Assembly: GCF_002176815.1 (NCBI RefSeq)
Contig: NZ_CP021648.1
Location: forward strand, 4,011,001-4,075,000
Length of the DNA: 64,000 nt
DNA from: Acidovorax sp. T1
GTDB lineage: Bacteria; Pseudomonadota; Gammaproteobacteria; Burkholderiales; Burkholderiaceae_C
Reading direction: 5' to 3'
Shown here: positions 1 through 64,000 of the stretch, piece after piece
How positions within the stretch are numbered: the first letter of the stretch is position 1
How the letters are laid out: every line of letters begins with the position of its first letter
Translations under genes and position numbers: made by a program
The notes under the pieces: generated by a model
Databases searched by the model: none
Seen by the model: the letters and a program-made list of their open reading frames with translations, nothing else
Told to the model about the DNA's origin: nothing

Positions 1-1197
1 ACCGCCGATTTCGCTGCGAATCACAGGGGCTGTGACCACTTCGCCCTTGCCTTTTTCAAACAGCACGATCGCCATGCGCTTGCCGATGTTTTCGCGCGTG
101 ATGTCGCGGAAGATGCGCGAGCCCTTGGCATCCAGCGTCAGGTTGACGGTGGGTTCCTGGGTCTGGCCATCAAAGCCGGGCTGGGCGTCCGTAAGGTTCT
201 CGCCGGTCAGGATGACCTGCTTTTTCACGATGACCGGCTGGCCGTTGCGTTCCAGGTAGCGCTCGGAGCCAAACGGCACGGGGCCCCGGCCGGCTTCGGC
301 CGAGCGCGCTTCGGTGCCTTCGTCCACCAGGCGCACTTCCAGCGTGGCCGTGCGGCCCAGAATGTCCTTGGCCTTGGCCGTGTCCTGCACGCCGGGCAAC
401 TGCACCACGATGCGGTCCAGGCCTTGCTGCTGGATCACGGGTTCGGCCACGCCCAGTTCGTTGATGCGGTTGTGCAGCGTGACGATGTTCTGCTTGAGCG
501 CCTGCTCCTGCACGCGGCGCGTGGCCTCGGGCTTGATGGTGGCGCGCAGCCGGAACTCGGTGCCGTCGGGCGTACTGACGGTCTGCAGGTCGGTGAACTG
601 GTCGGAGATCAGGTTGCGGGTCGCCGTCTGCGTGGCTTCGTCGCGCACCTTGATGTCGATGGTCTGGCCATCGCGGCTGATGCCGCCATGGCGGATGTTC
701 TTGTCGCGCAGCGCGGTGCGGATGTCGCCGGCATACGACTCGGCCTTCTTGGTCAGCGCGGCCTGCATATCCACCTGCAGCATGAAGTGCACGCCACCGC
801 GCAGGTCCAGCCCCAGGTACATGGGGCGCGCATGCAGCGCCGTGAGCCAGGCCGGTGAGCGCGACACCAGGTTCAGCGCCACGATGTACGAGGGATTGGC
901 CGGGTCGGGCACCAACGCCTTCTGGATGGCGTCGCGGGCCTTGAGCTGGTTGTCGGGGGTATCCAGGCGCGCGCGTACCGAGCCGCCGTCGAGCGTCACC
1001 AGGTCGGGCGTGACGCCTGCCGCCTTCAGCACTTCTTGCACCCGCTGCTGCACCTCAACATCCACCTTGACGGTGGCCTTGGCCGACGAAACCTGCACCG
1101 CAGGCGCTTCGCCGAAGAAATTAGGCAGGGTGTACAGGGCACCCACCAGCAGCACGATCACCAGGATCGCGTACTTCCAGACCGGGTAACGGTTCAT
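1..1197 (-). CDS. secD: Protein translocase subunit SecD (partial, 3' end outside window)
   Basis: SecD is the large inner-membrane subunit that, with SecF, uses the proton motive force to help pull proteins through SecYEG. The visible 399 residues begin MNRYPVWKYAI with one N-terminal membrane segment. They carry the SecD signature LGLDLRGGVHFML at about residue 121 and continue through most of the large periplasmic P1 domain. The first visible codon (window base 1) is in frame, so the C-terminal membrane half lies to the left. It follows yajC on the same strand with 156 bp between them, the usual yajC-secD-secF order. The tgt/queA genes often found upstream of yajC are not present on this side. 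Confidence 0.96.
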   Translation of the reverse strand, partial: MNRYPVWKYAILVIVLLVGALYTLPNFFGEAPAVQVSSAKATVKVDVEVQQRVQEVLKAAGVTPDLVTLDGGSVRARLDTPDNQLKARDAIQKALVPDPANPSYIVALNLVSRSPAWLTALHARPMYLGLDLRGGVHFMLQVDMQAALTKKAESYAGDIRTALRDKNIRHGGISRDGQTIDIKVRDEATQTATRNLISDQFTDLQTVSTPDGTEFRLRATIKPEATRRVQEQALKQNIVTLHNRINELGVAEPVIQQQGLDRIVVQLPGVQDTAKAKDILGRTATLEVRLVDEGTEARSAEAGRGPVPFGSERYLERNGQPVIVKKQVILTGENLTDAQPGFDGQTQEPTVNLTLDAKGSRIFRDITRENIGKRMAIVLFEKGKGEVVTAPVIRSEIGG

Positions 1198-1283
1198 GAT
1201 CGCGCTCTTATCAGTTGTCCATGGCGCATGGCGCCAGCCCCTGCCAGGGATGCCGTGGAACTGGCTTTGCCAGGCCACTGGCA

Positions 1284-1345
1284 TCGTCCCCCTTCCCGCG
1301 CGTTGCGCGAGAGAAGGGGGAAGCGGCGCAGCCGCTCAGGGGGAT
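1284..1345. repeat. REP-like double hairpin, copy 1
   Basis: The secD-yajC gap holds a CCCCCTTC...GAAGGGGG hairpin followed at once by a GCGGCGCAGCCGC hairpin and a CAGGGGG tail. A second copy in the same orientation lies at about 54596-54664. It may act as an intercistronic RNA structure or as a REP-type element. Confidence 0.75.
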
Positions 1346-1353
1346 GTTCATCT

Positions 1354-1689
1354 TTACTTGACCGTGCCCTTGGGCAACACCTGCGCCACCGCGCTGCGCT
1401 GGACCTGCACTTCCACACCGCTGGCGATCTCGATGTGCAAGAAACCTTCAGACAAGCGCGTGACCTTGCCGACGATGCCGCCAGCGGTGGCCACTTCATC
1501 GCCCTTGGCGATGGCCTCGATCATGGCGCGGTGCTCTTTCTGGCGCTTCATCTGGGGGCGGATCATGACGAAGTACAGCACCACGAACATCAGCACCAGG
1601 GGCAGCATGCCCGTGAGCGAGGACATGATGTCACCACCGCCCGTAGCGGCGGCAGGAGCGGTCTGGGCAAAAGCAGAAGAAATAAACAC
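1354..1689 (-). CDS. yajC: Preprotein translocase subunit YajC
   Basis: YajC is a small single-span inner-membrane protein of the SecDF-YajC holotranslocon. A GTG start at 1689 is chosen because GGAG lies 8 bases upstream. The resulting 111-residue product begins MFISSAFAQTAPA, the usual size and N-terminus for YajC; upstream ATG codons in the same frame would add an unrelated leader. A membrane helix (LPLVLMFVVLYFVMI) at about residues 29-43 is followed by the conserved RPQMKRQKEH stretch and the C-terminal beta domain with GDEVATAGGIVGKV. It lies upstream of secD, probably in one transcript. Confidence 0.93.
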   Translation of the reverse strand: MFISSAFAQTAPAAATGGGDIMSSLTGMLPLVLMFVVLYFVMIRPQMKRQKEHRAMIEAIAKGDEVATAGGIVGKVTRLSEGFLHIEIASGVEVQVQRSAVAQVLPKGTVK

Positions 1690-1865
1690 GGACAGAACTC
1701 CACAATGGATGGGCAAAACACAAAACGCGCCGCCGGCACGCTTCACAAGCGCCGGCCGGGGCGGAACGGGGCATTGTATGCGGCCCCCTGCGGCGCGCCC
1801 AAGGGCTAAGACCCAGGCCGACGCCGGGTGTTTGCCGCGCAACGGTGAACTTCTCCGTGGCAGTT

Positions 1866-1935
1866 GAAAAAATGAATGAAAATGGCACGTAGCGCTTTAT
1901 GGACAAGCGCTTGTAGCTATATATTTAATAGCATT
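1866..1935. repeat. Intergenic hairpin repeat (TAGCGCTT family), copy 1
   Basis: It contains TAGCGCTTTATGGACAAGCG flanked by AT-rich arms with AATGG and TAGC motifs. It lies in the 298-bp gap between yajC and the ferredoxin oxidoreductase gene; nothing else is recognised in that gap beyond the yajC ribosome-binding site. Confidence 0.8.
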
Positions 1936-1987
1936 ACCCATACAGTGGCGCCGACTTTCATGGCCCGAAAAGCCCGCGCGCCGCTGT

Positions 1988-4900
1988 TCAGGCGGCCTGG
2001 CGCTGGGGCGCAGCCGCCGCGCCACCCCGCCACTGCACCAGCAGATCGTCCCATTTCGGGCGCACGGTTTTCAGGTGCCGCTCCTTCACATGCCCATAGC
2101 CGCGGATGCCTTCGGGAAGGCTGGCAATTTCCACAGCCAGCGGCAGCTTTTCGGGGGTGAGGCCCGCCAGCAGCTCGTCGATGCAGGCGCGGTATTCGAC
2201 GATCAGCGCACGCTCCATGCGGCGCTCTGCGGTCTTGCCGAAGATGTCCAGCGCCGTGCCGCGCAGGCCTTTCATCTTGGCCAGCAGGCCGAAGGCGCTG
2301 CGCATCCAGGGGCCAAACGGCTGCTTGACCAGCTCGCCCTTGTCGTTCTTCTTGGCGGTCAGGGGCGGCGCCAGGTGGTGCACCAGCTTGTAGTCGCCCT
2401 CGAACATGTTCGCGATCTTGTCCGTGAAGGCCTTGTCGGTGTGCAGGCGCGCCACTTCGTACTCGTCCTTGTAGGCCATGAGCTTGAAGAGGTAGCGGGC
2501 CACGGCCTCGGTCAGGCGATGGGTGCTGCCCAGCTTGGCTTCTGCGGCCTTCACCTTTTCAACAAAGGCCTGGTATTCAGCGGCATAGGCTGCGTTCTGG
2601 TAGCCGGTCAAGAACTCCACGCGCTTGGCCACCATTTCGGCCAGCGAAGGCTTCTTGACGAACTGGATCACCTGCGCCGCCTGGAACAAGGCCTGCACTG
2701 CCGCCAGGTCGTGCGCGCAGCGGCGGCCCCATTCGAAGGCGGCCTTGTTGTTCTCGATCTGCACGCCGTTCAACTCCATGGCGCGCATCAGCGATGCGTA
2801 CGTGAGCGGCACGCGGCCCTTTTGCCAGGCGTAGCCCAGCATCAGCGGGTTGGTGTAGATGCTGTCGCCCAGCAATTGGGTGGCCACCTGCTCGGCGTCA
2901 AAGCTGCCCACACCTGCCGCGCCCACGGCAGCGGCAATGGCGGCATCGCAGTTGCCGCCGGGGAACTGCCAGTCGGGGTTGTTCACAAACGCCGCCGTGG
3001 GCGTGCCGTGCGTGTTGAGCGCCACAAAGGTGCGGCCCGGCTGCATGACGGCCAGGGTGTACTTGTGCGCAGCCACGATGGAATCGCAGCCGATCACCAG
3101 GTCGGCCTTGGCCGTATCGACCTTGGTGGTGTAGATGGCGTCGGGGCGGTTGGCGATCTGGATGTGGCTCCAGGTGGCGCCGCCCTTTTGCGCCAGGCCA
3201 CCGGCGTCCTGCGTAATGACGCCCTTGCCATCGAGGTGCGCCGCCATGCCCAGCAGCGAGCCGATGGTGATGACCCCCGTGCCGCCCACGCCGCCCACCA
3301 CGATGCCCCAGGCGCTTTCAGCCACGGGCAGCACGGGGTCAGGGATGTTCGGAAGCGCCGACAAATCGCCCTTCTTCTCCTTCTTGGGCTTCTTGAGCTG
3401 GCCGCCTTCCACCGTCACAAAACTGGGGCAGAAGCCATTGACGCACGAGTAATCCTTGTTGCAGGTGCTCTGGTTAATGCGGCGCTTGCGGCCAAACTCC
3501 GTCTCCACCGGCTCCACGGAGAGGCAGTTGGACTTGGTGGAGCAATCGCCGCAGCCCTCGCACACCAGTTCGTTGATGACCACGGTCTTGTCGGGCGTGG
3601 CCAGGGTGCCGCGCTTCCTGCGGCGGCGCTTTTCGGTGGCGCAGGTCTGGTCGTAGATGATGGTGGTGCAGCCCTTGATCTCGCGGAACTTGCGCTGCAG
3701 CGTGTCGAGTTCGTCGCGGTGGTGCACCGTCACGCCGTCGGCCAGGGCCACGCCGTCGTACTTGTCCGGCTCGTCCGTCACGATCACGAGCTTGGCCACG
3801 CCTTCGGCCTTCAGGCTGTTCATGATCTGCAGCACCGAATGGCCCTCAGGCCGCTCGCCCACCGTCTGGCCGCCGGTCATGGCCACGGCGTCGTTGTAGA
3901 GCACCTTGTAGGTGATGTTGGTCCCCGCAGCGATCGCCTGGCGGATGGCCAGCAGGCCGCTGTGGAAGTACGTGCCGTCGCCCAGGTTGGCAAACACATG
4001 CTGGTCAGTGGAGAACGGCGCCTGGCCCACCCAGGTCACGCCCTCGCCGCCCATCTGCGTGAAGGTGGAGGTGTTGCGGTCGGGCATCCAGTTGGCCATG
4101 TAGTGGCAGCCGATGCCGGCCACGGCGCGCGAGCCCTCGGGCACGCGGGTGCTGGTGTTGTGCGGACAGCCGCTGCAAAACCACGGGGCGCGCTCGCCGG
4201 TGTCCACCAACAGAGACGTCATGGCGCGCTCACTGGCCTCAATGATGGCCAGGCGCGCCTCCATGCGGGCCACGATGTCGGCGGGCACGCCCAGCTTCTT
4301 CAGGCGCTTGGCAATGGCCTTGGCGATGATGGCGGGCGTGAGGTCCGCCTTGGCGCGCAGCAGCCAGTTCTGGCTGGGGTTGGGCATGCTCCATTCGCCG
4401 CCTGTGCCGTCACCCTCGGGCTCATCGAACTTGCCGAGCACGTTGGGCCGCACATCAGCGCGCCAGTTGTACAGCTCTTCCTTGATCTGGTACTCGATGA
4501 CCTGGCGCTTTTCTTCCACCACCAAAATCTCTTGCAGGCCCTGCGCAAAGTCGCGCGTGATGGTGGCTTCGAGCGGCCAGACCACGTTGACCTTGTGCAC
4601 GCGAATGCCCAGCTGGCGGCAGGTGTCGTCATCGAGGCCCAGGTCCACCAGGGCCTGGCGCGTGTCGTTGTAGGCCTTGCCGCTGGCGATGATGCCGAAG
4701 CGGTCTTGCTTGCCTTCGATGACGTTGTAGTTGAGCTTGTTGGCGCGGATGTACGCCAGGGCCGCGTACCACTTGTAGTCCATCAGGCGCGCTTCCTGCT
4801 CCAGCGGCGCGTCGGGCCAGCGGATGTGCAGGCCGCCGGGGGGCATGGCAAAGTCTTCGGGCGTGATGATCTTCACGCGGTCGGGGTCGATGTGGATGCT

Positions 4901-5563
4901 GCTGGACGACTCCACTACCTCCTGGATGGTCTTCATGCCCGACCACACGCCCGAGAAGCGGCTCATGGCAAACGCGTGCAAGCCCATGTCCAGAATCTCT
5001 TGCACGCTGCTGGGGAAGAACACCGGCGTGCCGCAGGCCTTGAAGATGTGGTCGCTCTGGTGCGCCGCCGTGCTGCTCTTGCTGATGTGGTCGTCGCCCG
5101 CGATGGCGATCACCCCGCCATGCTTTGCCGTGCCCGCCATGTTGGCGTGCTTGAACACGTCCGAACAGCGGTCCACGCCCGGGCCCTTGCCGTACCAGAT
5201 GCCGAACACACCGTCGAACTTTTTGCTCTGCGGGTACAGATCGAGCTGCTGCGTGCCCCAGACGGCCGTGGCGCCCAGCTCTTCGTTCACGCCGGGCTGA
5301 AAGACGATGTGGTTCTCGGCCAGGTGCTTCTTGGCGGCCCACAGGGCCTGGTCGTACGTGCCCAGCGGGCTGCCCCGATAGCCGCTGATGAAGCCGGCCG
5401 TGTTGAGCCCCGCCGCCGCATCGCGCTGGCGCTGCAGCATGGGCAGACGCACCAGGGCCTGCACGCCGCTCATGAAGGCGCGGCCTTCGCCCAAGGTGTA
5501 TTTGTCCTCCAGGGTGACAGTCTCTAGGGCTCTGCGGATCGATTCGGGCAAGGGGGCGTTCAT
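1988..5563 (-). CDS. Fused indolepyruvate ferredoxin oxidoreductase (alpha/beta/gamma-type single chain)
   Basis: This large thiamine-diphosphate enzyme oxidatively decarboxylates aryl-pyruvates such as indolepyruvate to the acyl-CoA, passing electrons to ferredoxin. The 1191-residue chain combines parts that are separate IorA and IorB subunits in archaea. It has an N-terminal pyrimidine-binding region, a TPP-binding core with GDGTYFHSG and NDAVAMTGGQ near residues 530-570, and an iron-sulfur region with CEGCGDCSTKSNC and later CNKDYSCVNGFC. A C-terminal gamma-type Rossmann domain starts at GGVGGTGVITIG. Start ATG 5563 fits the family N-terminus. A divergent Lrp/AsnC regulator is the likely controller. 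The physiological substrate cannot be told from sequence; aromatic amino acid degradation is the family expectation. Confidence 0.93.
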   Translation of the reverse strand: MNAPLPESIRRALETVTLEDKYTLGEGRAFMSGVQALVRLPMLQRQRDAAAGLNTAGFISGYRGSPLGTYDQALWAAKKHLAENHIVFQPGVNEELGATAVWGTQQLDLYPQSKKFDGVFGIWYGKGPGVDRCSDVFKHANMAGTAKHGGVIAIAGDDHISKSSTAAHQSDHIFKACGTPVFFPSSVQEILDMGLHAFAMSRFSGVWSGMKTIQEVVESSSSIHIDPDRVKIITPEDFAMPPGGLHIRWPDAPLEQEARLMDYKWYAALAYIRANKLNYNVIEGKQDRFGIIASGKAYNDTRQALVDLGLDDDTCRQLGIRVHKVNVVWPLEATITRDFAQGLQEILVVEEKRQVIEYQIKEELYNWRADVRPNVLGKFDEPEGDGTGGEWSMPNPSQNWLLRAKADLTPAIIAKAIAKRLKKLGVPADIVARMEARLAIIEASERAMTSLLVDTGERAPWFCSGCPHNTSTRVPEGSRAVAGIGCHYMANWMPDRNTSTFTQMGGEGVTWVGQAPFSTDQHVFANLGDGTYFHSGLLAIRQAIAAGTNITYKVLYNDAVAMTGGQTVGERPEGHSVLQIMNSLKAEGVAKLVIVTDEPDKYDGVALADGVTVHHRDELDTLQRKFREIKGCTTIIYDQTCATEKRRRRKRGTLATPDKTVVINELVCEGCGDCSTKSNCLSVEPVETEFGRKRRINQSTCNKDYSCVNGFCPSFVTVEGGQLKKPKKEKKGDLSALPNIPDPVLPVAESAWGIVVGGVGGTGVITIGSLLGMAAHLDGKGVITQDAGGLAQKGGATWSHIQIANRPDAIYTTKVDTAKADLVIGCDSIVAAHKYTLAVMQPGRTFVALNTHGTPTAAFVNNPDWQFPGGNCDAAIAAAVGAAGVGSFDAEQVATQLLGDSIYTNPLMLGYAWQKGRVPLTYASLMRAMELNGVQIENNKAAFEWGRRCAHDLAAVQALFQAAQVIQFVKKPSLAEMVAKRVEFLTGYQNAAYAAEYQAFVEKVKAAEAKLGSTHRLTEAVARYLFKLMAYKDEYEVARLHTDKAFTDKIANMFEGDYKLVHHLAPPLTAKKNDKGELVKQPFGPWMRSAFGLLAKMKGLRGTALDIFGKTAERRMERALIVEYRACIDELLAGLTPEKLPLAVEIASLPEGIRGYGHVKERHLKTVRPKWDDLLVQWRGGAAAAPQRQAA

Positions 5564-5693
5564 GGCTGTCTCCGTGGGGATGGCGGCCCTGCCACCACCT
5601 TGTGGGCGGCAGCGGGCGTCGAAATAGATGGCTTGCAGGCAGTTTAGGCAGGCGCGCCGGATATGTGCTTTCGTTTTTATGCCGTGTTTACCC

Positions 5694-5721
5694 TTGATTC
5701 AGAAAGGATCTTTCTTAAAAT
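5694..5721 (+). promoter_or_regulatory. Sigma70-type promoter for the Lrp-family gene
   Basis: TTGATT (5694-5699) and TAAAAT (5716-5721) are separated by 16 bases. The predicted start of transcription is about 5727-5729, only 2-4 bases before the ATG at 5731, so the message would be leaderless or nearly so. There is no Shine-Dalgarno sequence before the ATG, which agrees. Confidence 0.6.
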
Positions 5722-5730
5722 TGCCACAAC

Positions 5731-6216
5731 ATGAACAATTTAGACAAATACGACCTCGCCATCTTGCAAGAATTGCAGGCCGACGCCCGCCTGACCAATG
5801 CCGAGCTGGCCCAGCGGGTGGGGCTGTCGGCCGCGCCGTGCTGGCGGCGGGTGCGGGCGCTGGAGGAGGCCGGGTACATCAAGGGCTACCACGCCGAGAT
5901 CGACCGGCACAAGATCGGCCTGGGCGTGCTGGCCTTTGTGCGGCTCGACGCTGACCGCAGCACCGGCAACCTGACGCGGGCCATGGAAGAGGCCATTCGC
6001 CAGATTCCCGAAGTGGTGTCGTGCCACTACATCAGCGGCACCGGCACCTTCGAGCTGCAGGTGGTGGCGCGCGACCTGGACAGCTTTTCGCTGTTTGCCC
6101 GCGACGTGCTGCTCAACCTGCCCAATGTGAAAGACATGCACACGAGTTTTTCGCTGGGCGAGGTGAAAGCCAGCGGCGCCCTGCCCCTGGCACAACTGGC
6201 ACGGGCGCGCACCTGA
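5731..6216 (+). CDS. Lrp/AsnC family transcriptional regulator
   Basis: 161 residues, the normal length for an Lrp/AsnC feast-famine regulator. A winged helix-turn-helix occupies about residues 3-60 (DLAILQELQADARLTNAELA and WRRVRALEEAGYIKGY). An effector-binding RAM domain fills about residues 65-145, with the conserved VVSCHYISGTGTFEL stretch. It is divergently transcribed from the indolepyruvate ferredoxin oxidoreductase across a 167-bp gap, so it most likely controls that gene in response to an aromatic amino or keto acid. Such regulators commonly also repress themselves. Confidence 0.93.
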   Translation: MNNLDKYDLAILQELQADARLTNAELAQRVGLSAAPCWRRVRALEEAGYIKGYHAEIDRHKIGLGVLAFVRLDADRSTGNLTRAMEEAIRQIPEVVSCHYISGTGTFELQVVARDLDSFSLFARDVLLNLPNVKDMHTSFSLGEVKASGALPLAQLARART

Positions 6217-6286
6217 TTGCTATTTATTAGATAGCTACATGCGCTTTCTGGTAAAGGGCTTGCGGCTGTTTTTAATCAAATTCTGA
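6216..6286. repeat. Intergenic hairpin repeat (TAGCGCTT family), copy 2
   Basis: A diverged copy (TAGCTACATGCGCTTTCTGG...GGGCTTGCGGCTGTTTTT) starting at the lrp stop codon; it may serve as that gene's terminator. Confidence 0.65.
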
Positions 6287-6366
6287 TCGGTGCAAGCCCA
6301 TGGGCTGTTGCGGGTCGCCAAGGCAGGCGCTGCGCTGGCGGGCCGGACACCGCACAATGGCGGGGC

Positions 6367-8085
6367 ATGCCCCCACAGCCACCCCACGACAGCGCACACA
6401 GCGTCTTCCCTGCCGCACCGCCGCCCGCGGCCAACCGGCCGCCGGCACAAGCGGCCGCCGCCGCCCTGGACGCTGAACAGGCCGCCACCGCCACGCTGGG
6501 CGAAAGCGCCGCCCAGCGGGCCTCGCTCTCGCCCCTGGCCCCCCTGACGGTGCCGGTGTTTCGCATGCTGTGGCTCACCTGGGTGGCGGCCAACACCTGC
6601 ATGTGGATGAACGACGTGGCGGCCGCCTGGCTCATGACCACGCTCACCACCTCACCCATCCTGGTGGCGCTGGTGCAGTCGGCCTCCACGCTGCCGGTGT
6701 TTTTGCTGGGCCTGCCCAGCGGCGCGCTGGCCGACATCCTGGACCGGCGCCGTTATTTCATCGCCACGCAGTTCTGGGTGGCCGCCGTGGCACTGGTGCT
6801 GTGCGCGGCGATCCTGGTGGGTGGCATGACGGCGCCGCTGCTGCTGGCCCTGACTTTTGCCAACGGCATCGGCCTGGCCATGCGCTGGCCGGTGTTCTCG
6901 GCCATCGTGCCCGAGCTGGTAAGCCGTCCGCAACTGCCGGCGGCCCTGGCGCTCAACGGCGTGGCCATGAACGCGTCGCGCATCATCGGCCCGCTGCTGG
7001 CGGGTGCCATCATCGCCAGCGCTGGCAGCGCCTGGGTGTTTGTGCTCAATGCCGTGCTATCGGTTCTGTCTGGCCTGGTCATCATGCGCTGGAAGCGCAC
7101 CCATGTGCCCAGCCCGCTGGGGCGCGAAAAGCTGCCCAGCGCGATGCGCGTGGGCCTGCAGTTCGTGCGCCAGTCGCCGCGCATGCGGGCCGTGCTCTGG
7201 CGCATCGCCCTGTTCTTCCTGCACGCCACGGCGCTGATGGCCTTGCTGCCGCTGGTGGCCAGGGGGCTCGGCGGCGGGGGTGCGGGCACGTTCACGCTGC
7301 TGCTGGCGTCCATGGGGGCGGGCGCCATTGTGGCCGCCATGTTTTTGCCTCGGCTGCGCCAGGCCATGGCGCGTGATGTGCTGGTGATGCGCGGCACGCT
7401 GCTGCAGGCGGCCGCCATGGCGGTGATGGCCATTGCGCCCAATGTCTATGTGGCCGTGCCCGCCATGGTGCTGGGCGGCATGGCCTGGATCACCACGGCC
7501 AATTCGCTCAGCGTGTCGGCCCAGCTGGCACTGCCCAACTGGGTGCGCGCGCGGGGCATGTCGATCTTTCAGATGGCCATCATGGGCGCCACCGCGCTGG
7601 GGGCCGCCTTGTGGGGGCAGGTGGCCACGGTGACGTCGGTGCACCTGAGCCTGGCGCTGGCAGCGCTGACGGGCGTGACCGCCATGGCCCTGGTGCAGCG
7701 CCTGGTGACGGATCGCCACACGGAAGAAGACCTGAGCCCCTCGCAGGCGTTCAAGGCCCCGGTGGCGGCCACGCCGCCGCAGGCCGGGCGCGTGGTGGTC
7801 ACCATCGAATACACCATCGACCCGGCGCGCGCCGCAGAATTTCGCGCACTGATGCAGGAAAGCCGCCGCAGCCGCCTGCGCCAGGGGGCGCTGTCGTGCG
7901 ACCTGCTGCACGACCTGGCCGACCCGGCGCGCTATGTGGAGCAGATCGTGGACGAGTCCTGGACCGAGCACCTGCGCCGTTTCGACCGGGTGACCGCCTC
8001 CGATGTGGCGCTGCGCGAGCGCAAGCTGGCGTTTCACCGGGGCGAATCGCCTCCCGTGGTGGTGCGCTACCTGATGGAGCGCTGA
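6367..8085 (+). CDS. MFS transporter with C-terminal antibiotic-biosynthesis-monooxygenase-like domain
   Basis: A 572-residue inner-membrane protein. About 60 proline/alanine-rich residues lead into a 12-helix exporter-type major facilitator domain (about 62-465), with the early LPSGALADILDRRRY loop typical of drug or siderophore exporters of the EntS type. The last 100 residues, from VVVTIEYTIDPARAAEFRAL, are soluble and resemble an ABM/EthD-like ferredoxin-fold domain. The substrate is unknown. The start at 6367 is the first in-frame ATG; a later start would only shorten the disordered leader. It stands alone between two repeat copies. Confidence 0.85.
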   Translation: MPPQPPHDSAHSVFPAAPPPAANRPPAQAAAAALDAEQAATATLGESAAQRASLSPLAPLTVPVFRMLWLTWVAANTCMWMNDVAAAWLMTTLTTSPILVALVQSASTLPVFLLGLPSGALADILDRRRYFIATQFWVAAVALVLCAAILVGGMTAPLLLALTFANGIGLAMRWPVFSAIVPELVSRPQLPAALALNGVAMNASRIIGPLLAGAIIASAGSAWVFVLNAVLSVLSGLVIMRWKRTHVPSPLGREKLPSAMRVGLQFVRQSPRMRAVLWRIALFFLHATALMALLPLVARGLGGGGAGTFTLLLASMGAGAIVAAMFLPRLRQAMARDVLVMRGTLLQAAAMAVMAIAPNVYVAVPAMVLGGMAWITTANSLSVSAQLALPNWVRARGMSIFQMAIMGATALGAALWGQVATVTSVHLSLALAALTGVTAMALVQRLVTDRHTEEDLSPSQAFKAPVAATPPQAGRVVVTIEYTIDPARAAEFRALMQESRRSRLRQGALSCDLLHDLADPARYVEQIVDESWTEHLRRFDRVTASDVALRERKLAFHRGESPPVVVRYLMER

Positions 8086-8108
8086 AACGACAGCGGGGCT
8101 TGTTGCCC

Positions 8109-8182
8109 AAAAAAGCTATCAAAACCATAGCTTTTAGCGCTTATTCAGCAAGGGCTAGAGGCCATTTTTACTCAAATATTGA
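8109..8182. repeat. Intergenic hairpin repeat (TAGCGCTT family), copy 3
   Basis: ATAGCTTTTAGCGCTTATTC followed by AGGGCTAGAGGCCATTTTTA, in the gap between the convergent MFS and mltA genes. Confidence 0.8.
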
Positions 8183-8217
8183 GCGCAGGCCTCCCAAGGC
8201 AACACGCTGCGGCCCGC

Positions 8218-9366
8218 TCAGCGCGGCCACAGGGCCCACAGGCGCAGGCCCTGCTTGAGCCGCCCGGCCAGTTCGCCCGCCTCGGGCCCCCAGCCAGCGA
8301 AATAGTCGGCCCGCACCGCGCCCACGATGGCGCTGCCAGTGTCCTGCGCCATCACCAGGCGCTGCATCGACACCTGCGGGCCCTTGGACGCCAGCCACAC
8401 CGGCGTGCCATAGGGAATGCTCTGGCGGTCCACCGCAATCGACCGGCCGGGCGTGAGGGGCACGCCCTGCGCGCCGCGCGGGCCAAACTGGGCGTCCAGC
8501 GGGCTCAAGGGCTCTTCGCGGAAAAAAACGTAGCGCGGGTTGCTCCACAAAAGCTCGTTGGTGCGCTGCGGGTTGGCATTCAGCCAGGCGCGGATACCGG
8601 GCCAGGTGGCATCGCGCGTGGCGCCCTGGTCCAGCAGCCAGCGGCCCACGCTCTGGTAGGGCTGGTCGTTGGTGCCGGCGTAGGCCACCCGCACGGTGGT
8701 AATGCGGCCATCGGCCTCGGTAATCTGCAGGCGGCCCGAGCCCTGGATGTGCAGCACCATGGATTCGACCGGGTCGCGCAGCCAGGCAATGGCGCGCCCC
8801 TGCAGCGCGGCCAGGGCCTCGGGCAGGGTGTCGATCTGCTGGCGTGTGAACCAGGGCTTGCGGGCGCCGTGTCCGACGGGCAGTCCGTACACCGGCACGG
8901 TGTAGCCGTTGCCGGGCTGGCGGGCGGCGTCGATCATGGGCTCGTAGTAACTGGTGAGCAGGCCTTCGGCATTGCCGTCGGCGGCTTCGACACGGTAGGG
9001 CTGCAGGCGCCGCACCATCCAGGCGCGCTGCTCGTCAGTGCTGGCAATGCTGAGCTGGCGCACTTCGCCGCAAAGGGGGGCAAAGGCGGGCGCCGGGCGC
9101 TCGCAGCCCTTGATCCAGGCGTTCCAGGCTTCGTGCAGGGCGTCGTCGGCAAAACCGGGCAGCTCGGCCCAGCGCACCGGCACCCAGCGACTCTTGGGCT
9201 GCACCAGGGCCGGCGGCAGTGGCCCGGTATCGCCTGGCATGGCCGTGTCACCGGGGGCAGGGATGGCCCCGGGTCGCGCGGGGCTTGGTGCGGGCGCGGT
9301 GGAGCAGGCAGCCAGCGTTCCTACAATCAGCGCCGTCATCACAAGGCGCAGGAGTGTCAATTTCAT
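8218..9366 (-). CDS. mltA: Membrane-bound lytic murein transglycosylase A
   Basis: MltA cleaves the glycan strands of peptidoglycan to 1,6-anhydro products from the inner face of the outer membrane. Start ATG 9366 gives a 382-residue lipoprotein with the signal MKLTLLRLVMTALIVGTLAA followed by the lipobox cysteine. The MltA domain follows, with PYRVEAADGNAEGLLTSYYE and HIQGSGRLQI. The C-terminal 3D region carries VMAQDTGSAIVGAVRADYF, which contains the catalytic aspartate. An in-frame extension to 9522 exists but would destroy the lipoprotein signal. The start codon shares the bases CATG with the start of a small gene on the other strand. Confidence 0.93.
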   Translation of the reverse strand: MKLTLLRLVMTALIVGTLAACSTAPAPSPARPGAIPAPGDTAMPGDTGPLPPALVQPKSRWVPVRWAELPGFADDALHEAWNAWIKGCERPAPAFAPLCGEVRQLSIASTDEQRAWMVRRLQPYRVEAADGNAEGLLTSYYEPMIDAARQPGNGYTVPVYGLPVGHGARKPWFTRQQIDTLPEALAALQGRAIAWLRDPVESMVLHIQGSGRLQITEADGRITTVRVAYAGTNDQPYQSVGRWLLDQGATRDATWPGIRAWLNANPQRTNELLWSNPRYVFFREEPLSPLDAQFGPRGAQGVPLTPGRSIAVDRQSIPYGTPVWLASKGPQVSMQRLVMAQDTGSAIVGAVRADYFAGWGPEAGELAGRLKQGLRLWALWPR

Positions 9367-9502
9367 GGGGCTGATTTTGCTTGAAGCGTTGCTGGCGCTG
9401 GTGGTGCTCGCGCTGATTGTCTGGTGGACGATGTTTTCGGGGCGTAAACGCGGTGAACTGACGCCGCCGCCCGACAAAGACTCCGATCCGCCCGCGCCAT
9501 GA
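9365..9502 (+). CDS. Small single-span membrane protein, 45 residues
   Basis: ATG at 9365 is preceded by AGGAG 10 bases upstream. The product is one long hydrophobic helix (about residues 3-23, ending VWWTMF) followed by a basic SGRKRGE patch and an acidic/proline tail ending PPAP. The helix-then-positive-patch layout is that of a genuine small membrane protein with its C-terminus in the cytoplasm. No function is known to me. It starts back-to-back with mltA, the two ATG codons overlapping in CATG. It could be spurious, but the ribosome-binding site and composition argue for a real gene. Confidence 0.6.
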   Translation: MGLILLEALLALVVLALIVWWTMFSGRKRGELTPPPDKDSDPPAP

Positions 9503-9640
9503 GCGCAGCGCCGAAATCGCAAGCTTTCGTCCTACATGGCGCGTTCGTGCTGGCCGATACCCTGGTGAAGGCGTAGAGTGAACACTGCCGACTCACCATC
9601 GGATTTGCATTCCGTCCCATCATTTACAAGGAGCCTCACC

Positions 9641-10288
9641 ATGCGCAAATACTTTATTCCCGGCGTCGTCGCCGTTGTCGTCCTGGCCACCGGTTGCGCC
9701 GAGATGACCGATACCCAGCGGCGCACCGCCACGGGCGCCGGCGTGGGCGCACTGGCCGGTGCCGTGCTCAGCTCGGCCACGGGTGGTCGCGCGGGCACAG
9801 GCGCCGTTGTGGGTGCCGGTGTGGGCGCCCTGGGCACCTACATCTGGTCGCAGAACATGGAGCGCCAAAAGCGCGAAATGGAGCAGGCCACGCAGGGCAC
9901 GGGCATTGCCGTGACGCAGACGCAGGACAACCAGCTCAAGCTGGACATTCCGAGCGACATTTCCTTTGCCGTGGGCCGCTCGGACATCCAGTCCAACTTC
10001 GCACCGGTGCTGGACCGTTTCGCCGAGGGCTTGCGCAACAACCCGAACACCGACGTACGCATCATCGGCCACACCGACAACACCGGCAGCGATGCCGTGA
10101 ACAACCCGCTGTCGCTGGACCGTGCGGCCAGTACGCGCAATTACCTCACGGGCCGGGGCATCGATGGGCGCCGCATCTCGATCGAAGGCATGGGTGAGCG
10201 CCAGCCCATTGCCACCAACGACACCGCCCAAGGCCGCAGCCGCAATCGCCGGGTCGAGATTTATGTAGGCGAGCGCCCCCGCGGCTAA
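9641..10288 (+). CDS. OmpA-family outer membrane lipoprotein (YiaD-like)
   Basis: A 215-residue outer-membrane lipoprotein. The start at 9641 has AAGGAG 8 bases upstream and gives a lipoprotein signal MRKYFIPGVVAVVVLATG before the cysteine at residue 19. A glycine-rich glycine-zipper segment (about 30-70) follows. The C-terminal OmpA domain (about 105-215) has HTDNTGSDAVNNPLSLDRA and ends with the RSRNRRVEIYV motif that contacts peptidoglycan. It resembles YiaD, and likely tethers the outer membrane to the cell wall. It is monocistronic. Confidence 0.9.
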   Translation: MRKYFIPGVVAVVVLATGCAEMTDTQRRTATGAGVGALAGAVLSSATGGRAGTGAVVGAGVGALGTYIWSQNMERQKREMEQATQGTGIAVTQTQDNQLKLDIPSDISFAVGRSDIQSNFAPVLDRFAEGLRNNPNTDVRIIGHTDNTGSDAVNNPLSLDRAASTRNYLTGRGIDGRRISIEGMGERQPIATNDTAQGRSRNRRVEIYVGERPRG

Positions 10289-10322
10289 AGCGCAGGCGCT
10301 TGCGCAGTGGCCCGACGCGGTT

Positions 10323-10952
10323 TCACGGGCCGGTGCGCAGCAGGTTGGCCAGCTCCACCGCTGACTTGACCTGCATCTTGTCGAACACGCGCGAGCGGTG
10401 CACCTCGACGGTGCGCACGCTGATGTCCAGCTGGTCGGCAATCAGCTTGTTGGGCAGGCCGGCCACCACGAGGTCCATCACATCGCGCTCGCGCTCGGTG
10501 AGATCCTGCAGGCGCAGCTGCAGGCTGCTGCGCTGGCGCAGTTGCTCCAGGTGCGCGGCCGACTGGGTAAGCGCCTGCTCGATGCGATCGACCAGTGCGT
10601 TGTCGGAAAACGGCTTTTCGTAGAAGTCGAAAGCCCCGCGCTTGACTGCATCGACGGCCGTGGGCACATCGGCATGGCCGGTCAGGAAGATCACGGGCAT
10701 GGCGGCCAGGTCGTCGCGCGCCAGCAGCAGGTCGAACAGGGCCAGACCACTCATGCCAGGCATGCGCACATCCAACAACAGACAGCACGGCTGGTGCGCC
10801 GCGGGGCGGGCCTGCCGCGCAGCGTCAAAAGCCTCGGCACTGTCGAAAGATTCACTGAGCAGACGGCGTGAGCGCAGCAACCAGGCGAGCGCTTCGCGCA
10901 CGCCCGCGTCGTCGTCCACGATGTACACAAGAGCGTCGGATACAGGTTCCAT
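10323..10952 (-). CDS. FixJ/NarL-type response regulator
   Basis: 209 residues. A receiver domain occupies about 8-120, with the acidic pocket DDD near residue 13, phospho-acceptor Asp61 in LLLDVRMPG, the FLTGH switch and Lys in EKPF. A LuxR-type helix-turn-helix follows at about 143-205 (LTERERDVMDLVVAGLPNKL). It is the partner of the histidine kinase directly upstream: the kinase stop and this ATG overlap in TGATG, so translation is coupled. It is expected to activate or repress a target operon, which cannot be identified from this window. Confidence 0.93.
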   Translation of the reverse strand: MEPVSDALVYIVDDDAGVREALAWLLRSRRLLSESFDSAEAFDAARQARPAAHQPCCLLLDVRMPGMSGLALFDLLLARDDLAAMPVIFLTGHADVPTAVDAVKRGAFDFYEKPFSDNALVDRIEQALTQSAAHLEQLRQRSSLQLRLQDLTERERDVMDLVVAGLPNKLIADQLDISVRTVEVHRSRVFDKMQVKSAVELANLLRTGP

Positions 10953-12997
10953 CAGGGGGCAGGAGATTGGCTGACAACGGGCAGGGTGAAGGTGAATACC
11001 GTACCACGCGGCGCATGGGGCTCATAGGCCAGGAAGCCGCCATGCTGCTCGACCACCGTGCGGCACATGCTCAGCCCCAGGCCCATGCCTTCGGCGCGCG
11101 TGGTGAAGAACGGGGTGAACAATTGTTGCGCCACCTCGGGCGCGATACCGACGCCGCCGTCGGTCACCGAAAATTCCAGCCACCCGCTGTACGCATTGGA
11201 TGCGCCCCGCCGCACCCGGATGGCCAGGATGCGCGGGTGGATGGCAGGGTCGTCCATGGCCTGCATGGCATTGCGCGTCAGGTTCAGCAGCACCTGCTCG
11301 ATCATGGTGCGGTCGCACAGCGCGCATGGCAGATGGGGTTCCACCGAGGTCTGCACGCGCACGCCGAGCTTACGCGCCTGAAGGCTGATGATGGGCAGGA
11401 TGGCATCGAGCAACTCTTGGGGGTTCACCGCCTCGCGGGTCTGGTCGCGGCGGCGCACGAAGTCGTGCACGCTCTTGATCACGCGTCCCGCGCGCTCGGC
11501 CTGGCGGGCAATGTGCTGCATGGCCATGCGCACATCCTGCAGGTGGCCAGGTTGGGCCGCGCCGGGGGCGCTGGAATCGAGCAGGTTCAGCGAACCGGTG
11601 GCATAGCTGGAGATGGCCGCCAGCGGCTGGTTGAGCTCGTGGCTGAGCAGCGAGGCCATCTCGCCCACGGTGGCCAGCCGGGCCGTGGCCTGCAGGCGAT
11701 CCTGCGAGGCGCGCGAGATCTCTTCGATGCGGCGCTGTTCGCTGATGTCCAGGAACGCACTCATCCAGCCGGTGTGCAGCCCCTGGGCATTGATCAGCGG
11801 GGCCTCGATGATGAGCACCGGAAAGCGCGTGCCGTCCTTGCGCATGAAGACCGATTCGAAGCCCTCGCGCGGTGGCATGCCGCCAGCAAAGCGCTTGGCC
11901 TGGCGCTGCCGGTATTCGTCGGCGAGTTCGGGCGGCCAGTAGGGTGCCGAGGTGCTTTGCCCCAGCAGCTCTTGCGGACTGAACCCCACCATGGCGCAGA
12001 ACGCGGGGTTGACGTAGGTGATGCGTCCCTGCAGGTCGCGCGCACGCAGGCCGGTCACCAAAGAATCTTCCATGGCCTTGCGAAAGGCCAGGGCGTCTGC
12101 CAGATCACGCTCCGCCTGCAGCCGGCGGCGGTTGTCCCGCACCAGCACCACCATCACAGTCACCAGCGCAATCGACATGGCGGTGACCAGCGCGGTCAGC
12201 ACGTTGGGAAAGAGGTTGGGTGCGCCGTGCCAGCTGTCCATGCGCAGCACCAGCGTGGTGCCCGGCAGGTCAAGCAGCTGCTGGGCCGTGAACATGCGCG
12301 TGCCGCGCCGGGCCGCACCCAGCACTGCCAGCCGGGTGCCATCGGCCTCGGTAAACGAGGCCTCCTGGCTGCGCGTCAGGTTGTGCCCCACCAAATCCAC
12401 CAGCATCTCTTGCAGGGCGAAGGTGGCCACCAGAAAGCCCGCGGGGTGCCCGGCGCTATGCAGGGGCAGGCACAGCTCCATCATTTCAGAACCCAGTCCG
12501 TCGCCATGCGGCTGGAAATAGCTGCTCGAATAGGCGGGGGTGCCCAGCCGGCGGGCATTGGTGCAGGCCAGCGCCGCATCGGAATGTGAGCCTTCGCGGC
12601 TGGCGGCGTCCCACGACACAGGGCGGTAGGGGGTCTGGGCGTAGGCGCGCAAGCGCAGGCTGGCGTCCCGCCACTCGATGCGCGCCAACTCGCGGCGTTG
12701 CCGCAGCAATTCCGTGGCATTGACCTCCCAGGCCAGCAGGCCCGGGCCACCCGCCTGCAGTGCCTGCAGGCTCTGCACGTTGCGCGCGAGCGCGGTGCGG
12801 ATGTCGGAGCTCGCGTCCGCGGCGTCCCGCTCCAGCCGGGACTGCACCTGGCTGGCCTCGTAGCGCCCGGCCAGCCATACCAGCGTGACCAGCATGGCTG
12901 CCACCAGGGCCACCAGCAAGGTCCAGAGCGACCACCGGCGCCAGGCGCTGCGCCAGCGCTGCCAGGGTGTGCGGGTGCTGGGCGGCAGGCTACTCAC
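10952..12997 (-). CDS. PAS-domain sensor histidine kinase
   Basis: GTG start at 12997 gives 681 residues and overlaps the nitrilase stop as GTGA; the longer upstream frame is only the antisense reading of the nitrilase gene. Order of domains: transmembrane helix 22-43, a periplasmic sensor of about 220 residues (CHASE-like), transmembrane helix about 263-287, PAS domain about 312-420, HisKA with phospho-accepting His453 in LSHELNQPLAA, and a HATPase domain to about 675 with TRNAMQAM and GMGLGLSMC. The layout resembles DctS/FixL-type kinases that sense a small external ligand. It is translationally coupled to both neighbours. Confidence 0.9.
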   Translation of the reverse strand: MSSLPPSTRTPWQRWRSAWRRWSLWTLLVALVAAMLVTLVWLAGRYEASQVQSRLERDAADASSDIRTALARNVQSLQALQAGGPGLLAWEVNATELLRQRRELARIEWRDASLRLRAYAQTPYRPVSWDAASREGSHSDAALACTNARRLGTPAYSSSYFQPHGDGLGSEMMELCLPLHSAGHPAGFLVATFALQEMLVDLVGHNLTRSQEASFTEADGTRLAVLGAARRGTRMFTAQQLLDLPGTTLVLRMDSWHGAPNLFPNVLTALVTAMSIALVTVMVVLVRDNRRRLQAERDLADALAFRKAMEDSLVTGLRARDLQGRITYVNPAFCAMVGFSPQELLGQSTSAPYWPPELADEYRQRQAKRFAGGMPPREGFESVFMRKDGTRFPVLIIEAPLINAQGLHTGWMSAFLDISEQRRIEEISRASQDRLQATARLATVGEMASLLSHELNQPLAAISSYATGSLNLLDSSAPGAAQPGHLQDVRMAMQHIARQAERAGRVIKSVHDFVRRRDQTREAVNPQELLDAILPIISLQARKLGVRVQTSVEPHLPCALCDRTMIEQVLLNLTRNAMQAMDDPAIHPRILAIRVRRGASNAYSGWLEFSVTDGGVGIAPEVAQQLFTPFFTTRAEGMGLGLSMCRTVVEQHGGFLAYEPHAPRGTVFTFTLPVVSQSPAP

Positions 12998-13809
12998 AGA
13001 ACGCGGTGCTCCAGCGCGGGCAGCTGCGCGCGCACCTGGCGCACGCGCCCGGCATCGAGCTCGCCCAGCACCACACCCGGACCTTGCGCCAGGGCGTGGA
13101 CGATCTGCCCCCAGGGATCGACCAGCATGCTGTGGCCCCAGGTCTGGCGGCCGTTTTCGTGCAGTCCACCCTGCGCGGGGGCCAGCACATAGGCCAGGTT
13201 TTCCACCGCCCGAGCCCGCAGCAGCAGTTCCCAATGGGCCTGCCCGGTGGTGTGGGTGAAGGCGCTGGGCACCAGCAGCAGGTCGGCTCCCGCGCTGGCG
13301 TGCAGGCGGTACAGCTCGGGAAAGCGCAGGTCGTAGCAAACGCTCAGTCCGATGCGCCAGGTGTGGCCGGTGCGCGATGGCAGATCAAACTGCACCGGAC
13401 TGGCCCCTGCCTCGATCACCCGGCCCTCGTCGAAATGCTCACGCCCGTTGTCAAACCGAAAGAGGTGGATCTTGTCGTAGCGCGCAGCACATTGGCCCGA
13501 GGGTGCATACACCAGCGTGGTGTTATGCACGCGCTCCGGATCGGCGGTCTGCATGGGCAATGTGCCGCCCACCACCCACATCTGCAACTCCTGTGCAGCG
13601 CGGGCGAGAAACGCCTGGACAACACCATCGCCCGGGGTTTCACGCAACGCCAGCTTGTCGGTGTCGCGCAGCCCCATGGCGCAAAAGTACTCGGGCAGCA
13701 CCGCCAGTTCGGCCCCTGCCGTGGCGGCCTGTTCCAGCAGGCGGCGGGCCATGGCCAGGTTGTCGCTGCGCTGCGTGCCAGAGACCATCTGCAGGGCGGC
13801 CACTTTCAT
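12994..13809 (-). CDS. Carbon-nitrogen hydrolase (nitrilase superfamily, Nit2/deaminated-glutathione-amidase-like)
   Basis: 271 residues, the usual length for a Nit-family amidase. The catalytic triad is visible as Glu40 (LPEYF), Lys113 (YDKIHLF) and Cys158 (CYDLRFPE). The closest known functions are omega-amidase and repair of deaminated glutathione; neither can be fixed from sequence. The ATG overlaps the yhdP stop by 4 bases (ATGA) and its own stop overlaps the kinase start. In many beta-proteobacteria a nitrilase follows yhdP, so the first pair is probably ancestral. Confidence 0.92.
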   Translation of the reverse strand: MKVAALQMVSGTQRSDNLAMARRLLEQAATAGAELAVLPEYFCAMGLRDTDKLALRETPGDGVVQAFLARAAQELQMWVVGGTLPMQTADPERVHNTTLVYAPSGQCAARYDKIHLFRFDNGREHFDEGRVIEAGASPVQFDLPSRTGHTWRIGLSVCYDLRFPELYRLHASAGADLLLVPSAFTHTTGQAHWELLLRARAVENLAYVLAPAQGGLHENGRQTWGHSMLVDPWGQIVHALAQGPGVVLGELDAGRVRQVRAQLPALEHRVL

Positions 13810-16800
13810 GAGGGCTCTCCGGCCGCGGAGGGCGCAAGTGTCTTGCCGGGCAGTTGTGCAGCCCCCGAAGGGGCGGGAGCACGGCCCGATTCCCGGCTGC
13901 GCCGCGGAATGCGCACGATATTCGGATCCGCCCAGGTGCCCCCAATCTGAAATTCCTGGGTGGCCGCCTCGATCAGCGGACCGCGCAGAAACACCTGGGC
14001 CAGAAAGCTGCCCAGTCCGACGACCGGATTGATGGCCGTGGCGACCAGCGAGGCCGTCATGGCGTTGATTTCGGGGACGACCACCACATGCAAGTCCTGG
14101 GTTTCGTGGTCGATGTTGGCGCTGCCCTCCATGAGCACGGCCGCGTTGACCCCCTTCATCTGCAGGTTGTTGGTGATGGCGACACCCTGCTCGATGCGCA
14201 CGTCGCCCCGCACAAAATCGAACGCGAAGCCTTCGCTGAAGACGTCACGGAAATCGAGCGTCAGGCGGCGTGGCAACGACTGCAGGCTCAGCACCCCCAG
14301 CAACTTGGCAAGCCCCGGATCGGCCTTGAGGAACTGGCCAGACTCCACATTCAGGTTGATCTGCCCCGTCATGGAGCGGTAGTCCGGGCTCATGGGCGCA
14401 CCGATCCATGCCACCTGCCCTTGCATGCGCCCCTTGCCGCGGCGCACCACCTTTTCCATGCCAAAACGGGCCAGCAGATCGCCGGAATCGCGGATGTCGA
14501 GTTGGAAGTTCATCACCGTGCGGCGGCGCAACGCCCGTTCGCCGCCGGCCACCACCGCCCAGTTGCCGCTGCCGGTAAAGGTGGCTTCAGGCGTCATGAT
14601 GTTGAACTTGCCCAGCCGCCACTCGCGCTGGGCCACATCCCCGCCCCGGTTTTGCGCTTCGATCTCCACGCGCCCGAGCTGGCGGCCGCGCAGTTCAAAG
14701 TCGTCCACCACGATGTCCAGCGCGGGCATCGTGCCAGGCTGCTCGTCCAGCAACGCCTCGAATTGCGTGGCGGCGCTTTGCGGCAGCTTCAGGCGCGCCA
14801 GGCGGGCAAACACGCGGCCCGCAGGGTTGTCCCGGGTGCCTGCCGGCCGGTATTCGAGATAGCCGTTGAGTTCATCAGCATCCAGGTTGGCACGCCAGGT
14901 GGAGCCGTCCCGCGAGCCGCCGGCCACCAGGTTGTGCAATGTGCGCCCCTGCACATTGAGCGTCTGCGCGCGCACGGCGGCAACGGTGGGCAAATAGTCT
15001 TGCGCCGCACTGTCTGCGTGGGCGGCGGCGGCAGGGGTGCCAGCGTCGGCGGTGGTTGCCTGTTTCAGCACCTTTTCCCAGGCGTCCACGTCAATGTGTG
15101 CCGCGCGGACGTTGGCCGCCACGCCGTCCACCGGCATGGGGGCGGTTTCGCCGGCGGCCAGTCCAATGCCGATGGCCCCGCGCACCACGCGCGTCTGGTT
15201 GCCCCGGTGCTCTCGCTGGTAGCTGGCCGATCCCAGCAAGCCCAGGTCCAGGGTCAACTGGTCGCGCAGGGGTGGCGGGGCCATGCCTGCCGAGACAGCG
15301 GCCATGGATTCGCGGGCCACCTGGGTCTCAAAACGCACGGGCAGCAGGGCGTCTGCGGTCTTGGCTAGCGGTGCAGGCAACGCGAGGCCCAGTCCCTGCA
15401 AGGTGGTGGTGACCCGTATCTCGGGGATACCCCTGCGAAACGCCAGCGCCAGCGTGTAGGGCGTGCTGCCCGTGGCGCTGCGGGCCAGCTGCGAAACCAT
15501 GCCCAGCTGCCGCGCCTGCTGAAGCCCCTCGGCAGTGGCCGTGCCTTGCGCCCGCACTTGCACGGCGGATTCGGTCAGACCAGCGCCGGCAGCCAGGGCA
15601 CGCATTCCACCCTCCAGGCGCAGGTCGCCGCCGAGCGCGCGCGCCTGCACCCCGTTCACGGAAAATCCAGCGTCGGTGAATTGCACGGTGCCGCGGACGC
15701 GCGACAGCAGGGGTGTTTGCGGGGTGATCTGCACATCATTGTCCGCAAGCACCACGCGGCCCTGCACCTTCGATGCGTTGATATCGCTGATGGGCAGGCT
15801 CAGTTGCAGCTGCAAATCGGCAGGGCCCGTGCCGCTGGCCTGGTCCAGGGCGTGGCTGGTCATGCGCGCCAGCGGCGAGGTGCGCAGGATGGTCAACAAC
15901 TCGGGCAGCGGCCCGCGCGCATCGGCCTTGACATCCACCACGGTGCGCGAAAGATCGGGAATCTTCGCCTCCACCTTGCTGACCCGCACGCCCGGCGTGC
16001 CGGCAAAGACGCCCGTGGTGGCACGTACTTGCAGGGAGGAGCGGTCGAAGGTCAGCTCTCCCGACAGCTGGGTCAGCGCCGGCCAGGGCGGGTCGCCACT
16101 GGATTGCAGCCGGGGAGGCACATAAACCAGGGTCACGTCCTTGACGCGGGCGCTGATGCGGAAATCGCCCTGCCGAGGGTCATTGGCAGGCATGTCATCC
16201 AGGCGCCCCTTGACGTGGAACTGCACGTTGCTGGCCGTGCCGGCCTGGATGGCGTCGCGCACATAGTGGCGCGAGTCGTCCGGAAGGCCCAAGGGCAGAT
16301 AGCGGTGCACGCGGGTTCCGTCGGCCCGCGCCAGCGAGCCCGACAGGTCGATCACGCCCGGAAAACGGGCGTGCTGCGGGCCCTGGCTGGCATCGCTGGT
16401 GTTCCAGTTGGCGCGCAATTCACCCTGCATGTCGGCATTGGCAAAGCGCACATTGCTGGCCTGCACCGCCAGGCGCTGCCCATCCCCTTGCCCGTCTATT
16501 TGCCAGCGCAGGTCGGCGCTCAGCTGGTCCAGGGGCACGACGGGGTCTTCAAAGGCGCCGGGCAGGATCACCTCGCCCGCGGCAATGCGAAGGTCGGCCT
16601 TGCCGCCCGCCTGGGTCATGTCGATGTCCAGGCTGGCACCGCTCAGGCCTGGCACGCTGCGGCCAGCCTCCCGCTGCGTGGCAGCCAGCGCCAGCCCCGT
16701 GACCTTGCCGCGCACCTGGTATTGCTGCAAGGCGTCCAACGGGCCGCGCCAGGTGGCGTGCACTTCGTCGACCAGGCCCTGAGGGCTGTAAGTTTGCAGC

Positions 16801-17960
16801 GCGCTATGGGCGGCTGTTCCCAGTGGCAGGCGGCTGCCGATCTGGGCCAGCGCGGCAAGATCCAGGCGGTCCGCACGCAACTCACCCTGGGCGGGTGCCT
16901 TGCCTGCGGCCCCTGTGTATTGCAGGCGCAGGTTGCCCCCGGGCCAAACCAGGCCATCGTCGGCCGCAAACTGCAGGCCCTGGGTATAAAACTCGAAGCC
17001 GCCCTCCAGCCGCCGGCCGCCCAACCGGCCTTCGATGGAGGGCAGCGCCAGGGCCTTGAGCTGGGGCCCCAACGTGGCGTTGACGTCGGTCAGCGCCAGA
17101 TCGGCGGTGCCACCCACAATCCGGCCACGCTGCACGTCGGCCCAGGCGCGAACGGCGCCACGGCCTTGCGCCACCTCAACGCCCACATCGGCATGGTGGC
17201 GCAAGCGGGAGACGTCCACGCGCGAGAAATCGGCAAACAGCTGGCCGCTCCAGTGCTGCCAGTTGCCATCGCGTGCCCGCAGCAACGGCGCGCGAAACCG
17301 CCCGGTCAGCGTGAACCGGTCGCCCCAGGCCGGCGGCGGCGTGGCCGCGATGCGCATGTTGTGCTGCCAGCTGCTGTTGCGCAGCAGCACATCGACATTG
17401 TTCAGCGCCAGCTCGGGTGCGCCACGCAGCTCGTCGGTCCAACGCAGCGTGCCGCCCTGGATGACGACTTCGCCTTGCGAAAACAGCCAGTCTGCGGCGG
17501 CGTTGTCCTCGCCCGCCGTTTCGGAGAAAGTGAGGCCCGCCACCACAATGCGGCCGTCCGCCTGCCTGCGGATGTCAAGGTCGGGGCGTTCGATGTAGAG
17601 CTGCTCGAAACCGCGGTTCAGCAGCGAGCGCGGGGACAGTGCCACCACCACGCGCGGCAGTTGCAGCGCGGCTCGCCCCTGGGCATCCAGCAGCGCGACA
17701 TCCAGAAGCTCGATGGAGGGGATCAGGCCCTCGGAACGCGCTGTGATGGAACCGATGCGCACGGGTACCCCCAGCGCCCGTGCGGCCTGCGTTTCCAGTT
17801 GCGGGCGAAACTCGCCAATACGCGGCACAATCCAGCCATGCAGCGCTCCCCACGCGACGGTCAGCAGCAGCCACAGGGCCAACAGGCAACCCAGCGACCA
17901 TCGCGCAAACCCGGCGACGAATCGCAGCAGGCGTGTGGGGCGATTTAATGGATCGATCAT
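13806..17960 (-). CDS. yhdP: YhdP family AsmA-like envelope protein
   Basis: A 1384-residue protein anchored by one N-terminal membrane helix (about residues 18-40, SLGCLLALWLLLTVAWGALH). The rest is a long periplasmic repeating beta-groove of the AsmA/DUF3971 class. Family knowledge: YhdP, with TamB and YdbH, bridges inner and outer membranes and carries phospholipids. The C-terminal AsmA-like part includes GKGRMQGQVAWIG and FAFDFVRGDVRIEQG. It heads a four-gene minus-strand run whose members overlap by 1-4 bases. It is divergent from glnE. Confidence 0.92.
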   Translation of the reverse strand: MIDPLNRPTRLLRFVAGFARWSLGCLLALWLLLTVAWGALHGWIVPRIGEFRPQLETQAARALGVPVRIGSITARSEGLIPSIELLDVALLDAQGRAALQLPRVVVALSPRSLLNRGFEQLYIERPDLDIRRQADGRIVVAGLTFSETAGEDNAAADWLFSQGEVVIQGGTLRWTDELRGAPELALNNVDVLLRNSSWQHNMRIAATPPPAWGDRFTLTGRFRAPLLRARDGNWQHWSGQLFADFSRVDVSRLRHHADVGVEVAQGRGAVRAWADVQRGRIVGGTADLALTDVNATLGPQLKALALPSIEGRLGGRRLEGGFEFYTQGLQFAADDGLVWPGGNLRLQYTGAAGKAPAQGELRADRLDLAALAQIGSRLPLGTAAHSALQTYSPQGLVDEVHATWRGPLDALQQYQVRGKVTGLALAATQREAGRSVPGLSGASLDIDMTQAGGKADLRIAAGEVILPGAFEDPVVPLDQLSADLRWQIDGQGDGQRLAVQASNVRFANADMQGELRANWNTSDASQGPQHARFPGVIDLSGSLARADGTRVHRYLPLGLPDDSRHYVRDAIQAGTASNVQFHVKGRLDDMPANDPRQGDFRISARVKDVTLVYVPPRLQSSGDPPWPALTQLSGELTFDRSSLQVRATTGVFAGTPGVRVSKVEAKIPDLSRTVVDVKADARGPLPELLTILRTSPLARMTSHALDQASGTGPADLQLQLSLPISDINASKVQGRVVLADNDVQITPQTPLLSRVRGTVQFTDAGFSVNGVQARALGGDLRLEGGMRALAAGAGLTESAVQVRAQGTATAEGLQQARQLGMVSQLARSATGSTPYTLALAFRRGIPEIRVTTTLQGLGLALPAPLAKTADALLPVRFETQVARESMAAVSAGMAPPPLRDQLTLDLGLLGSASYQREHRGNQTRVVRGAIGIGLAAGETAPMPVDGVAANVRAAHIDVDAWEKVLKQATTADAGTPAAAAHADSAAQDYLPTVAAVRAQTLNVQGRTLHNLVAGGSRDGSTWRANLDADELNGYLEYRPAGTRDNPAGRVFARLARLKLPQSAATQFEALLDEQPGTMPALDIVVDDFELRGRQLGRVEIEAQNRGGDVAQREWRLGKFNIMTPEATFTGSGNWAVVAGGERALRRRTVMNFQLDIRDSGDLLARFGMEKVVRRGKGRMQGQVAWIGAPMSPDYRSMTGQINLNVESGQFLKADPGLAKLLGVLSLQSLPRRLTLDFRDVFSEGFAFDFVRGDVRIEQGVAITNNLQMKGVNAAVLMEGSANIDHETQDLHVVVVPEINAMTASLVATAINPVVGLGSFLAQVFLRGPLIEAATQEFQIGGTWADPNIVRIPRRSRESGRAPAPSGAAQLPGKTLAPSAAGEPS

Positions 17961-18062
17961 TGGTGGGCTTGAATGTGGCAGGAATTATGACCCGCGACCC
18001 AGGCGTGGGTTCAGTGGAAACCGGTGTCCTTATGTATGTAGCGGCCCGCCGCACCCCCCGCC

Positions 18063-20831
18063 ATGTCCACCTATCCCGCTGAATTATCGGGCTCCGTCGC
18101 TGACTCGGCCGGCTTGGCGAGGTACTCGCGTTTCTTTCAACGCCTGCAACGCCGCTACGCAGACGATCTGGCCTTGCTGCCGGCCGGCGCGCCGGACAAG
18201 GCCTCCATGGCGCAGGCCTTTGCGGCATTGCAGGCGCGCGGGTGCGACATCGCAACCGCCCTGCGCATACTGCGCCAGCTGGTCATGGAGCGGCTGATCC
18301 GGCTCGATTGCGAAGCCCAGGCCCCGCTGGCCCACATCACCCGCGCCGTCACCGAGCTGGCCGAGTTCGCGCTCGATCAAGCGTGCCTGCACGCCCGCCG
18401 CGAACTAGACAACCGCTACGGCGCACCGCTCTCGCCCGATGGGCAGCCGGTGCCCCTGTGGGTGATCGGCATGGGCAAGCTGGGCGCGCGGGAGCTCAAC
18501 GTATCCAGCGACATCGACCTCATCTACGTCTATGCGCAAGACGGCGAAACGGCCGGTAACGTGGACGGACGCGGCCGCATTTCCAACCATGAATATTTTG
18601 CCCATGCGGTGAAGATGATCTACAGCCTGGTGGGCGACACCACCGAACACGGCTTTGTCTTCCGGGTGGACCTGGCCCTGCGGCCCCATGGCAATTCCGG
18701 CCCCGCCGCCGTATCGCTGGCGGCACTGGAAGACTACCTGCAGGTGCAGGGGCGCGAATGGGAGCGATTTGCCTGGCTCAAGAGCCGGGTGGTGGCGCCG
18801 CAAAGCTGCATTGACAGCGCCGAAGTGCTGGCGCTGCGCAGCGTGGTGCTGCCGTTCGTGTTCCGACGCTACCTCGATTACAGCGTGTTTGATGCGCTGC
18901 GCACCCTGCACCGGCAGATCCGCGAGCACGCCGCCAAGCGCAGCGCCGGCCATCCGGAGCGCGCCAATGATGTGAAACTGTCGCGCGGCGGTATTCGCGA
19001 AATTGAATTCACGGTGCAGCTGCTGCAGGTGGTGCGCGGTGGGCAGTTTCCCGAACTGCGCCGCCGGCCCACGCTGGATGCCCTGCCACGGCTGGCCCAG
19101 GCCGGGCTCATGCCGCAGGAGACAGCCGATGCACTGGCGCGGGCCTATGTGTTTCTGCGCCGCGTGGAGCACCGCATCCAGTACCTGGACGACCAGCAGA
19201 CCCATGTGCTGCCCACGCGCGACGACGATCTGGCCTGGATTGCCCGCACCATGGGCCACAGCGACTGCTGCGGTTTTCTGCATGAACTCGATGCCCACCG
19301 TGAGCTGGTGGCACAGGAGTTCGACACCCTCCTGGGTGGCAATGGCAAGAAGGAATGCAATGGCGGCGGATGCGGCGGGCCGCGCGCGGCCACCACGCCC
19401 CCACCCGAGCTGGAAGGCTTGCTCGAACAACTGCCTGCCGGGTTTCGCAAGCGGGTGGCGGAGTGGCGCACCCATCCCCGCGTGATCGCGTTGCGCGACG
19501 AAGCCCGCGCACGGCTGTTCCGGCTGATCCAGCGCACGGCGCAGTGGCTGGGCGAAGGACGGGTCACCGAGGAAGCCGCCGTGCGCCTTGTGAACTGGCT
19601 CGAGCCCCTGCTGCGACGCGAAAGCTATCTGGCCTTGCTGCTGGAGCGCCCCTCGGTGCATGAGCAACTGCTACACCTGCTGGGCGCCGCCCGATGGCCC
19701 GCTCGCTACCTGCTGCAACACCCGGGTGTCATCGATGAACTGGTGGGTAACGCGCTACTGGCCGAGCGCTTTGTCGTGGCTGATTTCGAGCGCGAACTGG
19801 CCCTGCGGCTGGCTTCGTTGCGGTCCACTGGCGAGGACGACGACGAAACCCTGCTCAACCTGTTGCGCCGCGCGCAGCACGCGGAAACCTTCCGCACGCT
19901 GGCCCGCGATGTGGAGCACCGGATCACCGTCGAGCAGGTGGCCGATGACCTGAGCGCGCTGGCCGACAGCGTGCTGCGCATCTCGGCCCAGTGGTGCTGG
20001 AGCCGCCTCAAAAACCGGCACCGCGAAACCCCGCAATTTGCCATCATTGGCTACGGAAAGCTCGGCGGCAAGGAGCTGGGCTACGGCAGTGATCTCGACA
20101 TCGTTTTCGTGTTCGACGATGACGACGAACGGGCCCCCGAGATCTATGCGGCGTTTGTACGCAAGCTGATCAACTGGCTCACCGTCAAAACGGGCGAGGG
20201 TGATTTGTACGAAATCGACACGGCCCTGCGCCCCAACGGCAATTCCGGCCTGCTGGTCACCAGTTTCGATGCCTACGCGGCATACCAGCAGCAACGCGGC
20301 AGCAACACGGCATGGACATGGGAACACCAGGCGATGACGCGGGCGCGCTTTGTGCTGGGCAGTGCCGCCCTGCAGGCCCGCTTTGATGCGGTGCGTGAAG
20401 CAGTGATCACGTCGCCGCGAGACCCCGTCGCGTTGCGCGCAGAGATCGTGTCCATGCGCGGGCGCGTGCGTTCGGCCCATCGCACGCGCGAGGGGCAGTT
20501 TGATGTGAAACACAGCCCGGGCGGCATGGTGGATGCCGAGTTTGCCGTGCAGTACCTTGTACTGGCGTATTCCGCCCAGCACCCTGAGTTGGTGAGCAAC
20601 GTGGGCAACATCGCACTGCTGCAGCGCGCCGAGCAAGTGGGCTTGCTGCCTGCCGGTGTGGGCCAGGCTGCAGCCGACGCCTACCGCGAACTGCGCCGTG
20701 TGCAGCACCGTGCACGGCTCGATGAAGTGCCGACCGAAGTCGCGCCCCCCGCGCTGCAGGCAGAGCAGCGCGCAGTGCTGGCGCTCTGGGATGCGGTTTT
20801 TGGCGATAACCCGGTGCGTGCTGCGACCTGA
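18063..20831 (+). CDS. glnE: Bifunctional glutamine synthetase adenylyltransferase/deadenylase
   Basis: GlnE adds AMP to, or removes it from, a tyrosine of glutamine synthetase in response to PII proteins and glutamine. The 922-residue protein has the two nucleotidyltransferase domains of the family. The N-terminal deadenylase has MGKLGARELNVSSDIDL at about residue 138. The C-terminal adenylylase has GYGKLGGKELGYGSDLDIVF at about 661. Each is followed by a helical GlnD_UR_UTase-like region (SRGGIREIEFTVQLLQ and HSPGGMVDAEFAVQYL). It is divergent from yhdP and apparently single. Confidence 0.96.
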   Translation: MSTYPAELSGSVADSAGLARYSRFFQRLQRRYADDLALLPAGAPDKASMAQAFAALQARGCDIATALRILRQLVMERLIRLDCEAQAPLAHITRAVTELAEFALDQACLHARRELDNRYGAPLSPDGQPVPLWVIGMGKLGARELNVSSDIDLIYVYAQDGETAGNVDGRGRISNHEYFAHAVKMIYSLVGDTTEHGFVFRVDLALRPHGNSGPAAVSLAALEDYLQVQGREWERFAWLKSRVVAPQSCIDSAEVLALRSVVLPFVFRRYLDYSVFDALRTLHRQIREHAAKRSAGHPERANDVKLSRGGIREIEFTVQLLQVVRGGQFPELRRRPTLDALPRLAQAGLMPQETADALARAYVFLRRVEHRIQYLDDQQTHVLPTRDDDLAWIARTMGHSDCCGFLHELDAHRELVAQEFDTLLGGNGKKECNGGGCGGPRAATTPPPELEGLLEQLPAGFRKRVAEWRTHPRVIALRDEARARLFRLIQRTAQWLGEGRVTEEAAVRLVNWLEPLLRRESYLALLLERPSVHEQLLHLLGAARWPARYLLQHPGVIDELVGNALLAERFVVADFERELALRLASLRSTGEDDDETLLNLLRRAQHAETFRTLARDVEHRITVEQVADDLSALADSVLRISAQWCWSRLKNRHRETPQFAIIGYGKLGGKELGYGSDLDIVFVFDDDDERAPEIYAAFVRKLINWLTVKTGEGDLYEIDTALRPNGNSGLLVTSFDAYAAYQQQRGSNTAWTWEHQAMTRARFVLGSAALQARFDAVREAVITSPRDPVALRAEIVSMRGRVRSAHRTREGQFDVKHSPGGMVDAEFAVQYLVLAYSAQHPELVSNVGNIALLQRAEQVGLLPAGVGQAAADAYRELRRVQHRARLDEVPTEVAPPALQAEQRAVLALWDAVFGDNPVRAAT

Positions 20832-20996
20832 AAGCATGGTGCATGGCGCGGTATGCCATCCCGCGACAGTATCCTGCCTTGAATAGCGAGGGGGCCCGAC
20901 CGCCGAGGCAGGTGAGGGTCTGGCAAACAGCAAACCATTTCCCATGGTTGTTCGCCCTTGATGGCGACCTACCGGTTAGATAATGTAACGAGCGCC

Positions 20997-22214
20997 ATGA
21001 ATCTTGTTGCCCTGAACATTAAATCCATCCAGTTGGGTCATCCGCTGCCTTTTGTGCTGCGTGGTGCGGATGGAGCGTTGCTGGCGCAAAAAGGCTATGT
21101 CATCCGCACCCGTGCCGAACTGGAATCGCTGGAGGCACGCGGCCTGCAACTGTGCGTAGACACGAGTGAGTCCGGCGAGAGCCACCGCGCCTACCTCGCG
21201 CAGCTGCAGAAAATGCTGCTGTCCGACACTTCCCTGGGGCAGATTGCGGCGATGAAGATCCATGCAGGCGCGCAGTCGGGAGGTACGCAGGCTGGCCGTG
21301 AACGCGATGGTAAATATGTGCCGGACTGGCCTCAACTACAGTTGCGTGCCACCCAGTTGCTGCGCGCACCACTGGCGGGCGATTTCGAGGGCCGTTTTCA
21401 GGCCCTGCACGGTGAACTGAACCGCAATTGCGAGCAAGCGCCCGACGCCACGCTGCTGGCCCTGATTTATCTGTCGGCGCAAGAAACCCGCATGTACAGC
21501 GCCACCCACGCCATGCTGGTGAGCTGCGCGTGCATGGTGGTGGCGCGCGAAATGCTGCGTTGGCCCGATGCGCGGGTGCTGCAACTGGGCAGCGCGGGGC
21601 TCACCATGAACATCGCCATGACCGAGCTGCAGGACCAGTTGGCCCAGCAGTCGCAGCCACTCACGGCCCAGCAAATCATGGCAATCGAAGACCATGCCAG
21701 CCGCTCTGAGCAGTTGCTTCGCCGCTTGGGGGTGACCGACCCCGTGTGGCTGGAAGCGGTGCTGTGCCATCACCACCGCTTGCCCGGCCCGCTGGCGAAG
21801 AAGTCCGAAGCGCAGCAAATGGCGCGCCTGCTGCAGCGCGCCGATATCTTTGGCGCCCGCCTGGCCCCCCGCGTGGTGCGCTCGCCCATGCCGGTCACGG
21901 CCGCCATGCAGGCCAGCTACTACAACGAAGAACACCAGGTGGACGAGGCGGGTGCCGCGCTGGTCAAAGCGCTCGGCATCTACCCGCCGGGCGCCTTGGT
22001 CCGGCTGGCCACCCAGGAAGTGGCTGTGGTGCTCCGCCGTGGCACCACGGCCACCACACCCCGCGTGGCCGTGGTGATGAACCGTGACGGCATGCCCACC
22101 GGCGAGATGATTCCGCGCGACACCTCCCAAACCGCCTGGAAGATCGCGGGCGTCGTGGCATACCGGGACGTGCGGGTGCAATTGCCCCTGGACCGCTTGC
22201 TGGCCCTGGTGTAG
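20997..22214 (+). CDS. HD-GYP-like domain protein with degraded active site
   Basis: 405 residues from ATG 20997; an upstream in-frame ATG at 20958 would add 13 residues unlike the family N-terminus. An N-terminal DUF3391-like segment (NIKSIQLGHPLPFVLRGADG) precedes an HD-GYP fold at about 150-320. The first histidine (ATHAMLV) and the late HHHRLPGP remain. Where active enzymes have HDIGK this protein has MNIAM, and the GYP loop is gone, so c-di-GMP hydrolysis is doubtful. It may bind a ligand or partner instead. It lies between glnE and a GST gene, probably monocistronic. Confidence 0.75.
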   Translation: MNLVALNIKSIQLGHPLPFVLRGADGALLAQKGYVIRTRAELESLEARGLQLCVDTSESGESHRAYLAQLQKMLLSDTSLGQIAAMKIHAGAQSGGTQAGRERDGKYVPDWPQLQLRATQLLRAPLAGDFEGRFQALHGELNRNCEQAPDATLLALIYLSAQETRMYSATHAMLVSCACMVVAREMLRWPDARVLQLGSAGLTMNIAMTELQDQLAQQSQPLTAQQIMAIEDHASRSEQLLRRLGVTDPVWLEAVLCHHHRLPGPLAKKSEAQQMARLLQRADIFGARLAPRVVRSPMPVTAAMQASYYNEEHQVDEAGAALVKALGIYPPGALVRLATQEVAVVLRRGTTATTPRVAVVMNRDGMPTGEMIPRDTSQTAWKIAGVVAYRDVRVQLPLDRLLALV

Positions 22215-22592
22215 CTCCATGCGGGTGGTACCGGCGGGTGCAGCCAGGGCCCGGTCCGCGCCAGCAAGCAGCAGCTGACCGCGCCCCAACCCCGGTGATT
22301 TCCATGATCTCGTTACGCTTTGCCGATCTTTTCGAGCCAGGGGCTGGAACTTTGGCGGTATAACCCCACTCTGTAGAGTGCAAGAGCGCATTGGGCGCCT
22401 TACCGGTTTGACGTTGCGAAGCCTTTCGGGCCCCAGGGTTCCGATTGACCTCCTGGAGCGCTTCTCCTCCCTCCCTCTCTTATTCGCTTCGGGACGCTTC
22501 GCAACTCTTTTATTCCAGGCGCCGGCCAGAGGGGGCCGGCTTACACCGGCATCTTTGGATGAGGCCAAGGCCCCGCGCCGGCGCTCAGGCCC
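22215..22592. other. Gene-free 378-bp gap with inverted repeats
   Basis: No coding signal is convincing. Visible structures are CACTCTGTAGAGTG (22367-22380), a 10-bp inverted pair GTTGCGAAGC/GCTTCGCAAC at 22413-22422 and 22496-22505 enclosing 73 bp, and a GC hairpin GCCGGCC...GGCCGGC at 22521-22540. The last may be the terminator of the minus-strand GST. The spaced arms could form a structured RNA on either strand. Confidence 0.5.
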
Positions 22593-24689
<2,097 letters not shown>

Positions 24690-24695
24690 CCCGCC

Positions 24696-24760
24696 TCAAT
24701 TTTTGGCATTTTCAGCTCCCAGCGCTTACACGGTAAGCCCTGGGAGCTATTTATTTGTGA
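24696..24760. repeat. Hairpin repeat (TAGCGCTT family), copy 4, likely purB terminator
   Basis: AGCTCCCAGCGCTTACACGG followed by TAAGCCCTGGGAGCTATTTA forms a strong stem just after purB and just before yaeQ. Confidence 0.7.
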
Positions 24761-24770
24761 GCACAAAACC

Positions 24771-25331
24771 ATGGCCATCAAATCCACCATCTTCAAGGCG
24801 AACCTGCAAATCGCCGACATTGACCACGGCTACTATGCCGACCACGCGCTCACGCTGGCCCGCCACCCGAGCGAGACCGACGAGCGCATGATGGTGCGGC
24901 TGGCGGCCCTGGCCATTGCAGCGCACCAGCTCAACGACCTGTGCAACGGCGATGCCACCCTGGCGTTTGGCGCGGGACTGTCCGACCCGGACGACCCTGA
25001 TGCCTCGCTGACCGACTTCACCGGCCGCAAGCGCGTGTGGATCGAAGTGGGTCAGCCCGAGGACAAGCCGCTCACCAAGGCCTGCAGCAAGGCCGATTCG
25101 GTCATCGTGTATTGCTTCAACCACGCCGCCGAGATCTGGTGGAAGGGCATCGAAACCAAGCTCTCGCGCCTGGAAAAACTGCAGGTCTGGCGCATTCCCA
25201 CCGAGGCTTCGCAAGCGCTGGCGCAGCTGGCCGAACGCAGCATGCAGCTGCAGGCCACGGTGCAGGAGGGGGCCATCACCCTCAGCAGCACCCAGGGCAG
25301 CGTGCATGTGGAGCCCGTGCGCTGGAAATAA
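24771..25331 (+). CDS. yaeQ: YaeQ family protein
   Basis: 186 residues, full length for YaeQ, a PD-(D/E)XK-fold protein of unsettled function once proposed to affect RfaH-dependent transcription. The family start MAIKSTIFKANLQIADIDHG and the core TDFTGRKRVWIEVGQPEDKPL followed by KACSKADSVIVYCF are clear. The nuclease-like core residues (Glu and Gln in WIEVGQ, then Lys) are present. Flanked on both sides by hairpin repeats. Confidence 0.93.
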   Translation: MAIKSTIFKANLQIADIDHGYYADHALTLARHPSETDERMMVRLAALAIAAHQLNDLCNGDATLAFGAGLSDPDDPDASLTDFTGRKRVWIEVGQPEDKPLTKACSKADSVIVYCFNHAAEIWWKGIETKLSRLEKLQVWRIPTEASQALAQLAERSMQLQATVQEGAITLSSTQGSVHVEPVRWK

Positions 25332-25339
25332 GGCGCCGG

Positions 25340-25401
25340 GTTTTGCATAAAACTGGCTGCTAGCGCTTTCCCATCAAGCGCTAACAGCTATCAAAATAAG
25401 A
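25340..25401. repeat. Intergenic hairpin repeat (TAGCGCTT family), copy 5
   Basis: GCTGCTAGCGCTTTCCCATC then AAGCGCTAACAGCTATCAAA, one of the best copies, between the convergent yaeQ and DUF1289 genes. Confidence 0.85.
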
Positions 25402-25404
25402 GCA

Positions 25405-25839
25405 TCAGTCGCGCGGCATGAGCGCGCCGCTGGGCCCTTCGGCCGCGCGTTCGGCGTAGCGGTTGAAGCGCCAGGCGGTGTGTTCCAGCGTGATGCGGCG
25501 CCACACGGCGCGCTTTTCGGCGGGGCCCATGGCGGGCCACAACTGCACCTCGTCAAAGCTGCGCCCGCAGCCCTTGCACCAGTCGTCGCCCTGGCTGGTC
25601 GAGCAGATGGCGATGCACGGCGTGTCGGGCGTGGTGTCGTACCAGGCCAGCCAGGCGGCCCGCGCCGGCGCCGGCAGGCTTTGCTCGTCGGCCTCGTCTT
25701 CGTGGCGGAACACCATGCGCGCATACACCTCGCCCAGCGCGCTGATCTCGGGCGCCAGCGCCGCCCCAGCAGTGGCGGGCGCGCGCTCGCGCCAGTGGTT
25801 GATGGCGGCTTCGATGTCGGTGATGTGGATGGCGGCCAT
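25405..25839 (-). CDS. DUF3717/DUF1289 domain protein
   Basis: 144 residues from ATG 25839 (MAAIHITDIEAAINHWRERA); the upstream 12 codons are not family-like. The first 55 residues match the DUF3717 pattern. The second part (about 80-125) is a DUF1289 motif with four cysteines in CIAICSTSQGDDWCKGCGR, probably a small metal-binding knuckle. Function unknown. Monocistronic. Confidence 0.85.
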   Translation of the reverse strand: MAAIHITDIEAAINHWRERAPATAGAALAPEISALGEVYARMVFRHEDEADEQSLPAPARAAWLAWYDTTPDTPCIAICSTSQGDDWCKGCGRSFDEVQLWPAMGPAEKRAVWRRITLEHTAWRFNRYAERAAEGPSGALMPRD

Positions 25840-25961
25840 GGCGTGCAGTTGCAGCAAGAGGGGGCAACGGGGCACGGATCATAGCCGCGCGGCGTGCCCC
25901 GGGCGGGGCGCCACGCCGGTGGCCCTGTCTGGCGCGGGGGCGGGCGAGCGGGCTTTGCGTA

Positions 25962-26027
25962 CTCCTGTTTTGATAGCTTCCTGCGCTTGCCAGCAAAGCG
26001 CTTGAGGCCGATTTCTCTTGAATAATG
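25962..26027. repeat. Intergenic hairpin repeat (TAGCGCTT family), copy 6
   Basis: TGATAGCTTCCTGCGCTTGC then AGCAAAGCGCTTGAGGCCGA, directly upstream of the riboswitch. Confidence 0.75.
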
Positions 26028-26089
26028 GCCCACAAAACCATGGTTTCTGGCTTGCACGCCCCGCGCGGCCTGTGTTCCAATCGCCGCTT

Positions 26090-26238
26090 CGAAGGGGAGT
26101 AGCTCCCGACATGTGTTCCGACCGAGGCAGTCATTGGCGATCGGGGGCATGGCATCGGAACCGTCGTCAATACGAAGCATCGCTTCCGGCGGTCCGGGTT
26201 CGGCACACACCAGGGTGCCGAACCGAGCAAGACCTTTG
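26090..26238 (+). promoter_or_regulatory. yybP-ykoY manganese riboswitch
   Basis: The 5' strand CGAAGGGGAGTAGCTCCCGA and the 3' strand GAGCAAGACCTTTG are the conserved halves of the yybP-ykoY aptamer; CGAAGG pairs with CCTTTG to close the P1 stem. Between them lie a variable arm and a long GGTTCGGCAC...GTGCCGAACC stem. The class binds Mn2+ and turns on export genes. It sits 158 bp upstream of a TerC-family gene, a standard partner. Confidence 0.9.
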
Positions 26239-26396
26239 ATGGGCCCACCGTGGGCTGATCAAGGCCGTCACCTCGCCATCTCTGCCCCTGGTGGCACGCC
26301 CCTGATCCGCCCACAGCAAGCCTCCTATCCCCGGGACGAACTCGGCGCTACAGTCGCAGCCGGGTCGTCCTTTTGCCCTTTGATATTGAGGAATTT

Positions 26397-27125
26397 ATGG
26401 ACTTTTTGGCATCGCCCGAATTCTGGCTGGCACTCGGCCAGATCATCATCATCGACATCCTGCTGGGTGGCGACAACGCGGTGGTCATTGCGCTGGCCTG
26501 CCGCAAACTGCCGCCCGCCCAGCGCACCAAGGGCATCATCTGGGGCACGGCCGGTGCCATCGTGCTGCGTGTGATCCTGATCGCGTTTGCCATGACGCTG
26601 CTGGCGCTGCCTTTCCTCAAGTTCGTGGGCGCGCTGCTGCTGGTATGGATTGGCGTGAAGCTGCTGGCCCCCGATGAAGACGGCCATGGCGACATCCAGA
26701 CCAGCGACAAGCTGCTGGCCGCCATCAAGACCATCATCGTTGCCGACCTGGTGATGAGTGTGGACAACGTGATCGCCATTGCGGGCGCCGCGCAGAACGC
26801 GGGCGAACACCAGTTCCTGCTGGTGGTGCTGGGCCTGCTGATTTCCATCCCGATCATCGTCTGGGGCAGCCAGCTGGTCATCAAGCTGATGGAGCGCTTC
26901 CCCATCATCATCACGCTCGGCGGCATGCTGCTGGGCTGGATTGCGGGCGGCATGCTGGTGACCGACCCCGTCTTCTCCAACCCTGACAAGTGGCAGTGGA
27001 TGTTCAAGATTGCGCAAACCGACACCATCCGCTACGCGGCCAGCGTGGCCGGCGCCTTGCTGGTGTTTGTGGCTGGCAAGGCCATTTTGGCGCGCCGCGC
27101 CGCCGCCGCGCCTGCACAGGGCTGA
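26397..27125 (+). CDS. TerC family integral membrane protein, predicted Mn2+ exporter
   Basis: 242 residues with about seven membrane helices. Start ATG 26397 has GAGGA just upstream. The two TerC acidic repeats that form the metal path are visible: DILLGGDNAVVIALACR near residue 18 and ADLVMSVDNVIAIAGAAQ near 115. It belongs to the YkoY/YjbE branch, and the manganese riboswitch in its leader points to export of excess manganese. It is followed by a separate small gene beyond a hairpin. Confidence 0.93.
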   Translation: MDFLASPEFWLALGQIIIIDILLGGDNAVVIALACRKLPPAQRTKGIIWGTAGAIVLRVILIAFAMTLLALPFLKFVGALLLVWIGVKLLAPDEDGHGDIQTSDKLLAAIKTIIVADLVMSVDNVIAIAGAAQNAGEHQFLLVVLGLLISIPIIVWGSQLVIKLMERFPIIITLGGMLLGWIAGGMLVTDPVFSNPDKWQWMFKIAQTDTIRYAASVAGALLVFVAGKAILARRAAAAPAQG

Positions 27126-27181
27126 GGGCAAACGTAAACCCGCCGGTGCGCGAACCGTCAAACCGGCGAATGGGCTAGCGC

Positions 27182-27206
27182 AAAGGGGGCACTATGCCCC
27201 CTTTGT
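27182..27206 (+). terminator. Hairpin after the TerC-family gene
   Basis: AAAGGGGGC and GCCCCCTTT enclose a 5-base loop, followed by GTCATG; the T-run is short, so termination may be partial. Confidence 0.45.
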
Positions 27207-27230
27207 CATGCTCCCGCCTCTGGAGGTGGT

Positions 27231-27683
27231 ATGGACAAAGTCATCGTGTACGTGGACGACGCAGCCCATGCGCAGCAGATCCTGGCGCCCTTGCTGGCGG
27301 GCGAGGCGGCTGCCGGAACGCACTGGGTGCTGGTGGCCTGCGCCCCGCGCATGACGCACCGCGTCAGCAAGTGGGTGAGCCACCGCGCCCGCGAAAACTG
27401 GCGCGACAAATGGGCCGACAAGCTTTTTGCGCAGCTGCTGCCGTGGCTGCGGTCGGGCAGCCACGGCAACGTGACAACCGTGCTGGCCAAAGGCCCCTTG
27501 CCCGAGCTGGCCACGCAATTGCAGGCCGAACTGGGTGCCGCCCGTGTGGTCGATGCCCGCCGGCCCAAGCTGGATGCCGCCGCCGACCTGTCGTCCGCTG
27601 CGTCGGCCCGCCTGTTGTTTCCGGGCACCTTGCCCGGCCTGCTGACCGGGCTGGGCGCACTGCTGGTGCTGGACATGGCCTGA
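27231..27683 (+). CDS. Universal-stress-like conserved protein
   Basis: 150 residues with a GGAGGTGGT ribosome-binding site. The start MDKVIVYVDDAAHAQQIL, the strand-turn VLVACAPRMTHRVSK and the late PGTLPGLLTGLGALLVLDMA suggest an alpha/beta fold like universal stress proteins, but the ATP-binding glycine motif is not evident. I do not recognise a specific function. Confidence 0.6.
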   Translation: MDKVIVYVDDAAHAQQILAPLLAGEAAAGTHWVLVACAPRMTHRVSKWVSHRARENWRDKWADKLFAQLLPWLRSGSHGNVTTVLAKGPLPELATQLQAELGAARVVDARRPKLDAAADLSSAASARLLFPGTLPGLLTGLGALLVLDMA

Positions 27684-27794
27684 TCCGATCACCCAGGCTT
27701 CGACGCGCAGCCTGTGGTGTCGTGTTTCAAGAACGCCGCCACCAGCCAGCGCGCCCGGCCGCCTGCAAAGCCAGCCCGGTGTTATTGTGCGCGC

Positions 27795-28148
27795 ATGAAA
27801 CTCCTACTCAAATGGCTGCTCAGCGCTGCGGCACTGCTGCTGGTGGCTTACCTCTACAGCGGCGTGCAGGTGCAAAGCTTTACCTCGGCCCTGATTGCCG
27901 CGCTGGTCATCGGTCTGTTCAATGCCGTGCTGCGCCCCGTGCTGGTGGTGCTGACGCTGCCGGTGACCATCGTCACCGTGGGCCTGTTTCTCTTTGTGAT
28001 CAACGCCCTGATGTTCTGGGCCGCCGCGGGCGTGCTGGGCGGTTTTCATGTCACCGGCTTTGGCGCGGCCCTGCTGGGCTCGCTGATCTATTCGGTGCTG
28101 GGCTTGCTGATCGAATCAGCGCTCGGCGGCCTGTTCCTTCAAAAGTAG
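27795..28148 (+). CDS. Phage-holin-family (holin 4 superfamily) membrane protein
   Basis: 117 residues with four predicted membrane helices and almost no soluble part, the PF04020 pattern (VIGLFNAVLRPVLVVLTLPV and a GLFLFVINALMFW helix). Despite the name these are ordinary chromosomal proteins of unknown function. Start ATG 27795 gives the standard MKLLLKWLLSA beginning. Its 3' end overlaps the convergent protease gene by 33 bp. Confidence 0.85.
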   Translation: MKLLLKWLLSAAALLLVAYLYSGVQVQSFTSALIAALVIGLFNAVLRPVLVVLTLPVTIVTVGLFLFVINALMFWAAAGVLGGFHVTGFGAALLGSLIYSVLGLLIESALGGLFLQK

Positions 28149-29699
28149 CTCCATCGCACGCAGCCGCGTGTCGATGATGGACACCTCGATGTAGTCGGCG
28201 GCGCTGCTGCTTTTGCGCGCCAGGTCTTGCCCGGCCTTGAAGCGGTCCACCGCGGCGGCATAGTCGTAACGGGCGGCGTGCGATTCGGCTTCGGCGCGCA
28301 CGGCCCGCAGCGGCTGCCCCTGCGCCTGCCAGGCGCTCGCCAGCAGTTGCCACACCGTCGCATCGTGCGGGTGGGTGGCCACCCAGGTCTGCAGGGCGCC
28401 GGTTACCTCGGCGGGGCGGCCCACGCGCAGCAGGGCCTGGGTGCGCAGCACCAGCTCTGGTCGGCCGGAGCCCTGGGGCAAACGCTGCAGCGCGGCCTCG
28501 GGCAGGCCGGCAGCCAGCTCGATCTCGGCCGCCAGCCGCTGCGACTGGCGCTGGGCCGCCGCATCGCCCCGCACCACCTCGTCCAGCTTGGCCTGGGCCG
28601 TGCGTGCAGCCGCAAAATCCCGCAGCTGGTTGCTGGCCAGCGCGGCGGTGTACAGCGCCGCAGCGCGGCGCGCGGCGGGCTGGCTGGCAAAGCCGGTGCT
28701 CTGGGGCTCGGCAATCCACAGCCGCAGCGCATCCACCCCAGGGTTTGCCAGCACACGGGCCCGGGCCGCCACCATGGCGTGCTCCAGGCTGGGCGGCAGT
28801 GGTGGTGCCGCGCCGCCCGGCGGCAGCCGCGAGTGCATGTCGGCCATGCGCTGGGTGGTCAGCGGGTGGCTGCGCAAATAGGGCCACGAGCCGTTGTCGT
28901 TGAGGCGGTTGGCCTGCTGCAGCTTGTCAAACATGCTCACAAAGCCCTGGGGTGCAAACCCCGAGGGCTCCATCAGCCCGTAGCCGATGCGGTCGGCCTC
29001 GCGCTCCATGTCGCGCGAAAAATTGAGCTGGTTCTGGATGGCCACCGCCTGGCCGCCCACCATCATGGCCTGCGCGGCCCCAGGGTTCTTGCTGGCGGCC
29101 AGCGCGGCCAGCACCATGGCACCCACCAGCAGGGGCGTCTGGCGGCCTTGCTGCGCGATCAGGCGCGAGATATGGCGCTGGGTGACATGGCTCAGCTCGT
29201 GCGCCAGCACCGAGGCCAGCTCGTCGCGCGTGGCCACCACGCCGATCAGCCCCAGGTGCACGCCCAGGTAGCCACCGGGCAGCGCAAAGGCATTGACCGT
29301 GCGGTCGCGCCCCAGCAGCACCTCCCAGGCAAAGCGCTCATCGAGCTCGGGCGAGAGCTCGCCGCGCGCGCGTGCAGCCGCCAGCAGCGCCTGCCACAGC
29401 CCCTGCACATATTCCACCAGCACCGGGTCATCGATGTAATCGGGGTCGCGGTACAGCTCGCGGATGATGCGGTCGCCCAGGCGGCGCTCTTCGCCCGTGG
29501 TGAGGGCGCTGCCATCGCCCAGGGTGGGCAGGGCGGGCTGGGCCGCAACAGGCAGAGCGGCACCCGCGCCAACCGCTATCAATAAAGAAGCTATCAGCGC
29601 ACGCCCAGAAAGCGCTGGAGGCGAATTTTGATGAATTTTTTGTGCAGCCAAAGAGGCATCAGCCCAAGGCATTGCAGGGGTGCGTTTGCGGTTCCACAT
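28116..29699 (-). CDS. M48 family metalloprotease with TPR region (BepA-like)
   Basis: Periplasmic zinc protease of the BepA class, which degrades or assists misassembled outer-membrane proteins. ATG 29699 gives 527 residues. Zinc motif HELSHVTQRH and the downstream glutamate in MEREADRIGYGLM are intact, followed by an alpha-helical TPR-like half. The start is uncertain: the export signal LIASLLIAVGAGAALPVAAQ lies about 35 residues in, and the codons before it come from a hairpin repeat embedded in the gene (29573-29642). ATG codons nearer the signal are possible starts. Confidence 0.88.
   Translation of the reverse strand: MWNRKRTPAMPWADASLAAQKIHQNSPPALSGRALIASLLIAVGAGAALPVAAQPALPTLGDGSALTTGEERRLGDRIIRELYRDPDYIDDPVLVEYVQGLWQALLAAARARGELSPELDERFAWEVLLGRDRTVNAFALPGGYLGVHLGLIGVVATRDELASVLAHELSHVTQRHISRLIAQQGRQTPLLVGAMVLAALAASKNPGAAQAMMVGGQAVAIQNQLNFSRDMEREADRIGYGLMEPSGFAPQGFVSMFDKLQQANRLNDNGSWPYLRSHPLTTQRMADMHSRLPPGGAAPPLPPSLEHAMVAARARVLANPGVDALRLWIAEPQSTGFASQPAARRAAALYTAALASNQLRDFAAARTAQAKLDEVVRGDAAAQRQSQRLAAEIELAAGLPEAALQRLPQGSGRPELVLRTQALLRVGRPAEVTGALQTWVATHPHDATVWQLLASAWQAQGQPLRAVRAEAESHAARYDYAAAVDRFKAGQDLARKSSSAADYIEVSIIDTRLRAMELLLKEQAAER
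29573..29642. repeat. Hairpin repeat (TAGCGCTT family), copy 7, inside the M48 coding region
   Basis: GCTATCAATAAAGAAGCTAT, then CAGCGCACGCCCAGAAAGCG and GAGGCGAATTTTGATG match the repeat, but the sequence is read through as part of the signal-peptide region of the M48 protease. Confidence 0.7.
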
Positions 29700-29757
29700 G
29701 CACGTATGATGCCCCTTCGCCCAAATGTTTCCCACCGATTCACCTGGTTACCACGCC

Positions 29758-30243
29758 ATGTCCGCACTCACCCACTTTGACGCCCAGGGCCAGGCCCACA
29801 TGGTTGACGTGGCCGCCAAGGCCGCCACGCACCGCATCGCCATCGCCAGCGGCCGCATTGACATGCTGCCCGCCACCCTGGCCCTCATCGAAGCCGGCAC
29901 CGCCAAAAAAGGCGACGTGCTGGGCATCGCCCGCATCGCCGGCATCATGGCGGCCAAAAAAACGAGTGACCTGATTCCGCTGTGCCACCCGCTGGCACTG
30001 ACCCGCGTTGCTATTGAATTTGAAGCTGCCAGCGCACGCCAGCCGGGCGCTACAGGCATATTTTGTGCTGCAACCGTAGAAACCGTCGGCCCCACCGGCG
30101 TCGAGATGGAAGCCCTCACCGCCGTGCAAATTGCCCTGCTCACCATCTACGACATGTGCAAGGCCGTGGACCGCGGCATGTCCATCCACGACGTGCGCGT
30201 GGTGGAAAAGCACGGGGGCAAATCAGGGAGCTTGGTGGCGTGA
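29758..30243 (+). CDS. moaC: Cyclic pyranopterin monophosphate synthase
   Basis: MoaC converts the MoaA product to cyclic pyranopterin monophosphate, an early step of molybdenum cofactor synthesis. ATG 29758 gives 161 residues, family length. Core motifs are [36 protein letters not shown] and a final GGKSG. Between them the stretch [19 protein letters not shown] is encoded by an in-frame copy of the genomic hairpin repeat and is a few residues longer than in typical MoaC. It is divergent from the M48 protease and is the only molybdopterin gene here. Confidence 0.96.
30009..30066. repeat. Hairpin repeat (TAGCGCTT family), copy 8, inside moaC
   Basis: TGCTATTGAATTTGAAGCTG, CCAGCGCACGCCAGCCGGGC and GCTACAGGCATATTTTG follow the repeat consensus but lie in frame within moaC. 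Confidence 0.65.
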
Positions 30244-30308
30244 AATGCTGCCCGCCCAACTGCCTGCGCAACGACAATAGGCCACACCCCTTGCCTGGAG
30301 ATGCTGCC

Positions 30309-30923
30309 ATGACCGTCCCCGCCACCAAACCACAGTTCGATGCCCCGTCCTACCTCGCCTGGGAGGCCGAGCAGCCCGAAAAACACGAATACCTCGATGG
30401 CGAAGTGTTTGCCATGGCCGGAGCCTCCGAATCCCATGTCACCCTGGCCGGCAACCTGTTCATGGCCCTGCGCAACCACCTGCGGGGCAGCCCGTGCAGC
30501 GTCTTTATCTCGGACATGAAATTGCAGGTGGAGGCCGACAACGCCTTCTTCTACCCCGACGTCTTCGTTACCTGCGCCGAATCCGACCGCGCCCACAGCC
30601 ACTACAAGGCCGCGCCCAGCCTGGTGGTGGAAGTGCTCTCGCCCACCACATCGGCCTACGACCGGGGCGCCAAATTTGCCGCCTACCGCAAACTGCCCAG
30701 CCTGCGCGAATACGCGCTGGTGGACACGGAACGCCTGAGCATCGACCTGTTTCGCCGCGACGAAACCGGCCACTGGGTGCTGTACCCGTCTGAGGGCGGG
30801 GACACGGTGGAATTTGCCAGCGTGGGGCTGAACGTGGCGGTGGATCGGGTGTATGAGGACGTCAACATGGAGGAAAAAGAATCTCCGTTGAATGATGCTC
30901 AGACCTCAATATCAAGAAATTAA
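30309..30923 (+). CDS. Uma2 family endonuclease-like protein
   Basis: 204 residues from ATG 30309, with GGAG upstream. The PD-(D/E)XK-fold core of Uma2 (DUF820) is visible: PEKHEYLDGEVFAMAG, the FYPDVFV strand with the catalytic aspartate, and PSLVVEVLSPTTSAYDRGAK with Glu and Lys. These proteins are widespread in variable regions, and their role is unclear. The last codons run into the first copy of the AATTGGGGTCAGA-type repeat, so the natural C-terminus may have been replaced. Confidence 0.88.
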   Translation: MTVPATKPQFDAPSYLAWEAEQPEKHEYLDGEVFAMAGASESHVTLAGNLFMALRNHLRGSPCSVFISDMKLQVEADNAFFYPDVFVTCAESDRAHSHYKAAPSLVVEVLSPTTSAYDRGAKFAAYRKLPSLREYALVDTERLSIDLFRRDETGHWVLYPSEGGDTVEFASVGLNVAVDRVYEDVNMEEKESPLNDAQTSISRN

Positions 30924-30942
30924 TTAGAATCTGACCCCAATC
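30922..30942. repeat. GGGGTCAGA repeat, copy a
   Basis: AATTAGAATCTGACCCCAAT, minus orientation; overlaps the Uma2 stop. Confidence 0.8.
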
Positions 30943-30947
30943 TTTTC

Positions 30948-31046
30948 CTGCTGATACAGCGTGGCTGGCCGCAGAAACTCAGTTGCGCCCCGTTGATAAG
31001 GTGTTTGAGGCAATTAATAGGACTCTGACCCCCATTACGTTCTTTC
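30948..31046. repeat. 99-bp direct repeat, left copy
   Basis: Identical to 31889-31987 except for three bases. It begins CTGCTGATACAGCGTGGCTG and ends CCATTACGTTCTTTC, and contains a GGGGTCAGA-type repeat (b) at 31016-31036. A further partial motif TTGACCCCAATTG follows at 31047. With the right copy it brackets the ParDE pair. Confidence 0.9.
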
Positions 31047-31087
31047 TTGACCCCAATTGTTTCTTTGACTTGCTCGGCACAGGCCTG

Positions 31088-31381
31088 TCAAAAGACCACT
31101 CGCCGCACATCCTGGGCATGGTGCAAGACACGCAACACCGTGATGCCTTCATCGTCTGCCAGATAAAACAGGATATAGGGCGTTGAAGTAGGCCAACTGC
31201 GTACGCCATCAGCCAATTCTGGACGCGCTCGACCCATCAGCGGTTGAAGCAAAAGCGTATGGGTCTCTTCATCGATAGCATCCAACACGCGGTCGGCCGC
31301 TGGCTGGCTTTCCTCGGCAATATATAGCCAAGCCTCCAACAAATCGGTCTGCGCACTCTGTGCGAGCGTGACGCGAGCCAT
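31088..31381 (-). CDS. RelE/ParE family toxin
   Basis: 97 residues, the normal size for the RelE/ParE superfamily. The fold is indicated by LAQSAQTDLLEAWLYIAEES, the plasmid-type basic strand and the C-terminal ITVLRVLHHAQDVRRVVF. ParE members poison gyrase and RelE members cut mRNA; sequence alone favours ParE because of the antitoxin type. The start overlaps the antitoxin stop by one base (TGATG). Confidence 0.88.
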   Translation of the reverse strand: MARVTLAQSAQTDLLEAWLYIAEESQPAADRVLDAIDEETHTLLLQPLMGRARPELADGVRSWPTSTPYILFYLADDEGITVLRVLHHAQDVRRVVF

Positions 31382-31656
31382 CAGTCGGCGCCTGGTTTAG
31401 ACCGCAATACAGCCCGCCCCTGCGCCTTGATCGCCGTCATGTCCATTGCACTGACCCGACCGGCATGGACATCGGCCACACCCTGCGCGATGTCCGCTTT
31501 AAGCGAAGCAAAACTGGCGGCTTGTACGGCTTGATAGGTTTCAAACAGACGCAATGCCTCACGAATGACTTCACTCGCGGAGCCGTACATGCCAGAGGCA
31601 ACATGGTCTCGCACACGGTTTTCAAGCTCGGCGGGCAGTGAGATATTCAGCGACAT
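31381..31656 (-). CDS. ParD-type ribbon-helix-helix antitoxin
   Basis: 91 residues from ATG 31656. It begins MSLNISLPAELENRVRDHVA with the SASEVIREALRLFE helix, the classic ParD/CopG DNA-binding fold, followed by a longer acidic tail that would neutralise the toxin. It is upstream of and coupled to the toxin. The longer open frame upstream crosses repeat copies c and d and is not likely coding. Confidence 0.9.
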   Translation of the reverse strand: MSLNISLPAELENRVRDHVASGMYGSASEVIREALRLFETYQAVQAASFASLKADIAQGVADVHAGRVSAMDMTAIKAQGRAVLRSKPGAD

Positions 31657-31831
31657 GGTGAGAACCCTTGGTGTTGTCAATCTCTGCCATTTTATGCCAC
31701 GCCCACACAAACGACCGATGATCCTTGCGTGTGCGGACTTCACCCAAGTTCTCCGGCTTGCTGCGCTTTTACGCAACCACTGCTGCGGCACGGCCCTCGA
31801 AGACGCTCTCCATGGGCTGTGTCGCAGAATC

Positions 31832-31852
31832 AATTGGAATCTGACCCCAATT
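31832..31852. repeat. GGGGTCAGA repeat, copy c
   Basis: AATTGGAATCTGACCCCAAT plus T, an inverted structure with arms AATTGG and CCAATT. Confidence 0.85.
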
Positions 31853-31888
31853 GTTTCCTCAACCCATGGGAGGCCCCATGATCGACCA

Positions 31889-31987
31889 CTGCTGATACAG
31901 CGTGGCTGGCCGCAGAAACTCAGTTGCGCCCCGTCGATAAGGTGTTTGAGGCAATTAATGGGAATCTGACCCCCATTACGTTCTTTC
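31889..31987. repeat. 99-bp direct repeat, right copy
   Basis: Right partner of 30948-31046; contains GGGGTCAGA-type repeat d at 31955-31977. Its last bases supply part of the tfpZ stop codon. Confidence 0.9.
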
Positions 31988-32819
31988 AAAATCCATCCAC
32001 GTGCACATATCCTCGCACACGGGCGGTGATGGGGTCTAACAGCACCACCCAGTCAGTGGCACGGCGGCTAACCAGAGGAAGCCAACGCAAGGCAATGGGA
32101 TCAGTTGTTTCTTCGGACTCACGGTTATTAATTGCGCTGACTACAGCGGCATCGATTAGCGCAGTTTGGCTTGGGTGTTTGGAGTGTAATTCAGGCAAAG
32201 GGCGAGCAAGTTGCAACACCTGCGGCACACTCAAAGCGTAGTCTTGCCACCAACTAAGGCGTTGGCTGGGTTCCACTCCTTGCAGCGATGCACTAATGCT
32301 AGCTAATTTTTCCTCCCCAGTGCGTGGATGGCGAATGCCAACAGTGCGTAGGCGTGACAAGCTCCATGGATGCGCCCACGTAGGTAACTTAGAGGCCTCG
32401 GTTTCATCCAGGTCAGCAAAACTAACCACCCTAAATCGATCAACCTCGTGCACCAACGCCACAGGACGGGCATAACTCATTGTGTTGACGCCGTAGCCCA
32501 GCGCCAGTAATTGAATGGCAGCAATCAGTGCTAAGTCGCGATGCAATTCGGTGCGGGGTTTCGTCGGATTGAAGAGCACCAACGTAAGCAGTGGGCCACA
32601 AACCACATCGACACTGACAATCAACCAAAACAGCTTTTCACCACCTAATATTTCACGCAAGGGCGAAGGAAACCAAATGCCGAATATCAGCAAGCCCACC
32701 AACCCTGCCACGGCAACGGATAACAGCAGATGAATAGTTGCAGCGCGCAGCGCGTGGGCACTGCGCTGTTTTAGCGATGCGGAAATCACATATGGATGGG
32801 TAAACACGGGCAAACTCAA
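31986..32819 (-). CDS. tfpZ: TfpX/TfpZ family type IV pilin accessory protein
   Basis: 277 residues. An N-terminal membrane region with about four helices (IHLLLSVAVAGLVGLLIFGI, WLIVSVDVVCGPLLTLVLFN, a helix near 100) is followed by a soluble domain with HEVDRFRVVSFADLD, the layout of TfpX/TfpZ. Family knowledge: these proteins are encoded next to particular pilin alleles and are needed for their assembly. It follows pilA on the same strand beyond a hairpin. The stop codon falls at the edge of the 99-bp direct repeat. Confidence 0.9.
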   Translation of the reverse strand: MSLPVFTHPYVISASLKQRSAHALRAATIHLLLSVAVAGLVGLLIFGIWFPSPLREILGGEKLFWLIVSVDVVCGPLLTLVLFNPTKPRTELHRDLALIAAIQLLALGYGVNTMSYARPVALVHEVDRFRVVSFADLDETEASKLPTWAHPWSLSRLRTVGIRHPRTGEEKLASISASLQGVEPSQRLSWWQDYALSVPQVLQLARPLPELHSKHPSQTALIDAAVVSAINNRESEETTDPIALRWLPLVSRRATDWVVLLDPITARVRGYVHVDGF

Positions 32820-32858
32820 TTTCAGGGGAGACGGTTAAGCTACTACGAGCGCCAACAA

Positions 32859-32885
32859 CAACGCCCGCAAGGGCGGGCGTTTTTT
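32859..32885. terminator. Hairpin between pilA and tfpZ
   Basis: ACGCCCGCAAGGGCGGGCGT followed by TTTTT on the plus strand and by GTTGTTGTT on the minus strand. For the minus-strand pilA message it could cause partial termination and so lower expression of tfpZ. Confidence 0.6.
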
Positions 32886-32914
32886 AAGCCAAAGCGCTAT
32901 TTAGCGCCGCCAAG

Positions 32915-33457
32915 TTAACGGCATTCAGCTGGCGCATACTTGGAGAGCAACGTGGCACCATTAGTTGCACCAAGGATCGCCGCCTTGTCATCGGTGTAGC
33001 AAGTCCACACGATTGGGCCCACAGGCGGAGTGCCTGCAACCAACAGTGCTCCGTTAGACGATGGCCAAATTTGCAGCAAGTTGCTAGCAGCAGGAGCAAT
33101 AGCCGTCGAAAACGCAACGGCAATCATGCCATTGGCAGTGGTACCGGTAATGGTTGCGATGTTTTTCGTGGGAGCTGTCTGAACACAGGTGCCTGCGGCG
33201 GCACACAAAGTGGGCGCAGCAGCAGTGCCTGTAGTCATACCAGCAAACAGACCACCGGATGCATCAGCAACGGCATTAGCTGCATTGTCGGCAACGGTCG
33301 CCTTCAACGCACTACCCAAAATCAGGCCTTCAGAGACTTTAGCGCGGATTGTGTAGTCCTGATAAGCAGGCAAAGCCACAGCCGCCAAAATACCAATGAT
33401 CGCCACAACGATCATCAATTCGATCAGGGTAAAACCCTTTTGCAGATTACGCTTCAT
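32915..33457 (-). CDS. pilA: Type IV pilin (major pilin, PilA-like)
   Basis: 180 residues. A short leader MKRNLQKG is cut by prepilin peptidase before Phe9; the mature N-terminus [20 protein letters not shown] has the essential Glu5. The globular domain is low-complexity and variable, with a C-terminal disulfide loop from Cys in WTCYTDDK to the Cys in PAECR. Start ATG 33457 has AAGGAG upstream. A sigma54-type promoter precedes it. With tfpZ it forms a pilin/accessory pair set in the accessory island. Confidence 0.95.
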
Positions 33458-33525
33458 AAAAACTCCTTGGAGGTCAATTGCAATTGAAAACCTGCAGAAG
33501 GATTCTCCAGGTTCGCAACAGCTGC

Positions 33526-33542
33526 AGCAGGTTCCGTGCCAG
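33526..33542 (-). promoter_or_regulatory. Sigma54 (-24/-12) promoter for pilA
   Basis: On the minus strand the sequence reads CTGGCACGGAACCTGCT, matching TGGCACG-N4-TTGC with one mismatch in the -12 element. It lies about 70 bases before the pilA ATG. Further upstream (about 33636-33663) are several TGTC/GACA motifs of the kind bound by PilR. Confidence 0.7.
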
Positions 33543-33683
33543 TGGGTGGGTGCAACAAGACGTTTCTGTCGCTTCTGGTTGTGGGGGCAATCGGCAGCGG
33601 GTTGTTGCTGCGGTGTCTTTGCGGCGGGTGTGGCTGACAATTTTGTCGTGACAGAAAGTGTCGCAAAGTGCGTTTTTGGAGGA

Positions 33684-33706
33684 GATTCGGGGTCAGATGC
33701 CAATTT
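33684..33706. repeat. GGGGTCAGA repeat, copy e
   Basis: GATTCGGGGTCAGATGCCAA then TTT, a diverged plus-orientation copy upstream of pilA. Confidence 0.65.
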
Positions 33707-33762
33707 TTGCTCCAATTGGCCTCAAGCCCTTATGCAGAAAGCGCTGGCAGCTATCAAAACAG
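33702..33762. repeat. Hairpin repeat (TAGCGCTT family), copy 9
   Basis: GGCCTCAAGCCCTTATGCAG, AAAGCGCTGGCAGCTATCAA and AACAGG; the common genomic repeat abutting the island repeat. Confidence 0.75.
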
Positions 33763-33785
33763 GTGCAACCTGCACCTCGAATCCT

Positions 33786-33948
33786 GCCCCGCCTGCAGCC
33801 AGAAAATGCCATGCGGCGCCCCGTTGCCGGGGGGTGTGATGGCATCGAAGCGGCGCACTTCTTTGCCGATCATCTCCGTCTCGGATGGCTTGGTGTGCGT
33901 GATGTCGATGGGACAGCGCTTGCCGGGGCTGAGTTGCGCCAGGGCGCG
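33786..33948 (-). pseudogene. 3' fragment of a metallo-beta-lactamase-fold gene
   Basis: About 160 bp are clearly homologous to the last 55 codons of the intact gene at 38870-39661 (shared translation includes ITHTKPSET and WLQAG), at roughly 80 percent identity by eye. No 5' part is present. Same orientation as the intact gene. It marks a past duplication or allele exchange at the island. Confidence 0.8.
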
Positions 33949-34022
33949 CGGTACAGAAAACGATGGGCGCCCACCTAGAACGCACCTTGGATGAACCCAT
34001 GGCGCGGCTCATGCCGCCGCCT

Positions 34023-34066
34023 CACAATTGCGCCACAATTGCGCCACAATTGCGCCACAATCGCGC
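34023..34066. repeat. Four 11-bp tandem repeats just before fic
   Basis: Three copies of CACAATTGCGC and one CACAATCGCGC run head to tail, ending one base before the fic ATG. The unit length is one helical turn and the TTGCGCCACAA phase is nearly palindromic, as expected of a cooperative operator. Confidence 0.8.
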
Positions 34067-34067
34067 C

Positions 34068-35465
34068 ATGGCACCCAAAATCGCGCCACTTACAGACCAT
34101 GCAAAGCCGGCTGATCTGCTGCGCAGCATTCAGAATGCCCCGGCCGGGTTAACGCTGGCGCAGTTGCTGGAGCGCCACCCCAGCGTGGCGCGCCGCACGG
34201 CACAGCGCTGGCTTGGCCAGTGGGCGGCCGATGGCAGCATCGTGGCGCAAGGCGCTGCGCGTGCGCGGCACTATCGCGCCGCAGCCATGCAAGGCGTGCC
34301 AGGCTTGGGCCCACATCCACGCTCAGGCCCAGACGGCTTCCCGGCCGCCATCCCGCTGTCGGCTGACAGCCTGGATGTTTTGGCTTACGTTGACCAGCCC
34401 CTGCAGGCGCGCAAGCCGGTGGGCTATCAGCGCGATTTTCTGCAGGCTTATCAGCCCAACCTGACTTGGTATCTGCCAGCACCACTGCGCCGCCAGTTAC
34501 ACCAGATGGGCCAAACCGCCGATGCACACGCGCCTGCGGGCACTTACAGCCGTGCTATCTTGAATCGGCTGTTGATTGATTTGTCTTGGGCGTCTAGCCA
34601 ACTGGAGGGCAACACGTATTCACGCCTGGATACGCGGGCGCTGATTGAGCATGGACAGGTGGCCGCTGGCAAGGCGGGCATCGAGACGCAGATGATCTTG
34701 AACCACAAATCGGCCATCGAGCTGCTGGTAGAGAACGCTGGCACTGCGCGCCTGGACCGCTACACGCTGATGAATTTGCATGCGGCACTGGCAGAAAACC
34801 TGCTGCCCAACCCGGCTGACGAGGGGCGTTTGCGCCAGCATGTGGTGGAGATTGGGCAAAGCGTGTTTCGCCCGCTGTCGGTGCCGCAGCAGCTCGATGA
34901 GGCGCTGAACGAACTGCTGGACAAGGCGGGGCAAATCAGCGACCCGTTTGAGCAGTCTTTTTTCATGCTGGTGCATGTGCCTTATCTGCAGCCTTTTGCG
35001 GATATCAACAAGCGCACCTCACGCCTGGCGGCCAACCTGCCGCTGTTTCGCGCCAATCTGTGCCCGCTCACTTTTGTGGATGTGCCCGAGCAGGCTTACA
35101 GCCGCGCCATTTTGGGCGTGTATGAGTTAACCCGGGTCGAGTTGCTGCGCGACGTGTTTGTCTGGGCCTATGAGCGCTCTACCCAGGAGTATCTGGCCAT
35201 CAAGCAAGACTTGGCCGAGCCAGACCCGACCCGGCTGGCCTACCGGGGTCTGATCAAGCAAACCATCCATGCGGTGGTGACGCACCTGGGCGGCGACGCA
35301 CTGGCCCTCATCGCGCAAGCCGTGGCCGCGCACGTGCCAGAAACCGAGCGGCCCGCAGTGCACGCGCTCATCGTGGAAGAACTGCGCCGCCTGCATGAAG
35401 GTGTGCTGGCGCGTTATGGGCTGCGGCCGTCGGAGTTTGCGGCGTGGCAGGCGGGTAAGGATTAA
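34068..35465 (+). CDS. Fic family protein with Gln in place of the catalytic His
   Basis: 465 residues. N-terminal helix-turn-helix-like region about 12-70 (LTLAQLLERHPSVARRTAQR). A class II inhibitory helix motif S-x3-E-G is at Ser176-Glu180-Gly181. The Fic core reads QPFADINKRTSR at 308-319, where AMPylating enzymes have HPFxxGNGRxxR: the catalytic histidine is Gln308 and the first glycine is Ile313. Either a different chemistry or loss of activity is implied. ATG 34068 is chosen because the reading upstream is the 11-bp tandem repeat. It is followed by a convergent VapBC pair. Confidence 0.88.
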   Translation: MAPKIAPLTDHAKPADLLRSIQNAPAGLTLAQLLERHPSVARRTAQRWLGQWAADGSIVAQGAARARHYRAAAMQGVPGLGPHPRSGPDGFPAAIPLSADSLDVLAYVDQPLQARKPVGYQRDFLQAYQPNLTWYLPAPLRRQLHQMGQTADAHAPAGTYSRAILNRLLIDLSWASSQLEGNTYSRLDTRALIEHGQVAAGKAGIETQMILNHKSAIELLVENAGTARLDRYTLMNLHAALAENLLPNPADEGRLRQHVVEIGQSVFRPLSVPQQLDEALNELLDKAGQISDPFEQSFFMLVHVPYLQPFADINKRTSRLAANLPLFRANLCPLTFVDVPEQAYSRAILGVYELTRVELLRDVFVWAYERSTQEYLAIKQDLAEPDPTRLAYRGLIKQTIHAVVTHLGGDALALIAQAVAAHVPETERPAVHALIVEELRRLHEGVLARYGLRPSEFAAWQAGKD

Positions 35466-35512
35466 ACCTATGGATCCGGCCCTGTGAAGTTTGACCCGCT
35501 CGCCCTGGGGGG

Positions 35513-35914
35513 CTATGACTGCTGCACCCAGTTTTCCAGCCGCAGGCCGGGCACCCGCTCGAACTCGCGTGTGTTGTGCGTGACCAGGGGCGCGTCCAGG
35601 CTGAGTGCGTGGGCGGCGATCATGGTGTCTAGGGCATCGATGGGTTGGCCTTGGCGCTCCAGGTTGGCGCGCAAGTCGCCATAAGCCCAGACCGCGTTGG
35701 TGTCGAAGGGCAGTATTTCCAGCGGCGCCAAAAACATCTCCAGTGCGGCCCTGTTGCGCGCCGAGCCGCTTTTGGCCACGCCGTAGGCCAGCTCTGCCGC
35801 CACCACGCTGCACAGGCCCACGTCGCCCAGGCGGTATTGGCGAAACCGCGCCAGCACTTCGGGTGGCCTGGCGTTGATGATGTAGATGCAAATGTTGGTG
35901 TCCAGCAGAATCAT
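35513..35914 (-). CDS. vapC: VapC-type PIN-domain toxin (pair 1)
   Basis: 133 residues from ATG 35914. PIN nuclease acidic residues are visible: Asp5 in LLDTNICIYII, Glu in VVAAELAYGV, Asp in DALDTMIAAHAL and Asn/Glu in THNTREFERV. VapC toxins cleave tRNA or rRNA. It overlaps its antitoxin by 4 bases (ATGA). Confidence 0.93.
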   Translation of the reverse strand: MILLDTNICIYIINARPPEVLARFRQYRLGDVGLCSVVAAELAYGVAKSGSARNRAALEMFLAPLEILPFDTNAVWAYGDLRANLERQGQPIDALDTMIAAHALSLDAPLVTHNTREFERVPGLRLENWVQQS

Positions 35915-36144
35915 GCGCAAATCTCGGGGCGCACCTGCTGTGGCGGCTGTTCGCGCGCAAGCACAAAGCCGGGCTCGAAAGCCGACAGGGCGGCTTCGAG
36001 GGTGTCCCAAGGGTTGTCCAGCGGCAGCAGCAGCACGCCGTTGCCGAAGTGTCGAACCCCGACATCGGTCCCTGTGAAACGAAATTCCTTGGGCAACCGG
36101 ACCGCTTGGCTGCGACCCGATTGAAAGAGACGGGCGGTTTCCAT
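35911..36144 (-). CDS. vapB: VapB-type antitoxin (pair 1)
   Basis: 77 residues from ATG 36144. METARLFQSGRSQAVRLPKE is the AbrB/SpoVT swapped-hairpin DNA-binding domain. The C-terminal tail should wrap around the toxin groove. It precedes vapC and overlaps it. An extension to 36174 is possible but unlike other VapB proteins. Confidence 0.92.
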   Translation of the reverse strand: METARLFQSGRSQAVRLPKEFRFTGTDVGVRHFGNGVLLLPLDNPWDTLEAALSAFEPGFVLAREQPPQQVRPEICA

Positions 36145-36180
36145 GGTGTGCCTTTGATCATTGATAATCACCAATGGTAG

Positions 36181-36474
36181 CTACTCTCTTGTGTTCCCGC
36201 AAACAGGGCAAGGCAAATTGGAGTCTGACCCCAATTTCTCCGGGCCAAATCCAAGCAGATCGGCATCGCGCGTTGGCCGATGTGGTTGGTCGTACCACAG
36301 TGAAAACAGCAGCGCGCCCTTGAGCAGGTAGTTGGCGGCATGTGGCGAGATGGACAGCCGGTACAGCAGCCGCTCTAACCCGAAGTGGGTGAGCGTGAGG
36401 TTGAAGTCTTGCTTCGTGGCATCGGCGCGCTGCTTCAGGCGGGCGCGGATGGAGGCAGCCAGGTTGCGGCTCAT
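36181..36474 (-). pseudogene. Truncated AbiEii/AbiGii-type nucleotidyltransferase toxin
   Basis: The 97-codon open frame matches the first part of AbiEii-like toxins (RADATKQDFNLTLTHFGLER and KGALLFSLW with the nucleotidyltransferase core RPTRDADLLGF). After about residue 79 it is cut off exactly by GGGGTCAGA repeat f, which codes for the alien tail KLGSDSNLP and a few more residues. Family members have about 280-300 residues, so the toxin is probably dead. Its ATG overlaps the antitoxin stop (ATGA). Confidence 0.85.
36216..36237. repeat. GGGGTCAGA repeat, copy f
   Basis: AATTGGAGTCTGACCCCAAT then TT, at the breakpoint of the AbiEii-like gene. Confidence 0.85.
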
Positions 36475-37091
36475 GCCACGATGCTTTCCAGATAAGGCCG
36501 CATGACATTGGCCACGCGATCCACGGTGGCGTAGCGCCAGAGCGCATCCATCGTCAGCTTGCGTTGTGACCAGCCATCGCGCAGCGCTTCCAGCGCCACG
36601 TCCAGGCCGATTTTGTTGCGGTATTTGAAGCAGTCGGCCACTGTTTTGGCCGCGTTGTACACGGGCACCTGCACGCCATCAATCGTGACCGTTTCGATGC
36701 CTTCGGTCAAAGCCGCCCCCGACATGCGCACCACGCGCAGCGCCGGTTGGTCCAGGCGGGGCGTGGGCGAATGGTGGGGGATGGCTGTCCAGACCTCGTG
36801 CGGTGCCTGCGTGCCGATGCCGTGGACACGCAGCGCCGACAGCAGGCACACCACGCCACGCGGCACACGCAGGGCGACCTCGGCCAGAGACCGGTGCTCG
36901 CTGAGCACGCGCCCCGGCAGGCTGTAAACGCCGCGGGCGACACGCTCGAGCTTGCCGACGGAGACCAGGCGGCTGAGAACCACTGTCGGAAGGCCCTGCC
37001 CAGCGAGATCGCGCGCACGCATGAGCGGCTGGCGCTCAGCAAGCGCCAGGACGGCTTGTTCGAGCGTGGTGGATTCCGAGCTGGGTGTCAT
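36471..37091 (-). CDS. AbiEi-type antitoxin / transcriptional regulator
   Basis: 206 residues. N-terminal winged helix (LMRARDLAGQGLPTVVLSRL and LERVARGVYSLPGR) and a C-terminal domain of the AbiEi_4 type (CLLSALRVHGIGTQAPHEVW, then PVYNAAKTVADCFKYRNKIG). In type IV toxin-antitoxin pairs AbiEi represses its own operon and counteracts AbiEii. The antitoxin is intact here although the toxin is truncated. A perfect palindrome lies 23 bp upstream of the start. Confidence 0.9.
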   Translation of the reverse strand: MTPSSESTTLEQAVLALAERQPLMRARDLAGQGLPTVVLSRLVSVGKLERVARGVYSLPGRVLSEHRSLAEVALRVPRGVVCLLSALRVHGIGTQAPHEVWTAIPHHSPTPRLDQPALRVVRMSGAALTEGIETVTIDGVQVPVYNAAKTVADCFKYRNKIGLDVALEALRDGWSQRKLTMDALWRYATVDRVANVMRPYLESIVA

Positions 37092-37113
37092 GCGGGATTT
37101 TGTTGTAATTATT

Positions 37114-37135
37114 AGTCATTTGTCAACAAATGACT
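37114..37135. promoter_or_regulatory. Palindromic operator upstream of the AbiEi-type gene
   Basis: Perfect arms AGTCATTTGT and ACAAATGACT are separated by CA. The site overlaps AT-rich promoter-like sequence (TAATAAT on the minus strand), as expected for autorepression by AbiEi. Confidence 0.75.
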
Positions 37136-37154
37136 TGATAATGGAAACCCAAAA

Positions 37155-37193
37155 AAATTGGGGTCAGGTTAATTGGGGTCAGATTCCAATTTT
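37155..37193. repeat. GGGGTCAGA repeat, double copy g
   Basis: AAATTGGGGTCAGGTT directly followed by AATTGGGGTCAGATTCCAAT, the two best plus-orientation copies in tandem. Confidence 0.88.
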
Positions 37194-37278
37194 GCTGGGG
37201 CAGGTTTTTTAAGAATGCGGCCCACCCGACCCGCGCCCAGAACTGCATTGAGCCTACAAGCCCGCGCAGCCAGCGCAC

Positions 37279-37545
37279 TCAATGGCTGTGCAGCTTTTCT
37301 TGTAGCCAGACTTTGATGAGCGACTGGTAGGGCACGTCGCGCGCGTTGGCCGCCACTTTGAGTGAGTCCAGCAGGTGCTGGGGCAGCCGCAGAGAGATGG
37401 TCTTGGTGGTGGGCTTCAAGTTCGGCAGGGTGACTTTTGTGGCCTTCGACCAATCGAGATGCTCGGTCGAGCTGTGCGTTTCCCAATAGGCACGCTCTTC
37501 GGCCTCGTTGGCGAATGTGGGAATGGCTTTAGTGGGCTTGTTCAT
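37279..37545 (-). CDS. brnA: BrnA-type antitoxin
   Basis: 88 residues from ATG 37545. The middle is variable (EAEERAYWETHSSTEHLDWS is the BrnA signature). The C-terminal part KTISLRLPQHLLDSLKVAAN is a ribbon-helix-helix DNA-binding domain. It follows the toxin gene and overlaps it by 17 bp, the usual toxin-first order of BrnTA. Confidence 0.9.
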   Translation of the reverse strand: MNKPTKAIPTFANEAEERAYWETHSSTEHLDWSKATKVTLPNLKPTTKTISLRLPQHLLDSLKVAANARDVPYQSLIKVWLQEKLHSH

Positions 37546-37828
37546 AAATGGCTCGCTCCTTTCGGTGCATGTCCCGCGCTGAAATGACACGGATCAATGC
37601 GCCTGACTGGCGCAGGGTGAACGTGATGTGCAAAGCCCGCCCGTCGTCTGTCTTGCCCAGCGCATGAAGGCGAAGCTCTGTCTGACTGTGGTTCGTGTCC
37701 TCCACAAGTAACAACGGAGCGTTGAAAAATACTTGCTCAGCTTCTGCCATGGAAACACCGTGTTTGTCGTTCTTGCGGGCGTTACCGTCATCCCAGTTGA
37801 ATCCGGTGATGGTGCTGAAATCAATCAT
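37529..37828 (-). CDS. brnT: BrnT-type ribonuclease toxin
   Basis: 99 residues. Starts MIDFSTITGFNWDDGNARKN with the conserved NDKHGVSMAEAEQVFF region, then the RALHITFTLR strand and IRVISARDMHRKERAIYE, the RelE-like BrnT core with its catalytic arginines. It lies first in the operon; an AT-rich ATATTATCATCATAT region just upstream is the probable promoter and BrnA operator. Confidence 0.92.
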   Translation of the reverse strand: MIDFSTITGFNWDDGNARKNDKHGVSMAEAEQVFFNAPLLLVEDTNHSQTELRLHALGKTDDGRALHITFTLRQSGALIRVISARDMHRKERAIYEQAH

Positions 37829-37866
37829 ATTTGTATATTATCATCATATCAATTTCTTTAAAAATC

Positions 37867-37916
37867 GAAGAAATTGGGGTCAGACCCCCAAAGAAATTGG
37901 GGTCAGACCCCCATAG
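37867..37916. repeat. GGGGTCAGA repeat, double copy h
   Basis: Two copies of GAAATTGGGGTCAGACCCCC in tandem; GGGGTC-A-GACCCC is itself a hairpin. The second copy ends CATAGC at the left edge of a fic gene fragment. Confidence 0.9.
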
Positions 37917-38095
37917 CAGACCATGCAAAGCCGGCTGATCTGCTGCGCTGCATTCAGAATGCCCCGGCCGGGTTAACGCTGGCGCAGTTGCTGGAGCGCC
38001 ACCCCAGCGTGGCGCGCCGCACGGCACAGCGCTGGCTTGGCCAGTGGGTGGCCGATGGCAGCATCGTGGCGCAAGGCTCTGCGCGTGCGCGGCAC
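37917..38095 (+). pseudogene. Duplicated 5' fragment of fic
   Basis: 179 bp correspond to 34093-34271 of the fic gene with only three differences. They cover the N-terminal helix-turn-helix codons but not the Fic core. Repeat copies lie directly at both ends, and the fragment is open in frame with them (37874-38131), so a small DNA-binding protein could in principle be made. Confidence 0.88.
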
Positions 38096-38096
38096 C

Positions 38097-38123
38097 AGAA
38101 ATTGGGGTCAGACCCCCATAGCA
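38097..38123. repeat. GGGGTCAGA repeat, copy i
   Basis: AGAAATTGGGGTCAGACCCC then CATAGCA, nearly identical to copy h on the other side of the fic fragment. Confidence 0.9.
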
Positions 38124-38156
38124 CCCTCTGACTTGCCGTGGTGCATGCGATGGGGG

Positions 38157-38567
38157 TCACTTGTTCGTGCCGACCCAGTTTTCCACTTGCAGGGCGGGCA
38201 CCCTGGCGAACTCGCCCACGTTGTGGGTCACCATGACGAGCCCTTCGCTGCGCGCATGGGCCGCTATGTGCAGGTCGTTCACTCCAATGGGCTGGCCGAT
38301 TTTTTCCAGCCCGGCGCGGATGGCGCCGTAGTGCTGGGCCGCCTTGCTGCCGTAGGGCAGCACTTCAAGGCGGCTGCAAAAGTCTTCGATAACCGCCAGG
38401 TTTTCGCTGACCTTGCTGCTTTTTTCGGCGCCGTGCATCAGCTCCGACAAGGTGATGGCCGATATGGCCATGCGGCCGGCGTTGGCGTTAAAGATCGGCA
38501 TGACCTCGACGGGGCGGCGCTTCACAACGTAGATGACGATGTTGGTGTCGAGCAGGTAGCGCAGCAT
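38157..38567 (-). CDS. vapC: VapC-type PIN-domain toxin (pair 2)
   Basis: 136 residues from ATG 38567. PIN motif residues: Asp in YLLDTNIVIYVV, Glu in ITLSELMHGAEKS, Asp in GVNDLHIAAHARS and the THNVGEFARVP end. Only moderately similar to pair 1, so not a recent duplication. Start overlaps the antitoxin stop by one base (TGATG). Confidence 0.93.
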   Translation of the reverse strand: MLRYLLDTNIVIYVVKRRPVEVMPIFNANAGRMAISAITLSELMHGAEKSSKVSENLAVIEDFCSRLEVLPYGSKAAQHYGAIRAGLEKIGQPIGVNDLHIAAHARSEGLVMVTHNVGEFARVPALQVENWVGTNK

Positions 38568-38800
38568 CAGAGCGATTCCCGCTCTGCCTGGTGCTGGCTG
38601 GCGCGCTCTGGCATGAAGTCGTCGCTCACTGCAGGGCCGTTCAGAAAGAAGCTGTCCCATGTCTGCCCCACGGGGGAAATGATGCGCTCGTTGCCTTTGG
38701 CCCGCACTTCGACTTTGCGCACGCCGTCGGGCAGGCGCAGGTCGATGGGGATGCGGACGGCTTGCGTGCGGTTGTTGATGAAGACGGTGCTGATGGTCAT
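38567..38800 (-). CDS. vapB: VapB-type antitoxin (pair 2)
   Basis: 77 residues from ATG 38800. MTISTVFINNRTQAVRIPID is the AbrB-like DNA-binding hairpin. The C-terminal half (WDSFFLNGPAVSDDFMPERA) is acidic, typical of toxin-binding tails. It precedes its toxin and abuts the metallo-beta-lactamase gene. Confidence 0.92.
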   Translation of the reverse strand: MTISTVFINNRTQAVRIPIDLRLPDGVRKVEVRAKGNERIISPVGQTWDSFFLNGPAVSDDFMPERASQHQAERESL

Positions 38801-38869
38801 GGCCGCGCTCCTGGGCAAGGGTATATGGCGAAAGTATATGGCAACGGGTTGCCGTGCCACAGCTGTGCC

Positions 38870-39661
38870 CTACACCTCAAACGCTTGCCCCGCCTGCAGC
38901 CACGAAATGTCATGTGGCGCTGCGTTACCAGGGTGCGTGAGGGCGTCGAAGCGGCGCACTTCTTGCACGATCAATTGCGTCTCGGACGGCTTGGTGTGCG
39001 TGATGTAGATGGGGCATTGTTTGCCGGGGGCGAGCTGCGCCAGCTCTTGCGCCAGGGTGTGGGGCGCCAGGTGCAGGCTGCGCTGCGCCAGGGCGCTTTC
39101 GTGGTTGCTGAAGGCGGTTTCTATGACCAGCATGGCCAGGGGCAGCTGGTTGATGCGTTGCCAGAAGGCGGGGTTGGGGCCGGTGTCGCCGCTGAACACC
39201 CACCAGCCGGTGTGGCCCTGCACGGCGTAGCCCACGGCGGGCACGGTGTGGATGGCGGGCAGCACTTCGATGTGCAGGCCGGCCAACTGCAGCACCTGCC
39301 CGGTTTGTAGTGCTGTGTAGGCCAGCAAAGGCGCTGCAGCGCTGGGTATGCCACTGAAATCAGGCCAGATGATATTGTTGAATATGTGGGACTGCAGCGC
39401 GGCGATGGTGGCGGGCAGGGCGTGCACCTGCACCGGCGTGCTGCGCAGGGAGGACACGGCATCGAGCATCAGGGGCAGGGCTGCCACATGGTCCAGGTGC
39501 GAGTGGGTGAGCAGCACATGGTCGATCTGGCGCATTTCTGCCAGGGTGAGGTCGCCCACGCCGGTGCCTGCGTCGATGAGAATGCGCCCATCCACCAGAA
39601 ACGAGGTGGTGCGGCAGCCTTGGGCAATGGCGCCGGAGCAGCCCAACACGCGAACCTTCAT
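38870..39661 (-). CDS. Metallo-beta-lactamase-fold protein, class II cyclic nucleotide phosphodiesterase-like
   Basis: 263 residues from ATG 39661. Zinc motif HSHLDHV at about 52-58, later GDTGPNP with the bridging aspartate and ITHTKPSET near the end. The pattern is that of class II cAMP phosphodiesterases, so hydrolysis of a cyclic nucleotide is likely but not proven. It forms the right boundary of the accessory island and its 3' end has a diverged duplicate at 33786-33948. Confidence 0.85.
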   Translation of the reverse strand: MKVRVLGCSGAIAQGCRTTSFLVDGRILIDAGTGVGDLTLAEMRQIDHVLLTHSHLDHVAALPLMLDAVSSLRSTPVQVHALPATIAALQSHIFNNIIWPDFSGIPSAAAPLLAYTALQTGQVLQLAGLHIEVLPAIHTVPAVGYAVQGHTGWWVFSGDTGPNPAFWQRINQLPLAMLVIETAFSNHESALAQRSLHLAPHTLAQELAQLAPGKQCPIYITHTKPSETQLIVQEVRRFDALTHPGNAAPHDISWLQAGQAFEV

Positions 39662-39759
39662 GCCAGCCTTGCTCGAAGTTGAATCAGAACGGTCTGTTTT
39701 GTCGGCACCCAAAAGCCACCCCCGGGGCGCTGCTGGCAATGCAGCAACCCACAGAGTTA

Positions 39760-40419
39760 TCAGATTTGTTCGAATTGCATGTCGGTGCCTGCCAGGGTGA
39801 TGCGGTCACCATGTTGGAGGGGCACGGAGGCGCCCACCATGGGGGCGCCGTTAATCAAAGGCATGTTGGCCCCTTCGACGTGGGCGAGCACATGGCCCTG
39901 GTGGCGCTTGGTGATGGCGGCCACGGCCACGCCGGGCTTGCCAATGGTGGTAACCACTTTCCGCAAGGCCACCTCGCGCCCGGCGGCCGCGCCCGACAGC
40001 ACGCGAATGCGCGCCGAATAGGGGGCGACCCCCGATGGGGTTGGTGCAGGGGCGGGGCGGGGCGCCGCCGCCGCAAACGAGGCCGCCATGCTGGGCCTGA
40101 AGGCCGTGGTTTTTTCGAAGTTTTCGCTCTCGGCTGCTTGAAGGAAGCGGATCTTGTATTTGCCCAGTTCAATGACGTCGCCGTTGCGCAGCTCCTGGCG
40201 CTTGATGGCCTTGGCGTTGACATAGGTGCCATTGGTGCTGCCCAGGTCTTCGATTTCGACCTCGTCTTCGGTCATGTGGATGACGGCGTGCTCTCCGCTG
40301 ACGGCAAGGTTGTCAATGACGATGTCGTTGTAGGGGCGTCGGCCCAGCGTGGTTCGGTCCTTGGTCAACTCGACCTCTTTGATGACAACGCTGTCGATCG
40401 AAACGATCAATCTGGGCAT
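39760..40419 (-). CDS. Protein with two FHA domains
   Basis: 219 residues. A canonical FHA domain (about 23-95) shows GRRPYNDIVIDNLAVSGEHA and LGSTNGTYVN, the phosphothreonine-binding surface. After a proline/alanine linker a second, degenerate FHA-like domain (about 138-215) lacks the serine-histidine pair. It follows a PP2C phosphatase with 43 bp between, so it likely reads out threonine phosphorylation removed by that enzyme. Confidence 0.9.
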   Translation of the reverse strand: MPRLIVSIDSVVIKEVELTKDRTTLGRRPYNDIVIDNLAVSGEHAVIHMTEDEVEIEDLGSTNGTYVNAKAIKRQELRNGDVIELGKYKIRFLQAAESENFEKTTAFRPSMAASFAAAAPRPAPAPTPSGVAPYSARIRVLSGAAAGREVALRKVVTTIGKPGVAVAAITKRHQGHVLAHVEGANMPLINGAPMVGASVPLQHGDRITLAGTDMQFEQI

Positions 40420-40462
40420 GATCCACTCCTAAGATGTTGAGTTGTTGTATGCGTGAACGGCA

Positions 40463-41251
40463 TCATGCAGTCCTGACCCATCGGGACATGAAGCCACGTT
40501 TCTTGCCGCGCGCTGTGGTTTGCACCAGTAGCACGCTGATGTTGTCGCGCCCGCCCTGGGCATTGGCGGTGTCGATGAGCAAAGTGGCTTTGTCTTGCAG
40601 CGGCACGGATGCGCGCAGCATTTCGGCCAGGTCGGCATCGGACACCATGTCGGTCAGGCCGTCCGAGCACATGAGGAACAAATCGTGCGGGGCCACCTGG
40701 AACTCGTTCACTTCCATTTGCACATGCGGCTCCACCCCCAGCGCACGCGTGACCAGATTGCGGTTGCCGGACGCGGCGGCTTGCTGGGGGGTGAGAAAGC
40801 CTGCGTCCACCTGTTCCTGTAGCCAGGAATGGTCGCGCGTGATTTGCTGCAACACGCCATCGCGCAGGCGATAACAACGCGAATCGCCGACGTGGCCCAA
40901 AATGAGCCGGTCGCCCCGAAATACGCCCACCACCAGCGTGGTGCCCATGCCGGCGTACTGGGGGTTGGAAAGGGATGCGCCCAAAACGGCGTGGTTTGCG
41001 TTTTCCACGCAGATTTCGAGCGCCTTTCGAACGTCGACAACTTGCGCAGCCTTGCCCATTTGAGTGAGCCAACGCGCCATTTCCGAACGAATGAAGGTGG
41101 TGGCCATGGCACTGGCGACTTCGCCAGCGTTGTAGCCGCCCATGCCGTCCGCCAGTATGGCCAGTTGCGCATCGCGGTCAAAGGCCACCGCATCTTCGTT
41201 GTTGCTGCGCACCCGTCCACGGTCGGTGCGGGCGAAAAATTCGTAGGTCAT
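40463..41251 (-). CDS. PP2C-type serine/threonine phosphatase
   Basis: 262 residues of the Stp/PrpC class. Metal-binding aspartates are visible in NNEDAVAFD, LADGMGGYNAGEVAS, LMCSDGLTDMVSD and GRDNISVLLVQ. It removes phosphate from Ser/Thr-phosphorylated proteins in the cytoplasm. It lies upstream of the FHA gene, probably in one operon. No matching Hanks-type kinase is in the window. Confidence 0.93.
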   Translation of the reverse strand: MTYEFFARTDRGRVRSNNEDAVAFDRDAQLAILADGMGGYNAGEVASAMATTFIRSEMARWLTQMGKAAQVVDVRKALEICVENANHAVLGASLSNPQYAGMGTTLVVGVFRGDRLILGHVGDSRCYRLRDGVLQQITRDHSWLQEQVDAGFLTPQQAAASGNRNLVTRALGVEPHVQMEVNEFQVAPHDLFLMCSDGLTDMVSDADLAEMLRASVPLQDKATLLIDTANAQGGRDNISVLLVQTTARGKKRGFMSRWVRTA

Positions 41252-41405
41252 GGAGGTTGCCGCGTGCGTCGTCAGGCAGCCGAAGACTGTGAAAGCGCCG
41301 AATTCCGGACAGCGGGAGGTTTCATCACGGTTACCAGGAAATCTGCCATGTCAGGCCCATTGCATTGCGCCCCGCATCATAGACGAGCGCATGGGGTTTG
41401 CAGCG

Positions 41406-42542
41406 CTAGTGTAGTGTTGCATTCTGTTTGGAACTTAATCGGCTATTGGCGCGGATGACCTTTTGCAGGATGTCGCGAGCGTTCTTGGTCCAGATGAACG
41501 GCTTGGGGTTGGTGTTGTGATGCGCGATGTACTCATCGATGGCCGAGACGAGTTCGGGCACGCTGGTGAACACCCCGCGGCGTAGCCGGTTCTCGGAGAT
41601 GTCGCGAAAGAAGCGCTCGACCATGTTCAGCCACGATGCCGAGGTTGGCGTGAAGTGCATGTTGAATCTGGGGTGCTTGGCCAGCCACTCCTGCACAGCT
41701 GGATGCTTGTGCGTGGCGTAGTTGTCGGCGATCAGATGCAGCGTCTTGTCCTTGGGCGTCTCCCGATTGATTTGACGCAGGAACTTCAGCCACTCGATGT
41801 GGGTGTGGCGCTGCTGGCACTGGCCGATGACCTGACCGTTGAGCACGTTGAGCGCAGCGAACAAGGTGGTTGTGCCGTTGCGCTTGTAGTCGTGCGTCAT
41901 GGTGGCCGCGCGCCCCTTCTTGAGCGGCAGCCCGGGCTGCGTTCGGTCCAGCGCCTGCACCTGGCTCTTTTCGTCGCAGCACAGCACCAGCGCATGCTCG
42001 GGCGGCGACATGTAAAGCCCCACGATGTCTTCGAGCTTTTGCACGAACTGCGGATCGCGCGAGACCTTGAAGCCGCGCACGATGTGAGGCTTGAGACCGT
42101 GGGCCTGCCAATGGCGCATCACGGTGCTGGCGCTGACGCCCAACTCAGCGGCCATCGTGCGCGTGCTCCAGTGCGTGGCCGCCTCGGGCTTGGTCTGTGT
42201 GGTTAGCTTCACAAGCTTGGCCACATCCACCTTCACCGGCGGTGCGCCGCGCGGCAAGTCGCGCTCGATACCTTGCAGCCCCAATTGCAGGTAGCGTTCA
42301 CGCCAGCGCGCCACCTGCACGCGCCCAATGCCAAGCTGCTCGGCAATATCCTTGTTTTGCAGCCCCTGCGCGGCCAGCAGCACGATCTGGGCGCGCTGGG
42401 CCAATCTGACGCTGGTGCGCTTGGAGCGCGCCAGCCGGCTCAGCTCGCTTTCCTCTTCATCCGTCAACACAATCGTCGGGGCAACTCGCAATTTTTCACT
42501 CCAATGCAAACCGTAGTAGAGCATTGGAGCGTGGTTGCTCAA
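41406..42542 (-). CDS. IS630 family transposase
   Basis: 378 residues with an N-terminal helix-turn-helix (QGLQNKDIAEQLGIGRVQVA), an IS630 second helical domain and a DDE catalytic core: Asp in VLCCDEKSQVQA, Asp in LIADNYATHKHP and Glu in WLNMVERFFRDIS. The frame reads into the inverted repeat, and its TAG stop is made by the duplicated TA plus one base of flanking DNA. Confidence 0.95.
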   Translation of the reverse strand: MSNHAPMLYYGLHWSEKLRVAPTIVLTDEEESELSRLARSKRTSVRLAQRAQIVLLAAQGLQNKDIAEQLGIGRVQVARWRERYLQLGLQGIERDLPRGAPPVKVDVAKLVKLTTQTKPEAATHWSTRTMAAELGVSASTVMRHWQAHGLKPHIVRGFKVSRDPQFVQKLEDIVGLYMSPPEHALVLCCDEKSQVQALDRTQPGLPLKKGRAATMTHDYKRNGTTTLFAALNVLNGQVIGQCQQRHTHIEWLKFLRQINRETPKDKTLHLIADNYATHKHPAVQEWLAKHPRFNMHFTPTSASWLNMVERFFRDISENRLRRGVFTSVPELVSAIDEYIAHHNTNPKPFIWTKNARDILQKVIRANSRLSSKQNATLH

Positions 42543-42574
42543 TTAAGTTTCATTAAGAATCAAACACTACACTA
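41407..42574 (-). mobile_element. IS630-family insertion sequence
   Basis: Terminal inverted repeats GTGTAGTGTT (41409-41418 and, reversed, 42563-42572) are flanked on both sides by TA, the target duplicated by IS630. The single transposase gene fills the element. Both ends are intact, so recent activity is likely. It inserted between the phosphatase gene and a truncated terC. Confidence 0.92.
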
Positions 42575-42757
42575 GCGCCATGGGGGTGGTGACCAGCCCT
42601 GGTGTCATGGATTGGGAAGCGCTTGCATGGTCAAAAAACTCTCAGTCTTGCTGTTTCGACTGGGAGTCAGGCAGCAATTTCTGCGCCCGCATCATGATGC
42701 GCCCCGGCCAAAGCCAATAGCCTTGGCTCGCCGGGCCTGGCGCTCAATCGCGCCCTT
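42575..42757. other. Gap between the IS and the terC remnant
   Basis: 183 bp with no recognisable gene; probably decayed remains of the interrupted locus. Confidence 0.4.
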
Positions 42758-43048
42758 TTACTGACGATCCTGGCGGCAGGTCGTCATGGACATGTCATTT
42801 TTGTCACGACCCAGGCTGTCCACGCTACGTCGCACCTGCGGCCAGAACTTGCCGATGCCCACCACCAACGCTATGCGCAGCACCACGGCTGCGCCGGAAC
42901 CCCAGAAAACGGCCTTGCGTTGCTGGTGCGGCGGCAGGGAGCGCGCGGCCAGTGCAATGACGACCGCGTTGTCGCCAGAAAGAATGCTGTTGATCCAGAC
43001 GATCTTGGCGAAACCGATCCAGAAATCGGCACTGCGCAGAAATTCAAT
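42758..43048 (-). pseudogene. Truncated terC-family gene
   Basis: The minus strand encodes EFLRSADFWIGFAKIVWINS, ILSGDNAVVIALAARSLPPH and up to about residue 62 the first third of a TerC protein, then an unrelated tail ending in TAA at 42758. The expected ATG before EFL is ATT. It is a paralogue of the full gene at 26397. Both the start and two thirds of the protein are missing, so it is regarded as dead. Confidence 0.85.
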
Positions 43049-43074
43049 GACGTAACTCCATTGCTACGAATGCA

Positions 43075-43117
43075 AGAAGCGCCCGAAACCAGGGTTTCGG
43101 GCGCTTCTGTTTTTTTG
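43075..43117. terminator. Strong bidirectional terminator beside sucD
   Basis: Perfect 16-bp arms AGAAGCGCCCGAAACC and GGTTTCGGGCGCTTCT with a 2-base loop, followed by GTTTTTTT on the plus strand and TTCTTGC on the minus strand. It ends the sucCD message. Confidence 0.85.
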
Positions 43118-43183
43118 GAGACGCCAATCTATCGGGCGGCGGCGCCCGGGTCGTCCGTAATTCTGCTTACGGCAGCGACTGAA

Positions 43184-44080
43184 TTACTTCAGCTGGGCCT
43201 TGAGCAGCTTGCCCAGTTCCGAGGGGTTGCGCGTGATGACGAAGCCCGACTCTTCCATGATGGCGAGCTTGGCATCGGCCGTATCGGCACCGCCGGAGAT
43301 CAGCGCGCCTGCGTGGCCCATGCGCTTGCCGGCCGGAGCCGTCACGCCCGCGATGAAGCCGACGATGGGCTTCTTCATGTTGGCCTTGCACCACTGCGCT
43401 GCTTCGGCTTCGTCAGGACCGCCGATTTCGCCAATCATGATGACGGCATCGGTGTCGGGATCGTCGTTGAAGGCCTTCATCACGTCGATGTGCTTCAAGC
43501 CATTGATGGGGTCGCCACCAATGCCCACGGCGGTGGATTGGCCCAGGCCCACTTCGGTCAGCATGGCCACGGCTTCGTACGTCAGCGTGCCCGAGCGGCT
43601 CACCACGCCGATGCGGCCCTTGCGGTGGATGTGGCCGGGCATGATGCCGATCTTGATTTCGTCGGGCGTGATGATGCCGGGGCAGTTGGGGCCCAGCAGC
43701 AGCGTCTTCTTGCCGCCGGCGGCTTCCTTGGCCTTCATCTTGTTGCGCACCATGAGCATGTCGCGCACTGGAATGCCTTCGGTGATGCAGATTGCCATAT
43801 CCAGGTCGGCCTCGACGGCTTCCCAGATGGCGGCAGCAGCGCCTGCGGGCGGCACGTAGATCACCGACACGGTGGCGCCGGTTTGCGCGGCAGCTTCCTT
43901 GACGGAGGCGTAGATCGGGATGTTGAAGATCGACTCGCCGGCCTTCTTGGGGTTCACGCCGGCCACGAAGGCGTTCTTGCCGTTCGCGTATTCCTGGCAC
44001 TTTTCGGTGTGGAACTGGCCAGTCTTGCCCGTGATGCCCTGGGTGATGACCTTGGTGTCTTTGTTGATGTAGATCGACAT
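43184..44080 (-). CDS. sucD: Succinyl-CoA synthetase subunit alpha
   Basis: The alpha subunit carries the phosphohistidine of succinyl-CoA synthetase (succinyl-CoA + ADP + Pi to succinate + ATP + CoA) in the citric acid cycle. 298 residues. N-terminal CoA-binding Rossmann domain with [17 protein letters not shown], then [12 protein letters not shown] and the catalytic histidine in [11 protein letters not shown]. It lies 19 bp after sucC and ends near a strong terminator. Confidence 0.98.
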
Positions 44081-44099
44081 GGGTATTTCTCCGGGCTTC

Positions 44100-45260
<1,161 letters not shown>

Positions 45261-45432
45261 GAGGTCTCTCTCAGGGAAGGATGGTATTTACCCGTTTACC
45301 ATGAACAACAATTGTCTGGACGCGGGCTGGGAACATGGCAGCGGGCGACTGTATCATGCTGCACCGCACCAACCCTTGTGCCCAGCTTACAAGGTCGCCC
45401 ACAGCACATTCACCCCTTGCAGGAGCATTCAC

Positions 45433-46365
45433 ATGTCCAGAATCTTTATCGATGGCGAAGCCGGCACCACGGGCCTGCAAATCCGTGAACGCCTGCAGGC
45501 CATGCCGCAGATCGAGCTGGTCAGCATTGCCCCCGAGCTGCGCAAGGACCCTGCCGCCAAGCGCGAACTGATTGCGGGCGTGGACCTGGTGGTGCTGTGC
45601 CTGCACGACGACGCCGCGCGCGAGACCGTGGCCATGGTCGATGACATCGAAAAAACCACCGGCCGCCAGGTGAAGGTGATCGACGCCAGCACCGCGCACC
45701 GCACGGCACCGGGCTGGGTGTTTGGTTTCCCCGAGCTGGCCGCCGGTCAGGCGCAGGCCGTGCGCGAGGCGCTGCGCGTCTCCAACCCCGGCTGCTACGC
45801 CACCGGCGCGATTGCCCTGCTGCGCCCGCTGGTCGATGCGGGCCTGGTGCCTAAAGACTTTCCGCTGGCGCTGCCTTCGGTCAGTGGCTATTCGGGCGGC
45901 GGCCGCACCATGATCGAGGCTTATGAGCAGGGCCAGGCCGCACCGTTCGAGCTGTACGCGCTGGGCCTGTCGCACAAGCACCTGCCCGAGATCCTGAAAT
46001 ACACCGGGCTCACGCGCCGGCCCATCTTCGTACCGGCCGTCGGCAACTTCCGCCAGGGCATGCTGGTGCAGTTGCCCCTGCACCTGGATCTGCTGCCGGG
46101 CCAGCCCAAGGCGGCCGACCTGCACGACGCTCTGGCCGCGCACTACGCCCAAAGCAACACGCCCGCGCAGTGGGTGAGCGTGCTGCCACCCACCGAAGAT
46201 GGCAAGTTGGAGCCCACCGCGCTCAACGACACCAACAAGCTGGAGTTGCGCGTGTTCGCCAACGAAACCTACCGCCACGCCGTGCTGGTGGCGCGCCTGG
46301 ATAACCTGGGCAAGGGCGCCAGCGGTGCTGCGGTGCAAAACATGCAATTGATGCTGGGTTTGTAA
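45433..46365 (+). CDS. argC: N-acetyl-gamma-glutamyl-phosphate reductase (type 2)
   Basis: Third step of arginine synthesis: NADPH-dependent reduction of N-acetylglutamyl phosphate to the semialdehyde. ATG 45433 gives 310 residues, the length of the short type 2 branch. Rossmann start [17 protein letters not shown], catalytic Cys121 in [11 protein letters not shown] and the His of LGLSHKH are visible. Upstream in-frame ATGs lie in the sucC promoter region and are not used. Monocistronic. Confidence 0.95.
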
Positions 46366-46432
46366 GCGGGCACGCACTGCGATAGCGGGATGTGACGCAG
46401 CCGGTTGGCTGGCCAGGCCACTGATTTGCTCT

Positions 46433-46490
46433 GCATTTGATAGCTTGTAGCGCTTATCAATAAAGCGCTTGATGCCCTTTTCGCTGCGAA
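46433..46490. repeat. Intergenic hairpin repeat (TAGCGCTT family), copy 10
   Basis: TTGATAGCTTGTAGCGCTTA, TCAATAAAGCGCTTGATGCC then CTTTTC, between argC and the SRAP gene. Confidence 0.85.
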
Positions 46491-46517
46491 ACTCCCCCAC
46501 GCAGGTACCATGGCCCG

Positions 46518-47261
46518 ATGAGTACCCATTACGAAACCCTGCAGCAAGCCGATACCTACCGCGAGGCGTTTGCGGTAGAGCCCCCAGCAGCGCTGGGCGA
46601 GCGCCACCTGTGGCCGCGCAAGCCAGGCTTTTTCATCGTGCATGCAGCGACGGCGGCGGCCCTGTCGCAACCGCCAGGGGCCGCGCCCGAGGCCGCGCCG
46701 CCATCCACCGACAACGCTGCGCCCGCACGCGTGCTGGTGCCAGCGCAGTGGGGCCTGGTGCCGCACTGGGTCAAGTCGGCGTCCGACGCCAAGCTGCGCG
46801 CGCCCAAGCTGGTCAATGCCAAGTCCGACACCGCCTCGACCGGCACGGCGTTTCGCGATGCCTGGCTGAAGGGCCAGCGCTGCATCGTGCCCATGGCCGC
46901 GTTTTATGAAGACGACCTGCGCAGCGGCAAGGCCGTGTCCACCCGCGTTGCGCGCGTGGACGGCAAGCCCATGGGCGTGGCAGGCCTGTGGGCACGCTGG
47001 CAAGGCGCGGATGGCGAGGTGATCATCAGCTACTGCCTGCTCACGGTGAACGCCAACAACCACGCGCTGCTGCACCGCTACGGCCAGCCGGGCAGCGAGA
47101 AAAGCATGCCCGCCATCGTCAACGAAGGCGCCTACGACGCCTGGCTCACGGCCCGGCCCGAGAAGGCCAAGGAGTTCATGCGGCAGTACGCGGCGCAGTG
47201 GCTCACAGCCAACCCGGTGGAGAAGAAAGCGGACAAGGTGCCCAAGGGCTTGCTGGGCTGA
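46518..47261 (+). CDS. SRAP (YedK/HMCES-like) protein lacking Cys2
   Basis: 247 residues of the SOS-response-associated peptidase family. Classical members form a thiazolidine crosslink to abasic sites through Cys2. Here the second residue is Ser (MSTHYETLQQ). The family core is otherwise visible: WGLVPHWVKS, NAKSDTASTGTAFRDAW, RCIVPMAAFYE with the active-site Glu, and SYCLLTVNANNH, then EKSMPAIV where typical members have a His before MP. It may be a divergent branch with altered chemistry. No SOS box was recognised upstream. Confidence 0.85.
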   Translation: MSTHYETLQQADTYREAFAVEPPAALGERHLWPRKPGFFIVHAATAAALSQPPGAAPEAAPPSTDNAAPARVLVPAQWGLVPHWVKSASDAKLRAPKLVNAKSDTASTGTAFRDAWLKGQRCIVPMAAFYEDDLRSGKAVSTRVARVDGKPMGVAGLWARWQGADGEVIISYCLLTVNANNHALLHRYGQPGSEKSMPAIVNEGAYDAWLTARPEKAKEFMRQYAAQWLTANPVEKKADKVPKGLLG

Positions 47262-47288
47262 CGCTGCACCTACCGCCCAGGGGCGCGC

Positions 47289-48548
47289 TCAGGAAGGCCG
47301 CCTCATCTGGCAAGAAGTGGGCTGGGCGCTAACGTAAGAGTCCCAGACCACTTCGGAGCGGAAGCCGTAACCGGTTTTCTCGGCGTCGTACTTCACACCC
47401 TTGCTGCCCTGCTTGGCCCAGATGCCCAGGTAAAGCGGGGCTTCGAGCTGGTGGTCGGTCTTGCGCATGCGCACCTCGCCCATGGGGCTCTTGTAGGTCA
47501 TGCCTTCCAGGGCCAGGGCCACCTTCTTGGCGTCGGTGGACTGCGCCTTGCGCATGGCTTCACGCAGCATGTGCACGCTGTTCCAGTGGGCGGCAAACAC
47601 AAAGTCGTCGCCCGTCTTTTTCTTGTAGTCCACGTAGATCTTTTCCAGCTCGGGAGTAGGGGCGTTGTGCACCCAGTTCCAGATCACCCCCACCTTGTCC
47701 TCACCCCAGGGGCCAATTTGCGCGGGCGTGCCAGGGTTATTGGCGTTGAGCGTGAAGTAGTTGATGTTCAGGCCGTAGTCGCGGGACGACTTGAACAACA
47801 GCGTCAGGTCGCTGCCCCAGTTGGACGTGATGACCGTATCGGCCTTGGCAGCGGCCATCTTCGCCACGTACGAGGCAAAGTCGCGCGTCTGCGCAATGGG
47901 GATGAAGTCTTCACCCACGATCTCGATGTCGGGCCGCTTGCGGGCCAGGTACTCCTTGGCGGCCTTGGAGACCTGGCGGCCGTGGGTGTAGTCTTGGTTG
48001 ATCAGGTACACGCGCTTCACATCCTTGCGGCCTTGCAGGTAGGTGGTCAGCGCCTCCATCTTCATCTCGCTCGATGGATAGAAGCGGAAGTGCCAGAAGC
48101 TGCAGCGCTCGTTGGTGAGCTGCGGGTCCATGGCGGCGTAGTTGAGGTACACGGTGGCGCGCTCCGGGTCGCGCTCGGCGAGCTTGTTGAGCGCATCGAC
48201 CAGCGCCAGCGCCACGCCCGATCCGCCCCCCTGGGTGATGTAGCGCACGCCCCGGTCGGTGGCGGCCTTCAGGGCATTCAGGCTCTCCTGCGGCGTGCCC
48301 TTGTTGTCAAAGTCCACCACCTCGAACCGGGGCTCGTTGGGCCCCGCCTTGGCGTTGACCTGCGCCACCACCTCGCGCAGCTGGTTGAGCGAGCGTTGGC
48401 CGGTGAGCGCAAAGGGGCCGGACAGCAGGTCGATGAAGCCGATCTTCACCGTCTCGGCCGCGCCGGCGTGCGCCGCCATCACCAGCGCTGCGGCGCAGGC
48501 GCCGGCCTTGAGCCATTGGTGAGGCCATTTCCTGGGAACCATGTTCAT
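47289..48548 (-). CDS. Branched-chain amino acid ABC transporter substrate-binding protein
   Basis: 419 residues from ATG 48548. Signal peptide ends about residue 31 ([13 protein letters not shown]). The Peripla_BP_6 fold starts [20 protein letters not shown] and continues with [20 protein letters not shown] and [20 protein letters not shown], the LivJ/LivK type. Such proteins also bind aromatic or aliphatic carboxylates. No permease or ATPase is adjacent. The gene follows an acyl-CoA ligase on the same strand by 52 bp, so the ligand may be an acid fed to that enzyme. Confidence 0.9.
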
Positions 48549-48600
48549 GTGTGTCTCCGTGGGGTGGGGGGGGGGAACTGCCAACAACGCAGGGCATTCT

Positions 48601-50235
48601 TCAACAACCGCTGAACACCGAGCCATGGCGTTGCCGCAGCTCGTTTTTCTGGACCTTGCCGGTGCCGCCCAGCGGCAGGCTGTCCACAAACAGCACGTCG
48701 TCGGGCAGCCACCACTTGGCGACACGCTGCGCGAGAAAGTCCAGGATCTGCGCTTTGTCCACCGGCTGGCCCGGCTTGCGCACGATGAAGAGCAGAGGGC
48801 GTTCGTCCCACCGGGGGTGCTTGACGCCGATGACGGCCGCCATGGCCACTGCGGGGTGGGCCACGGCGGCGTTCTCCAGATCAATGGAGCTGATCCACTC
48901 ACCGCCGGACTTGATCACGTCCTTGGTGCGGTCGCGGATCTGCACCACGCCTTGCGGACTGATGGTGGCGATGTCGCCCGTGGGGAACCAGCCATCGGCC
49001 AGCGCCGAGCGCTCGGCCTTGTGGTACCGGTCCACGATCCATTGGCCGCGCACCATCAGCTCGCCCTGTGCAACGCCGTCACGTGGAAGGCTGGCGCCGT
49101 TTTCATCCACCAGCTTGAGTTCGATGCCGAACACCGACTTGCCCTGCTTGGCGATCAGCGCGTGGCGGTCCTCGGGCGGCAGCTCGGCATCACCCGCGCC
49201 CAGCGTGCTCATGGTGGCGATGGCCGTGGTCTCGGTCATGCCCCAGCCGTGGCGCACGTCCACGTCGTACACGTCGTTGAACTTGGCGATCAGCGCCTTG
49301 GGCATGGCCGAGCCGCCCACGCCCGTGCGTCGCATGGTGCTAAAGCGCAGCTGGTGCTGCTCCACATGCTGGATCAGGCCCATCCAGATCGTGGGCACAC
49401 CCGCGCTGACGGTGACGCGCTCGGTTTCCATCAGCTCGTACAGGCTGGCGGCGTCCAGGCGCGGGCCGGGCAGCACCAGCTTGGCGCCGCCAATCAGGGC
49501 TGCATAGGGCAGGCACCACGCGTTGATGTGGAACATGGGCACCACGGGCAGGATGGTCTCCTGCGCGCTGATGCTGAGCACGCCCGGCATGCAGGCCGAC
49601 AGGGCGCTGAGCACCAGCGCCCGGTGCGAATACAACACGCCCTTGGGGTTGCCGGTGGTGCCCGACGTGTAGCACAGCGCCGCGCCAGTCTTTTCATCGC
49701 ATTCGGGCCAGGCAAAGGTGTCGCCCTGGCGGGCCACCAGCGTCTCATAGGCCTCGACTCCGGGCACCCCCTGCAGGTCGATGGCGCCCAGCGCACCGGC
49801 ATCGCACAGGGCCACCCAGTGCCGCACGCGGGGGCACGACGCAGCAATGGCGCGCACCAGCGGCGCAAAGGTGGTGTCGAACAGCACCACCTCGTCGTCG
49901 GCGTGGTTGACGATGTAGGCCAGCTGCTCGGGGTGCAGGCGCGGGTTGCAGGTGTGCATGACCATGCCGCTGCCGGACACGGCGTAATACGCCTCCAGGT
50001 GGCGGTGGTTGTTCCAGGCCAGCGAGCCCACCACGCTGCCGGGGCGCAGCCCCAGCGCCTGCAGTGCGTTGGCGAGCTGCCGGGCGCGCCGCGCCATGTC
50101 GGCAAAGCGGTAGCGGTGCAGGCTGCCATCGGTGTCGCGCGAGACGATCTGCTGGTCGCCGTATTGGTTCTCGCCATGCTCGAGGATGGCCGAAACCAGT
50201 AATGGCCGGTCCATCATGCTGCCGGGCTGCTGCAT
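48601..50235 (-). CDS. AMP-dependent acyl-CoA synthetase (medium/long-chain type)
   Basis: 544 residues from ATG 50235, with AAGGAG upstream. The ANL-family signatures are all there: P-loop [32 protein letters not shown], the hinge [20 protein letters not shown] and the C-terminal lysine in [13 protein letters not shown]. It activates a fatty or other carboxylic acid with ATP and CoA. It most likely serves with the binding protein downstream. The longer upstream frame is the antisense of ubiD. Confidence 0.93.
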
Positions 50236-50453
50236 TGCTTTTGTCTCCTTGTGGTGTGCGCGGTGCTGCATCGCGGCATCCGTGGGGGTGCCGGTGCAGG
50301 GCCCTCTATGCCGGGGCTGGCGCATCGTCGCAAACAACGCGGGGCGCGCTTGTCTTCTGCGCGACTGGGGTGAGAGCCGCCCCCGTGGTGCGCCTTGGCC
50401 CGCGCAGAATGACCGGAATGCCGCGTTGACGCAGGGCCTACGGCCTTGGCGCG

Positions 50454-51941
50454 CTAAAAACCGAGCGCTGCGAAGAGCGCGTCCATGCGCGCCTGCACGG
50501 CAGCGTCCATGGCCATGGGGCGGCCCCACTCGCGCTGGGTTTCGCCGGGCCACTTGTTCGTGGCATCCATCCCCATCTTGCTGCCCAGGCCGCTCACGGG
50601 TGAGGCGAAGTCCAGGTAGTCGATGGGGGTGTGCTCCACCAGCAGCGTGTCGCGCGCCGGGTCCATGCGGGTGGTGATGGCCCAGATCACGTCTTTCCAA
50701 TTGCGCACGTCCACATCCGCATCCACCACCACGATGAACTTGGTGTACATGAACTGGCGCAGGTGGCTCCACACGCCCATCATCACGCGCCGCGCGTGGC
50801 CCGCGTAGGCCTTGCGGATGCTGACCACCGCCATTCGGTAGCTGCAGCCTTCGGGCGGCAGGTAGAAGTCCACGATCTCGGGGAACTGCTTTTGCAGCAG
50901 CGGGATGAACAGCTCGTTCATCGCCAGGCCCAGCACGGCGGGCTCGTCGGGCGGCTTGCCGGTGTAGGTGCTGTGGTAGATCGCGTCCCGGCGCTGCGTG
51001 ATGCGGTCGATGGTGAGCACGGGGAACTCGGCGCATTCGTTGTAGTAGCCGGTGTGGTCGCCATACGGCCCTTCCAGCGCGTGCTGCCAGCCGCTCGCGT
51101 GGTTGGCGTCGGGCTGGATGTGGCCTTCGAGCACGATCTCTGCCGTGGCGGGCACTTGCAGGGGCACGCCCAAGGCCGCAACCACCTCGGTACGCGCGCC
51201 GCGCAGCAGGCCGGCAAACTGGTATTCGCTCAAGGCATCGGGCACGGGCGTGACGGCACCGAGCAGCGTGGCCGGGTCGGCCCCCAGCGCCACGGCCACG
51301 GGGTAGGGCTGGCCGGGGTGTGCGGCGCAGTGGTCGGCAAAGTCCAACGCGCCGCCCCGGTGCGCCAGCCAGCGCACGATGACCTGGTTGCGCCCGACCA
51401 CCTGCTGGCGGTAGATGCCCAGGTTTTGCCGCGCCTTGCGCGGCCCGCGCGTGATGGTCAGGCCCCAGGTGATGAGCGGGGCCACGTCGCCCGGCCAGCA
51501 GTGCTGCACGGGCAGGCGGGCCAGATCGACATCGGGGCCTTCCCACACCTCCTGCTGGCAGGGCGCGCCGCGCGCCACGGTGTACGGCGCCATGTTCCAC
51601 AGGGTCTTGAGCAGCTGGCCCATGCCCAGCATGTCTTTGAAGCCTTTCGGCGCCTCGGGCTCCTTCAGCGTGGCGAGCAAGGTGCCCAGGGCGCGCACGC
51701 CGCGCAGGTCGGGCACGCCCATGGCGCGGGCCACGCGGGCTGTCGTGCCAAACAGGTTGGTCAGCACCGGCATGCGGTGGCCCGTGGGCTGGGTGAACAG
51801 CAGCGCCGGGCCGCTGGCGGGCAGCACGCGGTCGCTGAGCGCGGTCATCTCCAGGTGGGGCGATACGGGCTCCGCCACGCGGCGCAGCTCGCCCGTGGCT
51901 TCGAGCTGGGCCATGAAGTCGCGCAGGTCGCTATAGGCCAT
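50454..51941 (-). CDS. ubiD: 4-hydroxy-3-polyprenylbenzoate decarboxylase
   Basis: UbiD removes the carboxyl group in ubiquinone synthesis using the prenylated flavin made by UbiX. 495 residues. N-terminal [20 protein letters not shown], then the prFMN/metal region with [20 protein letters not shown] and [20 protein letters not shown], and the C-terminal [20 protein letters not shown]. It lies 66 bp after ubiX with a hairpin repeat between. Confidence 0.97.
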
Positions 51942-51952
51942 GTCAGGTCCAG

Positions 51953-52013
51953 AATTTGAATGAAATCGGCCTCTAGCGCTTATCCATCAAGCGCTAGCAG
52001 CTATCAATTAAGG
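51953..52013. repeat. Hairpin repeat (TAGCGCTT family), copy 11, between ubiX and ubiD
   Basis: CTCTAGCGCTTATCCATCAA, GCGCTAGCAGCTATCAATTA; one end supplies the TAA stop codon of ubiX. Confidence 0.88.
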
Positions 52014-52604
52014 AGTATCTGGTGCCAGACCCTGCCACCGAGGCGCCAGGTCGTGGGGCACGTCGATGAGGTCGAGCACGCGGGCCACGCTGTAGTCCAC
52101 CACTTCGCCCACCGTTTGCGGGCGCAGGTAGAAGGCGGGCAGCGGCGGGCAGATGATGCCGCCCATCTCGGTCACGGCCACCATGTTGCGCAGGTGTGTA
52201 AGGTGCAGCGGCGACTCGCGCACCATCAGCACCAAGCGGCGGCGCTCCTTGAGGGCCACGTCGGCCGCACGCGTGAGCAGGTTGTCGGCCAGGCCATGCG
52301 CAATGGCGGCCAGCGTGCGCATGGAGCACGGCGCCACCACCATCGCATGGCACTGGAACGAACCGCTCGCAATGGCCGCGCCCACGTTGTGCAGGTCGTG
52401 CACGCGGTGCGCCAGGGCCTCGACGGCGGGGCGGTCCATGTCCAGCTCGTGCTGCAGGTTGCGCCAGCCCACGTCCGAGACAACCAGGTGCGTCTCGATG
52501 CCGCTCTGGCCCTGCAGCACCTGCAGCAGGCGCGCGCCATACACGGCGCCGCTGGCGCCCGAGATGGCGACGATGATGCGGCGGGTGTGGGCAACATCAG
52601 CCAT
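52008..52604 (-). CDS. ubiX: Flavin prenyltransferase UbiX
   Basis: 198 residues. UbiX transfers a dimethylallyl group to FMN to give the cofactor of UbiD. FMN-binding ISGASGAVYGARLLQVLQ, the AIASGSFQCHAMVVAPCSM active-site region and RRLVLMVRESPLHLTHLRNM are diagnostic. It overlaps the upstream DGC gene by 8 bp. Its stop codon lies in a hairpin repeat. Confidence 0.97.
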   Translation of the reverse strand: MADVAHTRRIIVAISGASGAVYGARLLQVLQGQSGIETHLVVSDVGWRNLQHELDMDRPAVEALAHRVHDLHNVGAAIASGSFQCHAMVVAPCSMRTLAAIAHGLADNLLTRAADVALKERRRLVLMVRESPLHLTHLRNMVAVTEMGGIICPPLPAFYLRPQTVGEVVDYSVARVLDLIDVPHDLAPRWQGLAPDTP

Positions 52605-53001
52605 GCGAGGGTTCCACGGCGACAGAGCGAGCCAAGGGCTGCGCCTGCTGGTCGGCCTCGACCTGCTCCAGCACCAGCGCGGCCTGCACCGGGTCGAAGT
52701 CTTCGTGCGTGCGCTTTTTCACGCCGTATTGCTGCAACTGGTAATGCCGGTCGGGCGCAATGCCGTGGCGCGCCAGCGTACTTTTCACGCACACCAGCGG
52801 GCAGCCGTCGAGCGCGATGATGGGCCGGCCCGAGCGCACGGTTTTCATGAGGTGCGGCACATCGCCGCCCACACCGGCGATGCACGACATCTCGGCCACG
52901 CCGCGCCGATCGAGCTGCAGCGCCACGTGGTTGGCCAGCTGCGCGGCGCTGGAGCAGCCCGAGCAGGAATAGACGAGGGGGTGGTTCGGATCGGCGGCCA
53001 T
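52597..53001 (-). CDS. Putative zinc-binding protein with DGC motif
   Basis: 134 residues from ATG 53001, which has AGGAGG at good spacing. Cysteines in VYSCSGCSSAAQLANHVAL, EMSCIAGVGGDVPHL and DGCPLVCVKSTL are the DGC-domain pattern (PF08859). Such proteins bind zinc and their role is unknown. The position between ubiT and ubiX, with overlaps, suggests a link to quinone synthesis or metal supply. Confidence 0.88.
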   Translation of the reverse strand: MAADPNHPLVYSCSGCSSAAQLANHVALQLDRRGVAEMSCIAGVGGDVPHLMKTVRSGRPIIALDGCPLVCVKSTLARHGIAPDRHYQLQQYGVKKRTHEDFDPVQAALVLEQVEADQQAQPLARSVAVEPSHG

Positions 53002-53003
53002 GG

Positions 53004-53519
53004 TCATCCTCCTGTGGTGTGCGAAGCGGAGTCGAGGCGCTGCCGGAGGTGGCCCAGCACCTGGCGCGGTGACAGCAACGGCACCCACTGGCGCGGGTCC
53101 AGCACGGGCAGCTCGATGGCATCGAGCGCGTTCTTCACCACCAGGCCCAGCTCGGTATCGCCCTCCATCGACAGGCGGCGGTTGAAAAACAGCGTGTCGG
53201 GGTCTTGCTGGCGCTGGGCCAGCAGCAAAAAGTCGTGGGCGGTGGCGCTCAGCGTCAGATCGGCGACCTCAGGGGCAACCAGCGGGGCGCGGGGCGCAAA
53301 GCGCTGGCCTGTCCAGGCAAAGTCGAACACCAGGCGCGCATCGCGAACCTGCACGTGCATTTTCTTGTGCAGCATCAGCTGCCCCACATCGGCGGGCAGA
53401 TGCCGGGCCAATGCCAGGTTGAGCGCCGTCACCAGCAGCAGCGAGCCGGGGTAGGCGGGCAGGCGCGACAGCAAGGCCCCCACCGGTGAGGGAACCAAAG
53501 AATCAGAAGAAGCAGCCAT
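53004..53519 (-). CDS. ubiT: O2-independent ubiquinone biosynthesis accessory factor UbiT
   Basis: 171 residues from ATG 53519, containing one SCP2 lipid-binding domain (about 45-150; LMLHKKMHVQVRDARLVFDF and FNRRLSMEGDTELGLVVKNA). In E. coli UbiT works with UbiU and UbiV to make ubiquinone without oxygen, probably by presenting the lipid intermediates. It lies between ubiV and the DGC gene on the same strand. Confidence 0.9.
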   Translation of the reverse strand: MAASSDSLVPSPVGALLSRLPAYPGSLLLVTALNLALARHLPADVGQLMLHKKMHVQVRDARLVFDFAWTGQRFAPRAPLVAPEVADLTLSATAHDFLLLAQRQQDPDTLFFNRRLSMEGDTELGLVVKNALDAIELPVLDPRQWVPLLSPRQVLGHLRQRLDSASHTTGG

Positions 53520-53564
53520 GGTGTGGGGGTGGCACGCGGGCCAGGTAGAAAAGCACGATGTCAA

Positions 53565-54488
53565 TCAGAGGCCGGGTGCGGTGGCACCGGCGTGCCCCTG
53601 CTCCAGACCAGGACGACCGAACCAGTAACCGTTGCAGGGCTGGTCGGGCATGAAAGGCTGCATGCGCAGCACAAAGTCTGCGCCGCCAGGCTGCGCCAGG
53701 CGCCGGGCTTCATCGAACAGCGCAATGATCTGCACCATGTGCTGCGACTGCGGGCTCAGCCGCACCAGGTCCACGCCCATGGTGCGCATCGCGGCCAGCT
53801 CGTTGGCCAGGTTGTAGACCCGGGCCGATTGCGTCTGCGTGCCGTTGAGCACGAGGAAGTCCTCGCTCTCGCGGGTGCGCAGCGTCAGGCCGTCGGGATG
53901 CTCCAGGCAGCTGAAGCGGCAGTCGTCTTTGGGCAGGTTGCAGTGGCGCGCCGTGAAGCAGCGCGCCGAGTAGGCCAGCGGCATGCGCCCGTAGGCGAAC
54001 ACTTCCGTTTCCAGGCCCGCAGGGCGATTCACCAGCATGGCGGCCAGCGCATCCTGCGCCATCTCCAGCGGCATCACCCAGCGGCTGGCGCCCAGCTGCG
54101 CCATCCATTGCAGCGAGGGTGCGTTGTACAGGTTGAGGTGCGGGCCCGCCACAAAGGGCCGACTTGTCGGTTGGCCCGACAGGCAGCGCACCGCGCCCAT
54201 GTCGTTGGCCTCGACGGTGAAGTCCGCGTTGTCAGCGATCTTGTGCAGCACGCTCACGTCCGAGCCCGACTCGATCAGCACCTGCGTGGACAGCACGGCC
54301 TGCTTGCCGGCGTCCTGCAGCATGCGGGCGATGTCCAGCCAGTCGGTCAGGCGCAGTTCGTGGCGGCGCGAGCACACCGTCTCGCCCAGATACACCACAT
54401 CGAGCGGCGTGGCGGCCATGGCCTCGTAGAAAGCAAAGATATCTTCGCGCGGCCAGTAGTACAGCAGCGGACCCAGGGATAGTTTCAT
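53565..54488 (-). CDS. ubiV: O2-independent ubiquinone hydroxylation protein UbiV
   Basis: 307 residues from ATG 54488. U32-peptidase family, one of the two iron-sulfur proteins that hydroxylate ubiquinone precursors anaerobically. Cys39 (GETVCS) and the group [18 protein letters not shown], with spacing 13 and 4 between the first, third and fourth cysteines, match the four cluster ligands of E. coli UbiV (39, 180, 193, 197). An ATG 5 codons upstream is less likely. Confidence 0.94.
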
Positions 54489-54595
54489 CACGGTGCTCTC
54501 CATTTTTCAGGGCGTTGTGCGCAGCCCACTCGGCATAAAACTGGCGCGCCCCAGGCCAGCGGACGCCGCGCAAGGGCCGCCCCGCCGCGCTGGCG

Positions 54596-54664
54596 TCGTC
54601 CCCCTTCCCCTAGCGCGAAGCGCGTAGAGAGAAGGGGGAAGCCGCGCAGCGGCTCAGGGGGTTG
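54596..54664. repeat. REP-like double hairpin, copy 2
   Basis: Same layout and orientation as the copy at 1284-1345: CCCCCTTCC...GAAGGGGGAAGC, then a GCCGCGCAGCGGC hairpin and CAGGGGG. It lies between ubiU and ubiV. Confidence 0.8.
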
Positions 54665-54669
54665 TCTCA

Positions 54670-55713
54670 TCACTTCCAGGGGCGGTGGTAGGCGCCCAGC
54701 GTGTGCTGCTGGCCCTCGGCCACCTGGTCGAGGCTGGCCATCCAGGTCGTTTTGGTGGCGTAGCGGTGGGGGTTGGCCAGGCACTGGTCCACAGCCTCGC
54801 GCCAGACCCTGGTGACCTGCGCCACATAGGCCGGGCTGCGCTGGCGGCCTTCGATCTTGATGGCGCGCACGCCGATCTTGAGCAACTGGGGCAGCAGCTC
54901 CAGTGTGTTGAGGCTGGTGGGCTCTTCGATGGCGTAGTAGTTTTCGTCGTCGCCCACATCGAACCGCCCCTTGCACAGGGTGGGATAGCCGGCGTTTTCG
55001 CCGGGCGCGTAGCGGTCGATCAAGACACCATTCAGGCGCGACTCTCGGCCCTGCGGCGTCTCCTGCCAGCGCACGGCCTTGGGCGGCGAGCACACGCCAT
55101 GCGTGTTGGGAGATTCGCCCGTCACGTACGAAGACAGGGCACAGCGCCCCTCGACCATCACGCACAGGCTGCCGAAGCCGAACACCTCGATCTCCACCGC
55201 GGTCTTGTCGATGACCTGGCGCACCTGCTCCATCGACAGCACGCGCGGCAGCACGGCCCGCACGATGCCGAACTGCTCGCGGTAGAAGTTGATGGCCTCG
55301 TAGTTGGTGGCCGAGCCTTGCACCGACAGGTGCAGGCGCAGCTGGGGATGGCGCTGCGCCGCGTAGTGCATGAGCCCGGGGTCGGCCAGAATGACGGCGT
55401 CCACACCCAGATCCACCGCCTTGTCCATGGCGCTGCGCCAGGGTGCGGGGTCGGACGCCTGCGGGTAGGTGTTGAGCGCCATGAAGACTTTGCAGCCGCG
55501 CTCATGCGCGTAGCGGATGCCGTTGGCGATAGCCGCCTCGTCAAAGTTCAGTCCGGCAAAGTTGCGCGCGTTGGTGGCGTCGCGCAGACCCAGATAGACG
55601 CAGTTGGCACCGTTGTCCACCGCAGCCTTCAGGGCGGGCAGGCTGCCGGCGGGGCAGACCAGTTCAAGGGCAGGCGCCGCAGGGGGCGCCGCAATCGGGT
55701 TCAAGGATTCCAT
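54670..55713 (-). CDS. ubiU: O2-independent ubiquinone hydroxylation protein UbiU
   Basis: 347 residues from ATG 55713 (or 350 from 55722). U32-family partner of UbiV. The four cluster cysteines are spaced 7, 17 and 39 residues apart (in SLCVMVEGRC, THGVC and TLCKGRF), exactly the spacing known for E. coli UbiU (169, 176, 193, 232). First gene of the run ubiU-ubiV-ubiT-DGC-ubiX-ubiD. An FNR-like box is centred about 85 bp upstream of the start. Confidence 0.95.
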   Translation of the reverse strand: MESLNPIAAPPAAPALELVCPAGSLPALKAAVDNGANCVYLGLRDATNARNFAGLNFDEAAIANGIRYAHERGCKVFMALNTYPQASDPAPWRSAMDKAVDLGVDAVILADPGLMHYAAQRHPQLRLHLSVQGSATNYEAINFYREQFGIVRAVLPRVLSMEQVRQVIDKTAVEIEVFGFGSLCVMVEGRCALSSYVTGESPNTHGVCSPPKAVRWQETPQGRESRLNGVLIDRYAPGENAGYPTLCKGRFDVGDDENYYAIEEPTSLNTLELLPQLLKIGVRAIKIEGRQRSPAYVAQVTRVWREAVDQCLANPHRYATKTTWMASLDQVAEGQQHTLGAYHRPWK

Positions 55714-55791
55714 CACAAGCAATCAATAGCCGGCTCCGGGCGTGGAGCCACGGCACTGGCGGCACCTTAGCGATGTGGAACCGTGCGGCGG

Positions 55792-55805
55792 CTGATCTTC
55801 GTCAA
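55792..55805 (-). promoter_or_regulatory. FNR-like box upstream of ubiU
   Basis: On the minus strand TTGAC-GAAG-ATCAG fits TTGAT-N4-ATCAA with one mismatch per half. A TAAGGT -10 element at 55764-55769 would put the transcription start near 55757, with the box at about -41.5, the class II activation position. Confidence 0.6.
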
Positions 55806-55919
55806 CTGCAGGGCACAATTCCAGACGAATACAGTCGGGCTTTGACGCAGGCCATGCCTTCGGGCCACTGGCATCGCGTTCATGCGCCCCGTCACCCCTC
55901 TCCCCAACGCCCTACCGCC

Positions 55920-56382
55920 ATGAACAAAAACCTCTGGCTGCTGGCCTTGTGCCAGGGCCTTTTGCTGACCAACAACGTGGTCTTCATCGCCATCAAGCGC
56001 TGGTGCGAGCTGCCCATCATGGGGGCGGGCGTGCTGCTGAACCTTGGCCTGCGTGGCCGTCGCGCTGTTGGGGGTGGACTTGCACCACTTCGGCATTGCG
56101 CTGTTCATGCTGGGGGTGGGCTGGAATTTTCTGTTCACCGGCAGCACGGCGCTGGCCGTGACGGCCTACCGCCCTGAAGAAAAAGACCGCGCCCAGGCGG
56201 CCATCAACTTCTGCGTGTTTGCCACGCTGGCCGTGAGCTCGCTGTTCTCGGGCGTGCTGGTCACCACCCAGGGCTGGACGCTTCTCAAACATGGCCCGCT
56301 GGCGCCCATTGCGGTCACCGGCGCGGCCTTGCTGTGGCTGGCATTGCGTCAGCGCCGGGCGCGGGTGGCGTCAACGCCCTAG
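55920..56382 (+). pseudogene. Broken MFS transporter gene
   Basis: The first 25 codons (MNKNLWLLALCQGLLLTNNV, then VFIAI) resemble an MFS N-terminus. They join directly to what looks like the second half (LPIMGAGVLLNL); about 200 residues are missing. A one-base insertion near 56045-56055 then shifts the frame, after which ACVAVALLGVDLHHFGIAL and GWNFLFTGSTALAVTAYRP continue to a stop at 56382. Two separate lesions make it a pseudogene. Confidence 0.85.
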
Positions 56383-56529
56383 ACCGCCATCGATATTTGT
56401 TTTTGTCATTTGCAAGCGCGAAAAACGTGGTTTTCACCGCCGGGCGCCTTCCCTAGACTTCATTCGCACTGACCCGCCCGGGCCGCATCGGCGGCCCCGG
56501 TTTGGCGCCGGTGTCGTGAAAAGTCGCCC

Positions 56530-57450
56530 ATGTCTGCTGTTCTGTCCGCTGGTGATGCCGCCACCCCGGTGGCTGCCACCCCCGCATCGCAAACCTTTGA
56601 AATCCGCCCCGTCGCCGATGCGGCCGGCCCGCTGGGGGCCGAGGTGCTGGGGCTCGATCTGGCGCAAGCGCTGACCGCCGATGACTTTGCGCGCCTGCAC
56701 CAGGCGCACCTGCACCACCATGTGTTGGTGTTTCGCAACCAGCGCATCACGCCGCGCCAGCACATCGACTTCAGCCGCCGCTTTGGGCCGCTGCAGATCC
56801 ATGTACTGAAGAACTTCCAGCTCGCGGGCCACCCCGAGATCCTGGTGGTCTCCAACATCAAGGAAAACGGCCAGCCCATCGGCCTGGGGGATGCGGGCCA
56901 TTTCTGGCACTCCGACCTGTCGTACAAGGTCGTGCCCAGCCTGGGTTCGCTGCTGCACGCCCAGGAACTGCCTGCCGTGGGCGGCGACACCTTGTTTGCC
57001 GACCAGCACGCGGCCTACGACGCCTTGCCCGAGGCACTGAAGAAAACCATCGCCCCGTTGCAGGCCGAGCACAGCTACCTGGCCCGCTACGACGAGCTGC
57101 GCGCAAAGAGCCCCTGGCGCCCCGCGCTGACACAGGCGCAGATCGATGAGGTCAAGCCTGCCGTGCACCCCGTGGTGCGCACCCACCCCGAAACCGCGCG
57201 CAAGGCGCTGTTTGTCAGCGAGCACTTCACCACGCGCATCGTGGGCCTGCCCGAAGACGAAAGCCGCGACCTGCTGGCCCAGCTGTTTGCCGCCAGCGTA
57301 AAGCCCGCATTCGTCTATCGCCACCGCTGGCAGCCGCATGACCTGGTGTTCTGGGACAACCGCTCGGTGCTGCACCTGGCCACCGGCACCCCCGACACCG
57401 AACGCCGCAAGCTCTATCGCACCACCATCGAAGGCGATCTGCCTTTCTGA
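56530..57450 (+). CDS. TauD/TfdA family 2-oxoglutarate-dependent dioxygenase
   Basis: 306 residues. Fe(II) ligands are His and Asp in HFWHSDLSYK and a distal His in RSVLHLATG, with the 2-oxoglutarate-binding Arg in RRKLYRTTI. Family members hydroxylate taurine, other sulfonates, or aryloxyalkanoates. The adjacent sulfonate-type ABC transporter argues for an organosulfonate, but this is inference. A hairpin repeat separates the two. Confidence 0.9.
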   Translation: MSAVLSAGDAATPVAATPASQTFEIRPVADAAGPLGAEVLGLDLAQALTADDFARLHQAHLHHHVLVFRNQRITPRQHIDFSRRFGPLQIHVLKNFQLAGHPEILVVSNIKENGQPIGLGDAGHFWHSDLSYKVVPSLGSLLHAQELPAVGGDTLFADQHAAYDALPEALKKTIAPLQAEHSYLARYDELRAKSPWRPALTQAQIDEVKPAVHPVVRTHPETARKALFVSEHFTTRIVGLPEDESRDLLAQLFAASVKPAFVYRHRWQPHDLVFWDNRSVLHLATGTPDTERRKLYRTTIEGDLPF

Positions 57451-57456
57451 GGCACT

Positions 57457-57518
57457 TCATTTTTTATAGCTGCTAGCGCTTATCCCATAAGCGCCATAGG
57501 CATTTTTTACTTTTATTC
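57457..57518. repeat. Intergenic hairpin repeat (TAGCGCTT family), copy 12
   Basis: TATAGCTGCTAGCGCTTATC, CCATAAGCGCCATAGGCATT then TTTTAC, between tauD-like and the binding-protein gene. Confidence 0.85.
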
Positions 57519-57534
57519 CACCGAAAGCCCTGCC

Positions 57535-58590
57535 ATGACCCACCCCACCCGCCGCCTTTTCACCCGCCGCACCTTGGGCCGCAAGACGGCCGCCGTGCTC
57601 ACTGCTGCGGGCCTGCTCACGGCGGGCCTGGGCTTGTCGGCCCCGGCGCATGCCGCCGAAGGCCAGTTGCGCATTGCCCAGCAGTTCGGCATCGTCTATC
57701 TGCTGCTCAACGTGGCGCAGGAACAAAAGCTGATTGAAAAACACGGCAAGGCAGCCGGGGTGGACATCAAGGTGGACTTCCTCAAGCTGTCGGGCGGCTC
57801 GGCGGTGAACGATGCGCTGCTGTCGGGCAACATCGACATTGCCGGCGCCGGCGTGGGCCCTCTGTTCACCCTGTGGGACCGCACCAAGGGCAAGCAGAAC
57901 GTCAAGGGCGTGGCTTCGCTGGGCAATTTCCCCTATTACCTGGTCAGCAACAACCCGGCCGTGAAGACCATTGCCGACTTCACCGACAAGGACCGCATTG
58001 CGCTGCCGGCCGTCGGCGTTTCAGTGCAGTCGCGCGTGCTGCAACTGGCCTCGGCCAAGCTTTGGGGCGAGAAGGAATACAACCGCCTCGACAAGCTGCA
58101 GGTGGCCGTGCCGCACCCGGACGCCACCGCCGCCATCATCAAGGGCGGCACCGAGATCAACGCCCATTTCGGCAACCCGCCGTTCCAGGACCAGGCCCTG
58201 GCCGGCAACCCGAATGCGCACATCGTGCTCAAGTCCTACGACGTGCTGGGCGGCCCCGCCTCGGCCACGGTGCTCTACGCCACCGAAAAATTCCGCGCCG
58301 AGAGCCCCAAGACCTACAAGGCCTTTGTCGATGCGCTCGACGAAGCGGCAAAGTTCGTCACCGCCTATCCTGAAAAGGCGGCTGACATCTACCTCAAGGT
58401 GTCGGGCGGCAACACCGACCGCAAACTGTTGCTGGGCATCATCCAGAACCCCGAGGTGCAATTCAAGGTCAGGCCCGAGAACACCCTGGGCCTGGGCCAG
58501 TTCCTGCACCGCGTGGGCGCCATCAAGAACCAGCCCACCGCGCTCAAGGACTACTTCTTCGACGACGCCCTGACCGCAGGCGGCAACTGA
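57535..58590 (+). CDS. Sulfonate/nitrate/taurine-type ABC transporter substrate-binding protein
   Basis: 351 residues. The signal peptide runs to about residue 41 (cleavage after SAPAHA); it is preceded by paired arginines (FTRRTLGRK), a weak Tat-like pattern. The mature part has the NMT1/SsuA fold: QLRIAQQFGIVYLLLNVAQE, then DIKVDFLKLSGGSAVNDALL and GNIDIAGAGVGPLF. It binds an alkanesulfonate or similar compound and passes it to the two proteins encoded next. Confidence 0.92.
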   Translation: MTHPTRRLFTRRTLGRKTAAVLTAAGLLTAGLGLSAPAHAAEGQLRIAQQFGIVYLLLNVAQEQKLIEKHGKAAGVDIKVDFLKLSGGSAVNDALLSGNIDIAGAGVGPLFTLWDRTKGKQNVKGVASLGNFPYYLVSNNPAVKTIADFTDKDRIALPAVGVSVQSRVLQLASAKLWGEKEYNRLDKLQVAVPHPDATAAIIKGGTEINAHFGNPPFQDQALAGNPNAHIVLKSYDVLGGPASATVLYATEKFRAESPKTYKAFVDALDEAAKFVTAYPEKAADIYLKVSGGNTDRKLLLGIIQNPEVQFKVRPENTLGLGQFLHRVGAIKNQPTALKDYFFDDALTAGGN

Positions 58591-58598
58591 TCGCCCCC

Positions 58599-59594
58599 AT
58601 GTCCTGGCCCCACTGGATTCGTCACCGCTCCCGCCAGCAAGGCCTGGTGGGCCTGCCGGCCCGACCCGCGCACACGCCAGCACCCGCACCAGGCGCCACG
58701 CCCGCGCTGGAGGCCCCCCTGCTGCAGGTGGACGGCGTCAGCATCGACTACCGCACGCACGAACGCGTGGTGCGCGCCACGCACCGCGTCTCGTTCGACG
58801 TGCACGCGGGCGACCGCTTCGTGCTGCTGGGCGCCTCGGGCTGCGGCAAGTCCACGCTGCTCAAGGCGGTGGCCGGGTTCATTGCCCCGAGCGAGGGCGA
58901 GATCCGCCTGCAGGGCCGCGCCGTGACCCAGCCCGGACCGGACCGCGTGGTCGTGTTCCAGGAGTTCGACCAGTTGCCGCCCTGGAAGACCGTGCGCGAG
59001 AACGTGGCGTTTCCGCTGCTGGCCTCGCGCACCTGCGGGCACGCCGAGGCGGCCGAGCGCGCCGCACTGTATCTGGAGAAAGTGGGGCTGAGCCGGTTTG
59101 CCGATGTGCACCCGCACCAGCTCTCGGGGGGCATGAAGCAGCGCGTGGCGATTGCCCGGGCGCTCGCCATGCAGCCGCAGGTGCTGCTGATGGACGAGCC
59201 CTTTGCCGCACTCGACGCGCTCACGCGCCGGCGCATGCAGGAAGAACTGCTGGGCCTGTGGGACGAATTCCGCTTCACGCTGATCTTCGTCACGCATTCG
59301 ATTGAAGAGGCGCTGGTGGTGGGCAACCGCATCGCCATCCTCTCGCCACACCCCGGACGCCTGCGCGCCGAGATCAACAGCCATGCGTTTGGGCTGCACA
59401 GCCTGGGCGGCAGCGCCTTCCAGGCCACGGCGCGGCGCATCCACGGTCTGCTGTTTGAAGGGCAGGACACCCCATCCGCCGAACCCGCTGCAACGCCCGT
59501 GCCGGGGTCGGTGGAGGCCGACGCGGCCGCCCTGGCCCGTGGGCCACGCAGTGCGGCCGGGCACGGCGCCCTGCCTTTCCGGATTTCCGTATGA
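58599..59594 (+). CDS. ABC transporter ATP-binding protein (SsuB/TauB-like)
   Basis: 331 residues. An unusual 45-residue proline/alanine-rich leader precedes the nucleotide-binding domain: Walker A LLGASGCGKSTLLKAV, Q-loop EFDQLP, signature LSGGMKQRVAIARAL, Walker B VLLMDEPFAALDALT and switch His in VTHSIEEAL. The C-terminal 60 residues are also extra. It starts 8 bp after the binding-protein stop, and its stop overlaps the permease ATG. Confidence 0.93.
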   Translation: MSWPHWIRHRSRQQGLVGLPARPAHTPAPAPGATPALEAPLLQVDGVSIDYRTHERVVRATHRVSFDVHAGDRFVLLGASGCGKSTLLKAVAGFIAPSEGEIRLQGRAVTQPGPDRVVVFQEFDQLPPWKTVRENVAFPLLASRTCGHAEAAERAALYLEKVGLSRFADVHPHQLSGGMKQRVAIARALAMQPQVLLMDEPFAALDALTRRRMQEELLGLWDEFRFTLIFVTHSIEEALVVGNRIAILSPHPGRLRAEINSHAFGLHSLGGSAFQATARRIHGLLFEGQDTPSAEPAATPVPGSVEADAAALARGPRSAAGHGALPFRISV

Positions 59595-60502
59595 GCACCA
59601 CCTTCCCATCGCCCGCGCCTTCGCTGGCGCTCCAGCCACCGCTCACACCGCCCATACGCCCCGAAATCGAACGCACGCTGGAGCCGCTGGGCAGCATCGC
59701 GCCCGAGCAACCCCTGCCGCTCGCGGCCCGCATCTGGCAGCAGGCCTGGGTGCGCAAGTTTGTCATCCTGGCGGTGCTGGCGGCACTTTGGGAAGTAACC
59801 GCTCGCTGGCAGGACAACGACCTGTTGCTGCCCACGTTTGTGCAAACGGCCAAGGCGCTTGTCGAAGGACTGGCCACGGGCGAGCTGCTGCAAAAAGCGG
59901 CCATCTCGCTGTCGGTGCTACTCAAGGGCTATTTCGCGGGCATCGTGGGCGCCTTCGTGCTGACGACGCTGGCAGTGTCCACGCAGTTCGGGCGCGACCT
60001 GCTGTCCACGCTCACGTCCATGCTCAACCCGCTGCCAGCCATTGCGCTGCTGCCGCTAGCGCTGTTGTGGTTCGGGCTGGGGCAAGGCAGCCTGGTGTTC
60101 GTGCTGATCCATTCGGTGCTGTGGCCGCTGGCGCTCAACACCTACGCGGGTTTTCAGGCGGTGCCCGAGACGCTGCGCATGGCGGGGCGCAACTACGGCC
60201 TCACCGGCATCCGCTATGTGCTGCAGATCCTGGTGCCAGCGGCGCTGCCGTCCATTCTGTCGGGGCTGAAAATCGGCTGGGCCTTTGCCTGGCGCACACT
60301 GATCGCGGCCGAACTGGTGTTTGGCGCATCGTCGGGAAAAGGGGGCCTGGGCTGGTACATCTTCCAGAACCGTAATGAGCTCTACACCGACAAGGTGTTT
60401 GCCGGCCTGGCACTGGTGATCATCATCGGCCTGCTGGTGGAAAGCCTGGGCTTTCACACGCTGGAGCGCCTCACGATACGGCGCTGGGGCGTGCAGCGCT
60501 GA
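59591..60502 (+). CDS. ABC transporter permease (SsuC/TauC-like)
   Basis: 303 residues with about six membrane helices after a 50-residue cytoplasmic leader. The permease coupling motif EALRMAGRN-type loop is present as ETLRMAGRNYGLTGIRYVLQ, followed by PAALPSILSGLKIGWAFAWR. Its ATG overlaps the ATPase stop by 4 bp (ATGA). It completes a binding-protein/ATPase/permease operon for sulfonates or related anions. Confidence 0.93.
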   Translation: MSTTFPSPAPSLALQPPLTPPIRPEIERTLEPLGSIAPEQPLPLAARIWQQAWVRKFVILAVLAALWEVTARWQDNDLLLPTFVQTAKALVEGLATGELLQKAAISLSVLLKGYFAGIVGAFVLTTLAVSTQFGRDLLSTLTSMLNPLPAIALLPLALLWFGLGQGSLVFVLIHSVLWPLALNTYAGFQAVPETLRMAGRNYGLTGIRYVLQILVPAALPSILSGLKIGWAFAWRTLIAAELVFGASSGKGGLGWYIFQNRNELYTDKVFAGLALVIIIGLLVESLGFHTLERLTIRRWGVQR

Positions 60503-60508
60503 GGCCCG

Positions 60509-61357
60509 TCAGCCCACGGCCGGACAACGCTGCAGCAGCCACTGGCGCAGCAGCGCAAACACCGGCGCGGCGAGGTCGGGGCTTTCGTTGAACAGCTCGT
60601 GGAACAAGGGCTCAAAGCGCTGTGACTGCACCATGCCCCGGGGCGCCGCAGCGGCAAATGCCCGGCTGCCCGCGGGGTTGACCAACTTGTCGGCCCCAGC
60701 CCACATCAGCAGGGTGGGCACGCTCCAGTGCGCGGCCCGCGCCACCGTGGCGGGCCCGCCGTCGGCGATGAACCGGGCCAGGCGGCCGCTGATGCGGTCG
60801 TGGCACAGCGGATCGGCCAGATAGGCGGCCACCACGGCCGGGTCGTGCGAGAGATATTGCGCATCGAGCCCGTTGCCCACGCGCAGGTTGGGCAGGATGC
60901 GCGCCAGCGTAGCCAGCAACAGCTTTTGCACGGCATTGAGCCCAGGGTCCAGCGCGGGCGACGAGAGCACCAGCGCATCCACCGGCCGCAGGTGCATCGA
61001 CACGAAGCGCGCCGCAACCAGCCCGCCCATGCTGTGGCCCAGCAGCACCAGCGGCTCGCCTGGCGCCATGCGGGCACGGGTGGCGTCCACCATGTCGGCC
61101 AGATCCTCCAGCAGGCGCATGTCGCCGGTGAGGCCGCCGCGCGGGCCGCCCGACTCGCCATGGCCATACTGGTCGTAGCCCCGCACGGCAAAGCCCCAGG
61201 CATTGAGGCGCTGTGCCACGGCGTCGTAGCGCCCCACATGCTCACCCAGGCCATGCACCAGCAGCACGGTGCCGCGGGTTGCGCCCTCTGTCAGGGGCCA
61301 GTCCTGCACCGCCAGGTTTTCACCGTCTGCCGCGGTAAACGTCGTCAAGGTGCTCAT
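60509..61357 (-). CDS. Alpha/beta hydrolase, monoacylglycerol-lipase-like
   Basis: 282 residues from ATG 61357 (MSTLTTFTAADGENLAVQDW); an ATG 8 codons upstream is possible. Hydrolase_4 features: oxyanion VLLVHGLGEHVGRYD, nucleophile Ser in LLGHSMGGLVA, Asp in WAGADKLVNP and His in FEPLFHELFNES, the serine-Asp-His triad. Probably hydrolyses monoacylglycerol or a similar ester. Convergent with the permease. Confidence 0.9.
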   Translation of the reverse strand: MSTLTTFTAADGENLAVQDWPLTEGATRGTVLLVHGLGEHVGRYDAVAQRLNAWGFAVRGYDQYGHGESGGPRGGLTGDMRLLEDLADMVDATRARMAPGEPLVLLGHSMGGLVAARFVSMHLRPVDALVLSSPALDPGLNAVQKLLLATLARILPNLRVGNGLDAQYLSHDPAVVAAYLADPLCHDRISGRLARFIADGGPATVARAAHWSVPTLLMWAGADKLVNPAGSRAFAAAAPRGMVQSQRFEPLFHELFNESPDLAAPVFALLRQWLLQRCPAVG

Positions 61358-61509
61358 GGTGGAAACAAGGGTGTCAGACATGGGTCGGGCAAGGATGGCG
61401 TGCAGCCCGGGCGGCCCAGGCAGCACGCGTTGCGGTGGAGGTTCCAGCAGACCGCTGGGGAAACGGGATCGGCCGGGGCCAGCGAAGCACGTACGCGCCC
61501 CGACGGGGC

Positions 61510-63000
61510 TCAGGCAGCAGCAGCCTCTGATGCCGCCTGCTGTGCCATGGCGCCGATCACCTGCGCCACCGAGGCGGTGAGGCGCTTGGCGTAGGGCACA
61601 TGCAGGAACTCGTTGGGGCCGTGCGCATTGCTCTTGGGGCCGAGCACGCCGCACACCATCATCTGGGCCTTCGGAAAGCCCTCGCTGAGCATGTTCATCA
61701 GCGGGATGGTGCCGCCCTGGCCGATGTAGCCGCAGGGCGCGCCGAAATGCGCCTGCGACGCCGCGTTGAGCGCATGCTCGAACCACGGCGTGGTGACCGG
61801 GGCGTTCCAGCCCGTGGCGCCGCCGCCGTTTTCAAACGTGACCCGGGCCTGGTAGGGCGCGTTGTCTTCGAGCAGGGCTTTGAGCTGCTGCACGGCCTGG
61901 GCGGCATCCACCAGCGGCGGCAGGCGCAGGCTGAGCTTGAAGGCGGTATAGGGGCGCAGCACGTTGCCGGCATCTTGCAGTGCCGGAAAGCCTTCGGCAC
62001 CGGTCACGCTCAACGTGGGCGCCCAGGTGCGGTTGAGCAGCGCCTTCAACGGGTCGGTGGTGGTGGGCAGCGCAAACTGGGTAGAGCCGCCGCAGTCGTA
62101 GTGCGCCCACGGAAAGCGCTTGTACACCTCTTCGCCCAGGATGGCAGCCGTGGCGCGGGCCTGGGCCAGGCGGTCGGCGGGCACCTCGCAGTGAAAGCTG
62201 GCGGGCAGCAGGCGGCCGGTGGCGCTGTCTTCAAGGCGGTCGAGCACCTGGCGCATGATGCGAAACGACGAGGGCACCAGGCCCGAGGCATCGCCCGAAT
62301 GCACGCCCTCGGTCAGGATCTCGACCTTGAGCGTGCCGCTGGCCATGCCGCGCAGGCTGGTGGTGAGCCACAGCTGGTCGTAGTTGCCGGCGCCGCTGTC
62401 CAGGCAGATCACCAGCCCCACATCGCCCAGGCGGGCGCGCAGGGTGTCGATGGTGGGCAGCAAATCGCGCGAGCCGCTTTCCTCGCAGGTTTCGATCAGG
62501 CCCACGATGCGCGGGTGCGGCACGTTCTGGCGCTTGAGTTCCTGCACGGCGGCAATGCTGGCGTAGACCGCGTAGCCATCGTCGGCACCGCCCCGACCGT
62601 AGAGCTTGCCGTCTTCGTATTTAGGTGTCCAGGGGCCCAGGTCGCTGCGCCAGCCGGAGAACTCGGGTTGCTTATCGAGGTGGCCGTACATCAGCACCGT
62701 CTGGGTGGCGGCGGCCTCGGTGGCTTCGATCTCGAAGAACAGCACCGGGGTGCGGCCGGGCAGGCGCACGATCTCCAGCCGCAGGCCGGCCACTTTTTGC
62801 GCCTCGACCCAGGCGGCGGCGTTGCGCACCACGGTGTCGAGCAGCCCCAACTGCGCCCAGTCGGGGGCAAAGGTGGGCGACTTGGCCGGGATGGCGATGT
62901 ATTCGGTGAGCTGGCGCAGGATGTCGTGGTCCCACGCCTGGCTGACCCGCTCCAGCGCCAGCGCAGGTTGAAGGACTTGGGAAGGGACACGGGCGTTCAT
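61510..63000 (-). CDS. M20 family metallopeptidase
   Basis: 496 residues. Di-zinc residues are visible: His in MYGHLDKQPE, Asp in GGADDGYAVYA, Glu-Glu in ETCEESGSRD and Asp in CLDSGAGNYD. A lid domain follows (about 225-385). The closest types are carnosinase/dipeptidase-like M20 enzymes, cleaving small peptides in the cytoplasm. It is on the same strand as the hydrolase but separated by 152 bp, so co-transcription is uncertain. Confidence 0.92.
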   Translation of the reverse strand: MNARVPSQVLQPALALERVSQAWDHDILRQLTEYIAIPAKSPTFAPDWAQLGLLDTVVRNAAAWVEAQKVAGLRLEIVRLPGRTPVLFFEIEATEAAATQTVLMYGHLDKQPEFSGWRSDLGPWTPKYEDGKLYGRGGADDGYAVYASIAAVQELKRQNVPHPRIVGLIETCEESGSRDLLPTIDTLRARLGDVGLVICLDSGAGNYDQLWLTTSLRGMASGTLKVEILTEGVHSGDASGLVPSSFRIMRQVLDRLEDSATGRLLPASFHCEVPADRLAQARATAAILGEEVYKRFPWAHYDCGGSTQFALPTTTDPLKALLNRTWAPTLSVTGAEGFPALQDAGNVLRPYTAFKLSLRLPPLVDAAQAVQQLKALLEDNAPYQARVTFENGGGATGWNAPVTTPWFEHALNAASQAHFGAPCGYIGQGGTIPLMNMLSEGFPKAQMMVCGVLGPKSNAHGPNEFLHVPYAKRLTASVAQVIGAMAQQAASEAAAA

Positions 63001-63222
63001 GGGCGGGCTCCAGCGGCAATGCGAAAACTACATTCGACCACAACGCGCCCGCCGGCGCCACGGCTCAATGGAGAGATGCCGGGGCGGTCTTGGGATTGCG
63101 GCCCGCGACAGCGCGGTGCAGCAGGCTCGCCACCGTGACGCAGGGCAACCGGTGGGGCTGGCCCGCTGTAGTGATCAGGGGGTCAGGGTCGTGGCGTCAA
63201 CACCCTGCGCGGGGGGAATCTC

Positions 63223-64000
63223 CTATACGGCGCCCGGCAGGGCAATGTGCCCGGCCGCGTCCCCGCCCGACAGCTTGAACACCTGCACCGCCCCGGCAAG
63301 GCGCGTGGCCTGTTCGCGCAGGCTGTGGGCCGCTGCGGCCGACTCTTCCACCAGCGCGGCGTTCTGCTGTGTCATCTGGTCAAGCTGGTTCACGGCGGTA
63401 TTCACCTGGCCGATGCCATCGGACTGCTCGCTGGACGCCGCCGTGATCTCGCCAATGATGTCGCCGACGCGTTTGACCGAACCCACGATCTCCTCCATCG
63501 TGGTGCCGGCGTTCTGCACCAGGCGTGCGCCCGATTCGACCCGCTCGACCGACGCGCCGATGAGCTGCTTGATCTCGCGGGCGGCCTCGGCGCTTCGCCC
63601 GGCGAGCGAACGCACCTCACCGGCCACCACGGCAAAGCCACGGCCCTGCTCGCCGGCCCGGGCCGCTTCCACCGCGGCGTTGAGCGCCAGGATATTGGTC
63701 TGGAAGGCAATGGAGTCGATCACGCCGATGATGTCGGCGATCTTGCGCGAGCTCTGGTTGATGTCGCCCATGGTGGTGACGACCTCGCCCACCACCCGGC
63801 CACCGCGCGCCGCCACCTCGGCGGCCGAGCTGGCCAGCTGGTTGGCCTGCTGGGCTGCGTCGGCCGACTGGCGCACCGTGGCGGTAAGCTGTTCCATGCT
63901 TTGCGCGGTCTGGGCCAGGCTGCTGGCCGTGGCCTCGGTGCGTGCCGACAGATCCTGGTTGCCGCTGGCGATCTCGGCGCTGGCCGTGGTGATGCTGTCC
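63223..64000 (-). CDS. Methyl-accepting chemotaxis protein (partial, 5' end outside window)
   Basis: Only the cytoplasmic signalling domain is visible, about 259 residues. The hairpin tip reads [36 protein letters not shown], the binding surface for CheA and CheW, flanked by heptad methylation helices with [20 protein letters not shown]. The sensor and membrane segments lie to the right of the window. The C-terminus lacks the NWETF pentapeptide that recruits CheR and CheB. The ligand cannot be told. Confidence 0.94.

Follow-up and report, generated by a model that had tools for sequence, protein, structure and literature searches.

A Y1 transposase-linked hairpin repeat at the joints of unrelated toxin-antitoxin pairs suggests a cassette-swapping system held by addiction genes

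The window, the whole 64-kb stretch of DNA that was analysed, contains an array of unrelated toxin-antitoxin (TA) modules separated by copies of a short repeat, which, judged from its sequence, belongs as terminal repeat to the Y1 (HUH) transposase that the genome encodes at C1:773.1 kb. The bracketing of TA units by the repeat, as proposed in the initial annotation, is real at the level of sequence and is found again in other genomes, there around unrelated TA families. The presence of the repeat at the joints of unrelated TA pairs, both here and in relatives, suggests a cassette-swapping system held by addiction genes. Cassettes made by the transposase, with TA cargo that persists through addiction, are the explanation we favour, at slightly less than an even chance.

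The repeat and the gene array of the window

The repeat is a 21-letter hairpin. Its palindromic nature, noted at the outset, is real, with the consensus AATTGGGGTCAGATTCCAATT over 261 copies (most loci were fetched with nearly the same pattern, and the unselected part comprises the free position and the extra copies only). On the GGGGTCAGA strand GG faces TT as G-T wobble pairs (244 and 201 of the 261 copies), and the opposite strand carries A-C mismatches at these positions. The window contains 10 exact copies of GGGGTCAGA, all located at 30930-38112, compared with a mean of 0.31 in shuffled sequences, none of 100 of which reaches 10. An eleventh copy is the variant GGGGTCAGG at 37160, which bears out the count of at least eleven copies within 30.9-38.2 kb. 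The further claim that the repeat is confined to this interval holds for exact copies in the window but not for the whole genome, which contains 34 exact GGGGTCAGA; outside the window, we judge by context that about 13 of these are further true copies and 11 are chance ones. When one mismatch is allowed, the window yields 23 matches vs 12.8 expected, and the 8 that fall outside 30.9-38.2 kb are chance-like. No Rfam family matches 29.5-39.5 kb at E<=0.1, and the motif occurs in 0 stretches of a viral contigs collection.

The array begins with a Uma2 family gene (30309..30923, + strand; PF05685), whose stop codon is overlapped by copy 1 of the repeat (30922..30942, -; exact-motif search). Two 99-bp units that are 97% alike by self-comparison (30948..31046 and 31889..31987, both +) bracket parDE (31088..31656, -; parE 31088-31381 and parD 31381-31656; Pfam). 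Copy 2 (31016..31036, -) lies within the first unit and copy 4 (31957..31977, -) within the second, with copy 3 at 31832..31852 (-); these and the later copies come from the motif search unless stated. The tfpZ and pilA genes (31986..33460, -; Pfam for the pilin) are, by comparison with relatives, the usual genes at this locus in the genus. The degenerate copy 5 (33685..33705, +) is located where the MBL 3' end region recurs in a diverged second copy (33681..33942, -; sequence comparison). The fic gene (33963..35465, +) and the first vapBC-type pair of PIN and MazE-type genes (35513..36144, -) follow, both identified by Pfam. The abiE pair (36181..37091, -; Pfam) encodes an AbiEi of 206 aa and a reduced AbiEii of 97 aa (44 of 238 profile positions), and abiEii terminates at copy 6 (36216..36236, -). 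Copy 7 is a half copy (GGGGTCAGG; 37156..37168, +; one-mismatch search), adjacent to copy 8 (37171..37191, +). The brnTA module (37279..37828, -; Pfam) consists of a CopG-type antitoxin and the BrnT toxin, and is followed by copy 9 in the GGGGTCAGACCCCC form (37872..37892, +) and copy 10 (37895..37915, +). Between copy 10 and copy 11 (38100..38120, +), whose surrounding 27 nt are identical to those of copy 10, lies a 179-bp fic piece (37917..38095, +), a 98% copy of 34093-34271 by self-comparison. The second vapBC-type pair (38157..38800, -; Pfam) has a PIN match over the cut-off and a MazE-type match below it. The initial gene calls hold by Pfam for Uma2, ParE, ParD, pilin, Fic, two PIN, two MazE-type, AbiEi, AbiEii, CopG antitoxin and BrnT; tfpZ has no Pfam match and keeps the name given by the initial annotation.

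A Y1 transposase between copies of the repeat

A loose association with REP-type Y1 transposases had been suggested, and a search of the genome found a matching enzyme. The 234-aa transposase at C1:773.1 kb is encoded between repeat copies (gene 1100-1804 of its locus, L014, with copies at 1023+, 1048+ and 1906-). Y1_Tnp is its only Pfam match at E<=0.001 (E 9e-10), the NHFH and YIDLNP motifs are present, and phmmer gives a weak match to the solved TnpArep 4er8 (E 0.0019). PF01797 has no match in the window, and the genome's three matches all lie elsewhere. The other two are 143-aa frames, IS200-like by eye, and were rejected as candidates, with no exact GGGGTCAGA within 200 kb or on their contig.

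Of 25 genus loci (L052-L076) whose transposase is 68-76% identical, 12 retain a GGGGTCAG repeat downstream of the gene. Within the family, the motif is found in 51 of 250 genomes and a transposase homolog in 231. Counted among the best matches listed, a transposase of >=64% identity occurs in at least 45 of the 51 motif genomes vs at least 37 of the 199 motif-free ones. All 29 genomes (of 250) with two or more repeat copies encode a close form of the transposase, and the 6 motif genomes lacking a >=64% form have one copy each. Repeat and transposase are linked, and the transposase may catalyse the reactions at the repeat.

Toxin-antitoxin genes between repeat copies

Among the 132 motif loci (at least 118 loci entered the scan), 30 transposase-free intervals are bounded by same-orientation copies. 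TA-type families account for 28 of the 51 predicted genes in these intervals, vs no more than 4 detected in 138 control genes. The labels are Pfam matches of proteins predicted by a custom gene finder, one that failed to call tfpZ in the window; the TA count includes UPF0175, DUF6364, nucleotidyltransferases and HTH genes next to a toxin. The control genes lie >2 kb from a motif copy (150 random genes of 339, minus 12 frames at locus ends). Their 25 most frequent families of 200 include no TA family, and the 47 small genes, which were scanned in full, gave one match each to ParE, PIN, VapB and Phd/YefM; a lone large TA gene among the remaining 91 would escape the count.

Counted by interval, 15 of the 30 hold TA genes (16 with the UPF0175 interval, which this count leaves out), and 15 (14 with UPF0175 counted) lack any recognised TA gene. 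Counted by locus, given that intervals of one array are not independent, TA genes occur in 11 of the 20 loci with same-orientation intervals. The difference between direct intervals (15/30) and all others (at least 3/15) is weak (p=0.06), and 3/15 is a lower bound because interval genes that were not scanned singly, among them those of several convergent and divergent intervals, count as non-TA. TA enrichment is not seen near every motif copy: in the 206 motif-near genes that make up the near set (of 221), the 25 commonest families (out of 142 and out of 116) are mainly ordinary ones. The claim of enrichment is therefore confined to transposase-free intervals with copies 250-3500 bp apart.

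Assembly of the arrays and relation to known systems

In the explanation we favour, the repeat would be the strand-asymmetric hairpin (terminal repeat) of a subclass-2.1-like Y1/HUH transposase ('TIRYT') that is encoded once in the genome. The enzyme would cut and join single-stranded DNA at the hairpins, probably at replication forks, and the DNA between two copies could be excised, copied into a different place, or linked up with a further copy. The cargo would be arbitrary, and a unit between two same-orientation copies would be readily lost again, whereas TA-carrying units would persist because a cell that loses them is poisoned. In the long run, permissive sites, for example the moaC 3' end, would gather arrays in which the repeat separates unrelated TA modules. 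We infer both the single-stranded intermediates and the retention by addiction.

Gene content at moaC-cpdA, where a comparison between strains had been proposed, differs between relatives. Module content or order also varies among relatives, and the order of two Extensimonas TA modules is reversed between two species. Three Extensimonas genomes contain a ~320-bp noncoding unit at 33 or more further places, and 24 of those listed reach the motif end of the query. An all-against-all blastn of the fetched loci for shared cassettes returned 11 rows, mainly this Extensimonas unit. A plasmid search returned 208 records, with homologs of fic, abiE and brnTA among the 15 listed.

The repeat itself is at most a candidate recombination or integration site, the role suggested for it at the outset, and several observations speak against the favoured explanation. 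In 399 family genomes, the homologs of the window's parDE (4 loci) and brnTA (19 loci) have no full repeat copy in their flanks, taken to about 1.5 kb per side as far as the contig reaches, and a weak partial match appears at two of these loci (L274 and L280); the brnTA and parDE modules are therefore not dependent on the repeat. In one genome (G290) the two Extensimonas modules likewise stand without an exact copy next to them, and the families listed for genes near motif copies are mostly ordinary. Boundaries are tight for abiE and the fic piece, but brnTA and parDE homology ends some 20 to more than 100 nt before the repeats. The transposase homolog is far more widespread in the family (231 of 250 genomes) than the repeat (51), and non-systematic inspection met no empty site that carries one clean repeat.

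TA islands generally gather insertions, and such repeat-free homologs, together with repeats that stand alone or in close inverted pairs and the mostly ordinary motif-near families listed, fit a rather unlikely alternative. Here, dispensable TA islands tolerate insertions, the transposase scatters repeats that survive in the spacers between modules, and the modules do not move with the repeat. A simple insertion, however, would leave both halves of a gene flanking it, whereas four genes or gene pieces break off at the repeat and give way to different DNA on its far side: abiEii, the piece of fic, a PIN-like gene (our label) in Extensimonas and, at C1:3382 kb, a transposase-like gene. Moreover, the motif-ended unit recurs as a unit, and TA-holding intervals are mostly same-orientation (15 of the 18 found, a share that may be inflated because interval genes not scanned singly count as non-TA), in contrast to short repeat pairs, 39 of 65 of which are convergent.

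Alternatively, the transposase may only spread the repeats, while RecA-dependent or replication-slip events between repeats and duplicated neighbours swap the modules, which we consider unlikely. Such exchange is favoured by the longer direct repeats flanking parDE (99 bp, 97%) and by incomplete copies that adjoin modules, three from moaC (62, 107 and 425 bp) and others from the MBL 3' end. On the other hand, the repeat is only 21 bp long, and abiE homology (36239-37141) starts 3 nt from copy 6 and ends 14 nt from copy 7; at this break and at that of the Extensimonas PIN-like gene, both at the repeat edge, no longer shared sequence is seen.

A hairpin kept between TA operons as a terminator or insulator against read-through transcription is very unlikely: some copies do overlap or closely trail stop codons (uma2 and the gene preceding the transposase), but others lie upstream of abiEi and brnT or inside predicted genes, and the DNA hairpin is predicted to be of low stability (-2.6 to -4.4 kcal/mol). 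Integrons hold TA cassettes and the genome encodes an integron integrase (C1:2242.6 kb), but the reading of the repeat as attC and of the array as an integron cassette array is rejected as the least probable of all, since the integrase is about 1.8 Mb from the array and >120 kb from the nearest GGGGTCAGA, and the attC core (GTTRRRY/RYYYAAC) is neither enriched nor fixed near the repeat (16 matches in 261 windows vs about 48 expected with uniform base use).

Cassettes made by the transposase could extend to a broader, doubtful proposal: an integron-like cassette system of Comamonadaceae that consists of a domesticated HUH/Y1 transposase and the hairpin repeats belonging to it. Exchangeable units would lie between same-orientation repeats, and the arrays would be filled by TA modules since addiction stops their loss. 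If true, such a system would give one widespread, functionally unexplained RAYT-like gene a concrete role. The recurring tie of a transposase repeat to many unrelated TA families gives the transposase a testable role and may represent a new way in which TA genes spread and are kept. In the open-literature titles and abstract starts listed, a coverage that most subscription journals fall outside, no link of the repeat (GGGGTCAGA, TCTGACCCC) or of RAYT/TIRYT to TA genes was found.

Mobile integrons and superintegrons carry arrays of promiscuous, TA-rich cassettes with one single-strand hairpin site per cassette, as do the arrays described here, which differ in having another repeat without an attC core and no integrase nearby. 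IS200/IS605 elements share the HUH Y1 enzyme, the strand-specific hairpins and the same-strand ends; unlike them, the units here contain no transposase and carry TA modules as cargo. GTAG REP/RAYT systems and REPINs likewise have transposase-linked imperfect palindromes and close inverted pairs. In contrast, the repeat here has same-orientation arrays with gene cargo and no GTAG-type foot: a GT[AG]G foot is absent in 261 copies, in which the 36 positions that precede the hairpin exceed 0.25 bit at the adjoining one only (T, 52%).

The transposase resembles TnpA-Y1 subclass 2.1 as described by Quentin et al. (2018, PMC6006769; there given as Bertels group 1) in its length (234 aa vs a median of 238), its NHFH and YIDLNP motifs and the prevalence of the subclass in Betaproteobacteria among others. 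It differs in the repeat, that description reporting no REP-like sequences near the subclass, and perhaps in its C-terminus, where Pfam at E<=0.001 matches no counterpart of the HTH-like domain of the subclass. TIRYT transposases, as presented by Di Nocera et al. (2013, PMC3733652), are RAYT-like Y1 enzymes flanked by repeats that share GGGGWSAS and occur single, as dimers or grouped. The grouped copies here differ in separating TA modules; the main text of PMC3733652 has no word beginning 'toxin'. As in TIRYTs/TIRtrons, a Y1 (HUH) transposase gene is flanked here by inverted repeats that fit GGGGWSAS (GGGGTCAG fits), with same-family repeats elsewhere in the genome. The repeat itself is thus of a known kind, because it fits the GGGGWSAS of TIRYT transposases (PMC3733652), while its link to TA genes was not met in the literature listings searched.

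Distribution and hairpin shape of the repeat

The initial annotation described eleven palindromic copies of a repeat between toxin-antitoxin (TA) modules at 30.9–38.2 kb, and all eleven are recovered: ten are exact matches to GGGGTCAGA, and the eleventh, at 37160, is the variant GGGGTCAGG. No exact match lies elsewhere in the window, for which shuffles predict 0.31. The whole genome contains 34 exact matches; judged by sequence context, 13 of those outside the window are true copies and 11 are chance matches, so that 10 of about 23 true copies fall within 7.2 kb of the 4.4-Mb genome. A palindrome of ~46 bp, which starts with GGGGTCAGA and ends with TCTGACCCC or a near form, occurs in two related copies (L017, contig C1:1043810-1043855, and L025, near C1:2815690) and perhaps represents a different repeat family.

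The consensus over 261 copies, AATTGGGGTCAGATTCCAATT, can pair into a nine-pair stem with two G opposite T. These wobble positions are found in 244/261 and 201/261 copies, and the complementary strand has A-C mismatches at both. The least biased evidence for this shape is the free position, because the majority of the loci behind the consensus were fetched with a pattern near the consensus itself; it is T or C, both of which can pair with G, in 235/261 copies. Folded as DNA, the repeat forms weak hairpins, and only when the free position is C are the full nine pairs the best fold.

A Y1 transposase associated with the repeat

The suggested link to REP-type Y1 transposases is borne out by a matching protein that sits between copies. 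One of the three PF01797 (Y1_Tnp) matches in the genome is a 234-aa transposase at C1:773.1 kb, flanked by two repeat copies on its 5´ side and a single inverted copy on its 3´ side. It contains the motifs NHFH and YIDLNP, matches the Y1_Tnp profile and weakly matches the solved TnpArep 4er8. These traits and its length agree with subclass 2.1 of Quentin et al. (2018, PMC6006769), where this subclass is equated, as probable, with the TIRYTs described by Di Nocera et al. (2013, PMC3733652), whose flanking repeats have GGGGWSAS in common. The repeat therefore belongs to a described kind.

The transposase was found in 34/36 genus genomes searched, and GGGGTCAG lies 3´ of it at 12/25 genus loci with 68–76% protein identity. 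In a sample of 250 family genomes, 231 encode a homolog (E≤1e-30) and 51 contain ATTGGGGTCAGANTCC, while the reversed-motif control gave no match. A transposase with at least 64% identity is present in 45/51 motif-bearing genomes versus 37/199 motif-free genomes; all 29 genomes with at least two copies have it, and the six motif-bearing genomes that lack it have one copy each. The repeat very likely belongs to this transposase.

In a second TA island (L195, C1:3379000-3388000), the toxin genes, each accompanied by its partner, are HigB-2-like in two cases and BrnT-like in one. Two genes there, which are outside the PF01797 matches, resemble the transposase over residues 75–131 (E 4e-10 and 4e-9) and carry NHYH or YVDLNP, motifs described for subclass 2.3; one reads into a repeat copy and ends there. 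An integron integrase (TIGR02249, 465 bits) is encoded at C1:2242631-2243593 (L295), ~1.8 Mb from the window.

TA modules between copies in other genomes

A scan of species genomes for the motif returned at least 118 loci. Going by their titles, 113 of these come from Comamonadaceae, other Burkholderiales or Betaproteobacteria; the remaining five comprise two Gemmatimonadaceae, two 'Proteobacteria' and one bin labelled Rickettsia typhi. The transposase lies inside 22 of these 118. Transposase-free stretches between copies 0.4–3 kb apart often hold TA pairs whose families are unrelated to one another (mazEF, HTH-Gp49, HI1420-type, HigB, Xre-RES, hipBA, nucleotidyltransferase, ccdAB, BrnA and PemK), and the bracketing of TA modules proposed for the window thereby recurs in other genomes. 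A second set, comprising motif clusters chosen by their spacing among the motif matches listed, with gene content still unseen, again yielded TA genes: two PIN pairs, a HigB accompanied by an HTH gene, a further PIN gene and a PemK/MazF toxin. At locus L260, CopG-BrnT, PIN, ParD and NTP_transf_8/MazE genes lie between six same-orientation copies.

Across both sets (132 loci), transposase-free intervals of 250–3500 bp are direct in 30 cases, convergent in 9 and divergent in 6; 11/12 transposase-containing intervals and 39/65 short copy pairs are convergent. TA-type Pfam matches account for 28/51 predicted genes in the 30 direct intervals versus no more than 4 seen in 138 control genes. Three observations weigh against the TA link. 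The families listed for 206 genes adjoining motif copies at large are for the most part ordinary. Direct and other intervals do not differ significantly in how much TA content they have (p=0.06). Direct intervals also carry a pterin dehydratase, TatD, an aminotransferase, noncoding units and stretches within a large gene.

Gene content at moaC-cpdA differs between relatives. The order moaC, pilA, MBL is found in 30/40 genus genomes fetched at the locus, with tfpZ between in 23 of the 30; in the other 10, MBL is absent or the sequence ends early. The closest relatives hold differing modules 3´ of moaC: a ParE-like toxin and partner between two repeat copies, then a 62-bp moaC duplicate (genome G019); a BrnT-like toxin and HTH gene followed by a 425-bp moaC copy, then a MazF-like toxin and the repeat (G027); uma2 and a 107-bp moaC fragment, with a pair 2 kb on that we read as HTH/RelE-like and for which no relative was found among solved structures (G061); and a uma2 fragment and FitB/VapC-like toxin ahead of the repeat (G006). 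In G033, vapBC adjoins MBL with a degenerate repeat. The partial moaC copies, including one further fragment, lie past inserted modules (L212, L215, L216 and L220), as if insertion duplicates target DNA at the moaC 3´ side. In Extensimonas, one species has two TA modules between repeat copies, and another has them in reversed order with no exact copies. A noncoding unit of ~320 bp occurs at at least 33 further places in three Extensimonas genomes (24 among those listed reach the motif end of the query); a separate ~184-bp repeat (L097:1631-1814) has dozens of copies among the matches listed in three Extensimonas genomes, some adjacent.

Gene ends at copies and the origin of the joints

A Variovorax plasmid carries an abiE pair that shares 87% identity with the abiE segment of the window; AbiEii is full-length there, and the 3.9 kb fetched contains no GGGGTCAG. 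The homology spans 36239-37141, beginning 3 nt past one copy and stopping 14 nt before the next, and the window abiEii terminates at the repeat. Two copies enclose a 179-bp internal fic piece that shares 98% identity with the fic gene nearby, and parDE is flanked on both sides by a 99-bp unit that includes a copy. In Extensimonas perlucida, a gene that we label PIN-like, with no relative found among solved structures, begins at a copy and encodes 95 aa; its congener's gene is longer (152 aa). The 3´ end region of MBL recurs in diverged form at 33681-33942, between pilA and fic and well away from the intact gene; this second copy is 78% identical to the same region in G033. Within the annotated fic start, 34023-34066 is a short tandem array of 11-bp period (CACAATTGCGC); the gene may actually begin farther downstream.

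The main alternative is that repeats merely survive in dispensable TA islands. It is favored by homologous TA modules without the repeat: a full copy is absent from all homologous brnTA (19 loci) and parDE (4 loci) elsewhere, where homology stops ~20 to more than 100 nt short of the window repeats. Genes that end at the repeat and same-orientation arrays of copies argue against it. We consider that the repeat likely marks joints between rearranged modules. The transposase would make these joints on single strands, and the TA cargo would persist since its loss is punished. TA cassettes in integrons provide a parallel, and retention in IS200/IS605 elements provides a second.
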